Assembly: GCA_029881725.1 (NCBI GenBank)
Contig: JAOUMB010000023.1
Coordinates: 1-41,800, forward strand
Direction: 5' to 3'
Length of the DNA: 41,800 nt
Origin: Nitrospirota bacterium
GTDB taxonomy: Bacteria > Nitrospirota > JACRHL01
Shown here: one piece after another, positions 1-41,800 of the stretch
How the letters are laid out: each line of letters starts with the position of its first letter
Numbering within the stretch: position 1 is the stretch's first letter
Made by a program: the position numbers and the translations under genes
The notes under the pieces: model-generated
What the model was told of the DNA's origin: nothing
Database searches by the model: none
The model's input: only the letters and a program-made list of their open reading frames with translations

Positions 1-362
1 AAGGCGTGCTGGACGCCCTGCTCATGGCCATATGGCGACGCAAGCCGAAGGCGCCGGTCATCGTCCACTCGGACCAGGGCTCACAGTATGGCAGTGACGA
101 CTGGGGCCGGCTGCTCAAGGCCCACGGCCTGGTCGCCAGCATGAGCCGTCGGGGCAACTGCTACGACAATGCCGTGGCCGAGTCGTTCTTCAGCTCTTTG
201 AAGAAGGAAAAGGTCCGGCGAAGGCTGTATCCCTCACGGGACGACGCCCGCGCCGAGATTTTCGACTACATCGAAGCCTTCTACAACCGGACCCGCCGAC
301 ACAGCCACCTCGGCCAGGTCAGCCCGGTTGATTTCGAACGGCTTCATGTGGAAGCTAGGTAG
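1..362 (+). CDS. IS3-family transposase OrfB, C-terminal part (5' truncated by window edge)
   Basis: This is the C-terminal part of an rve-type DDE integrase catalytic domain; the frame is open to the left edge. The motif HSDQGSQYGS carries the second catalytic Asp, and NAVAESFFSSLKKE carries the catalytic Glu. Both, with SRRGNCYDNA between them, are hallmarks of IS3-family OrfB. The end (YNRTRRHSHLGQVSPVDFE) is the usual IS3 finish, so the 3' end looks intact. In this family OrfB is normally made as an OrfAB frameshift fusion, and the first Asp and the frameshift site lie outside the window. Whether the copy is active cannot be judged. Confidence 0.93.
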   Translation, partial: GVLDALLMAIWRRKPKAPVIVHSDQGSQYGSDDWGRLLKAHGLVASMSRRGNCYDNAVAESFFSSLKKEKVRRRLYPSRDDARAEIFDYIEAFYNRTRRHSHLGQVSPVDFERLHVEAR

Positions 363-387
363 TGTCTACGAAACCGGGGGAAGTCCA
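1..387 (+). mobile_element. IS3-family insertion sequence, 3' end only
   Basis: The window opens inside an IS3-family element. It contains the end of the orfB transposase and, directly after the stop codon, a probable right terminal inverted repeat (363-387) that starts TGTCTACGAAACC and ends GGGGGAAGTCCA. IS3-family ends typically finish in CA, so I place the right end at 387. The left end lies outside the window, so the direct target repeat cannot be checked. The element lies just downstream of the tRNA terminator at 397-440, so it does not interrupt a visible gene. Confidence 0.8.
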
Positions 388-396
388 GTGTGGCAG

Positions 397-440
397 AAAA
401 AACAAAGGGGTTGCGCCTCTCAACGCAACCCCTTTGTTTT
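397..440 (-). terminator. Rho-independent terminator of the tRNA operon
   Basis: Read on the minus strand, a perfect GC-containing stem (core CAAAGGGGTTGCG at 403-415 paired with CGCAACCCCTTTG at 424-436) closes an 8-base loop and is followed by six T residues (402-397). It starts a few bases after the 3' end of tRNA-Lys, so it ends the Val-Arg-Lys tRNA transcript. It also shields that transcript from the neighbouring insertion sequence. Confidence 0.9.
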
Positions 441-443
441 AAA

Positions 444-519
<76 letters not shown>

Positions 520-539
520 AAATCCACCAAAATGCGATG

Positions 540-616
540 TGGCGCGCCTGAAGGGATTCGAACCCCTGACCTACGGAACCGGAATCCGTCGCTCTATCCA
601 GCTGAGCTACAGGCGC
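540..616 (-). tRNA. tRNA-Arg (CCG)
   Basis: A 77-base minus-strand cloverleaf. The acceptor stem GCGCCTG pairs with CAGGCGC, followed by discriminator G and an encoded CCA (542-540). The anticodon stem ACGGA/TCCGT holds the loop TTCCGGT, giving anticodon CCG (582-580) for the arginine codon CGG. The T-loop is GGTTCGAATCC. It is the middle gene of the cluster, 20 bases from tRNA-Lys. Confidence 0.96.
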
Positions 617-678
617 AGCAACCGATTCCGGCCGTTTATCCCCAGATCAGGGAACCCCGCGACCGGCGTCCGAAAGGG

Positions 679-754
679 TGGTGGACGATACTGGACTTGA
701 ACCAGTGACCCCTGCCGTGTGAAGGCAGTGCTCTACCAACTGAGCTAATCGTCC
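679..754 (-). tRNA. tRNA-Val (CAC)
   Basis: A 76-base minus-strand cloverleaf. The acceptor stem GGACGAT pairs with ATCGTCC, followed by discriminator A and an encoded CCA (681-679). The anticodon stem CTGCC/GGCAG holds the loop TTCACAC, giving anticodon CAC (721-719) for the valine codon GTG. It is the first gene of the cluster; 62 bases separate it from tRNA-Arg. Confidence 0.96.
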
Positions 755-775
755 GGCCCCTTCAAGGAACTGGGT

Positions 776-804
776 ATTTTACAGAATCACGCTGGGCAGG
801 GAAA
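776..804 (-). promoter_or_regulatory. Candidate promoter of the tRNA-Val-Arg-Lys operon
   Basis: On the minus strand a -10-like TAAAAT (781-776) lies 21 bases before the 5' end of tRNA-Val. A weak -35-like TTTCCC (804-799) sits 17 bases further upstream. The -10 is good and correctly placed; the -35 is poor. Confidence 0.4.
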
Positions 805-807
805 GTG

Positions 808-851
808 TTTTGTCTCCCGGATGCGCCGCCAGGCGCATCCGGGAGACAAAA
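808..851. repeat. Perfect 20-bp inverted repeat between the GltD-like gene and the tRNA cluster
   Basis: Arms TTTTGTCTCCCGGATGCGCC (808-827) and its exact complement (832-851) enclose the tetraloop GCCA. It lies 17 bases past the stop codon of the GltD-like gene and just upstream of the tRNA promoter, where a terminator is expected. The runs of T lie on the 5' side of the hairpin on either strand, so RNA from either strand ends in A rather than U. It is therefore not a canonical intrinsic terminator, though it may act as a transcript-stabilising or attenuating hairpin. Confidence 0.8.
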
Positions 852-868
852 ATCGCCGGGAAGCCGGC

Positions 869-2893
869 TTATTTGGTCTGGCCGGTGGGAATGATCGACG
901 GCAGCCGGCTCAGGAAACGTGAAAGGCCGCTCTCTTCCTTCGCCTGCTCCGGCTGGTCACCCGCGTAGACCAGTTCTTCGTCAAACTGGAACTTCTCCAT
1001 GGTGATGCAGCGGGTCGGGCAGCGCATGGCGCAGAGGCCGCAACGGATGCACAGGTGGCTGTCGAACAGCATGATGGCACCCTTTTCATTGGCCGCATCC
1101 GTCATCCCCGCGTCCGGTCCCATGCCGTGCACGAAGGCGTCCGGTGCCACGCCGAATACCGGCTCGGCACCCCGGGCCAGTTCCATGGCGTTTTCGGCCT
1201 GATCCACCGGTACCAGCTTGAGCACTTTCTCCGGGCACACATCCACGCAGCCGGAACAGGCGATGCAAAGCTCACCGTCCATGATCACGTTGATGTTGCA
1301 GCGCAGGCAGCGGTCCGCCTGGGCTTTGGCCTCGTCTTCCGGATAGCAGAAGTCCACCAGCGTGTTGGTGAACCGGCCCTGCTCGTCCTGGCGGTTTTCC
1401 AGCGGCAGGTGCGGCTCGGTCTTGCGTCCGATGGAAATGTAGCGGTCCACGGTTTCGTAGCGGGTCATCGGGCGCATCATCCCGTGGGGATGCACCTCGA
1501 TCTGCTTGCCCGAGAGGTGCTCGTGGATGGCGCGCGCCACCTTATGGCCGTGGGCCACGCCGTCGATGAACAGGCGCGGGCCGGTGGCGATGTCGCCGGT
1601 GATGTACACATCCTTGGCCGAGGTCTGGAAGGTCTTCGGGTCGCTCTTGATGACGCCCGGAGCTGCCTGCGCCACCTCGTCCTCGACCCCCTTCAGGAAG
1701 CCGGTATCGGCCATCTGACCGATGGCCAGAATTACCTCGTCGGTGTCGAACACCTGGTCGGTGCCCTCCACGAAGGACGGGGCAAAGCGGCCCTGGGCGT
1801 CGAAAATGGACGCCACCCGCTTGAACTCGATGCCGGTGAGGGTTCCATCGCTGCTGCGCACATACCGTTGCGGGCCCAGGTCGTTGTGGATGGAGATGCC
1901 CTCGTAGCGGGACTCGATGCGCTCATACTCGGAACCGCGCATGCCGTCTTCCGGCTCCAGACACACCACCTGCACCTTGGTGGCGCCCTGACGCAGGGCG
2001 GTGCGGGCACAGTCCATGGCCACGTCGCCGCCGCCGATGACGATCACACGTCCCTTGTGGGGGATCTTTTCGCCAAAATTGCTGCGCCGCAGGTAGTCGA
2101 TGCCCTCGATGATGCCGGGGCCCTCGTGGCCCGGAATGGGAATCCGCCGCGCCAGTTGCAGACCCGCGGCGATCACGATCGCCTTGTACCCCTCGGCACG
2201 CAGGTCGGGGATGGTCTTGTCGGTGCCAATGGATACGCCGTACTGCACGTCGATGCCCATGTCGGCAATGCCGTCCACCTCGGCGTAGACCGCGCGGCGA
2301 TCCAGACGGAACACCGGCACGCCCTGCGACAACATGCCGCCAGCGCCCACCTTGGGCTGTTTTTCAAATACGGTGACCTGATAGCCGAACAGGTTCAGGT
2401 CGTGGGCGGTGGTCATGCCCGACACGCCGGAGCCGATTACCGCCACCTTGGGGCCGGTGTTGCGGCTGTTGCGGTCGAGAACGCCTGTGGTGCCCATCAG
2501 CCGCTTGATGTTGCTGATGTCGAACTGGTGGCGCGAGTCGGCCTCGAAGGTGCCCATGAGCACATCTTCCAGCACCCGGTTCTTCCGGTCCGGGCTTTCC
2601 GGCCCGAACTGCTCGCACACGAAGCGCTTGAGCGCCCGGATCGCCACCGGCTTGTCCAGCTTGCCACGGCGGCAGGCCGCCTCGCACGGGGCACCGCACA
2701 CCCGCCCGCAAATGGATGCAAACGGGTTCGGTTCCCGGGCGATGCGGTAGGCGTCTTCATAACGCCCCTCGCCGATGGCGACGATGTAGCCGCGCGCGTC
2801 CGTATTCACCGGGCACGCGTACTGGCACTCCACCGTCTCCTGGAAGTGTTCGTAGTCCTGATTGATGACCTTCAGGGGATTCGGCTGAATCAT
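869..2893 (-). CDS. GltD-like FAD/NAD(P) oxidoreductase with N- and C-terminal 4Fe-4S motifs
   Basis: A 674-residue cytosolic flavoprotein related to the glutamate synthase small subunit. The N-terminus has cluster-binding cysteines (C23, C27, then C62, C66, C70, C74 in CGRVCGAPCEAAC), as in the GltD/dihydropyrimidine dehydrogenase N-terminal domain. An FAD-binding GSGVSG motif lies near 154-159 and an NAD(P)-binding GGGDVA motif near 287-292. The C-terminus adds ferredoxin-like motifs: CIACSGCVDVC (543-553), CIRCGLCAMRC (615-625) and a CLRC pair at 529-532. Normal GltD is about 470 residues and lacks this tail. The ATG at 2893 follows GGAGG at 8 bases; the frame stays open upstream to 2977 without a comparable site. 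No large glutamate synthase subunit is nearby, so it more likely passes electrons between NAD(P)H and another Fe-S partner. The substrate is unknown. Confidence 0.88.
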   Translation of the reverse strand: MIQPNPLKVINQDYEHFQETVECQYACPVNTDARGYIVAIGEGRYEDAYRIAREPNPFASICGRVCGAPCEAACRRGKLDKPVAIRALKRFVCEQFGPESPDRKNRVLEDVLMGTFEADSRHQFDISNIKRLMGTTGVLDRNSRNTGPKVAVIGSGVSGMTTAHDLNLFGYQVTVFEKQPKVGAGGMLSQGVPVFRLDRRAVYAEVDGIADMGIDVQYGVSIGTDKTIPDLRAEGYKAIVIAAGLQLARRIPIPGHEGPGIIEGIDYLRRSNFGEKIPHKGRVIVIGGGDVAMDCARTALRQGATKVQVVCLEPEDGMRGSEYERIESRYEGISIHNDLGPQRYVRSSDGTLTGIEFKRVASIFDAQGRFAPSFVEGTDQVFDTDEVILAIGQMADTGFLKGVEDEVAQAAPGVIKSDPKTFQTSAKDVYITGDIATGPRLFIDGVAHGHKVARAIHEHLSGKQIEVHPHGMMRPMTRYETVDRYISIGRKTEPHLPLENRQDEQGRFTNTLVDFCYPEDEAKAQADRCLRCNINVIMDGELCIACSGCVDVCPEKVLKLVPVDQAENAMELARGAEPVFGVAPDAFVHGMGPDAGMTDAANEKGAIMLFDSHLCIRCGLCAMRCPTRCITMEKFQFDEELVYAGDQPEQAKEESGLSRFLSRLPSIIPTGQTK

Positions 2894-2967
2894 CCGGGCC
2901 GCCTCCACAAAAACGCTAATGGATCCCTCAAGCGGTATTGCACACCAGCTTCCCGCCGGGACCGCAG

Positions 2968-3018
2968 TTGATATCAAAAGGGGGCTTCGCCGATTATGAC
3001 ATATGTCATGGGGCGAAG
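2968..3018. promoter_or_regulatory. Nested palindromes in the divergent promoter region
   Basis: Two palindromes lie between the divergent GltD-like and ABC genes. One is TTGATATCAA (2968-2977). The other is a 14-base perfect palindrome, ATGACATATGTCAT (2996-3009), flanked by outer arms CTTCGCC (2985-2991) and GGCGAAG (3012-3018). They look like regulator-binding sites, but I cannot name the protein. The half-sites TTGAT/ATCAA resemble FNR/CRP half-sites but lack the usual 4-base spacer. Confidence 0.45.
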
Positions 3019-3040
3019 TGAAATACCCGCCCCCGGGTTT

Positions 3041-3070
3041 TTGGTGTGGGCACCAACCGCCCTGTATTTA
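3041..3070 (+). promoter_or_regulatory. Candidate promoter of the ABC exporter operon
   Basis: TTGGTG (3041-3046) and TATTTA (3065-3070) are spaced by 18 bases and lie about 80 bases before the ABC ATPase start. The -35 is one arm of a small palindrome, TTGGTG-TGGG-CACCAA (3041-3056), which could be an operator. Confidence 0.35.
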
Positions 3071-3148
3071 AAGGGCTGCGCGGACGTCCGGGGGTGGAGT
3101 AAGATGCTCGGATAAATTTTGTCCCCGAAAGGCGTTTCCCTTCCCCTC

Positions 3149-3910
3149 ATGACCACGGCTCCCGATCTTTCCGCCCCGGCTGTGGAGGCCCGTAACCTCC
3201 ATAAGCGCTTTGGGGACTTTGTGGCGGTGAATGACCTGTCGTTCACCATTGGCGCCGGGGAGGTGTACGGCCTTCTGGGGGCCAACGGGGCGGGCAAGAC
3301 CACCACCATCTCTATGTTGCTGGATCTGGTCACCCCCACCAGCGGCCAGGTGCGGGTGCTGGGGCACCAATACCCCAAGGGGCGGCAGGAGATCCTGTCG
3401 CAGGTGAATTTTTCATCCACCTATGTGTCGCTGCCGTTGCGGCTTACCGTGTGGGAAAACATGCGGGTGTTCGCTGCCCTGTACGGGGTGCCCAATCCGA
3501 AACAACGGATTCTCGAACTGCTGGAACGGTTCGAGATTGTGGAAACCCTGAAAAAGCCGGTGGGGGACCTCTCCTCCGGGCAGAAAACCCGGGTCTATCT
3601 GGCCAAGGCCCTGCTCAACCGGCCCAAGGTGTTGTTTCTGGACGAGCCGACCGCCAGCCTGGACCCGGACATGGCCGACAAGACCCGTCAGGTGATTCGC
3701 GAGATTCAAAAGGAATACGGCACCGCGGTGTTGATCACCTCCCACAACATGGCCGAGATGGAATCCCTCTGCCAGCGCATCCTGTTCATCGCCCGGGGCA
3801 AAAAGCTGATGGAGGGGACTCCCAAGCAGATTGTTGATCATTACGGGCGCTCCAATCTGGAGGAGGTGTTCATCCAGGTGGCGCGGGACCAGGGGGGGGC
3901 GGGCGCATGA
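3149..3910 (+). CDS. ABC-2 type transporter, ATP-binding subunit
   Basis: A soluble ATPase of about 253 residues that energises the membrane subunit encoded next. The Walker A motif is GANGAGKT, the ABC signature is SSGQKTR, Walker B is VLFLDEP with TASLD, and the H-loop is TSHNMAE. This pattern fits the drug/polysaccharide exporter (DrrA/NodI/CcmA-like) group. I start at the ATG at 3149; an in-frame TTG at 3119 would add ten residues, and neither has a strong ribosome site. The stop codon overlaps the next start by 4 bases. The substrate cannot be predicted. Confidence 0.92.
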   Translation: MTTAPDLSAPAVEARNLHKRFGDFVAVNDLSFTIGAGEVYGLLGANGAGKTTTISMLLDLVTPTSGQVRVLGHQYPKGRQEILSQVNFSSTYVSLPLRLTVWENMRVFAALYGVPNPKQRILELLERFEIVETLKKPVGDLSSGQKTRVYLAKALLNRPKVLFLDEPTASLDPDMADKTRQVIREIQKEYGTAVLITSHNMAEMESLCQRILFIARGKKLMEGTPKQIVDHYGRSNLEEVFIQVARDQGGAGA

Positions 3911-4698
3911 TGATGCAACGCATTTACGGCCTGACCCTGCGCTACATCTATTTGTACCGGGGTTCCCTGCCACGCATGCTGGAGCAACTCTATTGGCCGG
4001 TGATGGATTTGCTGGTGTGGGGGTTCGTGACCATCTATCTGCGCCAGTTCGAGGGGCAGCTTCCCAATTTTCTGGCCTATTTTCTTGGCGGGCTGGTGCT
4101 GTGGGACATCCTGTTCCGCTCCCAGGTAGGGGTGAGTGTGGCCTATCTGGAGGAGGTGTGGTCGCGTAATCTGCTCAACCTGTTTGTCAGCCCCCTCCGG
4201 CCCATCGAATTGATTGCGGCGGCCATGACGTTTTCGGTGGCGCGGGTGGCGTTCACCGCCAGTGTGTCGGTGAGCATTGCGTGGCTGGCCTACGATTTCA
4301 ATACCTTCATCATGGGGACTTGGCTGGCGGCCTTTGTGGGGGCGCTGATTGTGATGGGATGGGGGATGGGCATCGTGATCTCCGCGCTCATTATGCGCTT
4401 CGGGCAGGGGGCGGAGTCGCTGGCCTGGGGGCTGATTTTTCTGATTCAGCCGGTGGCGGCGGTGTTTTATCCGGTGAGTGTGCTGCCGGAGCCGTTGCAA
4501 CTGGTGGCGTGGATGATTCCGGCCTCGCACGTGTTTGAGGGCATGCGCCAGGTGTTGAATGGCGGCCCGTCACCCACGGAACATCTGGCCTGGGCGTTCG
4601 GATTGGGCGCGGTCTACTTTGCGGCGGGGCTTACGTTTTTCTATGCCATTCTGCGCGAAGCCAAGCGGGCGGGGCGGTTACTGCGGGTGGGGGAGTAG
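3907..4698 (+). CDS. ABC-2 type transporter, permease subunit
   Basis: A 263-residue integral membrane protein with about six hydrophobic segments; it begins MMMQRIYGLTLRYIYLYRGS. The organisation matches ABC2_membrane (DrrB/NodJ-type) exporters, which dimerise and pair with the ATPase encoded just before it. The late motif IQPVAAVFYPVSVLP is typical of the family. The start overlaps the ATPase stop (ATGA), indicating translational coupling. There is no outer-membrane or adaptor gene nearby, so inner-membrane export is the simplest role; a drug, lipid or saccharide substrate is possible. Confidence 0.9.
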   Translation: MMMQRIYGLTLRYIYLYRGSLPRMLEQLYWPVMDLLVWGFVTIYLRQFEGQLPNFLAYFLGGLVLWDILFRSQVGVSVAYLEEVWSRNLLNLFVSPLRPIELIAAAMTFSVARVAFTASVSVSIAWLAYDFNTFIMGTWLAAFVGALIVMGWGMGIVISALIMRFGQGAESLAWGLIFLIQPVAAVFYPVSVLPEPLQLVAWMIPASHVFEGMRQVLNGGPSPTEHLAWAFGLGAVYFAAGLTFFYAILREAKRAGRLLRVGE

Positions 4699-4722
4699 CG
4701 GGGTTCCTGCTCAGAGATCGGA

Positions 4723-4914
4723 TCAGAACAAGCCGATAAACAGCAGAACGGCCAGATCGATCAGAAAATGGAGAAAGGAATAGGGTTCATCACGTGACGG
4801 ACTCGTAGTGAGTACGCGCCAGTGGAAAAGGGGCCAGAGAAGCAGAAGAAATATCAGGATGGTGACGCTCAGGCCGAGCAATAGCAGTTCGATGTCGTTC
4901 AGGTTGGGTAGCAT
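4723..4914 (-). CDS. Small membrane protein, 63 residues, unknown
   Basis: An unrecognised short frame with two clear hydrophobic stretches, about residues 8-28 (LLLLGLSVTILIFLLLLWPL) and 47-63 (FLHFLIDLAVLLFIGLF), joined by a charged loop that includes SPSRDEP. It lies 56 bases downstream of maf on the same strand and may be the last gene of that operon. There is no strong ribosome-binding site before the ATG at 4914, so it could be spurious. The hydrophobic pattern argues for a real small membrane protein. Confidence 0.5.
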   Translation of the reverse strand: MLPNLNDIELLLLGLSVTILIFLLLLWPLFHWRVLTTSPSRDEPYSFLHFLIDLAVLLFIGLF

Positions 4915-4970
4915 GGCCGTGGGTGTCCACTACTCATTTCGGATGGATGAGCGGTGCACCCGGTTGTTGG

Positions 4971-5531
4971 TTAATCCATCTTCACCAGCGCCTGATACAA
5001 ACGACACAGGGGCAGCCCTACCACTGTAAAATAATCTCCGGTCACTCCCTCCACGAACACCGCTCCCCTTTCCTGAATACCGTAGGCGCCGGCTTTGTCC
5101 ATGGGCTCGCCAGTGGCTACGTAGGCGGCGATTTCGGCCTCGGTCATGGGGCGGAAGCGCACGGTGGTGGAGGGAGCCTCCACCACTTCACGGCCATCCG
5201 CAAAGATTACCGCAAAGGCGGTCACCACCCGGTGTTCACGGCCCGACAGGCGGGCCAGCATGGCGCGCGCCTCGTTCTGGTCCTTGGGCTTGCCGAGAAT
5301 ATCTCCATCGATCACCACCAGCGTGTCGCACCCCACCACCACTCCGTGCGGGTTCTGCGGGCGGGCGGCGCGTGCCTTGTCCAATGCCAGACGGCGGGCG
5401 GCGGAGTCGGCGTCTTCGCCGGGTTGCACGGTCTCGTCCGTGTCCACCGAGGTGACCGTAAACGGAAACCCCATGTGACTGAACAACTCCCGGCGGCGGG
5501 GGCTGGCGGAGGCCAGCAGGATCGGCGTCAT
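4971..5531 (-). CDS. maf: Maf family nucleoside triphosphate pyrophosphatase
   Basis: A 186-residue cytosolic protein with the Maf fold. It starts with the family signature LLASASPRRRELF, and has DTDE, GCDTLVV and GKPKDQNEA motifs. GEPMDKAGAYGIQ matches the dTTP/UTP pyrophosphatase (YhdE) type. Family members hydrolyse non-canonical or pyrimidine nucleoside triphosphates to monophosphates and affect septum formation. The ATG overlaps the rluD stop by 4 bases, making it the last strongly supported gene of the ileS operon. Confidence 0.95.
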   Translation of the reverse strand: MTPILLASASPRRRELFSHMGFPFTVTSVDTDETVQPGEDADSAARRLALDKARAARPQNPHGVVVGCDTLVVIDGDILGKPKDQNEARAMLARLSGREHRVVTAFAVIFADGREVVEAPSTTVRFRPMTEAEIAAYVATGEPMDKAGAYGIQERGAVFVEGVTGDYFTVVGLPLCRLYQALVKMD

Positions 5532-6502
5532 GCGGAGCGCTCCCGCAGGGTGTTCAGAAGGGTCACGAAGTCGTCCGGAAGCGGCGCTTCGAAGGTCATC
5601 TTCTCGCCGCTGACCGGGTGAATCAGGGTTAGCCGCGCCGCGTGCAGCATCAGGCGGGGAACGGTGAGTCCCGCCGGGTGGGCCCGTTTGGCGCCGTAGA
5701 CCGGATCCCCCAGCACCGGGGTCTTCTGGTGGGTCAGGTGCACGCGGATTTGATGGGTGCGCCCGGTTTCCAGCTTCAATTCGACCAGAGCGGCACTCGC
5801 CGTGGGATGCGGAAACGGCTCCAGGGTGCGGTAATGGGTGACCGCGTGGCGCGTCTGGTCGCTGTGGGGGCTGATGCGCTTGCGGTCCTTGCGGTCCCGG
5901 CCGATGGCCAGGTTGATGGTGCCTTGGGCCGGTTTCGGGATGCCCGCCGTCAGCGCCTGATAGCGGCGTCCCATCTCGCGGCGCTTGAGCTGGGCGGAAA
6001 GGTGTTGATGGGCCTGATCGGTCTTGGCCACCACCAGCAGGCCCGAGGTGTCCCGGTCCAGCCGGTGCACGATGCCGGGGCGCTCCCGTCCGCCGATGCC
6101 GGAAAGCCCTTTCAGGTGATGCAGCAGGGCGTGCACCAGCGTGCCTTCCCAGTTGCCTGGTGCTGGGTGCACCACCATGCCCGGCGGCTTGTTGATGACC
6201 GCCAGATGAGCGTCCTCGAACACGATGTCCAGCGGGATGTCTTCCGGGGTCAGTTCCAGCGGTTCCGGCTTCGGGATGTTGGCGGACACCACATCGCCGG
6301 GGTGCAGCCGATGGTTGCTTTTGACCGTTTGCCCGTTGACGGTGAGCAGTTCGGCCTCAATCAGGCGCTGGGCCTGGGCACGGGACGGAACCAGCCCGTT
6401 GGCCGCCGCCCAGACGTCGATGCGGCCCGGGTCTGCTCCGGGGGGGACGGTGCGGGTGAGCGGCGTGTCGCTCAGGGGGAGGCCGGCTCCGGTTGCAGGC
6501 AA
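5528..6502 (-). CDS. rluD: RluD-type 23S rRNA pseudouridine synthase
   Basis: This enzyme isomerises specific uridines of large-subunit rRNA to pseudouridine. An N-terminal S4-like RNA-binding part (SRAQAQRLIEAELLTVNG) precedes the catalytic domain, which carries the conserved Asp in GIVHRLDRDTSGLLVVAKT and the ending LETGRTHQIRVHL. RluD is more likely than RluC because of its length and S4 region. No in-frame ATG exists at the right place. The TTG at 6502 gives 324 residues, close to E. coli RluD (326) and overlaps the TPR gene by 31 bases. A CTG at 6475 overlapping its stop is the alternative. The frame stays open as far as 7012, but that part is only the shadow of the TPR gene. Confidence 0.9.
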   Translation of the reverse strand: MPATGAGLPLSDTPLTRTVPPGADPGRIDVWAAANGLVPSRAQAQRLIEAELLTVNGQTVKSNHRLHPGDVVSANIPKPEPLELTPEDIPLDIVFEDAHLAVINKPPGMVVHPAPGNWEGTLVHALLHHLKGLSGIGGRERPGIVHRLDRDTSGLLVVAKTDQAHQHLSAQLKRREMGRRYQALTAGIPKPAQGTINLAIGRDRKDRKRISPHSDQTRHAVTHYRTLEPFPHPTASAALVELKLETGRTHQIRVHLTHQKTPVLGDPVYGAKRAHPAGLTVPRLMLHAARLTLIHPVSGEKMTFEAPLPDDFVTLLNTLRERSA

Positions 6503-7500
6503 TGGTCGCACGGGGAGATGGCCCGGGTGAGTGCGTGCAGGTAGTGTTTGTTGCCGGGAGCTCCGTCCATCGGGGTGCAGCAACTGGCCACCTCGTCGGC
6601 GATTTGTTGCCGGCGCTCCGCTTCCTGCGTCAGCCGGGGGTGTTGTGGGCAGAGGCGCTCCGCCTCGTCCCAGTGGCACAGGGCGGCACGGGTTTCGCCC
6701 AGCCCGGCCAGCAGGTCTGCAAGGTCCAGGTGGGCCAGCACGTTGTTGGGGTTGGCCAGCACGGCGCGGGTCAGGTGGGCGCGGGCACGGCCGTTGTCCC
6801 GATCCTGAAGCGCCATGCGTCCCAGCATGCGCAGGGGTTCGTCCGCGTTGGGGGCCAGGGCGATGGCCCGCTCCCAGGCGGAGGTGGCCGCCAGTTTCCG
6901 CCCTTGGTGGTGGTGGATGCGGCCCAGCATCACATAGGCATTCACGTTGTCCGGGTGATCCAGGGTGATGTCCCCGTACATGATCCGCGCCTCGTCCAGC
7001 CGCCCCATGCACAGCAGGATCTGGGCCTTGATCTCCCGCGCCATGAGGTGTTCCGGGTCGGCCTTGATGGCCTGATCCAGGTAAGACACCGCCAGTTCGT
7101 GCTGGGAGATTCGTTCGTAGGCCAGTCCGGTGTGGAACAGCAGGTCGGGATCCTGTGCCTTGTCGGCCAGCAACAGGGTGTAAAGGGCCAGCGCGCCGGG
7201 GGCGTCGCCCCGGGTAAGGCGCAGGTTGCCCTTGAGCAGATAAAGTTCCCGCTGGGCGGGGGTGAAGGGGCAGGCGCTGTCCGGGTCGGGCATCTCGCTG
7301 AGGGCAAAGGCCCGGTCGATGACCTCCTCGGCCAGTTCAAAGCGCCCCTGTTCCATGTAGATGGTGGCCAGTTGCGCGGCGGTTGCCGCCATTTCCGGGC
7401 GCCGCTCCAGGTCGCACGCCAGCAGGTTTACGGCTTTCAGCCAGTTTCCCTGCATCAGGGCCATGCGGGCGCGTTCCAGGGTGCGGCGGGCGATTTTCAT
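6472..7500 (-). CDS. Tetratricopeptide repeat protein
   Basis: A 342-residue protein made mostly of TPR helices, with repeats visible around LFHTGLAYERISQHELAVSY, AYVMLGRIHHHQGRKLAA and VLAHLDLADLLAGLGETRAA. It resembles the LapB/YciM layout (N-terminal region, then about nine TPRs). Three C-terminal cysteines (CCTPMDG, then CDHC) could hold a small metal site, as LapB's rubredoxin-like domain does, but the four-cysteine knuckle pair is not complete. It lies between lspA (4-base overlap, ATGA) and rluD. I infer a role in envelope assembly or protein-protein scaffolding. The ATG at 7500 is preferred over an upstream ATG at 7587 because of the lspA overlap. Confidence 0.8.
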   Translation of the reverse strand: MKIARRTLERARMALMQGNWLKAVNLLACDLERRPEMAATAAQLATIYMEQGRFELAEEVIDRAFALSEMPDPDSACPFTPAQRELYLLKGNLRLTRGDAPGALALYTLLLADKAQDPDLLFHTGLAYERISQHELAVSYLDQAIKADPEHLMAREIKAQILLCMGRLDEARIMYGDITLDHPDNVNAYVMLGRIHHHQGRKLAATSAWERAIALAPNADEPLRMLGRMALQDRDNGRARAHLTRAVLANPNNVLAHLDLADLLAGLGETRAALCHWDEAERLCPQHPRLTQEAERRQQIADEVASCCTPMDGAPGNKHYLHALTRAISPCDHCLQPEPASP

Positions 7501-8042
7501 GGGGTGTCGCTTTCCCGTCCGGAAACAGGGGCGGCAACTGCGGCGGGAACGGGGTCGTCCTCCCTGCGGTCCCGCCAGGTGGCCCACAGGAACAGGCAGA
7601 TGCCCACGGTAATCGCGGAGTCGGCCACGTTGAAGGCGGGCCAGTGCAGGGTGCCCACGTATACGTCCAGAAAATCCACCACCTTGCCGAACCGCACCCG
7701 GTCGATCAGGTTGCCTACGGCACCCCCGATCACCAGCAGCGCGGCGGCCCGCGCCATGTGTTCCCCGGGGCGGGTGCTCAGGTGGAACAGGGTGAGCAGC
7801 ACCACGGCCAGCACGCTTACGCCGGACAGGAACGCGGTGCGCAGCCCGGCCGAGGACTCGGCAAACAGCCCAAAGGCGGCGCCCGGGTTGTGAATCAGCG
7901 TGAGGTTGAAGAAGCCGGGAACCACCGGCACCGACTGGTGCAGCAGCAGGCTTCCGGTAATCCAGTACTTGGTGGCCTGATCCAGGATCACCACCACCAG
8001 CGGCACCACGGCCAGCAGCATCAGTGAGCGCCGGTCCCTCAT
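7497..8042 (-). CDS. lspA: Lipoprotein signal peptidase (signal peptidase II)
   Basis: A 181-residue inner-membrane aspartyl protease that cleaves prolipoproteins after lipidation. It has four hydrophobic segments. The catalytic aspartates lie in the [11 protein letters not shown] and [11 protein letters not shown] motifs, and DQATKYW and NPGAAFGL are further family signatures. Its ATG overlaps the ileS stop by 4 bases; ileS-lspA linkage is common in proteobacteria. A polar C-terminal tail of about 20 residues ([15 protein letters not shown]) goes beyond the usual family end. At least three lipobox-bearing proteins are encoded at 23.9-26.1 kb, so substrates are present in the window. Confidence 0.96.
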
Positions 8043-10870
8043 GCGCCGGCTCCCGTGCCCAGCGCCATCACCACCGAACCGCAACGTCCGCACAGGGTGG
8101 GGTGTTCCGGGTTTGCTCCCACCTCTCGGTAAATCCAGCACCGCTCACATTTGGTGCCCGGAGCCGGGGTGACGGCGACCTTGAGGCCGGGTACCTCCTC
8201 CGCGTCCACTGCGTCCTTCGGGGCGTTCGCAAGCGGCATCAGCGCCGCGTCCGAGGTGATAAACAATTCCGGCAGGAAATCGGTGTAGGGCGACAGGAAG
8301 GCGAACAGGTCGTCATCCGCATACAGAGTGATGCCGGCATCCAGAGAGTGTCGGATTTCCTTGTCGCGCCGTTTGGCCTCCAGCACCCGGGTGCCTTCTC
8401 CGCGCACCTTGCGCAGACGCTCCCAACGGGCGGCAAGGGTGTCGTCGCGGCGGGCGGTATCCCGTTCCGGGAAATCCTCCAGGTGCACGCTGGCCTGCCG
8501 CGCCCACCCTTCCGGCATGTGCTCCCATACCTCTTCCGCGGTGAACGACAATACCGGCGCCATGAGCCGGGTCAGGCTGGTGAGAATGCGGTACATAACC
8601 CCCTGGGTGGCGCGCCGGGCCGGGTCGTTCCGCTCGCCGCAGTAGACCAGATCCTTGGTAATGTCCAGGTAGAACGCGGACAGGTCCACCACGCAGAAGC
8701 GGTTCAGGGTATTCACCACCTGATGGAAGGCGTATTCATCGTACCCGCGGGTAACCTGTTCGGTGACCCGGTCCAGCCGGTCGAGGGCCCACCGGTCCAG
8801 TTCCGACAGGCCGTCCTCCGGCATGCCGTGCAGCGCGGGGTCGTAATCTGACAGGCTGGCCAGCAGAAAGCGGGAGGTGTTGCGGATCTTGCGGTAGGTT
8901 TCCACCAGGTGCGAGAGGATCTCGTTGGAAAGGCGGATGTCGTCGCGGTAGTCTTCGGCAGCCACCCACAGGCGCAGGATTTCGGCGCCGTATTGCTGGA
9001 TGATCTTTTCCGGTGCGACCACGTTGCCGACGCTTTTGGACATTTTGCGCCCCTGGCCGTCCACCACGAAGCCGTGGGTGAGCACCGCCTTGTACGGTGC
9101 CTGGCCATCCACTCCGATGCCCACCAGCAGGGAACTGTGGAACCACCCCCGGTGCTGATCGGATCCTTCCAGATACAGGTCGGCGGGCCAACGGAGCGCT
9201 TCGCGGCGGCGCAGCACGGCGGCGTGGCTGACGCCGGAGTCGAACCACACGTCCAGAATGTCCTGCTCCGGAACCATGTCGGTGCCGCCACAGTGGCGGC
9301 ACGCGGCGCCTTCCGGCACCAGCGATGCGGCCTGTGCTTCATCGAACCAGAAGTCGACCCCCTCGCTGTCGGCGCGCTCCGCCATGCGGTGGATGTGCGC
9401 CGCGTCGATCTGCGCCTCACCGCAGTCGCGGCAGGACAGGGCGATGATCGGCACCCCCCACACCCGCTGGCGGCTGATGCACCAGTCGGGTCGTTTTTCG
9501 ATCATGCCCCAGATGCGTTCCCGGCCCCATTTGGGAATCCATGCCACCTTGTCGATGGCCTCCAGGGCGCGGGCACGCAGCTCCGCATGCTCCATGGAGA
9601 TGAACCACTGGGCGGTGGCTCGGAAGATGATCGGGTTTTTGCAGCGCCAGCAGTGCGGGTAGCTGTGGCGGATTTTTGAAGAGACCAGCAGCTTGCCGCG
9701 TTCCTGCAACAAATCCATGATCGCCGGGTTGGCGTCGGTAACCTTCTGTCCGGCCCATTCCGGCACGTCGGCGGTAAAGCGGCCGCGTGGGTCCACGGGC
9801 GCATACACTTCCAGCCCGTGGGCCAAGCCCGCTTCGTAGTCGTCCTGACCGTGGCCGGGGGCGGTATGCACCGCGCCGGTGCCCGCCTCGGCGGTAACGT
9901 AGTCGCCCTCGATCACTGGAACGGTTACGCCGTCAAGGAAAGGGTGTTTGACGAAAAGTTGTTCCTGTCTGTGAGAGGCAAGCTTTGCACCCCAGATTTT
10001 TACCCCCGGGTCAGGGTCCTTGATCCCCACAGCCTCGCAGACGGAATCCACCAATTCCTCGGCAACAATAAAGTTACCCTCTGGGTGTCTTACTACTTGG
10101 TAGTTGATCGATTCGTTGATGCAAACAGCTTTATTGGCGGGCAGGGTCCACGGGGTGGTAGTCCAGATGACGATGGCGGTGCCAGAAGCGACCTTCAGCT
10201 TTGCAGCCGACTCGTCGGTCAGGTCGAAGCGTACATAGATCGCCGGCGAGATCTGGTCCGCGTACTCCACCTCGGCCTCGGCCAGGGCGGTTTCGCAACT
10301 GGGGCACCAGTGCACCGGCTTTTTGCCCTTGTACACGCCGCCGGTTTCCACAAAGCGGGCCAACTGGCGCAGGGTGTCGGCCTCGTAGAGGGGATCCATG
10401 GTCAGGTACGGCTGTTGCCACTCGCCCATAACGCCCAGGCGGGAGAACTCATCCCGCTGGATGCCGATGAACTTTTCCGCGTGCTCGCGGCATGCCTTGC
10501 GGATCGCCACCTGGCTCATCTGGTGCCGCTTGGGGCCCAAGGCCTTGAGCACCTGATGTTCGATGGGCAGGCCGTGGCAGTCCCAGCCGGGCACGTAGGG
10601 CGCGTCGAAGCCGCTCATGGTGCGGCTTTTGACGATGATGTCCTTGAGCACCTTGTTCAGGGCGTGGCCCATGTGGATGCGGCCGTTGGCGTAGGGCGGG
10701 CCGTCGTGCAGCACAAAGTGGGAGTTGCCAGCCGATTTGTCACGAACTTTTCCGTACAACCCGTCGGCTTCCCACCGGGCGAGGCGTTCCGGCTCCCGCT
10801 GGGGCAGATTCCCCTTCATGGGGAACGTGGTGGTGGGTAGATGCAGGGTGTCTTTGTAATTCATGGGCAT
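8039..10870 (-). CDS. ileS: Isoleucyl-tRNA synthetase
   Basis: A 943-residue class I synthetase that charges tRNA-Ile; E. coli IleS is 938 residues. The HIGH-type motif is [15 protein letters not shown] (residues 59-73) and the KMSKS motif lies near residue 605. A long CP1 editing region separates them. The C-terminus carries a zinc-binding motif, [11 protein letters not shown] followed by CGRCG, typical of bacterial IleS1. The start is the ATG at 10870 or at 10864 two codons later; neither has a strong ribosome site. It is the first gene of the operon ileS-lspA-TPR-rluD-maf. A good promoter with an operator-like palindrome lies directly upstream. No T-box leader is visible. Confidence 0.97.
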
Positions 10871-10898
10871 CGGGTTCCCGCGGGGCGACGGCGTGCGG

Positions 10899-10913
10899 GT
10901 ACGGAATCCGTAC
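10899..10913. promoter_or_regulatory. Palindrome at the ileS operon start site
   Basis: GTACGGA-A-TCCGTAC is a perfect 7-base inverted repeat with one central base. It abuts the -10 element at 10914-10919, so it would overlap the transcription start. That position is typical of repressor operators. No second copy was noticed in the window. Confidence 0.45.
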
Positions 10914-10943
10914 AGGATATAGGGGTTGCGCGTCTCGGGTCAA
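10914..10943 (-). promoter_or_regulatory. Promoter of the ileS operon
   Basis: On the minus strand, -35 TTGACC (10943-10938) and -10 TATCCT (10919-10914) are spaced by 18 bases. The predicted start lies about 35 bases upstream of the ileS ATG. A slightly shifted -10, TATATC with a 16-base spacer, is also possible. Confidence 0.6.
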
Positions 10944-10968
10944 TTGAAAAGGACGGCGGGGGCGGGGC

Positions 10969-11008
10969 AAAAAAAGACCCGGGGACGGGGGTCCGCCGGG
11001 TCTTTTTT
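10969..11008 (-). terminator. Intrinsic terminator after the Bax-like gene
   Basis: The stem GACCCGG (10976-10982)/CCGGGTC (10996-11002) is flanked by T7 on the minus strand and by T6 on the plus strand. It begins 21 bases after the stop of the Bax-like gene. Because both sides carry T tracts it could work in both directions. It also insulates the ileS promoter from upstream transcription. Confidence 0.85.
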
Positions 11009-11029
11009 CAGCTCGTTTCGGGGGGCGGG

Positions 11030-12055
11030 TCAGGAGACGGTGTTGTTTCCCGCATGCGCGGTGCGAACCTCGTGCCGGACGCGGGTGGGAACCCCCGGCA
11101 TCTCCAGGCGCACCTTGTCGAAGCGTACCATCTTGTTGACCCGGATCAGGCGGGTGACGTCATCAATGTAGGCCATGCCGCGCTCGCTGTACCGGAGCAG
11201 GCCCTGACTCAGGCGCTCGGCTGCATCGGGGGCCGAAAGATCGGCCAATTGCGCGCGGATGCCGCGGAAGTCGCCGTAGGCCCAGTGGGTGTTCAGGTTG
11301 TGCAGGTAGGCACGCACCGAACTGGCCAGGTCGGGGAAGACCTTCAATTCGTGATTCAGACCCTCGGTCCGGGAGGCGGGAATAATGCCCGTTCCGGGGA
11401 TGAAGGTCCAGTGCCCGAACAGGTTGTTGGCTTCCTCGGTGAAACGGGAGGTGCCCCAGCCCGATTCGAAGGCGGCCATGGCCAGTGCCAGTGAAGGCGG
11501 TACCGCATTCACCCGTTGCAGCAACTCCTCGCGCACCGACCGGCTCCACACGGTGCCGGAAACGTTGTAGCGGTCCTTCAGGTCGATCAGCCACGCCATG
11601 TCGAAGGCCGAGGGCGCTTCATCATTGTTCACGCCGCGCGCCAGCCGTTCAAGCCGGTTGCGGTCCTTGAGGATGCGCTCATTCTCCAGCAGTACCAGCG
11701 GCAACATGGTTTGATAGAATAGCCGCTTGCGATCGCTGGCCTTGTCGACGGTCTTGATATCGCGGGGGAAAGCCGCCAGGCGTACCCGGGGCACGGCGCG
11801 GGGAGTGCGCTCCCATTCGTAGCCCATGTCGTCGAAGTGGGCTTCCAGATGGGATACTGTGGGGGCGTCCAGTTCGATGATCTCGCGATCGGCCGCCCGG
11901 CTGTCACTCAAAGCGCCATTGATCGCGGCCAGTAGCGGCCGGGAGACGGTTTCGGGTCCGGCCTGTGGCAGCGGCGCCTTGTACACACCCGCCGCGGCAA
12001 GTCCGGCGGTGAGGGTAACCGCCAAGACTGTGGTCAAATACGCTTTATGTCTCAT
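11030..12055 (-). CDS. Exported Bax-like glucosaminidase domain protein
   Basis: A 341-residue protein with an N-terminal signal peptide or anchor (YLTTVLAVTLTAGLAAAG). The catalytic domain shows PPSLALAMAAFESGWGTSRF, where the Glu of FESGWG matches the glucosaminidase/Bax family active site, followed by NNLFGHWTF. This family cleaves N-acetylglucosamine links in peptidoglycan. The first 140 residues (IKTVDKASDRKRLFYQTMLP, LENERILKDR) also match the Bax family. It is a single-gene unit, divergent from the MoxR/Bat operon and ended by the terminator at 10969-11008. Confidence 0.85.
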   Translation of the reverse strand: MRHKAYLTTVLAVTLTAGLAAAGVYKAPLPQAGPETVSRPLLAAINGALSDSRAADREIIELDAPTVSHLEAHFDDMGYEWERTPRAVPRVRLAAFPRDIKTVDKASDRKRLFYQTMLPLVLLENERILKDRNRLERLARGVNNDEAPSAFDMAWLIDLKDRYNVSGTVWSRSVREELLQRVNAVPPSLALAMAAFESGWGTSRFTEEANNLFGHWTFIPGTGIIPASRTEGLNHELKVFPDLASSVRAYLHNLNTHWAYGDFRGIRAQLADLSAPDAAERLSQGLLRYSERGMAYIDDVTRLIRVNKMVRFDKVRLEMPGVPTRVRHEVRTAHAGNNTVS

Positions 12056-12402
12056 CCGTTCACACCTATATCACACTCGGTGGACACGCAGGAAGCGTCC
12101 GGCGCGGGCCGGGCAATTCCCATCGATTCACTCGGTATATAACCAAGGACCGTGCCATAACCCCTCTCACTTGACTGATTGCGGCAACATACCGCAAAAA
12201 AATGGTCTGGCGCAACCTCGAATATTGCCCTGTTTCTAGTATAACAATTTGTTTTTATGGTATATTCTCGACTCATTTCAAGGCCTCTCCGTTTTTTCGG
12301 GTCATCGGTAGCCGACGATGGCGAGGGGGCGGGGCCATGCCCCCCCGGCAGAGGGGGGGAGGGAAACCGGTTTCTCTTTTAGGTCAACGGGAGGGATGGA
12401 AA
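12056..12402. other. Divergent intergenic region between the Bax-like and moxR genes
   Basis: This gap of 347 bases has no convincing gene. It is AT-rich between about 12200 and 12275, in contrast to its surroundings, so promoters for both flanking genes probably lie there. On the plus strand TATATT (within GGTATATTCTCG, about 12261-12266) is a -10 candidate without a good -35. On the minus strand TTGCGC and TATGTT with an 18-base spacer are weak candidates. A hairpin GGGGC-CAT-GCCCC (12331-12343) falls in the likely moxR leader. Confidence 0.35.
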
Positions 12403-13398
12403 ATGGGCGCACACGCCGATATCCAGAAAATCAATCAACGGGTGCTTTCGGCGAGCGCTGTGGCCGACCGTCTGACCGACTCGGTGGGGCAGGTTCTGGT
12501 GGGACAGCAGCCGCTGCTGGAGCGGGTGTTGATTGCGCTGTTTACGCGGGGGCACGTACTTTTGGAAGGGCTTCCGGGGCTGGCCAAGACGTTGCTGGTG
12601 AAGCGCGTGGCCGGGGGGCTGGACGCCAGTTTTTCGCGTATTCAGTTTACCCCGGACCTGCTGCCCGCGGATGTGGTGGGCACCCAAATTTATCACGCGG
12701 ACAGCGGCAGGTTCGTGGTCAAGCATGGGCCGGTGTTTGCCAACATCCTGCTGGCTGATGAAATCAACCGGGCTCCGGCCAAGGTGCAGAGTGCCCTGCT
12801 GGAAGCCATGGAGGAGCGTCAGGTGACCATCGGTGAGGAGAGCCACGCGCTGCCCGATCCGTTCATGGTGTTGGCCACCCAGAACCCCATCGAACAGGAA
12901 GGCACCTATCCGCTGCCGGAAGCGCAGATGGACCGCTTCATGTTCAAGCTCAAGGTGGACTACCCCGGGCGGGACGACGAGGTGGAGGTACTGCGCCGCA
13001 TGAGCGGAGCGCCGATCAAGGCGCCGGGGGCGGTGGCCGACCTGAAGGCGGTGCAGGAGGCGCGCGATACGGTGGACGAGATCTACGTGGATGACGCGAT
13101 CCTGGCGTATGCCACCGATGTGGTGCGTGCCACGCGCGATCCGGAGCGGGCGGGTCTGTCCGATCTGGGGGGGTTGGTGGCCTTCGGCGCGTCGCCCCGG
13201 GCCGCGATCTCCTTGGTGCGCGCTGCGCGCGGGCACGCGTTTCTGCGCCATCGGGGGTATGTGACCCCGGAGGACATCAAGGCCATCGGCATGGACGTGC
13301 TGCGCCACCGGGTTCTGCTCACCTATGAGGCGGAGGCCGAAGAGGTGGGCGTGGAATCCATTCTGGAACGGGTGTTTGGCCACGTGGAGGCGCCCTAG
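12403..13398 (+). CDS. MoxR-family AAA+ ATPase (BatI-like)
   Basis: A 331-residue chaperone-like AAA+ ATPase. Walker A is GLPGLAKT (about residues 56-63), Walker B is LLADEINRAP, and sensor 1 lies in LATQNPIEQEG; the C-terminal lid follows. MoxR proteins typically work with von Willebrand factor A proteins in cofactor insertion or complex assembly. The ATG at 12403 has GGGAGG 8 bases upstream. The frame is open back to 12202, but that part is not protein-like. It is the first gene of the DUF58/VWA/TPR/BatD operon. Confidence 0.93.
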   Translation: MGAHADIQKINQRVLSASAVADRLTDSVGQVLVGQQPLLERVLIALFTRGHVLLEGLPGLAKTLLVKRVAGGLDASFSRIQFTPDLLPADVVGTQIYHADSGRFVVKHGPVFANILLADEINRAPAKVQSALLEAMEERQVTIGEESHALPDPFMVLATQNPIEQEGTYPLPEAQMDRFMFKLKVDYPGRDDEVEVLRRMSGAPIKAPGAVADLKAVQEARDTVDEIYVDDAILAYATDVVRATRDPERAGLSDLGGLVAFGASPRAAISLVRAARGHAFLRHRGYVTPEDIKAIGMDVLRHRVLLTYEAEAEEVGVESILERVFGHVEAP

Positions 13399-13432
13399 GG
13401 GTGGAGATGGAGCGCACCAGGGGGGTGCGGCG

Positions 13433-14329
13433 GTGATTCCGCGGGAACTGCTCAAGCGGGTGCGGCGCATCGAACTGGCCACCCGGCGGCGGGTGACCTC
13501 GCGCTTTTCCGGCGGCTACCTGTCCATCTTCCGCGGACAGGGGATGGAGTTTGAGGACGTACGCGCCTATCAGCCAGGGGACGACGTGCGTACCATCGAC
13601 TGGAACGTGACCGCGCGCACCGGCCACCCCCACGTGAAGCGTTTTGTGGTGGAACGCGAAATGACCGTGCTCCCGGTGGTGGATGTGTCCGCCAGCCTTG
13701 GCTTCGGGACGCAAAATTCCAGCAAGCTGGCGGTGGCCACGGAATTGTCCGCCCTGCTGGCGTTTCTGGCGGTGGGCAACCATGACCGGGTGGGGCTTGT
13801 GCTGGCTGCGGACAAGGTGGCCGGGTTTGTGCCACCGGGCAAGGGGCGACGCCATCTGTACCGGGTGATCCGTGAGTTGCTGCAGGCCACCGCGCCGGAG
13901 GGGGCGGGCACCGATCTGGCCGGAGCGTTGGACTTCGCGCGCCGGGTGGTGCCGCGCCACAGCACCCTGTTCGTGGTTTCGGACTTCCTGTTGCCGCCCG
14001 GCGGCGAAACCGCATTTGCGCAGGCCTTGGGTCGGGCCGCCCGGCACCACGACACAATCGCTGTATCCGTGGAGGATCCGGTGGAGGCAGCCCTTCCGGA
14101 TGTGGGGCTGATCGACGTGGTAGACCCGGAAACCGGCATGCGTACCGTGATCGACGCGGGGGATCCTGCGGTGCGCGCGGCCTACTCGGCGGAACGGGAG
14201 GAGCGGCTGAAGACGGTGCGCCGGGCGTTTACCCGGTTCGGGGTGGATTATGTGCCGCTTTCCACGGCAACTTCCTACATGGAGGAGGTGCTGCGCTTTT
14301 TCCACACCCGGACCCGGAGGCTGCGGTGA
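13433..14329 (+). CDS. DUF58 family protein with degenerate VWA-like fold
   Basis: About 298 residues. It contains the DUF58 hallmark YLSIFRGQGMEFEDVRAYQ-PGDD-RTIDWNVTART, followed by a VWA-like beta strand with DVSAS that retains the DxSxS metal-site pattern. DUF58 genes follow moxR in most bacteria and encode partners of the ATPase. The GTG at 13433 is preceded by AGGGGGG; 34 bases separate it from moxR. The last codons overlap the next start (GTGA). The frame is open upstream from 13325, inside moxR, which I treat as chance. Confidence 0.9.
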   Translation: MIPRELLKRVRRIELATRRRVTSRFSGGYLSIFRGQGMEFEDVRAYQPGDDVRTIDWNVTARTGHPHVKRFVVEREMTVLPVVDVSASLGFGTQNSSKLAVATELSALLAFLAVGNHDRVGLVLAADKVAGFVPPGKGRRHLYRVIRELLQATAPEGAGTDLAGALDFARRVVPRHSTLFVVSDFLLPPGGETAFAQALGRAARHHDTIAVSVEDPVEAALPDVGLIDVVDPETGMRTVIDAGDPAVRAAYSAEREERLKTVRRAFTRFGVDYVPLSTATSYMEEVLRFFHTRTRRLR

Positions 14330-15246
14330 GGGGCGCCGCCATTCTTCTTGTTCTATGGCTGGTGTCGGGAGGCACCGCATGGGCGGACGCGCCACGGGCC
14401 ACATGGCGGATCCCGACCGATCCGGTGCGGGTGGGCGATCGCATTGAGGTCACGCTGGAGGTGGTACACGGTCCGGGGGCGGTGGTGGACTGGGGGGATG
14501 CGTGGTCCATTACCGGCCTGGAACTTACCGCGCAGGTGGTGCTCCCCACCGAGGGGGCGGACGGGGATCGGCAGGTGAGTCGCCGCCGGTTCTCCCTGTA
14601 TGCGGACCTTCCGGGAGACTACACCCTGCCGGGGACCGTGCTCACCGTGAGCGGTCCCGGTGGAGAGCGGGAGGTGACCGTGGCCGAGAAGGTGGTGTCG
14701 GCGGCCGGGGTATTCGATCCGGAACACCCGCCGGCGGAACCCGCACCGGCTCGGGATACGGTGCCCATGCCGTTTCCGTGGGGGCAACTGGCCGCCCTGG
14801 TGCTGGCCTTCGGGGGGCTGGCTGCCGCGGGTGTGTGGGCCATGCGCCGACGCACGCAGGGAGCGGTGTCATCCGTGCCTCCGGCGCCGGTCTACCGCCC
14901 TCCGGCCCATCGGGTAGCGCTCGACCGGTTGAAGCAACTGGAGCGTTCCAATCCGGATCCCCGCGCCACGGTACTGGCCATTTCGGACATTGTGCGCAGT
15001 TATCTGGCGGAAGGATTCGGGATTGACGCCCCCACCCAGACCAGTATCGAAACCGGTATCCGAATTTCTGAACAAGGGAATCCGATATTGGGCCGGGTCA
15101 CCGGGTGGCTGATCCGCTGGGATCTGGTGCGATTTGCGCGTGGGGAGCCATCCCGCCAGGAGGCTGTTCAAACTCTGCTGGAAGTGCGGGACTGGGTACG
15201 GGAAACCGCTCCGGACGCCCCCCCCGCCGTGGGGGAGACCGCATGA
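14326..15246 (+). CDS. Exported, membrane-anchored Bat-operon protein (DUF4381-like)
   Basis: 306 residues: an N-terminal signal peptide (AAILLVLWLVSGGTAWA), a periplasmic beta-rich domain of about 120 residues with Gly/Val-rich strands, one membrane helix near 152-171 (LAALVLAFGGLAAAGVWAMR), and a cytosolic helical tail. Its position between DUF58 and BatA is where DUF4381-type proteins occur in other Bat operons. The GTG start overlaps the previous stop by 4 bases. I assign it by context and topology rather than by a diagnostic motif. Confidence 0.72.
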   Translation: MRGAAILLVLWLVSGGTAWADAPRATWRIPTDPVRVGDRIEVTLEVVHGPGAVVDWGDAWSITGLELTAQVVLPTEGADGDRQVSRRRFSLYADLPGDYTLPGTVLTVSGPGGEREVTVAEKVVSAAGVFDPEHPPAEPAPARDTVPMPFPWGQLAALVLAFGGLAAAGVWAMRRRTQGAVSSVPPAPVYRPPAHRVALDRLKQLERSNPDPRATVLAISDIVRSYLAEGFGIDAPTQTSIETGIRISEQGNPILGRVTGWLIRWDLVRFARGEPSRQEAVQTLLEVRDWVRETAPDAPPAVGETA

Positions 15247-16223
15247 AATTGGCGGATCCCTGGTGGCTGGCGGCGCTGGTGCCTATTGTGGCCGTGTGGA
15301 TGCTGCGGAGGCGTCCGCGTACCGTGCCGCACACCCTGGTGCCGGGGCTGGTGGCCGCCGGGCTGCCGCACGGCCGCTGGGTCCGGGTACGGGGGCTTGT
15401 TCCGGTGCTGCGGGTGCTGGCGTTGTCCCTTCTGGTGTTGGCCCTGGCGCGCCCGCAGGAGGGGGGAACCCTGCAGTCCGTTACCAGTCACGGGGTGGAT
15501 ATTGTGCTGGCGCTGGACACCTCCACCAGCATGACCGCCCAGGATTTTCCCCCGGACCGGTTGGCGGCGGCGCGCGAAGTGGTGGACCAGTTTATTGGCG
15601 AGAGGCCCAACGACCGTGTGGCGCTGGTGGTATTTGCGGGCAAGGCGCTTACCCGGGTTCCCCTGACCCTGGATCACGCCATGCTGCGTGCCTCCCTGGG
15701 AGAGGTGTCGGTGGGGATGCTGGAGGACGGTACCGCCATCGGGGAGGCGCTGGCCCAGTCCCTGGCGCGCCTGCGGGAGTCCCCCGCCGACAGCCGTCTG
15801 GTGGTGCTGCTGACGGATGGCATTAACAATCAGGGGGCCATCGATCCGGCTACCGCAACCCGCATGGCCGCCGAAATGGGGGTGAAAGTGTACACCATTG
15901 GCGTGGGCCGCGAAGGGCGTTTCCCCCAGGTGGTGGACGACCCGACCTTCGGCCGTCGGCGGGTGATGGTGCAGACCCGCGTGGACGAGGAACTGTTGCG
16001 CCGGATCGCCGCCGAAACCGGAGGACAGTATTTCCGGGCCCGGGACATGGGGGCGTTGGAAGCGATCTACGCGCGCATCGACACCCTGGAAAAACGGCCG
16101 ATCGAGGCGACCTTTTTTCGCCAATGGCACGACCGCCATACCCCGTTGCTGGCGGTGGCGGTGCTGCTGCTCCTGATAGAATGGGGGCTGTCTGCCACTC
16201 GCTTGCGCCGGTTTCCCGGTTAA
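15243..16223 (+). CDS. VWA-domain membrane protein, BatA-like
   Basis: 326 residues with two N-terminal hydrophobic segments (about 9-21 and 53-69), a von Willebrand factor A domain, and a C-terminal membrane helix (PLLAVAVLLLLIEWGLSA). The metal-ion-dependent adhesion site is DTSTS at 92-96, with further elements in TDGINNQG. Its architecture and place in the operon match BatA of aerotolerance operons, described in Bacteroides and Leptospira. It probably works in the inner membrane with the MoxR ATPase. The ATG at 15243 overlaps the previous stop. Confidence 0.92.
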   Translation: MKLADPWWLAALVPIVAVWMLRRRPRTVPHTLVPGLVAAGLPHGRWVRVRGLVPVLRVLALSLLVLALARPQEGGTLQSVTSHGVDIVLALDTSTSMTAQDFPPDRLAAAREVVDQFIGERPNDRVALVVFAGKALTRVPLTLDHAMLRASLGEVSVGMLEDGTAIGEALAQSLARLRESPADSRLVVLLTDGINNQGAIDPATATRMAAEMGVKVYTIGVGREGRFPQVVDDPTFGRRRVMVQTRVDEELLRRIAAETGGQYFRARDMGALEAIYARIDTLEKRPIEATFFRQWHDRHTPLLAVAVLLLLIEWGLSATRLRRFPG

Positions 16224-16246
16224 CCGGTGATTTATGGAGGGTCCCA

Positions 16247-16405
16247 ATGGCCAAACAGCGTCCGGCTTCCACATCGGCACAGTCAATGTCGCCGGGGGTG
16301 CGCGTCGGCCTTGCGGTGCTGGCCGTGTACCTGGTTGTGCTGGTGATCGGCGTCGCGGGGGAACTGCTGAACGTGCAATGGATTCGAAACCTGCCCATCT
16401 ATTGA
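16247..16405 (+). CDS. Small single-pass membrane protein of the Bat operon, 52 residues
   Basis: A 52-residue frame with a good ribosome site (GGAGGG at 16236-16241, about 5 bases before the ATG). The first 20 residues are polar and basic (MAKQRPASTSAQSMSPGVRV). A hydrophobic helix follows (GLAVLAVYLVVLVIGVAGEL), then NVQWIRNLPIY. It lies 23 bases after BatA and 70 before BatB, so it is probably co-transcribed with both. I do not recognise a family. A single-pass accessory subunit of the VWA complex is a reasonable guess from context only. Confidence 0.7.
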   Translation: MAKQRPASTSAQSMSPGVRVGLAVLAVYLVVLVIGVAGELLNVQWIRNLPIY

Positions 16406-16475
16406 AACGACCGCTGAAGCAGCCGGTGCCGCGACCGGGGATCGACCCGGTCCACCGGCAGTTCCGGAGTGGACG

Positions 16476-17495
16476 ATGATCGTATTGCATCCCGACTGGT
16501 TTCCGTGGGTTTTTCTTCCGGCCGCGCTGGCCCTGGCGGCGAGCACTCTGGAACGGCGCGCCCGCGTCCGGGCAGTGGCTGCCTACGTGGCGCCGGAGCG
16601 TCTGGCGGAACTCGGGATCGGGCGTGAAGTGACGGTCGGGCTGCGCGGGACATTGCGTTTCGTTGCGCTGGTGCTGTTGGGCATGGCGCTGGCCGGCCCC
16701 CTGTATGGCGAGAAGGAGATGACCACCCATCCCGAGGGCGCGGATCTGGTGATTGCGCTGGACGTATCCCGCAGCATGGCGGTGACTGACGTCAAACCAT
16801 CGCGTCTGGACCGTGCCGTCCATCGTATCGGGCAACTTCTGGATCAGGTGGCGGGGAACCGGGTGGCATTGGTGCTGTTTTCCGGCGACGCCTGGCTGGC
16901 GGTTCCGCTGACCCTGGACCACGGCGCCGTGCGGCTGTTCCTGGAAGCGGCGGAGCCGGGCATGGTGCCCGCCCCCGGCTCCTCACTTGAGGCAGCGGTA
17001 AAGGCGGCTGCCCAGGCATTGGGCCCCCCCGGAGGCACGGGGCGGGGATTGGTGATTGTTTCCGACGGGGAGGCCACTCTGGGCGATGCGCGGGCCGCCG
17101 TAGAAGTCGCTCGCAAAGCGGGAATCACCGTGTGGCCGGTGGCGGTGGGAACCCTGGAAGGGGGCCCGGTTCCGGTTACCGACGCTGTCGGCAATTTTAC
17201 CGGTTACCGGCGCGGCGCGGACGGACAACTGGTGATCAGCCGCTTGGAAACGGTGGCCATGAGCCAGTTGGCCACAGCCAGCGGCGGAACCCTGTATGCC
17301 GAGCGGGTGGGCGCGGATCTGGCCACCCGGCTGGCCGGGGAGGTGCAACGGCTGGCCCGGGGGGAGTTGGAGGGGAGCAGCGCCACCCTGTTGGAAAACC
17401 GCTACCAATGGCTAGCCGGAGCGGCGCTGCTGTTGCTGGTTCTGGAATGGCTTGTACCGGTCTGGCGCGCCCCGGCTCGGGAGGTGGGGGCATGA
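16476..17495 (+). CDS. VWA-domain membrane protein, BatB-like
   Basis: 339 residues with an N-terminal hydrophobic pair (about 9-23 and 60-75), a VWA domain and a C-terminal membrane helix (WLAGAALLLLVLEWLVPVW). The metal site is DVSRS at 96-100, with SDGEATLG later. It is a paralogue of the BatA-like protein encoded upstream, and such pairs are standard in Bat operons. GGAG lies shortly before the ATG at 16476. The stop overlaps the next start by 4 bases. Confidence 0.92.
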   Translation: MIVLHPDWFPWVFLPAALALAASTLERRARVRAVAAYVAPERLAELGIGREVTVGLRGTLRFVALVLLGMALAGPLYGEKEMTTHPEGADLVIALDVSRSMAVTDVKPSRLDRAVHRIGQLLDQVAGNRVALVLFSGDAWLAVPLTLDHGAVRLFLEAAEPGMVPAPGSSLEAAVKAAAQALGPPGGTGRGLVIVSDGEATLGDARAAVEVARKAGITVWPVAVGTLEGGPVPVTDAVGNFTGYRRGADGQLVISRLETVAMSQLATASGGTLYAERVGADLATRLAGEVQRLARGELEGSSATLLENRYQWLAGAALLLLVLEWLVPVWRAPAREVGA

Positions 17496-18436
17496 GGTTG
17501 CCGGTTTGGCCACTGGCGGTCACGGCGGCCTGGGTGTTGCTCACCGGGGCCTCGTGGCCGGCCCATCAGGCCGCGAAGGCGGGGGAACAGGCGCTGGCTG
17601 CGGGCGATCGGGCCGCGGCAGTTGAGCACTTTGCCCGCGCCGCTGAAGCGGACCCCTCGCCGGTCAGTCTGTACAATCTGGGCACGGCCCTGCTCGCGGC
17701 GGGGGAGGCGGAACGCGCTGCCGGGGTGCTGGCGGGGGTGGCCCGAGGCGACGACGGCGGGACGCCTCCGGAACTATTGGCCGCTACCGCGCATAACCTG
17801 GGGAACGCCCTGCTGGCCGTCTCCGAGCACGCGGCCGACCCGGAGCAGGCGCGGCAGATGCTAAAGAGCGCGATCGACGCCTATCGCTCTGCCATTGCCT
17901 CGGACCCCGGTGCGGAGGACGCGCGAGCCAACCTGCAACTGGCGGCCCTGCGGCTGCGCCAGCCGGATCCGCGCCAGCAGGAGGATTCCCAGGAAGATCC
18001 CGGGGCCGGCTCCAGCCAGAACCGGCAGTCCGGCCAGGAGGGAAAGCAGGGGAAGAACTGGACGGACGAATCCGGTGATTCGTCCCCATCCGGACCCCGG
18101 AACGGCGAGCAGGAAAAGGGCCAATCCGGTGACGCCCAGGAGCGATCGACCGGGGACAAGGGTGAATCGGGAGATTCCCCGCAATCCGCGTCTGCGGAAT
18201 CCGGGAGCGGCGCCGATGAAACGGAGAGCGGTCAGGGTGCGACGGGGGCCGATACGGCCAGTCCGTCCACCGATGGCGAACCGGAAAGCGCAGGGGGCAA
18301 CCCGGAAAACGCGGTCATGCCCGCCGATGAGATTGCGCGTATTCTGGAGGGGTTGCAGGCATCCGAGTCGGGTGTCCTGCGGGACGCAATTCGCCGGGCC
18401 ACCGGGTCCGGACAAGCAGCGGAGCGGGATTGGTGA
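17492..18436 (+). CDS. Exported TPR protein with low-complexity tail, BatC-like
   Basis: 314 residues: an N-terminal signal peptide or anchor (LPVWPLAVTAAWVLLTGASW) and TPR-type helices to about residue 150 (SLYNLGTALLAAGEAERAAG, AHNLGNALLAV). A Gln/Ser/Gly/Glu-rich disordered stretch runs from about 155 to 275, and a short helical end follows (DEIARILEGLQASESGVLRD). The TPR plus QSG-rich linker is typical of BatC proteins in this operon type. It starts with ATG overlapping the BatB-like stop, and its own stop overlaps the BatD-like start (GTGA). Confidence 0.87.
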   Translation: MRLPVWPLAVTAAWVLLTGASWPAHQAAKAGEQALAAGDRAAAVEHFARAAEADPSPVSLYNLGTALLAAGEAERAAGVLAGVARGDDGGTPPELLAATAHNLGNALLAVSEHAADPEQARQMLKSAIDAYRSAIASDPGAEDARANLQLAALRLRQPDPRQQEDSQEDPGAGSSQNRQSGQEGKQGKNWTDESGDSSPSGPRNGEQEKGQSGDAQERSTGDKGESGDSPQSASAESGSGADETESGQGATGADTASPSTDGEPESAGGNPENAVMPADEIARILEGLQASESGVLRDAIRRATGSGQAAERDW

Positions 18437-20184
18437 GGGGATTGCGACTGGTACTGGCGGTGGTGTTTCTGGCGGTGGCGGTTCCAGCCCGGGCGGAGGT
18501 TACCGTGCGCGCCACCATCAATCCCCAGGCAGCTGCGGTGGGAGAGCCGGTTTCCTATGCGGTTACCGTGGCCGGAGCGGGAGACGTGGACACGCCGCAA
18601 CTGGGGGATCTGCCCGCATTTGAGGTGCAGGGCACCGGAAAATCCACCGTGTTCCGTAGGGTCAATGGCCACACCAGTCGCGAGGTGACCTTCACCTTTA
18701 CGTTGATCCCGGTCAGGGAGGGGGAACAGGTGATCGAGGGCACCCGGGTGGTGGCCGATGGTGATCCGTATTTGGTCAACCGGGTGACGGTGACCGTGCT
18801 GCCCGCCTCCAACCGTTCCCGTCCACAGGCACCGGGTGCCACCAGGCCCGGCTTTCCGCAAATGCCCGACCCGCTTGGCATGCGGGATCGTATGTTCGGA
18901 CAGCAGCAGGTGGCCGAGGGGGATGTGGAGATTGATACCTCCATCACGCCGGACGCGGCTTGGGTGGGTCAACAGGTGGTGCTGACTTTCACCCTGCGCC
19001 GTGCGGTGGACCTGTTCTCCAGTCCCCGCTACAGTCCGCCGGAGACCCCCGGCATGCGCGCCTTGGAGTTGGACCCGCCCCCCGGGGGTGATACCCGCGC
19101 CGAGGTCAAGGATGGTCGGCGCTGGATCGTCACCAAGCGGCGTGTTGCCTTGTTTCCACTCGCCTCGGGAGCGCATGAGATCGGACCGGCGGGGCTCGAC
19201 TTTTCGATCAATCCGTTCGCGGCGGCACAGCACCTGGAAACGGCGCCCATCACCCTGTTGGTGAAACCACTGCCTACGGAAGGGCGTCCGGAATTTTTCG
19301 ATGGCGCGGTGGGGGATTTCAAATTTTCGGCGCGCATGGACAAAACGGAATTGCGGGTTGCTGATTCGGTCAATCTGGTGGTCACCGTCACCGGAAGCGG
19401 CAATCTGCACGATATCCGGGGCGTGGACCTGCCTTCCACCGGAGCTTTTGAGGTGTACGAGCCGGAGGTGGCGGATGCGTTAATCAACAGCCCGGATGGG
19501 GTACAGGGCACGCGTACCCTTACCTATGTGCTGGTGGTGCGGGAGGAGGGGGACCAGCAGATCGGTCCGGTCCGGTTTGCCGCCTTCGACCCGGAGGCGA
19601 GTAAATACCGAACCTTTTCCGCCGGTCCGTTCCCGGTGCGGGTGTCGGCGGCTCCGGCCCCGGCACCGGTGGCCGAGGACGCGCCGTCGGAAACCGCTGT
19701 GGAACCCGTAACCGGGGGGGTATCCACGCGCGGGTCCCTGTGGTGGGCGCTGGCGGCGTTCGCGGTGGGGCTAGCATTGCTGGCGCTGCGCCGACCGCCT
19801 GCGGAAACCGCAGCCTCCACCGGGGAATATCCGGAGGAGGCTGTGCTACCGGTCGATCCAATGCGGGAACTGACGCGGCTGGAGACGGCGGCAGGCGAGG
19901 TGGACGACGGCGAGTTTGTGCGCACCCTGGACCAAGTGGTGCGCGGGGCGCTGGGGGAGCGGTGGGCATTGCCTGCGCCTCAGGTGGATCCGGGTTGTGC
20001 CGCGCGTGTGATGCGGGACGATCCGGAGGAACTGCGCAGTCAGGTGGTGGGTCTGCTGGAGCAACTGGCGGCCCTGCGCTTTGCGCCGGGTATTGACGGG
20101 GTTTCCCGGGAGCCGCTGCTGGAGGCCGCCCGGCGGGTGGTGAATGGTGGCTCCGGGAACGGACAGGGTCGCTCCGGGGTGTGA
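18433..20184 (+). CDS. BatD-like oxygen-tolerance protein
   Basis: 583 residues: a signal peptide (GLRLVLAVVFLAVAVPARA), tandem Ig-like beta domains over about 20-420, a membrane helix near 437-455 (LWWALAAFAVGLALLALR) and a cytosolic helical tail. Domain size and order match BatD, the last member of Bat operons. It probably gathers the VWA proteins at the periplasmic face. GTG at 18433 overlaps the preceding stop; a TTG one codon earlier is the alternative. No clear terminator follows. Confidence 0.88.
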   Translation: MRGLRLVLAVVFLAVAVPARAEVTVRATINPQAAAVGEPVSYAVTVAGAGDVDTPQLGDLPAFEVQGTGKSTVFRRVNGHTSREVTFTFTLIPVREGEQVIEGTRVVADGDPYLVNRVTVTVLPASNRSRPQAPGATRPGFPQMPDPLGMRDRMFGQQQVAEGDVEIDTSITPDAAWVGQQVVLTFTLRRAVDLFSSPRYSPPETPGMRALELDPPPGGDTRAEVKDGRRWIVTKRRVALFPLASGAHEIGPAGLDFSINPFAAAQHLETAPITLLVKPLPTEGRPEFFDGAVGDFKFSARMDKTELRVADSVNLVVTVTGSGNLHDIRGVDLPSTGAFEVYEPEVADALINSPDGVQGTRTLTYVLVVREEGDQQIGPVRFAAFDPEASKYRTFSAGPFPVRVSAAPAPAPVAEDAPSETAVEPVTGGVSTRGSLWWALAAFAVGLALLALRRPPAETAASTGEYPEEAVLPVDPMRELTRLETAAGEVDDGEFVRTLDQVVRGALGERWALPAPQVDPGCAARVMRDDPEELRSQVVGLLEQLAALRFAPGIDGVSREPLLEAARRVVNGGSGNGQGRSGV

Positions 20185-20334
20185 TCTCCGTGGGGGTGGG
20201 GAGCGCCTTCCCGTGTGGACATTGAAAACCGCTTTCCCGGTGGTGGAAAATCACATTAATTAATTGATGACCAAACAGTCATATATCCGAAAAGGGGTAA
20301 TCGGGACCTTATTCCTCCTTTTCCGAGGCTGACG

Positions 20335-20832
20335 ATGAGTGCAGGCGCGATTGCCCGTGTTCGGGTGTACTACAGTGGAAAGCGGTATGTGGGCGAGGTG
20401 GCGTTGCCGTCTTTGGATGTGCGGCTTTCGGATGTGCTCAACAACCGGCGGCCGTTTTTGAGTCTGCGCAACGCCCAGGCCGCGGGAGAGCCTGATTCCG
20501 GTGGCCCGATGGCGCTGCACAAGGGGCGGATCACCTTTATCCAGGTGATTGACGAGACGCCGCGCAGTGCGGACATGCGCATCGCCGGGCGTTTTGTATC
20601 GGTGGACATCACCATGGAACAACTCGACCTGCCGCTGAAGGGAAAATTATTCTTGCCGGACGGCGTGACTTCGCTGGATCAGGTGCTCAACGATGATCGG
20701 GACTTCCTGAGCCTGTCCGATGTCGAGGTAGGCGCCAACGAAAATTATCCGTATCTGGCGGTGGCCAAGGGGCAGGTGATCGCTATCCGCATGCAGGGGC
20801 TTCCCCAGCGGGAGACCGCGCCGGTGGGCTAA
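20335..20832 (+). CDS. Protein of duplicated domains, unknown function
   Basis: 165 residues that I cannot assign to a named family. The two halves are similar: GEVALPSLDVRLSDVLNNRR (residues 20-39) with PFLSLR aligns with GKLFLPDGVTSLDQVLNDDR (from about 103) with DFLSLS. Each half looks like a compact beta domain. There is no signal peptide, membrane segment or cysteine pattern, so it is probably cytosolic. A short GAGG lies about 7 bases before the ATG. It stands alone between the Bat operon (150 bases) and the MBL hydrolase (93 bases). TTGAAA and GAAAAT near 20222-20251 form a weak promoter candidate. Confidence 0.75.
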   Translation: MSAGAIARVRVYYSGKRYVGEVALPSLDVRLSDVLNNRRPFLSLRNAQAAGEPDSGGPMALHKGRITFIQVIDETPRSADMRIAGRFVSVDITMEQLDLPLKGKLFLPDGVTSLDQVLNDDRDFLSLSDVEVGANENYPYLAVAKGQVIAIRMQGLPQRETAPVG

Positions 20833-20925
20833 TCGAGGCCCCGGCACCGGTCCGGGAGAATGCGGGCTGTCCACACGGTACCGGGAAGGGTAGAATAGCC
20901 TTTCCCTTGAACACCACGTGGCAGC

Positions 20926-21573
20926 ATGATCATCAAGCAGATTCCCGTCGGCACCATTGCCAATTTCAACTACCTGATCGGCGACCCGGACAGCGGCACC
21001 GCCGCGCTGGTGGACCCCGCGTGGGAGCCGGAGCGCCTGCTGGCCGAAGCGAGGGAACTGGGGCTCTCCGTCACCCATATCCTGCTCACCCACTGCCACA
21101 GTGACCACGTACAGGCCAACGGGGCGATCAAGGAGGCCACTGGCGCCGAGATCTACGTGCATCGGGCTGAATTTCCCTATCTCAAACATTTCCTTCCGCC
21201 GGCTGGTGACGTGGCAATGGAGGATGGCGGCCAGGTGCAGGTGGGGGGGCTTACCGTGCGCTGGCTACACACCCCTGGCCATTCGCCCGGCAGTTCCTGC
21301 TTGTATGTGGGCGATGCCCTGATCGCCGGCGACACGCTGTTTGTGAACAGCATCGGGCGCACCGATTTTCCCGGCTCCGATCCGGAGGAAATGTGGGAGA
21401 GCATCTGTAAGCTGAAAGCCCTGCCGGACCATGTGACCGTCTATCCAGGCCATCATTACGGCCCCACCCCGACCACCACCATCGGTGACCAGAAGCGTGC
21501 CAATCCCTACTGGCAGCCGGATACGCTGGAGGCCTTTCTGGCCCTTGCCCAGCCCGAAAACGACGAGATGTGA
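20926..21573 (+). CDS. MBL-fold hydrolase, glyoxalase II-like
   Basis: 215 residues with the metallo-beta-lactamase metal-binding motif THCHSDH, HTPGHSPGS and GDTLF, and further PGHHYG. This matches the hydroxyacylglutathione hydrolase/GloC and persulfide dioxygenase group. GloC-like enzymes cleave the thioester S-lactoylglutathione or related compounds. SIGRTDFPGSDPEEM is also typical of the GloC-like branch. The glutathione-binding C-terminal domain of GloB is absent, so the substrate is open. The stop overlaps the priA start (GTGA), implying co-translation. Confidence 0.85.
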   Translation: MIIKQIPVGTIANFNYLIGDPDSGTAALVDPAWEPERLLAEARELGLSVTHILLTHCHSDHVQANGAIKEATGAEIYVHRAEFPYLKHFLPPAGDVAMEDGGQVQVGGLTVRWLHTPGHSPGSSCLYVGDALIAGDTLFVNSIGRTDFPGSDPEEMWESICKLKALPDHVTVYPGHHYGPTPTTTIGDQKRANPYWQPDTLEAFLALAQPENDEM

Positions 21574-23825
21574 GCGTTCCGGGCGCGCAGGTGGAAATTC
21601 CCGCCCCGGCGCCAGTGCCGGCTTCAGGCCCGGCGCCGGGGCTGATTGCGGTGGCCATTGCCAAGGGACCTCCCAAGGTGCTGACCTACAAAGCCAAAGG
21701 TGACCGGCCCCCGGTGGGTAGCCGGGTTCGCATTCCCCTCGGAGGCCGTTGGACGATCGGTTTTGTGGTGGATCACCCGCAGGTTCTCCCACCGGAAGTG
21801 ACCACTCTGCGTACCGCGTCCGAAGCGTTGGATGAGGTGATTCCCCTGTCGGCGGAAATGGTTGCCCTGGCACGACGGGTGGCCGATTACTATATGGTTC
21901 CATGGGGGCAGGTGCTGGCGGCGGCGGTGCCTCCGGCCGCCGGTGGCCGGGCGGTGGCTCCGCGCCGGGTGCGGGTAGCGGAACTGGCGGTGCCTCCGGC
22001 GGTGGCGGTGGCGCGGGCCGCCGAACTGGCCCGTGCGCCACGTCAGGCAGAAGTGCTCACCCGCCTGGCGAACGAGGGCGAACTGCCCGCTGCGCGGCTC
22101 CCTGCGGGGGCGCTTTCCCGGCTGGCGACGTTGGGACTGGTTCGCTTGGGTACCCGTGACGAGCGGCGCGTACCACTTTCCGGGGCCACCGCCGAGGCGG
22201 TGGCCGAGGTCACCCTTACCGCAAGCCAGCAAGCGGCGCTTGATGCGATCAGCGGCTCGCTGGGCGGCTTTGTACCGCTGCTGCTGCATGGGGTTACCGG
22301 CAGCGGCAAGACCGAGGTGTATTTTCGGGCCGCCGCCCGGGTGATGGACGCCGGTGGGCAGGTGTTGGTGCTGACTCCGGAGATTGCCCTCGCTTCGCGC
22401 CTGGCGTTTTTGGCCCGGGCCCGGTTTGGGGAGCGGGTGGCGTTGTTACACTCGTCCCTCAGCACCGGTGAGCGCAACGACGAGTGGCGAAGGGTGGCGG
22501 ACGGGAGCGCCGGGCTGGTAATCGGTACCCGCTCGGCGGTATTTGCGCCGCTTCCCCGCCCCGGCCTGATCGTGGTGGACGAGGAGCACGACGGCGCTTA
22601 CAAGCAGGAGGAGTCGCCCCGCTACCACGCTCGCGATGTGGCGCTGATGCGTGGGCGGGAGCAGGGGGTTCCGGTGCTTCTGGGTTCGGCCACCCCGTCC
22701 ATGGAGTCGTTTCAGGCGGCCCAAGGGGGACGGTACCGGTATTTGACCCTTCCGGACCGGGTTCGGGAGCGGACCCTGCCGACCGTATCGGTGGTGGATT
22801 TGCGCGAGGAACGGCCGGTCCTGCCGCGGGGCAGCATTACAATGCCCCTGGCGGACGCCTTGCGCAATACCCTGGAGCGCGGCGAGCAGGCCATGCTGCT
22901 GCTCAACCGGCGGGGCTATTCACCGCTGATTCTGTGTCCCTCCTGCGGGCACACCTGGCAGTGTCCACATTGCCGCGTGGCATTCACGTTTCACCGCGAG
23001 GCACGTGCCCTGCACTGCCACTATTGTGATACTCGACAGGCGGCTCCGTCCGCCTGCGGGGAATGTGGCGACCGGTTGCTGGTTCCGGTCGGGGTCGGCA
23101 CCGAAGGGCTGCTGGAGGAACTGGCCGAACTGTTCCCGGAGGCACGCATCGGCCGCATGGACCGGGATACCACGCGCACCAAGGATGCCCACCTGAAAAT
23201 CCTTTCCGAAATGGAATCGGGCCGGGTGGATGTACTGGTTGGCACCCAGATGATCGCCAAGGGCCACGATCTGCCAGGAGTGACCCTAGTGGGGGTGGTG
23301 TGTGCCGATCAGGGAATTCACGTGCCCGATTTTCGTGCCGCCGAGGGGGTGTTTGCGTTGCTTGCCCAGGTGGCGGGGCGCGCCGGGCGTGGCGAAAAAC
23401 CGGGCCGGGTGGTGTTGCAGACGTACAGCCCGGAGCACCCGGCGGTGCAACATGCGGTGATGCACGATTACGTCGCGTTCGCGGCGGACGAGCTGGCCCT
23501 GCGCGGGTTGACCGGGTTTCCCCCTGCCGGGCGGGTGGTGCGCCTGTTATTGCGTGATCGCTCCGAAAAACGTCTGGATGCCGCCTGTGCCAAGCTGGTT
23601 GGCTGGTTGAATGTGCGTCCTGCCGGAGGGGCTCAGGTGTTGGGTCCCGGTCCGGCGCCCATGGCGGTACTGCGGGACGAATTTCGCGCTCACCTGCTGG
23701 TCAAGGGGGAGCGGGTCGGTCCGGTACGGCAGACCGTGCGTTGGCTGCTGGACCGGTTGGAGGAAGATTCCCTGTGCCGCAATCTACGGGTGGACGTGGA
23801 CGTGGACCCGCAGACGTTGATGTGA
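21570..23825 (+). CDS. priA: Primosomal protein N' (PriA helicase)
   Basis: A 751-residue DNA helicase that reloads the replisome at stalled forks; E. coli PriA is 732 residues. Walker A lies in LLHGVTGSGKTEVY and Walker B is VVDEEHDGAYK. Cysteine pairs for two zinc sites are visible (CPSCGHTWQCPHC, CHYCDTRQAAPSACGECG). The C-terminal helicase lobe contains VGTQMIAKGHDLPGV and VAGRAGRGEKPGRV. The first 30 residues are a Pro/Ala-rich extension before the conserved start. GTG at 21570 overlaps the hydrolase stop. The gene ends head-on with the propeller lipoprotein 38 bases away. Confidence 0.95.
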   Translation: MSVPGAQVEIPAPAPVPASGPAPGLIAVAIAKGPPKVLTYKAKGDRPPVGSRVRIPLGGRWTIGFVVDHPQVLPPEVTTLRTASEALDEVIPLSAEMVALARRVADYYMVPWGQVLAAAVPPAAGGRAVAPRRVRVAELAVPPAVAVARAAELARAPRQAEVLTRLANEGELPAARLPAGALSRLATLGLVRLGTRDERRVPLSGATAEAVAEVTLTASQQAALDAISGSLGGFVPLLLHGVTGSGKTEVYFRAAARVMDAGGQVLVLTPEIALASRLAFLARARFGERVALLHSSLSTGERNDEWRRVADGSAGLVIGTRSAVFAPLPRPGLIVVDEEHDGAYKQEESPRYHARDVALMRGREQGVPVLLGSATPSMESFQAAQGGRYRYLTLPDRVRERTLPTVSVVDLREERPVLPRGSITMPLADALRNTLERGEQAMLLLNRRGYSPLILCPSCGHTWQCPHCRVAFTFHREARALHCHYCDTRQAAPSACGECGDRLLVPVGVGTEGLLEELAELFPEARIGRMDRDTTRTKDAHLKILSEMESGRVDVLVGTQMIAKGHDLPGVTLVGVVCADQGIHVPDFRAAEGVFALLAQVAGRAGRGEKPGRVVLQTYSPEHPAVQHAVMHDYVAFAADELALRGLTGFPPAGRVVRLLLRDRSEKRLDAACAKLVGWLNVRPAGGAQVLGPGPAPMAVLRDEFRAHLLVKGERVGPVRQTVRWLLDRLEEDSLCRNLRVDVDVDPQTLM

Positions 23826-23862
23826 TGGGAGGGCGGCGCCGACGGGCACGCTATTCGGGGGA

Positions 23863-25029
23863 TCAGGCCGGGCTGTGGGCCAAGGGCACCAACTTGGACA
23901 CGCCGCCCTTCTGCCCCGCCCATACCACGTTGTCCGCATCCACCACCACCGTGTAGACGTCCTCCCCGAGCAGCCCGCGTTCCCGGTTATAGATGTCCCA
24001 CCGGTTTCCATCATAACGGGTCAAGCCGTGGTTGGTGCCAAACCAGTAGGCGCCATCGGGCCCCTGAGCGATAGCATATACCACGTTGCCCGCCAGGCCG
24101 TCGGCCTGGGTGAGATGGCTGAACTGCTTACCGTCATAGCGGGATACGCCGCCGCCCCAGGTGCCGATCCACAGCGTCTGCTGCGGGTCCATGTGCAGTG
24201 AAAAAACGTAGTTGGCGTTGTAGGTTTCACCGCCGGCGTCGTCCAGGGTGGTCAGATCGTGCGAATGGGAACTCTCCTCGCCGGGGCGCACCGAACCAAA
24301 ACCGCTTTTTGGGCTGCGGGCCAGGGCGCCGGGGTTGGGCGCACCCAGCCCATCGGGATGCCGCCAGGTGGTCCACTGGCCGTCCTTGAGGCGGGACAGT
24401 CCCCCTTCGGTGCCGAACCAGAGCGCACCGTCCCGCCCCTGCTGAATGGCGTAGACCCACGGATTGGCCAAGCCGTCCTCCGTGTTGTAGGTGGTCCAGG
24501 ACGATTTGTCGTCAGGAGTCCCGGTAATGCGGTTGACTCCGTCCCACGTGGCCAGCCAGGTGGTTCCGCCGCTGAACAGCACGTCGTACACCCACAGGTC
24601 GGCCAGTCCGTGCTTGGGCAGGTAGTTTTTCATCTGCCCGTCCCGCCACAGTGACAGGCCACCGCCGTTGGTTCCCATCCACAGGGTGCCTTGGGCATCT
24701 GGGCGTACGATAAAGGCGTAGTTGTTGCGCATGCCGTCGTCGCGGGTGAAGGTGCGCTCCATGTTGCCGTTGGTGCGGTCCACCACCAGGACGCCGGTGG
24801 AGGTGCCTACATAGAGTTGCCTGTCCTCCACGTGCAGGCTGCGCACGTAGGCGGTGGGGCCCACCTCGAACTGCTCGGCTACCGCGTGGACCACCGGCGT
24901 CGGTGCCGGTTTGGGGGGGGCGGCCTGTTGCGCCGGACCGGAATTGGAAGAGCAGGAAACCAGCGCGGCCAACAGGGCGAAAGTGACCATCAGCCGCGTG
25001 GCGCGGCCGCTGATATCCCCCCCCGTCAT
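23863..25029 (-). CDS. Exported beta-propeller lipoprotein
   Basis: 388 residues. The N-terminus has a lipoprotein signal with lipobox LVSC (C26), then a Pro/Ala linker. The rest is a propeller of about seven blades with repeats such as GTLWMGTNGGGLSLW, ALWFGTEGGLSRLKDGQW, TLWIGTWGGGVSRYDGKQ and AYWFGTNHGLTRYDGNRW. This is the two-component-regulator propeller (Reg_prop) type, found in sensor domains and surface proteins. There is no attached kinase, so it likely binds a ligand or partner outside the cytoplasm. It lies 16 bases after a triheme cytochrome gene, suggesting a shared operon. Confidence 0.8.
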   Translation of the reverse strand: MTGGDISGRATRLMVTFALLAALVSCSSNSGPAQQAAPPKPAPTPVVHAVAEQFEVGPTAYVRSLHVEDRQLYVGTSTGVLVVDRTNGNMERTFTRDDGMRNNYAFIVRPDAQGTLWMGTNGGGLSLWRDGQMKNYLPKHGLADLWVYDVLFSGGTTWLATWDGVNRITGTPDDKSSWTTYNTEDGLANPWVYAIQQGRDGALWFGTEGGLSRLKDGQWTTWRHPDGLGAPNPGALARSPKSGFGSVRPGEESSHSHDLTTLDDAGGETYNANYVFSLHMDPQQTLWIGTWGGGVSRYDGKQFSHLTQADGLAGNVVYAIAQGPDGAYWFGTNHGLTRYDGNRWDIYNRERGLLGEDVYTVVVDADNVVWAGQKGGVSKLVPLAHSPA

Positions 25030-25045
25030 GGGTGTCTGGCGCGGG

Positions 25046-25540
25046 TTATTTGGGTTTGGAGTGACAGCGGGCACAGTCGTACAGAGGGAAGGCCACCTTG
25101 CCGTGGCAACGGCCGCAGTATTCCCCTTCGAGGATTTTGGCCATGGTAACCGGGTTACTGCCCTGCTGCATCTTGAAGATATCCGGATGGCAGTTGCGGC
25201 AGTCCAGCCACTCGGTGTGGGGCTTGTGGGGGTAAACCACGTCCGGCAAATCGCCCTTGACCTCGAACACCACGTCGAAGTCGATGGGCTGCATTTCGAT
25301 CTCCCCCTCGTTGATTGATCCAAACGGGGTGATGGTGCCCCCTTGAAGCGCCTGTACCCAGTCCACATACCCAAGGGCGGTCTTGGGCATGAACTCGATG
25401 GCAATGGGGTGTTCCTCCGTGTCCGGGGGAATGGGCACGTTGAACTGGGCCACCGGCTCCACCGCGCGGGCGGTGCAGGCGGCGATGGCCACGGCGCCAA
25501 CCAGCAGCACCGGCCACAGGATGCGCAGCAGGCGACTCAT
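25046..25540 (-). CDS. Exported triheme cytochrome c (c7-like), possible lipoprotein
   Basis: 164 residues with an N-terminal hydrophobic signal (LRILWPVLLVGAVAIAAC), where IAAC could be a lipobox at C22. Three CxxCH motifs lie in the C-terminal third: CRNCH (114-118), CGRCH (142-146) and CARCH (156-160). His residues in YPHKPHTEWLDC are probable sixth ligands. The pattern resembles cytochrome c7/class III triheme domains. Its start overlaps the stop of the cupredoxin gene by 4 bases. I infer a periplasmic or outer-membrane electron-transfer role. Confidence 0.87.
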   Translation of the reverse strand: MSRLLRILWPVLLVGAVAIAACTARAVEPVAQFNVPIPPDTEEHPIAIEFMPKTALGYVDWVQALQGGTITPFGSINEGEIEMQPIDFDVVFEVKGDLPDVVYPHKPHTEWLDCRNCHPDIFKMQQGSNPVTMAKILEGEYCGRCHGKVAFPLYDCARCHSKPK

Positions 25541-26142
25541 CGGGGCAGCACGTTAATCTTGCCGGTCATGCGGTTATGGATAAAGCAAAAGTAGGGATAG
25601 CTTCCGGCCACCGTGAAGGTGTGGCTTATATCGCTATCAACCAGCAGATCCACGGGTTCTATTTCCATTCGCCCGGAGGCATCCGCCCCCGGGATGCTGG
25701 CGAACAGGTGCACGATGCCGCTGCCATTTTTCCATACCACGGTATCCCCTTCGTAGATGGTGAGTTCACGGGGGACGAACATGTAGGCTCCCTCGGGAAC
25801 CATCACTTCGTAGATCTGTGGCTCGGCGGGTGCAGGGGGGGCGGCCATGGGCTCCCGCGGCTCCTCGAACGGCACCGGCTCGGTGGGAGGCAGGGACAGC
25901 TCCGGCTCGGGAGCCGCTTCCATCGGGGTGGTCTCCACCGGCTCCGACTGGGGCTCGGCGACCGGGGACGTTTCCACCATCGGAGCGGTTTCGGCGGCCG
26001 GGGTGGTTTCCTCCTCATCGTCGCCAATTCCAATCCAGCCGCCGACTGCGCCGACACCCTTGCCGAGGGTACTGCAGCCGGTGAGCCAAACTGAAAACAG
26101 CGCCACCAGGGTCAGGGTGGCCGGAAACTTCAACTGCGTCAT
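25537..26142 (-). CDS. Cupredoxin-domain lipoprotein
   Basis: 201 residues. A lipoprotein signal ends in LTGC (C23). A Glu/Pro/Thr-rich disordered spacer of about 75 residues follows, then a type-1 copper cupredoxin domain. The ligands are the His of GSGIVHLF and the Cys, His and Met of YFCFIHNRMTG. The C-x2-H-x2-M spacing is that of amicyanin rather than plastocyanin. It would carry single electrons at the membrane surface, and it heads the cupredoxin-cytochrome-propeller operon. ATG at 26142 gives a normal signal sequence; the ribosome site is weak. Confidence 0.85.
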   Translation of the reverse strand: MTQLKFPATLTLVALFSVWLTGCSTLGKGVGAVGGWIGIGDDEEETTPAAETAPMVETSPVAEPQSEPVETTPMEAAPEPELSLPPTEPVPFEEPREPMAAPPAPAEPQIYEVMVPEGAYMFVPRELTIYEGDTVVWKNGSGIVHLFASIPGADASGRMEIEPVDLLVDSDISHTFTVAGSYPYFCFIHNRMTGKINVLPR

Positions 26143-26295
26143 GCCGTTGTCCGGGTAAAGAGAGGTTGCGGAAAACAATTGGCGGCAGTTTGCATCGGTG
26201 GATGAGAAAAAGTCAATGCACCGGGCCTTGTGCAGCGCGCGGGGGGAGCGGAAAAGCGGCACCGCAGTATGGGAAAAATCCTGCCTTGCCAGAGG

Positions 26296-26325
26296 TTGAC
26301 CGGCCTCCGGGGGGGGTGTTACTTT
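26296..26325 (+). promoter_or_regulatory. Candidate promoter of the isc operon
   Basis: TTGACC (26296-26301) and TACTTT (26320-26325) are spaced by 18 bases, about 100 bases upstream of iscR. A short hairpin, CGACC-CTTTT-GGTCG (26331-26345), lies at the start of the predicted transcript and could be an operator or leader structure. IscR-family regulators commonly control their own operon. Confidence 0.45.
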
Positions 26326-26426
26326 ATATACGACCCTTTTGGTCGGCGACCATTCTGATCGGGAGTAACGCGGCGCTGCATGCCGGAATCCTGAGAGATG
26401 ATGACGATTACCAGATTGAGATCAAC

Positions 26427-26870
26427 GTGCTGAAACTGACCAAGAAAACCGACTATGCGCTGATGGCCTTGCACCACATGGGGTTTCTGGCCGATGAGCG
26501 CCTGGTGAATGCCAAGGAGATTGCCGAGATCTATCAGATTCCGGTGGAAATGATGGCGAAGATCCTGCAGACCCTGTCCCGCGAGGGGCTGATTGTCAGT
26601 GAGAATGGGCCCAAGGGGGGGTACGCCTTGTCCCGGTTGCCCAAGGACATTTCGGTGGCCGAGGTGATTGAGGTGATTGAGGGGCCGATCGGCATCGCCG
26701 ATTGTGTGCAGGATGCGGTTACCCCGTGCCTTCAGGCGGACACCTGTACCATTCGTACGCCGGTGGCCCATATCCAGGCGCGGATCAGTGCGCTGCTGAC
26801 CGGAATGAGCGTGGCCGAAGTGCATGCCATGTCGGCGGTGCCGGCCGTTTCGATGATTGAGCCGGGGTAA
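26427..26870 (+). CDS. iscR: Rrf2-family Fe-S cluster regulator (IscR-like)
   Basis: 147 residues. It starts with a winged-helix region ([20 protein letters not shown]) and ends with three cysteines in the region [16 protein letters not shown], with His further on in PVAH. Three Cys and a His hold the 2Fe-2S cluster in E. coli IscR; here the first spacing is C-x6-C-x5-C counting DAVTP..., so slightly different from C-x5-C-x5-C. It is the first gene of the operon iscR-iscS-iscU-fdx-iscX. GTG at 26427 fits the conserved family start. It could equally be named after SufR-like homologues, since both are Rrf2 regulators. Confidence 0.85.
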
Positions 26871-26907
26871 CCCGGAAGACATAACCAAAGCAAGCTGGGA
26901 TAAGAAT

Positions 26908-28131
26908 ATGAGTGTCAAGATACCAATCTATATGGATTATCAATCCACCACGCCGGTGGATCCGCGGGTGCTGGAGGCGATGCTGCCGTATTTCACCGAG
27001 GTGTTTGGCCATCCGGCCAGCCGCAACCACAGCTTCGGCTGGGACGCGGAGCAGGCGGTGGATGTTGCCCGCGAGCAGGTGGCCAAGCTGATCGGAGCTA
27101 CCGCCAAGGAGGTGATTTTCACCAGTGGAGGTACCGAGGCGATCAATCTTGCCATTCGTGGCGTGGCCGAGATGTACGGGGAAAAAGGGCGTCATATGGT
27201 GGTGGCCGTGACCGACAGCCGTCCGGTGCACGACGTGGTCAAGCGGCTGGTGCGCGAGCATCAGTATGAAGTGACCGAGGTGCCGGTGGACAAGGAGGGG
27301 CGAGTTTCCGCAGACGCGGTGAAGGCGGCGCTCCGCCCGGACACCATTCTGATTTCCGTGATGATGGCCAATAATGAGATTGGCACCGTGCAGGATATGG
27401 TGGCGATTGGAAAGGTGGCCAAGGAAGCTGGAGTGCTGTTGTTTTCCGATGCCACCGAGGCGGTGGGCAAAGTGCCGGTCGATGTGCAGGAAATGGGCAT
27501 TGACCTGCTGGCGGTCACCGCCCACAAGATGTATGGCCCCAAGGGCGTGGGTGCCCTGTACGTGCGTCGCCGCAACCCGCGGGTGCGGCTTTCAGCCCAG
27601 ATCGACGGCGGCGGTCATGAGCGTGGAATGCGCTCTGGCACTCTGAACGTTCCGGGCGTCGTCGGCATGGGCAAGGCCGCTGAATTGTGCATGCAGGAGA
27701 TGCCGGAGGAGAGCGCTCGCATGGGTGTTCTGCGCGACCATCTGGAGAACGGCATACTGGCTGGGCTGGACGAGGTGCAGGTGAACGGCAGCCGCGAGCA
27801 TCGCCTACCCCACAACTTGAACATCAGTTTTGCCTATGTGGAAGGCGAGTCCATGTTGATGGGCCTGAAGGAGATTGCCCTGGCCTCGGGTTCCGCCTGT
27901 ACCACCGCGACCCTGGAGCCGTCCTATGTGATTCGAGCACTGGGGGTGTCGGAGGAGTTGGCGCATTCGTCGCTGCGCTTTTCCATCGGGCGCTTCACCA
28001 CCGAGGAGGAGGTGGAGTATGTGATCGGCCGCGTGGTGGAAACCATCCAGCGGCTCAGGGAGATGTCACCCCTGTACGAAATGGCGAAAGAGGGAGTTGA
28101 TCTCAGTCAGGTGCAATGGTCGGCCCACTGA
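26908..28131 (+). CDS. iscS: Cysteine desulfurase IscS, with unusual active-site residues
   Basis: 407 residues, colinear with E. coli IscS (404). It uses pyridoxal phosphate to move sulfur from cysteine to an active-site Cys. The PLP lysine is K207 ([10 protein letters not shown]), the PLP-ring aspartate D181 (SDATEAVGK) and the catalytic cysteine C331 ([14 protein letters not shown]). Two residues differ from E. coli: the His104 position is Ser104 (VTDSRPVHD versus KTEHKAVLD), and the Gln183 position is Glu184. His104 stacks on PLP and aids proton transfer in E. coli IscS. The C-terminal end is full length ([12 protein letters not shown]). It sits 37 bases after iscR and 51 before iscU. Confidence 0.95.
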
Positions 28132-28182
28132 CGGGCCGCGAATATATTCCCGCTCCGCGGGGAAGGCAAGGGAGAAGAGAAA

Positions 28183-28596
28183 ATGGCTTACAGTGACCAG
28201 GTTCTGGACCACTACAATAACCCGCGCAACATGGGCTCGTTCGGCAAGGACGAGGAAGGCGTGGGAACCGGCATCGTGGGCGCCCCCGAGTGTGGCGACG
28301 TGATGAAACTGCAGGTGAAGATCAATGAGGACGGGATCATTGAGGATGCCAGATTCAAGACCTTCGGGTGTGGTTCGGCCATCGCCAGTTCGTCCTTGGC
28401 CACCGAGTGGCTGAAGGGGCGCACCGTTGACGAGGCGATGGCGATCAAGAACACCGATATCGTTGAGGAACTGAACCTTCCGCCGGTGAAGATTCACTGC
28501 TCGGTGCTGGCCGAGGACGCCATCAAGGCGGCGGTGGGTGATTATGTGAAAAAAAGCGGTAAGGAGTCTGCCTCCGGCGGCTCTGGCGCGGCCTGA
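28183..28596 (+). CDS. iscU: Fe-S cluster scaffold protein IscU
   Basis: 137 residues. The three cluster-binding cysteines lie in GAPECGDVM, FGCGSAIAS and KIHCSVLAEDA, with the conserved Asp after the first (CGD). The LPPVK motif recognised by HscA is present (LNLPPVKIHCS), although hscA is not in this operon. A Gly/Ser/Ala-rich tail follows. A GGGAGA ribosome site precedes the ATG. It receives sulfur from IscS and assembles 2Fe-2S clusters. Confidence 0.97.
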   Translation: MAYSDQVLDHYNNPRNMGSFGKDEEGVGTGIVGAPECGDVMKLQVKINEDGIIEDARFKTFGCGSAIASSSLATEWLKGRTVDEAMAIKNTDIVEELNLPPVKIHCSVLAEDAIKAAVGDYVKKSGKESASGGSGAA

Positions 28597-28613
28597 AGCG
28601 GATATCGAGACCT

Positions 28614-28961
28614 ATGGCAAAGGTAACTTTTTTGCCCTCCGGGGTAACCTGTGAGGTCGATCCGGCCGATTATCCATATGGTGACCACGGGCTTCCCGGA
28701 AGCCTGCTGGATATCGCCATCCGCAACCATGTGAGCTTGGCCCACAATTGTGGCGGCGTGTGCGCTTGCACCACCTGTCATGTGGTGGTCAAGAACGGTG
28801 AGGAGTTCCTGTCCGAAATGGATGAGGACGAAGAGGACCGGCTGGACCGTGCCGCGGGTCTCACCCTGCAATCGCGTCTGGCCTGTCAGGCGGTGGTGGA
28901 GGGGAGCGGTGACGTGGTGGTTCACGTCATGATGACCCAGGAAGAATCAGGAGGACACTGA
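28614..28961 (+). CDS. fdx: ISC-type 2Fe-2S ferredoxin
   Basis: 115 residues. The 2Fe-2S site cysteines are in NCGGVCACTTCHVVV and in the later LACQAVV. This is the adrenodoxin-like ferredoxin of isc operons, which supplies electrons to cluster assembly. The gene is 17 bases after iscU and 2 bases before iscX, so it is tightly coupled to both. No hscB or hscA separates iscU from fdx, unlike the E. coli order. Confidence 0.95.
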   Translation: MAKVTFLPSGVTCEVDPADYPYGDHGLPGSLLDIAIRNHVSLAHNCGGVCACTTCHVVVKNGEEFLSEMDEDEEDRLDRAAGLTLQSRLACQAVVEGSGDVVVHVMMTQEESGGH

Positions 28962-28963
28962 CC

Positions 28964-29185
28964 ATGGCTGGATTGAACTGGAACAGCGCCGAAGACATCG
29001 CGCTTGAACTGATTCAGCGTTACCCAGACAAGGATCCCTTGAGCCTGCGTTTTACCGATCTGCACGAGATGGTGGTCGGGCTGCCGGACTTTGCCGACGA
29101 CCCCAAGAAATCCAGTGAGGGCATTCTGGAGCAGATTCAGATGACCTGGTATGACGAATTCGAGGGGATGCAGGGGGATATGTAG
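28964..29185 (+). CDS. iscX: Fe-S assembly protein IscX
   Basis: 73 residues, acidic, with family residues LNWNSAEDIALELI, RFTDLHEMV and LPDFADDP. The end YDEF is typical of IscX. It binds IscS and iron, and acts as a regulator or iron adaptor in cluster assembly. It is the last gene of the operon. Its length is slightly above the usual 65-66 residues because of an extra short tail (EGMQGDM). Confidence 0.95.
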   Translation: MAGLNWNSAEDIALELIQRYPDKDPLSLRFTDLHEMVVGLPDFADDPKKSSEGILEQIQMTWYDEFEGMQGDM

Positions 29186-29219
29186 CCCAACCGCCGGGAA
29201 TAGGCCACTAATTCCCGCT

Positions 29220-29262
29220 AACGCCGCCGGGGGAGGGCTTGGGCCATCCTACCGGCGGCGTT
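29220..29262. terminator. Shared hairpin between iscX and the convergent propeller gene
   Basis: AACGCCGCCGG (29220-29230) pairs with CCGGCGGCGTT (29252-29262), an 11-base stem with a 21-base loop. It overlaps the last codons and stop of the minus-strand propeller gene (stop 29249-29251). The T tract is short (GTGTTTCC), so termination may be partial or rho-assisted. Confidence 0.6.
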
Positions 29263-31069
29263 GTGTTTCCTGCCACTCAATGATCGTGCCGCCGTCACCG
29301 ACCAGGCGCATTCCATTGCCGTTGGCCTTGATTCCCCACAGGCTTTGCCCGGTAAACGGCACGGTTTCGATCTGCTCGCCGGTGATTTTCAGAATGGTGC
29401 CGAAGTCGCCCGCGGTCCACGTAGCCCCCTGAGGCCCGTCCGCCACCGCCATCAACGACAGCCCACCCTGGCCCAGTCGCCTCCAGGAGTCCCCTGACCA
29501 CCGGTATATCACTCCCAGAGCGCCCACGGTCACGCCGCTGTCGGATATGGCGGCCAGTTCCTCCCCCCCCGGGGTCGGAGCCCTGGACCATTGGCCATTC
29601 AGGTAGTGATAGGCGATACCCTCCTCACCCACCACCCAAAAATCGTTCGGGGAGGCTCCGCCGATACCGTTCAGGGTGCCCTGAATCCGTTCCTGCATGG
29701 GCCACCAGCCGTCGCCGTTCCATGCCATCACCAGCCCTTCGCTGCCCACCGCCACGGCCGCATGGCCCCACGTGCGAATGGCCTTCACAACGCCGACGCG
29801 CGGCGGCGGAACCGACTTCCAGCCCGCCGTATCTCCCACCCATACCCCATCGGGGCCGGCTACCAGGGCGCGTCCATCGGCCAGGGCGCCCAGCGCCATC
29901 AGGTGCCCCACCGGCCCTGACGGTCCGGGGGCTACCGGCGTCCAGCCGGCCCGGTCGGAATGCAGGATGGTGGCGTTCAAGCCCACCGCCCAGTCGCCAT
30001 CCGTGGCGAGCAGGTCGGAATGGGTTCCCTTGATCACCGGCAGAATTCCCTTTTCAAAGGTTCCGGACAAAATCGTTCCATTGTCCCCCACCAGCGTGGC
30101 GACGCGCTTTTTCCGCTCGCTCCATCCACCCCGGATTGCCTGACCGGTGCCGGACGCCGCTCGTACCCAGAATGCGCCATTGTGGTGGAACAGGGTGCCG
30201 TCGTCTCCCGCCACCCACACGTCGTCGTTAGCGGTGCCCCACACCCAGCGCAGCAGCGCGTTGGTGTCCGGCTTGTCGGTGCGCCAGGTGTCCCCCATTT
30301 TGCGCACTACGGTGCCGCCATCGCCCACAATGTATACGTTGTCCGGCCCGGTTCCCCACACGGACACGAAGTGCGCCTGCACCCCCACGTCCACCGGCTG
30401 CCAGCGGGAGCCGTCGTAATGAACGACGACTCCGCGCCCCCCGACCGCCCACACGTCGGTGGCGCTGGAACCCCACACGCCAAAAAACAGGTTGTCGGTG
30501 CCGCTCTCCTGCCGCATCCAGCATTTTCCGTCCCAGTGAAAGATCACCCCCCGGTCCCCCACCGTAAACACGTCGTTCGGGGCGGAGCCCCAGATGCCGT
30601 TGAAGTCGTTGCTCACCCCGGTGGGCTGATCCCACCACAGGCGGCCGTCGAAGTAGAGCACGCGGCCGTTGTAGCCGGTGACAAATACATGTGTATCGTC
30701 TGCAGCCCATGCCCCGGACAGATAATCCGTGACCCCGGTGTTGACTGATTCCCAGGTGCGTCCCTTTTTTTGCAGGATGCGTCCCTTGTCGCCCACTGCC
30801 CAAATGGTTTTTGCGCCGCCGGTCACCCCCAGCAGGTGGTCTCCCTGGGGCAGGGGGTTTTTCCAGGTGAACGCCTCCGGGTCGGCCTTCAGCAGCGGCA
30901 GTGGGGAAGGTGCGCAAACGCCCACCGGCATGGTGAGTACCGGGGCCTGTCGTAACGCGGCCTGCCACCCGTCCTGGGCGCCGGCTGGCCCTGAGGTCAA
31001 TATGCAGGTCAGCAGGGCAAGGGCAAAAAAACCCGTGTGGCGAAGGGCGCGAAACTGGGGGTGGGGCAT
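29249..31069 (-). CDS. Exported beta-propeller protein
   Basis: 606 residues with a signal peptide (RHTGFFALALLTCILTSGPA) ending near AGAQ. About ten to twelve short blades share the theme WG-(S/T)-x-x-DVW-V-G and HYDG, for example NGIWGSAPNDVFTVGDRGVI, FGVWGSSATDVWAVGGRGVV and RWVWGTANDDVWVAGDDGTL. This resembles YCF48/BNR-like propellers. The ATG at 31069 has AGGAAAGG nearby. It is divergent from the respiratory operon, 165 bases away. The function is unknown; a periplasmic or surface assembly or binding role is plausible. Confidence 0.82.
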   Translation of the reverse strand: MPHPQFRALRHTGFFALALLTCILTSGPAGAQDGWQAALRQAPVLTMPVGVCAPSPLPLLKADPEAFTWKNPLPQGDHLLGVTGGAKTIWAVGDKGRILQKKGRTWESVNTGVTDYLSGAWAADDTHVFVTGYNGRVLYFDGRLWWDQPTGVSNDFNGIWGSAPNDVFTVGDRGVIFHWDGKCWMRQESGTDNLFFGVWGSSATDVWAVGGRGVVVHYDGSRWQPVDVGVQAHFVSVWGTGPDNVYIVGDGGTVVRKMGDTWRTDKPDTNALLRWVWGTANDDVWVAGDDGTLFHHNGAFWVRAASGTGQAIRGGWSERKKRVATLVGDNGTILSGTFEKGILPVIKGTHSDLLATDGDWAVGLNATILHSDRAGWTPVAPGPSGPVGHLMALGALADGRALVAGPDGVWVGDTAGWKSVPPPRVGVVKAIRTWGHAAVAVGSEGLVMAWNGDGWWPMQERIQGTLNGIGGASPNDFWVVGEEGIAYHYLNGQWSRAPTPGGEELAAISDSGVTVGALGVIYRWSGDSWRRLGQGGLSLMAVADGPQGATWTAGDFGTILKITGEQIETVPFTGQSLWGIKANGNGMRLVGDGGTIIEWQETQRRR

Positions 31070-31147
31070 GGTGGAATCCTTTCCTCGTGTCTGTCGTTTG
31101 TATCCCGCCACCCCTCTTCCGGTCAACGGCGGCAAGGGGGCGCCCGC

Positions 31148-31176
31148 TGGACATTCTGCGCGGAATACGCGATATT
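31148..31176 (+). promoter_or_regulatory. Candidate promoter of the b6-type respiratory operon
   Basis: TGGACA (31148-31153) and GATATT (31171-31176) are spaced by 17 bases. The start would lie about 50 bases before the monoheme cytochrome gene. The match is reasonable for a sigma-70 type promoter. A second promoter for the divergent propeller should lie in the same gap. Confidence 0.45.
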
Positions 31177-31234
31177 TCCAAGGATTCAGACAATTATTTC
31201 ATGCCCTGTGAGTGGGGGCTGGAAGGAGGTTTTT

Positions 31235-31597
31235 GTGTCGATTACGATGCGCGCCGCAGTCATCCTGGTGTGTGGTTTGGTAATGTCTGGCGGGATTTTT
31301 TCCGTGCCTGCCCATGCCGGACCCAACGCCAAGATTCTTATCGAGCGAAAGGGATGCCTGGTGTGTCACAATTTGAACGGCAAGGGGGGGCGCAAGGGAC
31401 CTCCCCTTCAGCACGTGGCCGCATGGAGTGATCCGGAGCGGATGCGTGCGTACATCTCTGATCCAAAGGGCATCAATCCGGGCTCCATCATGCCCCCAGC
31501 ACGCCTAAAGGACGAGGAATTGGACGCGATCGTCGAATATTTGCAATCTTTCAAGGACTCCGCCCAGGCGCCGGAAAACTGGCCCGGGAAAAAATAG
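31235..31597 (+). CDS. Exported monoheme cytochrome c
   Basis: 120 residues. The signal peptide is MRAAVILVCGLVMSGGIFSV plus PAHA, the heme motif is CLVCH (41-45), and M86 in SIMPPARL is the likely sixth ligand. It is a small class I cytochrome. The GTG at 31235 follows a strong site (GGAAGGAGG) at 5 bases. The ATG at 31247 is too far from that site. It opens the operon of the b6-type complex, to which it would deliver or from which it would take electrons. Confidence 0.88.
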   Translation: MSITMRAAVILVCGLVMSGGIFSVPAHAGPNAKILIERKGCLVCHNLNGKGGRKGPPLQHVAAWSDPERMRAYISDPKGINPGSIMPPARLKDEELDAIVEYLQSFKDSAQAPENWPGKK

Positions 31598-31632
31598 GCG
31601 GACAGATGGTCTGACGACCACTCGGGAGAGGG

Positions 31633-32121
31633 ATGGACAGTATTGTGGAGGAAGGTGGTGCCACCGGAAAAGGCGCCCCGGCGGCGGTCGACGCTTCACG
31701 GCGGAAATTCATGCACCGCATGTACAACCTGGGGCTGGCCCTGTGGGCCGGTGCCGCCATGGGTACCGGTGGCTACGTGGTAGGACGTTACATCTGGCCT
31801 CGCCCGGAGGGCAGCACCACCGGTGGCGAGCGCAGTGCCTCGTTTCCGCTGGCGCAGTTGGACGAGCAGCCGATGGTGAAACTGCTGGTGGAGGGGCAGC
31901 CGGTGGGGGTGGTGCGCGTAGGGCCAGATGTGTATGCGCTGGGGCTGGTATGCACCCACCTGGGTTGCCTGGTGGGATGGAACCCGGAGGCGCGCCAGAT
32001 GGTCTGCCCGTGCCACGCCTCGCGCTTTGAAGTAACCGGACAGGTGGCCCAGGGGCCGGCTCCGGCTCCCTTAAAACGTTATGAAGCACGGATCTCCGGC
32101 GATACCGTGGTGGTGACTTGA
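31633..32121 (+). CDS. Rieske 2Fe-2S protein
   Basis: 162 residues. The N-terminal segment has the twin Arg (SRRKFMHRMYNL) before a single membrane helix, typical of Tat-exported Rieske subunits. The cluster site is CTHLGC (107-112) and CPCH (125-128): ligands C107, H109, C125, H128 with the C112-C127 disulfide. Its role is to oxidise quinol at the complex. It is closer to the b6f type by gene context. The next gene starts 2 bases after its stop. Confidence 0.95.
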   Translation: MDSIVEEGGATGKGAPAAVDASRRKFMHRMYNLGLALWAGAAMGTGGYVVGRYIWPRPEGSTTGGERSASFPLAQLDEQPMVKLLVEGQPVGVVRVGPDVYALGLVCTHLGCLVGWNPEARQMVCPCHASRFEVTGQVAQGPAPAPLKRYEARISGDTVVVT

Positions 32122-32123
32122 CC

Positions 32124-32855
32124 ATGTTTGGCTGGCGAAAAAAAGGAGGCGAGGCAGCCTACCAGGGGGAGAACGTCAAAAGCCTGCTCAACCTGGTCAG
32201 CCTATTTACCGGGGCCCTGTATGGCGAACTGGACGAGCGGCTGGACTTCCGGACTGCACTTTCGCGGGCACTCAGAAAGCCGGTACCGGCGCACGTCAAT
32301 TTCTGGTTCTGTTTCGGTGGCATCACCTTCCTGATTTTTCTGATTCAGGTGGTCACCGGGGTGGGGCTGCTGCTGTATTACCGTCCCACCGTAGAACAGG
32401 CATACCACTCGGTGGTGCATATCACCAACAACATTCCGTTCGGGTGGCTGGTGCGCGGGTTTCACCACTGGGGTGCTAATCTGATCATGATCACGGTGAT
32501 GATTCATGCCTTGCGCGTGTTTCTGTACGGTGCCTACAAGCCGCCGCGGGACTTCAACTGGGTGGTGGGTGTATTGCTCATGTTCGGGCTGCTGGTTTTT
32601 GGCTTTTCCGGCTATCTGTTGCCATGGAACGAGTTGTCGTACTGGGCCACCGTGGTGGGGGCTGAAATTCCCGGTGCGATCCCGGTAATCGGTGATGCAC
32701 TGGCCTATTTCATCAAGGGGGGCGACACCGTCGGGCAATTGGCACTGACCCGCTTTTTCGCCTTCCATGTGGTGATCATGCCGGTGGGGATGGCGGTGTT
32801 GCTGTTGATGCACTTCCTGATGATCCGCCGTCTGGGCATCTCGGGTCCGCTTTAA
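32124..32855 (+). CDS. Cytochrome b6-like protein with conserved heme c_n cysteine
   Basis: 243 residues, four membrane helices. Heme ligands are H114 and H128 (13 residues apart) and H215 and H230 (14 apart). The 14 spacing in the last helix is a b6 trait; cytochrome b of bc1 has 13. C63 in NFWFCFGGIT aligns with Cys35 of plant/algal b6, which binds heme c_n covalently, and YYRPTVEQAY further matches b6. There is no C-terminal half; that part is encoded next as subunit IV. The ATG at 32124 is preferred; the TTG at 32118 would overlap the Rieske stop. Confidence 0.93.
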   Translation: MFGWRKKGGEAAYQGENVKSLLNLVSLFTGALYGELDERLDFRTALSRALRKPVPAHVNFWFCFGGITFLIFLIQVVTGVGLLLYYRPTVEQAYHSVVHITNNIPFGWLVRGFHHWGANLIMITVMIHALRVFLYGAYKPPRDFNWVVGVLLMFGLLVFGFSGYLLPWNELSYWATVVGAEIPGAIPVIGDALAYFIKGGDTVGQLALTRFFAFHVVIMPVGMAVLLLMHFLMIRRLGISGPL

Positions 32856-32865
32856 GGAGCACGCC

Positions 32866-33642
32866 GTGGGTATCCTGCGCATTTCCGACATCATGAGCCG
32901 CAACCCGGTCTCCGTATCGCCGGACCTGGATCTGGTGGAAGCCGCGCGCCTGATGAAGCGGATGCACATCCGTTCCCTGCTGGTGAAGGACGGCGGCCGC
33001 TTTGTCGGCATCATCACCGGTACCGATCTGGCCAGCCGGGTGCTGGAGGAGGATTTGGACAAGGCGGTGCGGGTGGGCGAGATCATGAGCAGCCCGATGA
33101 TCACCATCGATCAGGAGGAGCCGATTCACCGTGCCAATGCGGAGATGATCCGCCACCATGTTCGGCATCTGGTGGTGACCGACAACGGAGATCCGGTGGG
33201 CGTGGTCTCCGCGCGCGATCTGTTGTTGCCGGAAGAGCAGGTGCCCGGTTCCATCCCGTTCTGGCCGCATCACCTGCTCAAGGAGGTGGTGGCGGCGTTT
33301 CTGATGATCGGGCTGATGGTGGCGCTGGTGTGGGTCAGTCCCGCACCCATGCTTCCCCAAGCCGACCCGTTCCTCACCCCGGAACATATCAAGCCGGAAT
33401 GGTATTTCCTGGCTGCCTACCAGTTTCTCAAGTTTGCCGAGGTGTTCCGCCCGCTTGGTGAATGGGCCCCCAAACTGCTGGGGGTGGGGTTGATGGGTGT
33501 GGTGGCGTTCCTGTTGCTGTTTTTTCCGTTTTTTGACCTGAATCCCGATCGCGACCCCCGGCGCCGTCCCATTGCCATCACCGTGGGAGTGGGGTGCACG
33601 CTGGCCTTCGTGGCATTCACCGTATGGGGGTACTACAGTTGA
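32866..33642 (+). CDS. CBS-domain pair fused to cytochrome b subunit IV
   Basis: 258 residues. Residues 6-62 and 72-124 form two CBS domains: SDIMSRNPVSVSPD, then RSLLVKDGGRFVGIITGTD, then GEIMSSPMITID and HLVVTDNGDPVGVVSARD. From about 130 it is subunit IV-like, with PFWPHHLLKEVVAAF, the quinol-site PEWY (177-180) in HIKPEWYFLAAYQFLKF, and about three membrane helices (140-158, 203-222, 235-254). CBS domains normally bind adenosyl nucleotides. A cytosolic energy-state sensor on the quinol-oxidising subunit is inferred. GTG start with AAGGAGC, following the b6 stop by 10 bases. Confidence 0.9.
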   Translation: MGILRISDIMSRNPVSVSPDLDLVEAARLMKRMHIRSLLVKDGGRFVGIITGTDLASRVLEEDLDKAVRVGEIMSSPMITIDQEEPIHRANAEMIRHHVRHLVVTDNGDPVGVVSARDLLLPEEQVPGSIPFWPHHLLKEVVAAFLMIGLMVALVWVSPAPMLPQADPFLTPEHIKPEWYFLAAYQFLKFAEVFRPLGEWAPKLLGVGLMGVVAFLLLFFPFFDLNPDRDPRRRPIAITVGVGCTLAFVAFTVWGYYS

Positions 33643-35171
33643 TCCGGTTCCTATTGCCCTTGCTGCTTGTGTTGGCCGGTCCAGCCACCGCCCTTGCGGA
33701 TGCGGATACCGGCCGGAACCTGTTTGAGGAGCGGGGCTGCCGCAATTGTCATACCTTGCACGGCAAGGGAGGCAAGGTCGGCCCGGATTTGAGTGCTGCC
33801 GGCGCGGTTGCTGGACATGACCGGTCCTGGCACGTACGTCATCTGCTGGCCCCGTCCGAGGTGTCCCCCGGTTCGTTCATGCCACCAATCAAGGACGTGG
33901 ATGACGTCGAGCATCTGGCCGATTTTCTGATCACCCTCAAAGGTACGGCCGGGGCCGCTCCCGAACCGCCCCCTTTGGGGACGTCGGTGCAGCCCAACCT
34001 TCATCCCGGCGACGTGGTGATAACGGATGCGTTGCCCGCCGCCGGGCCCCCCGCGCCGGAATCGGCCAAGCCCAAGCCCGTGGCGGCCACCCCCGTGTCA
34101 CGTGGCGATGCCGCGCGTGGGCAAGAGTTGTTTGAGGGCAGTGGTTGTCGCAGCTGCCATCAACTGAATGGCGACGGGGGACAGGTGGGTCCCGATTTGA
34201 CTGATGCCGGGTTGGTGTCCGGGCACGACGAAGCCTGGCACGTCCGTCACCTACGGGCTCCCGCCGAGGTTTCTCCCGGTTCGTTCATGCCGCCCGTTGC
34301 GGATGAACAGGACGCCATGGATCTGGCTGCGTTTCTCATCACCCTGAAGGGCACCGGGGCGACCGGCACCCCACGACTGAAGCCCAAGCCGGTCTCAATG
34401 CAACCGGACCCCGCATCAAAGGCGGTGTTCAATGCGCCGAGGCCGCCGTCCCCACAGGACGCGCAGGCCGTGGTCCGGGGCCAGTCGGTGTATGCCGCCA
34501 AGGGGTGTTCCGGGTGTCATACGGTGCGTGGCATCGGCGGCTCCCTGGGTCCGGACCTTACCTTTGAGGGTGAGGTGGCGGAGCATACTGGTGATTGGCA
34601 CCGGGATCATCTGCGCCGCCCTTCGTCTGTTACCCCGGGATCGACCATGCCGCCGTTTCAGATGGAAGATGGGGAGATGAGCGATCTGGTTGCCTACCTG
34701 CTCAGTTTGCGCCATCTGGCGGCCGATCGTACCCTGACCGCGGAGATGTCCGGGCGTTTTATTGCCCTGGGTACCCGGCTGGCCGTTCTTCAGGAGCGGG
34801 TGGAGCACGCCCGCCACGGAGGACGAAATGTGGACGACCTGTCCGTGCGTCTGTCCGAAGCATGGACGGAAATCGGCGCGGTGGAGGAGATGATGCGCCG
34901 CCAGGAAGTGACTGGGGCGGATCAGAAAATCGTCGCAGCCGAGGAGTCCGCTACCGGGCTGGAGTTGGTGCTCACCGAATTTGAGCAGCAACTGCGGGAC
35001 CGGACCCGCTTTGTAATGGGTTCCCTGGGGGCGCTGCTGGTAGTGTGTGTACTGTTGTTGGGCAAGATTCGTCTGCTCAACCGGGAGTGGTGGATGGAGC
35101 AGGAGGCAGAAGGCGGCTACGCCTGGCGGCGTCCCGCGCTGGAAGCGGCTGAAGCGGAGAAGGACTCGTGA
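33639..35171 (+). CDS. Membrane-anchored triheme cytochrome c with coiled-coil region
   Basis: 510 residues. A signal peptide (FLLPLLLVLAGPATALA) is followed by three cytochrome c domains with CRNCH (34-38), CRSCH (170-174) and CSGCH (290-294), and probable Met ligands M81, M217 and M337 in SFMPP/STMPP. Pro-rich linkers separate them. Residues about 375-455 are helical with coiled-coil character, then a membrane helix (VMGSLGALLVVCVLLLGKI) and a short charged tail. TTG at 33639 overlaps the preceding stop (TTGA); ATG at 33624 is the alternative. It could take electrons from the Rieske head. Confidence 0.87.
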   Translation: MIRFLLPLLLVLAGPATALADADTGRNLFEERGCRNCHTLHGKGGKVGPDLSAAGAVAGHDRSWHVRHLLAPSEVSPGSFMPPIKDVDDVEHLADFLITLKGTAGAAPEPPPLGTSVQPNLHPGDVVITDALPAAGPPAPESAKPKPVAATPVSRGDAARGQELFEGSGCRSCHQLNGDGGQVGPDLTDAGLVSGHDEAWHVRHLRAPAEVSPGSFMPPVADEQDAMDLAAFLITLKGTGATGTPRLKPKPVSMQPDPASKAVFNAPRPPSPQDAQAVVRGQSVYAAKGCSGCHTVRGIGGSLGPDLTFEGEVAEHTGDWHRDHLRRPSSVTPGSTMPPFQMEDGEMSDLVAYLLSLRHLAADRTLTAEMSGRFIALGTRLAVLQERVEHARHGGRNVDDLSVRLSEAWTEIGAVEEMMRRQEVTGADQKIVAAEESATGLELVLTEFEQQLRDRTRFVMGSLGALLVVCVLLLGKIRLLNREWWMEQEAEGGYAWRRPALEAAEAEKDS

Positions 35172-35476
35172 CCCGGCCGGAAGACACGTCGGAGCGGCGC
35201 CGACGGGCGCGCCATTTTGCCATCTCTTGGCTGGTGGCCGTGCTGATGCTGGTGATGTTGGCGGTAACCTTTGGCTTTGGAGCCCTGCTTCTTGGCTACG
35301 TGGCCCGCATTGCCAATAATTCGGAACTGGCGTTCCAGTCCGTCTGGCACGTATGGGTGGCGGTGCCGCTGGGCCTGCTCGTTTGCGGCGGAAGCCTGTG
35401 GTTGTTCGGCTACGGGGTGCTGATCCTGAGTCGGGTGCTTACCGCCTCGCGCAGGCTGGTGAAAGAAAGGGCTTAG
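35168..35476 (+). CDS. Small membrane protein of the respiratory operon
   Basis: 102 residues with two membrane helices, about 17-45 (FAISWLVAVLMLVMLAVTFG) and 63-88. The N-terminus is charged (TRPEDTSERRRRARH). I recognise no family. It begins with GTG overlapping the triheme cytochrome stop by 4 bases, so it is part of the complex operon and may be a small subunit or assembly factor. No terminator is obvious after it. Confidence 0.75.
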   Translation: MTRPEDTSERRRRARHFAISWLVAVLMLVMLAVTFGFGALLLGYVARIANNSELAFQSVWHVWVAVPLGLLVCGGSLWLFGYGVLILSRVLTASRRLVKERA

Positions 35477-35507
35477 CGGCCTTGCCGGATCACGGTTCGG
35501 GTTTTCC

Positions 35508-35609
35508 TCAGTGCCCGGACATTACCACGACGAACATGATCACCAGTGCCGCGGTGAGGATCGTTAACAGGTGGTCGGCAAGCGAATTGTAGCGAAACAG
35601 GCGGCTCAT
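35508..35609 (-). CDS. 33-residue membrane peptide
   Basis: This frame is too short for usual gene callers. It starts with ATG at 35609, preceded by TGGAGAG at about 6 bases on the minus strand. It reads MSRLFRYNSLADHLLTILTA and continues ALVIMFVVVMSGH, giving one membrane helix (about residues 13-31). It lies 56 bases downstream of the NtrC-type regulator on the same strand and ends toward the respiratory operon. Single-helix peptides of this size are known as small subunits (for example b6f PetL/PetN-like, CydX), but I claim only that it is a probable membrane peptide. Confidence 0.6.
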   Translation of the reverse strand: MSRLFRYNSLADHLLTILTAALVIMFVVVMSGH

Positions 35610-35665
35610 TGGACTCTCCAGATCAAGTGGATTGACGTGCCCATTGTGACACATTCGGGCGCGTT

Positions 35666-37081
35666 TCAGTCAGCGCCGGTGGGAACCGGTTCGATGCCGT
35701 ACTCCTTGACCTTGTTGAGCAGAGTCTTATAGCTGACCCCCAGTATCTCGGACGCTCGGCTTTTATTGCCGCCAGTCTTGTCCATGACCTGGCGGATGTA
35801 AAGAGACTCGTAGTGGCGCAAGGCATGGGCCGCCACCTGATGCAGAGTGCCGTGCATGGGAATACCGGTTTCTTCTGCGGCGGCGATGTCGGCCTGGACC
35901 GACGGAACCGCCGCTCCCACCATCGGGCTGTCGGACCCGACGTCAACCCGCTCAATCCGGCCATTGACCGCCAGAATCACGGCGCGTTCCATGCTGTTCT
36001 GTAACTCACGGACGTTCCCCGGCCAAGCGTAATCCATCAGGGTGGCCATGGCCTCGGGGGAGAGGCCGCGCACGTCCCGGCCCAATTCGCGAGCATACCG
36101 TTTTACAAAATGGTCCGCCAACAGGGCAATGTCTTCCCTCCGTTCGCGGAGGGGCGGAATGCGCACCGGAAAGGTGCAGAGCCGATAATAGAGGTCCTGA
36201 CGAAAGGTTCCTCGTTCGATCAGGCGGGGCAGATCCTGATGGGTGGCGGCCACCACGCGGACATCCAGCGGCACCGGTTTTTCGCCGCCCACGCGGTACA
36301 ACTCGCCGTCCTGCAGGACGCGCAACAGTTTGGCCTGAAGGTTCAGGTCCATATCGCCGATTTCGTCAAGGAAAATTGTACCTCCCCGGGCCAACTCAAA
36401 TCGTCCGATGTGGCGTTGATCGGCGCCGGTGAAGGCCCCTCTTTCGTGACCGAAAAACTCCGATTCCAGAAGCTGCTCCGGGATCGCCGCGCAATTGACC
36501 GCCACAAACGGCCCCTTGGCACGCGGGCTGTGATCGTGGACCAGGCGGGCAAACAGCTCCTTGCCGGTGCCCGATTCACCATTCAGCAATACCGTGGTGT
36601 CACCCGCGGCCACGCGGATCGACTGGTCCACTGCGGCCCTCAACCCGGCACTTTCACCGATCATGGTTTGCTCGGAATAGTTTTTTGCGGATTCCTTGAG
36701 GATTTGATTCTCGGTTTGCAGGCGCCGGTTATCCAGGGCCTTCTTGAGCACCAGCATAAGGTGGTCGGGGTCGAACGGCTTGGTGATGAAGTCGAACGCA
36801 CCTTTGCGCATGGCATCTACCGCCACTTCGATGCTTCCGAACGCGGTCATGACCACCACCGGCAGGTCGGTGGAGATTTCATGGGCTGCCTGGAGCACCT
36901 CAATGCCGTCCCTTCCGGGAAGTTTTAAATCCGTAAGCACCAGATCCCAGGGGCGTGCTCCCAGTTCACGAATAGCGGCATCCCCGTCGGCCACCGGCTG
37001 CACGTTGTATCCTTCGCGCAACAGGGCGCGGGTGAGCATGTCGCGCATGCCGTCCTTGTCTTCAACCAGCAGAATGTTCAT
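35666..37081 (-). CDS. NtrC-family sigma-54 response regulator
   Basis: 471 residues. The receiver domain (1-120) has D51 as phosphoacceptor (LVLTDLKLPGRDG), T79 in VVMTA and K101 in ITKPF. The AAA+ sigma-54 activator has GESGTGKE (168-175), GAFTGA (215-220), which contacts sigma-54, and FLDEIGD (237-243). A Fis-type HTH ends the protein (NKSRASEILGVSYKTLLNKV). Its ATG overlaps the kinase stop. Its target promoters cannot be told. It probably belongs to the PilR/NtrC/ZraR group. Confidence 0.94.
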   Translation of the reverse strand: MNILLVEDKDGMRDMLTRALLREGYNVQPVADGDAAIRELGARPWDLVLTDLKLPGRDGIEVLQAAHEISTDLPVVVMTAFGSIEVAVDAMRKGAFDFITKPFDPDHLMLVLKKALDNRRLQTENQILKESAKNYSEQTMIGESAGLRAAVDQSIRVAAGDTTVLLNGESGTGKELFARLVHDHSPRAKGPFVAVNCAAIPEQLLESEFFGHERGAFTGADQRHIGRFELARGGTIFLDEIGDMDLNLQAKLLRVLQDGELYRVGGEKPVPLDVRVVAATHQDLPRLIERGTFRQDLYYRLCTFPVRIPPLRERREDIALLADHFVKRYARELGRDVRGLSPEAMATLMDYAWPGNVRELQNSMERAVILAVNGRIERVDVGSDSPMVGAAVPSVQADIAAAEETGIPMHGTLHQVAAHALRHYESLYIRQVMDKTGGNKSRASEILGVSYKTLLNKVKEYGIEPVPTGAD

Positions 37082-38541
37082 GCCGCCTCCGCTATGGAGA
37101 TACTGGATGGGGGACCTTCCGCGTATACCGTGGGCAGGCGCAGCAGGAAGGTCGTTCCGCCGCCGGTTGCCGTTTCAACCGAGACTTCACCTCCGTGCGC
37201 GGTAACGGTCTTGTGAACGTGGGCGAGGCCCATGCCGGTTCCCTCATCCTTGGTGGTAAAAAATGGCAGAAAGATTTTCCGGCGTACCTCCGGATCGATG
37301 CCCGGCCCGTTATCGGTTACGGAAATCTGCAGCATGCGCGGGTGCGTGGTGCCGCGTTGGGTGGAATCAACGGTGATGCTGACGGTTACACGTGGCGGCT
37401 CCCCACGGGAGGGAGCGCCTTCTCGGGCTGCCTCGCATCCGTTGCGTACCAGATTTATCAGGCTCTGCCGAAGGTGGGTTTCATCAGCACGCAGCGCGGG
37501 CAGCCCCGCGGGAGCCGTCACGCGGATGGGGACACTCATTCCGGCCGCCACCACTTCGGCGGCCCCTTTGATCAGGCCAGCGGCGTCCACCGCGGCGAGG
37601 TCCAGGGTATCGCGGCGTGAAAACTCCAGCAGGTCGCGAATCAGGTGCTCCATCTGGCTCAGTTCGCCCATCATCGCTTGGACCACTTCTCCCGCTCCGG
37701 AATCGGGGGGTACGTCATGGGCGATCAGCCGCGCGTAGCCCATCATGGCCCCCATGTTGTTGCGAAATTCGTGGGCGATGCCGGCGGACACCTCACCGAG
37801 TTGAGCCAGATGTCGGCGCAGGTCTGCGGTTCGTTGCAGCCTTTTCACTTCAGTCAGGTCGGAAAACAGCACTGCAGTCAATTGTCCCTGCGGCGTGTGG
37901 ATTGCGGAGATGGACATGCCCAGCGTTTTGGGCGCGCCTCGGGTCGGTATCCATTCGAATTCCACCCGAGATGAGTGCTCATTGCCCTCTGTATTGGTGA
38001 GTTGAACCGGCAAGTTTCCTTTAAACAATTCCACAAGGGGGCGCCCATCCGCCGACCCGCCCGACCAACCCAGAATGTCCCGTGCGGCGCGGTTGCACGT
38101 GACGATCCGGTCATTCGCGTCAACGGTCAATACGCCACTCCCGATTCCCTCCAGAACGGTGGTGTGCACGGCGCGCATGCCGGTCATCTGGACCTCGGCC
38201 TGTTGCTTTTCCACGCGGGAAAGCGCCTCCTGCCGCTTTAGTTCCCGCAGGGCGTTGGTGAGCGGCGCGAGCGCCTCGGTGGACGTCAGTGGTCTACGCT
38301 CGGCCTGCTGGAGAATGCGCAGGTAGGCGATCAGCAATACCACGATTGAACCGGCGATTAGGATCTGCAGCAGGGTGCCGGTGCCGGCATCGGCCAGCCG
38401 CCATTCGACGGAAGCGATCCTAGGGTCCACATGGTTGGCGATGATGGATTCCGCCGCTTCCAGCTTCAATCGCAGATGTACCAGTAATGCCAGCCCGATC
38501 AGGAAGGCAAACAGGAACGCCAGGCGGAGTAGCTGAATCAC
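37078..38541 (-). CDS. Sensor histidine kinase with PAS domain
   Basis: 487 residues. Two membrane helices (about 4-23 and 58-76) with a short periplasmic loop are followed by a coiled segment (95-125), a PAS domain (about 126-232), HisKA with H257 in AHEFRNNMGAMMGYARL, and an HATPase domain with N-box NLVRNGCEAA, DNGPGI and GTGMGLA. The tail is GTTFLLRLPTV. The GTG at 38541 overlaps the pilD stop (GTGA). The small loop suggests the signal is membrane-borne or cytosolic (PAS). It pairs with the adjacent NtrC-type regulator. Confidence 0.93.
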   Translation of the reverse strand: MIQLLRLAFLFAFLIGLALLVHLRLKLEAAESIIANHVDPRIASVEWRLADAGTGTLLQILIAGSIVVLLIAYLRILQQAERRPLTSTEALAPLTNALRELKRQEALSRVEKQQAEVQMTGMRAVHTTVLEGIGSGVLTVDANDRIVTCNRAARDILGWSGGSADGRPLVELFKGNLPVQLTNTEGNEHSSRVEFEWIPTRGAPKTLGMSISAIHTPQGQLTAVLFSDLTEVKRLQRTADLRRHLAQLGEVSAGIAHEFRNNMGAMMGYARLIAHDVPPDSGAGEVVQAMMGELSQMEHLIRDLLEFSRRDTLDLAAVDAAGLIKGAAEVVAAGMSVPIRVTAPAGLPALRADETHLRQSLINLVRNGCEAAREGAPSRGEPPRVTVSITVDSTQRGTTHPRMLQISVTDNGPGIDPEVRRKIFLPFFTTKDEGTGMGLAHVHKTVTAHGGEVSVETATGGGTTFLLRLPTVYAEGPPSSISIAEAA

Positions 38542-39320
38542 GGCCGGGAAAGCCCTATGTACCAGTCGATCAGCGGCGTTCCCCACAGCAGGCTGACCAA
38601 GGCTCCGGCGGAAAGAAACGGCCCGAACGGCACTGCATACTTGCGGCCCTTGCCGTACAAGGCCATCAAGACAAGGCCCACAAGGCTGCCGGTAGTGGCC
38701 GCCACCACGGTCGTAAGCAGCACCGCCTGCCAGCCGAGAAATGCACCGATCATAGCGATCAACTTGATGTCGCCTCCACCCATGCCCCCCCGGGAAACGA
38801 CGGCGATGACCAGAAACAGCCCCCCCCCCAGGACGACGCCGTATACCGCGGGCAGAATACCTACTGGAAGCAAAAATGCAGAAGCGGCCAGCCCGACGAC
38901 GATTCCGGGCAGGGTGATGCGGTCCGGGAGAATCTGGTGGTGGAGGTCGATCAGGGTTAAGGCCAGCAGGGCCGAGGCCAACGCCAGATAAACGGGCGTT
39001 TCCGGCACCAGACCAAAGCGCCATATCAGCACCCCCCACAGGGCACCGTTCGCGGCTTCCACCAGCGGATATTCAATACTGATCGGCTCTTTGCAGTTGC
39101 GGCACTTTCCACCCAGCCACAGCCAGCCAAGCAACGGCACATTGTCGTACCAGCGTATGGCTGTCTCGCAGCGCGGGCAGCGCGACGCCGGCGAGACCAC
39201 CGATTTCCCTTGCGGCAGACGACAGATCACCACGTTCAGAAAACTACCCACCGCAAGCCCGAACAGCACCGCAGCGCCAATCAGGTACCATGTGGGTAGA
39301 AGTTGTGCGGCAGAAAGCAC
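38538..39320 (-). CDS. pilD: Prepilin peptidase (type 4)
   Basis: 260 residues, about seven membrane segments. The N-terminal GSFLNVVICRLP is the family signature. Two cysteine pairs (CPRC, CRNC) bind zinc in the cytosolic loop. The catalytic aspartates lie in DLHHQILPD and GGGDIKL. The enzyme cleaves and N-methylates type IV prepilins or pseudopilins. GTG start with TGGAG at 5 bases. Pilin genes are not in the window. It heads an operon with a histidine kinase and NtrC-type regulator. Confidence 0.95.
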   Translation of the reverse strand: MLSAAQLLPTWYLIGAAVLFGLAVGSFLNVVICRLPQGKSVVSPASRCPRCETAIRWYDNVPLLGWLWLGGKCRNCKEPISIEYPLVEAANGALWGVLIWRFGLVPETPVYLALASALLALTLIDLHHQILPDRITLPGIVVGLAASAFLLPVGILPAVYGVVLGGGLFLVIAVVSRGGMGGGDIKLIAMIGAFLGWQAVLLTTVVAATTGSLVGLVLMALYGKGRKYAVPFGPFLSAGALVSLLWGTPLIDWYIGLSRP

Positions 39321-39361
39321 GAAAACTCCATTGTTTACAGTGTGTTATGTCGTGCCGCCGG

Positions 39362-39391
39362 TTGACGTCGTCCCGCCGGACGGCCTATACT
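39362..39391 (+). promoter_or_regulatory. Strong promoter upstream of gpsA
   Basis: TTGACG (39362-39367) and TATACT (39386-39391) are spaced by 18 bases. The start near 39398 leaves a leader of about 110 bases before gpsA. An in-frame short reading frame (39453-39530) lies in this leader and overlaps the gpsA start. Confidence 0.7.
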
Positions 39392-39508
39392 CCAAACAAT
39401 CCCCTGTTTCGCTTCGGACAAATGGCCCAAAGCCGTTAGGGGGATGACACCAATGTACCGTGAACCGGGCGTGATGCAAGCCTGGAGCGGAGAAGCCGGA
39501 GAGGGAAT

Positions 39509-40543
39509 ATGGGCGGTAGCGCGCGGGTAACGGTGGTTGGGGCAGGAAGTTGGGGTACCGCTCTGGCCTGGGTGCTTGCAGAAAATGGTCACCGTGTAAC
39601 CCTGTGGTGCCGGGAGGAAGAAACCGCCCACGCAATCAACCGGGAGCGGCGAAATACGCCATACTTGCCCGGAGCCCCGCTTCCGGAAGGAATTTCCGCA
39701 ACCACCGACCTGGTGGCGGCGGTGCAGTCGGCGCCGGAATTACTGGTGTGGGTGGTCCCCACCCAGTTCACCCGTTCCGTGCTGAGCGGGCTGCGCGAGC
39801 ATCTGCCGCACGATGTGGCGATTGTTACCGCTTCCAAGGGGATTGAGGTGGACACTCTGCAGTTGGTAAGTGGGGTGTTCGAGGAGTTACTGGGGCCAAC
39901 CTGCAGGGATCGCCTGGCGGTCCTTTCCGGTCCCAGCTTTGCGCGGGAAGTGGTTCAGGGGGCACCCACGGCGGTGGCGGTCGCCGCTTGGAACCCGTCC
40001 GTGGCGGATACCGTGCAGACGTTATTCGCCTCCACCACGTTCCGGGTGTATACCAACAGCGATCCGGTGGGCACCCAGGTGGGGGGCGCGCTCAAAAACG
40101 TGGTGGCCATAGCCGCGGGGGCGGTGGAGGGCCTGGGTTATGGTTCCAACACGCAAGCGGTGCTGATTACCCGGGGGCTGGCCGAGATGACCCGGCTGGG
40201 AATTTCCATGGGTGCGTCGGCCGAGACCTTTGCCGGGCTTTCCGGCATGGGCGATCTGGTGCTCACCTGTACCGGCGGTTTGTCCCGCAACCGGCAGGTG
40301 GGAATTGCCCTTGGCAAGGGAGGAAATCTGGAGCAGATTCTGGGAGAGATGCGCATGGTGGCCGAGGGGGTCAAGACCACCGAAGCGGCGCTACGACTCG
40401 CGCGCAAGCAACATGTGGAGATGCCCATTGTGGAGCAGGTGCATCGGGTGTTGTTTGATGGAATGGGAGCAAAAGACGCGCTGACTGCGCTGATGACGCG
40501 GCCGCAGAAGTCAGAAGGCGATTTTCTGGCGGATCCGGGCTGA
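39509..40543 (+). CDS. gpsA: NAD(P)-dependent glycerol-3-phosphate dehydrogenase
   Basis: 344 residues. It reduces dihydroxyacetone phosphate to sn-glycerol-3-phosphate for phospholipid synthesis. The N-terminal nucleotide site is VTVVGAGSWGTALAWVLAENG. Catalytic and substrate residues lie in SGPSFAREV, GGALKNVVAIAAG (catalytic Lys) and GLSGMGDLVLTCTG. RNRQVG further matches. The start follows GGAGAGGGAAT. It is a monocistronic gene that converges on the PanE-like gene 21 bases away. Confidence 0.96.
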   Translation: MGGSARVTVVGAGSWGTALAWVLAENGHRVTLWCREEETAHAINRERRNTPYLPGAPLPEGISATTDLVAAVQSAPELLVWVVPTQFTRSVLSGLREHLPHDVAIVTASKGIEVDTLQLVSGVFEELLGPTCRDRLAVLSGPSFAREVVQGAPTAVAVAAWNPSVADTVQTLFASTTFRVYTNSDPVGTQVGGALKNVVAIAAGAVEGLGYGSNTQAVLITRGLAEMTRLGISMGASAETFAGLSGMGDLVLTCTGGLSRNRQVGIALGKGGNLEQILGEMRMVAEGVKTTEAALRLARKQHVEMPIVEQVHRVLFDGMGAKDALTALMTRPQKSEGDFLADPG

Positions 40544-40564
40544 ATCTCGGAATTCGGCGTGGGC

Positions 40565-41476
40565 TCAGGCGCGGTCGCCGAAGCTCAGGGTGAGGGCGTC
40601 GCGTATCATGGTGGTGAGCGGTGTGGCCACTCCTTGCCGGTGTCCTTCTCGGGCCAGAAAGCCGTAAAACGGGTCGTTCTCGATTCGTCGGCCGGCCTCC
40701 ACATCCTGCAACATGGAGGTCTTGAACTCAGTCAGGCCCTTGGTCTGGGCAAAGGTGGTGTCCTCCACCCCTTCCGGCAGTTCTACACCGGTGGCCCGCG
40801 CCACCTGGGCCCCTTCCGCGATCAGCCAGCGGATCAGCCAAGCGATGCCCGGACGGGCGATCATCTCGCCCACGGTGGATCCGGTGAGGGCGGATGGGCC
40901 GTTGAAGCCCAGGTTCCACAGCATCTTTTTCCACATATCGGCGCGGATATCCGTGCTTTCCTCGATCTTTAATCCGTAGTCGCCCAGATATTTGATGATC
41001 TGCCGTACCCGCGGGTCGCTTCCGGTGGGGTAGCGGCCGGCACGGATGAAGCCGGCGGCAGTGTGACGGACCACGCCAGGGGCGGCAACCGAGGCGCCGA
41101 TGAAGGTGGTGGCGGCAATTACCCGCTCCGGGCCGAGCTGTTCGGCCAGAATTTCCACATTTTCGATGCCGTTTTGCAGGGTCATCACCATACAACTGGG
41201 GGGCAGATGGTCTGCCAAATCCTTGGCGGCAGTCTTGGTGTGTACTGCCTTAACGGTGAGCATCACCAGGTCCGGCTCGGCGGCTTCGGAGAGATTTTGT
41301 ACGGCCTTGACTGACATGGCCAAGTCGCCGTCTACGCTCAGGATGCGCAGTCCGGCCTTTTGCAGGGTGGTCAATTGGGTGCCACGTGCCAAGAACGTCA
41401 CGTTTGCGCCCATGTCCTGCAGACGGCCGCCAAAATAACCGCCGACGGCACCGGTACCGTAGATCAGCGTATGCAT
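40565..41476 (-). CDS. panE: PanE/ApbA-family 2-dehydropantoate 2-reductase
   Basis: 303 residues. The N-terminal NADPH site is YGTGAVGGYFGGRL; TVKAVHTK and LQNGIEN are family motifs, and the catalytic Lys lies in MWKKMLWNLGFN. The C-terminal helix bundle includes DVEAGRRIENDPFYGF. PanE reduces ketopantoate to pantoate in coenzyme A synthesis, but many paralogues of this fold use other 2-ketoacids, so the panE name is provisional. ATG at 41476 follows GGGAGGGG. It is a single-gene unit. Confidence 0.9.
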   Translation of the reverse strand: MHTLIYGTGAVGGYFGGRLQDMGANVTFLARGTQLTTLQKAGLRILSVDGDLAMSVKAVQNLSEAAEPDLVMLTVKAVHTKTAAKDLADHLPPSCMVMTLQNGIENVEILAEQLGPERVIAATTFIGASVAAPGVVRHTAAGFIRAGRYPTGSDPRVRQIIKYLGDYGLKIEESTDIRADMWKKMLWNLGFNGPSALTGSTVGEMIARPGIAWLIRWLIAEGAQVARATGVELPEGVEDTTFAQTKGLTEFKTSMLQDVEAGRRIENDPFYGFLAREGHRQGVATPLTTMIRDALTLSFGDRA

Positions 41477-41715
41477 CCAGCCCCTCCCAAAGGCGAACCG
41501 GCGGCGGGGCATCCCTGCCCCGTCGGCTCTCCGGGTCGCGAATCAATGGCTCAGTCCGCCGCATCATGCGTGGGCAGGTGAGCCTGCCCGGCCTCTTTCC
41601 GGCCCGGACCAATGAATTCCATATCGGTGGAATTGTCGTTTCTTACAAGTTTTTCCGCAAGCGTATGGTAACCCGGTGTGGTGGTCGAGAGAGGTGGCCC
41701 CGGAAATCTGAACAA
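41477..41715. other. Intergenic region upstream of the PanE-like gene
   Basis: No gene is seen here. The segment holds a palindrome-rich stretch and the candidate promoter at 41632-41660. It ends at the putative left end of a second IS3-like element at 41716. Confidence 0.4.
41632..41660 (-). promoter_or_regulatory. Candidate promoter of the PanE-like gene
   Basis: On the minus strand, TTGCGG (41660-41655) and GACAAT (41637-41632) are spaced by 17 bases, about 155 bases before the ATG. The elements match moderately. Confidence 0.35.
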
Positions 41716-41800
41716 CTGGGATAAGTGGATTTCCTGCTCAGTTGGGGCATGATGATGCCCCCTCAAGAAGGAGCGAGACATGAGCAGGAGACCACGTCGA
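41716..41800 (+). mobile_element. Left end of a second IS3-family-like element (runs off window)
   Basis: TGGATTTCCTGCTCAG at 41716 partly resembles the complement of the right end seen at 363-387 (TGGACTTCCCC). It is followed by the hairpin GGGGCAT-GATG-ATGCCCC (41744-41761), a ribosome site and an ATG for a Lys/Arg-rich start. Such a hairpin just upstream of orfA is typical of IS3-type elements. It is on the same strand as the element at the left edge. Only 85 bases are visible. Confidence 0.5.
41780..41800 (+). CDS. Probable IS3-family OrfA, first seven codons
   Basis: ATG at 41780 follows AAGGAG at about 8 bases and reads MSRRPRR to the window edge. Many IS3-family OrfA proteins start with a similar basic stretch before an HTH, commonly RRPRRNH. 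The fragment is too short to prove identity. Confidence 0.45.

Follow-up and report, generated by a model that had tools for sequence, protein, structure and literature searches.

The window analysed here is the whole 41,800-nucleotide stretch of contig JAOUMB010000023.1 from a Nitrospirota bacterium. It contains an operon in which the genes of a c-type cytochrome, a Rieske protein, cytochrome b6, a subunit IV carrying two CBS domains at its N-terminus, and a triheme c-type cytochrome follow one another, a small membrane protein being the last member (Table 1). Read directly from the sequence, the fusion gene (32866-33642) is a single uninterrupted frame of 258 codons with a GTG start; upstream of it, as far as the in-frame stop at 32821, no other start codon occurs. 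The two tandem CBS domains score above the Pfam cut-off (PF00571, 9e-29, 100 bits, two stretches within residues 6-121), and residues 165-255 match the Cytochrom_B_C family (PF00032) at 2e-15. The subunit IV part has three membrane helices, at residues 135-157, 200-222, and 235-257. The first-pass annotation had described this gene as one continuous frame with a good ribosome site, encoding two CBS domains followed by a subunit IV with PEWY at 177-180, and both the sequence and the Pfam matches bear this description out.

Table 1. Features of the operon and of the fusion gene (positions in the window).
Feature	Position	Strand	Remarks
Monoheme c-type cytochrome with signal peptide, operon gene 1	about 31247..31597	+	PF00034 3.4e-10; start set at signal peptide
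Rieske iron-sulfur protein	31633..32121	+	PF00355 7.7e-14
Cytochrome b6, 245 aa	32118..32855	+	PF00033 2.3e-57
Ribosome-binding site AGGAG	32855..32859	+	6 nt 5' of the fusion-gene GTG; sequence read directly
CBS-CBS-subunit IV fusion gene	32866..33642	+	258 aa; full length kept in 15 other genomes
CBS domain 1, residues 6-60	32881..33045	+	Pfam PF00571; ribose-phosphate motif G48-I-I-T51-G-T-D54
CBS domain 2, residues 70-121	33073..33228	+	Pfam; R100-H101-L-V-V, G112-V-V-S115-A-R117-D118
Flexible linker, residues 122-131, CBS pair to first membrane helix	33229..33258	+	pLDDT <50 at 122-125 and 127-131 (AlphaFold2)
Subunit IV (PetD-like) part	33256..33639	+	PF00032; PetD match from PetD residue 30
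PEWY of the quinol-oxidation site, P177-E178-W179-Y180	33394..33405	+	sequence
Three-domain c-type cytochrome with C-terminal membrane helix	about 33624..35171	+	PF00034 x3, 1.5e-28; overlaps fusion-gene end
Small membrane protein, last operon gene	35168..35476	+	kept in three relatives of the window's family

The cytochrome b of the operon is divided between two separate genes, cytochrome b6 (four helices, with the hemes) and subunit IV (three helices). The cytochrome b6 gives an ungapped match to that of Synechocystis (7r0w_I, 1.6e-66), and its Cys65 (nt 32310-32312) aligns with the Cys that binds heme cn (ci) in the VN-F-x-C-x-GG segment of 7r0w_I. The features of a b6-type complex that were looked for are present, i.e., a split cytochrome b, PEWY in subunit IV, the heme cn Cys, and a Rieske protein in the operon. 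No cytochrome f gene is found in the operon, where class-I c-type cytochromes are encoded instead, and the subunit IV part scores 46.2 bits against the NCBIfam PetD model TIGR01156, the cut-off of which is 127.05. With a score so far under the PetD equivalog cut-off and no cytochrome f, the complex does not qualify as a photosynthetic b6f sensu stricto. A gene on the reverse strand (29249-31135), oriented divergently to the operon, encodes a secreted-looking, beta-propeller-like protein of 628 aa with repeated W-G-x-x-x-x-D-V-(F/Y/W)-x-V-G-D-x-G motifs.

The gene order of the operon is the same in the relatives belonging to the window's family (f1), as far as their contigs extend, and the c-type cytochrome 3' of the fusion is the same neighbor in f1. 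A one-domain form of it is found in a class of Nitrospirota represented by G010 (f8), where the arrangement is different. While in f1 the fusion gene lies within the Rieske/b6 operon, the f8 locus for cytochrome c, Rieske protein, and cytochrome b6 lacks a subunit IV (six loci checked), and the fusion is located elsewhere, followed by a c-type cytochrome with a C-terminal membrane helix and, in the two genomes with the upstream side read, downstream of tig-clpP-clpX. The cytochrome b6 of f8 shares 62-66% identity with that of the window, and the heme cn cysteine is kept both there and in a Nitrospinota MAG (G397). In f8 no other protein gives a strong PF00032 match, which makes the fusion the sole b6-type subunit IV of the genome, and since the b6 loci lack this subunit, the fusion must serve that b6. 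The possibility of an accessory duplicate subunit IV is rejected for f8 on the same grounds. The f1 genomes and most of those of f8 encode, in addition, a second and distant cytochrome b/subunit IV pair that lacks CBS domains. From the gene content, the fusion is the dedicated subunit IV of a b6-type complex in both f1 and f8.

Two further observations concern the f8 loci. The fusion and its cytochrome c come just after tig-clpP-clpX at L123:9879-11381 and L125:3227-4912, such that the respiratory operon is split in more than one genus, and a hemerythrin gene lies directly 3' of cytochrome b6 in the split operon at L186:5635-6186 and L188:5492-6040.

The fusion is found in all four f1 genomes, the other three proteins being 66-69% identical to that of the window, and in all ten f8 genomes (six genera, 49-52% identity over the full length). 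It is also present in two MAGs of the Nitrospinota phylum (G397 and G480, 45-46% identity). The first-pass annotation had called for a search for other such fusions, and full-length examples are thus available in 15 further genomes. The 14 Nitrospirota and two Nitrospinota fusions all have the same single frame with no internal stop, the genomes involved all appearing to be draft assemblies or MAGs. This agreement among 16 separate genomes rules out a frameshift, a read-through, or a misassembly of two genes, to which we attach a practically negligible probability. The full-length recurrence in 13 more Nitrospirota and two Nitrospinota genomes means that neither chance nor a frameshift accounts for the fusion. 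It had been foreseen that close homologues might have the two parts as separate genes, the present frame being due to a sequencing error; no homologue in the fusion clade has such an arrangement. The fusion is therefore confirmed as a genuine protein, conserved in a deep-branching bacterial group, and not an assembly artefact.

The 14 Nitrospirota fusions form one clade both by the subunit IV half (99/94) and by the CBS half (92/86). A single origin of the Nitrospirota and Nitrospinota fusions is possible, not being rejected by these sequences (AU p = 0.395). Unfused subunit IV proteins of another family of the window's phylum (f2), of Nitrospinota, and of Schekmanbacteria are 41-60% identical (41-47% for f2, where the CBS part is missing). 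The survey covered 396 genomes of the home phylum and 77 of the Nitrospinota-type phylum. No fusion was found among 395 genomes of the Malonomonas phylum (Desulfobacterota-type) at E<=1e-35, or among four Schekmanbacteria genomes, and a scan of viral contigs gave no relatives. Among 392 genomes of Planctomycetota type and 400 of Chloroflexota type, no match at all passed the strict threshold of E<=1e-32, so these are weak negatives. Among the best 80 subunit IV or CBS loci of the genome collection, 79 have no fusion, with misses possible because the pattern scan also passed over the f8 and Nitrospinota fusions. The portion of the open-access literature that was consulted contains no apparent description of a CBS domain fused to a cytochrome b, bc, b6, or complex III subunit.

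In an alignment of 28 sequences PEWY is invariant; the motif reads PEWF in f8 and PHWY in the two Nitrospinota MAGs (L225:64-876 in G397 and L227:6859-7638 in G480). The latter change, from Glu to His at a Qo motif that is otherwise near-invariant, possibly reflects an altered quinol chemistry. Both Nitrospinota fusions are followed by a cytochrome with nine CxxCH motifs, and in G397 a convergent cytochrome b6 gene adjoins.

CBS pairs also occur as stand-alone genes at other Rieske/b loci of these bacteria. In f8 and f2, a gene of about 130 aa heads a second Rieske/b operon, beside an FAD/4Fe-4S oxidoreductase gene. The cluster at L194, L195, L196, and L197 (f8) and at L204, L205, and L206 (f2) consists of the CBS pair, the GltD-like FAD-4Fe-4S oxidoreductase, the Rieske protein, cytochrome b, a long subunit IV, and a tetraheme cytochrome c, the last of these being seen in f8. 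The window itself encodes, on the reverse strand (869-2977) and apart from any Rieske/b genes, a GltD-like oxidoreductase with Fer4_20 and C-terminal 4Fe-4S sites, which has the same domain make-up as that in the second operon of f8 and f2. In a Nitrospinia MAG (L086:2950-6378), genes for a Rieske protein, a cytochrome b-subunit IV, an octaheme cytochrome c, and a stand-alone CBS pair lie on one strand, the CBS pair coming immediately after the other genes. Among the best 80 loci mentioned above, a close CBS pair within a few kb was found only there and at the f1 fusion, the matches at L038 and L088 being weak and distant. Taken with the fused form, the stand-alone genes indicate that in this lineage CBS pairs are tied to Rieske/b complexes both in cis and as neighboring genes. 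A direct descent of the fused CBS pair from the stand-alone operon CBS is not supported, as the two fall in different parts of the CBS tree.

The ribose-phosphate motif of CBS domains, defined as G-h-h-S/T-x-x-D/N (PMC11172384), is found as G/A-h-h-S/T-x-x-D in both lobes of all 16 fusions. In the window it reads GIITGTD (48-54) and GVVSARD (112-118), and in one f1 relative (G003) Ala replaces the first Gly of the second motif. The residues G48, I49, T51, D54, R100-V104, and S115-D118 are invariant in the 14 Nitrospirota fusions, and pairwise comparisons give a dN/dS of 0.03-0.10 for the CBS part, similarly low values being obtained for the subunit IV part. A loss of the ligand-pocket residues, which would have spoken against the sensing role proposed in the first-pass annotation, is thus not seen. 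The structural modeling suggested there gives a CBS fold, with a pLDDT of 73-88 for the two lobes in the AlphaFold2 model (a monomer, pTM 0.44). Foldseek matches this fold to solved CBS pairs at E values of 1e-9 to 1e-11, among them PAE2072 (AMP), MJ0100 (MTA/SAM), AcuB (AMP, ADP, ATP, or Ap4A), c-di-AMP-bound OpuCA, and MgtE. The purifying selection on the CBS half and the predicted similarity to nucleotide-bound CBS pairs agree with a working sensor.

The closest solved relatives of the C-terminal part of the fusion are the PetD (subunit IV) chains of cytochrome b6f. Since this homology begins at PetD residue 30, the CBS pair replaces the short cytoplasmic N-terminus of PetD (residues 1-29). 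An earlier placement of the pair at the quinol-oxidising (Qo/PEWY) site is not borne out, because the PetD homology puts it on the opposite, quinone-reduction side. We infer from this homology that the CBS pair resides on the cytoplasmic (n) face, near the quinone-reduction site and heme cn. PetD Phe40 caps heme cn (PMC9342900), and the substitution of residues 1-29 would bring the pair near the equivalent segment. Two independent precedents show that such a complex can be controlled from this region: in Chlamydomonas, the loss of five N-terminal PetD residues disrupts the b6f electron transfer (PMC13287000), and in cyanobacteria PetP attaches to subunit IV at residues 18 and 24, at a distance of 16 A from heme cn (PMC9342900).

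We propose that, in a Rieske/cytochrome b complex of b6 type that would transfer electrons from quinol to a c-type cytochrome, the dedicated subunit IV has acquired a Bateman (CBS-pair) module at its N-terminus. The module would lie at the helix E entrance, on the cytoplasmic face and beside the quinone-reduction site and heme cn. The most likely ligand of this module would be an adenine nucleotide. As the complex is expected to be dimeric and CBS pairs join two by two into four-domain discs, the two modules may form one nucleotide-binding disc over the cytoplasmic face of the dimer. Ligand binding would then move the end of helix E, or alternatively close off or expose the cytoplasmic surface above heme cn, and the turnover would thereby rise or fall with the energy state of the cell. 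The linker is predicted to be flexible, so the CBS module may be only loosely coupled to the membrane part. We find it reasonably probable that the fusion provides a b6c-type complex with an allosteric module of its own that responds to adenine nucleotides, the nucleotide binding, dimer pairing, and effect on electron flow being what we infer from the above features. More tentatively, cytoplasmic CBS discs across the dimer may gate the quinone-reduction (heme cn) side of a complex-III-type respiratory enzyme and so couple quinol oxidation directly to energy charge, the same logic operating in trans via the stand-alone CBS pairs of other Nitrospirota and Nitrospinota Rieske/b operons.

Other explanations have to be weighed against this proposal. 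Gene fusions to CBS domains are frequent in bacteria, and the fusion might be a chance event tolerated by the complex, with an idle CBS part. The closely related subunit IV proteins of f2 and Schekmanbacteria, which do without CBS domains, fit such a neutral origin; however, the low dN/dS of the CBS part, its retention in every genome of two lineages, and the invariant pocket residues make it highly improbable. It could also be argued that the CBS pair serves structure or assembly, holding the complex together as a dimer or offering a docking site to a cytoplasmic partner such as an electron-input enzyme, with no ligand-dependent regulation. CBS pairs commonly dimerise (PMC11172384), the algal PetD N-terminus acts via a partner kinase (PMC13287000), and the FAD/4Fe-4S oxidoreductase that adjoins the stand-alone CBS pair in the related operons could be such a partner. 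However, both ribose-phosphate motifs are invariant although the CBS parts are only ~36-51% identical between lineages, and because a disc with a purely structural role could do without one of them, we consider this role rather unlikely.

As to the nature of the signal, ATP and AMP are merely the commonest among several CBS ligands; other CBS pairs bind SAM/MTA, c-di-AMP, NAD, Ap4A, or metals, and some bind none. The module could thus respond to something other than adenylate charge, such as SAM/MTA, a dinucleotide alarmone, c-di-AMP, NAD(H), or Mg2+, in line with the MTA/SAM-bound MJ0100, c-di-AMP-bound OpuCA, Ap4A-bound AcuB, and MgtE among its fold neighbors. On the other hand, each lobe has the G-h-h-S/T-x-x-D motif that is standard for adenosine ribose-phosphate, and its best-known ligands are AMP, ADP, and ATP (PMC11172384), and we therefore regard a different signal as fairly improbable.

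The proposed adenine-nucleotide-responsive module can be compared with a number of known systems. Like PetD of cytochrome b6f, whose N-terminus controls electron transfer and a kinase (PMC13287000), the present protein has a three-helix subunit IV with PEWY, split from a b6 with the heme cn Cys, and PetD and PetB are the best solved relatives of the two chains. Unlike PetD, it carries a CBS pair of ~120 residues in place of residues 1-29, and the operon encodes c-type cytochromes and no cytochrome f. In the cyanobacterial b6f, PetP occupies the place expected for the CBS pair, contacting the fg loop and residues 18/24 of subunit IV close to heme cn (PMC9342900), but PetP is a small separate cytoplasmic regulatory polypeptide and not a CBS domain. 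The two-lobed module of adenylate-binding type with its ribose-phosphate motif resembles those of the AMPK gamma subunit, CBS-pyrophosphatase, and IMP dehydrogenase (PMC11172384), which, however, are soluble and have no electron-transfer role in a respiratory complex. A cytoplasmic-side Bateman module attached to a membrane protein is also found in MgtE, CLC channels, OpuA, and CNNM; these are transporters or channels, whereas the partner here is the redox subunit of a proton-motive quinol:cytochrome complex. The unfused subunit IV proteins of f2, Nitrospinota, and Schekmanbacteria have no CBS domains, the separate CBS-pair gene of f2 being at the head of the other Rieske/b operon.

The bc-type complexes are usually regarded as being controlled by the redox state of their substrates and the membrane potential, and not by a nucleotide-binding subunit. 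A subunit IV with a conserved CBS pair would directly link energy charge to the Q cycle, and if this is true, the respiratory step from quinol to cytochrome may be directly tuned by the energy state of the cell. The cytoplasmic N-terminus of subunit IV would then be a recurrent regulatory port, used for kinase control in algae and adjoining the PetP docking site in cyanobacteria. The action of energy charge on this respiratory step would now be approachable via a small soluble domain of about 124 residues.
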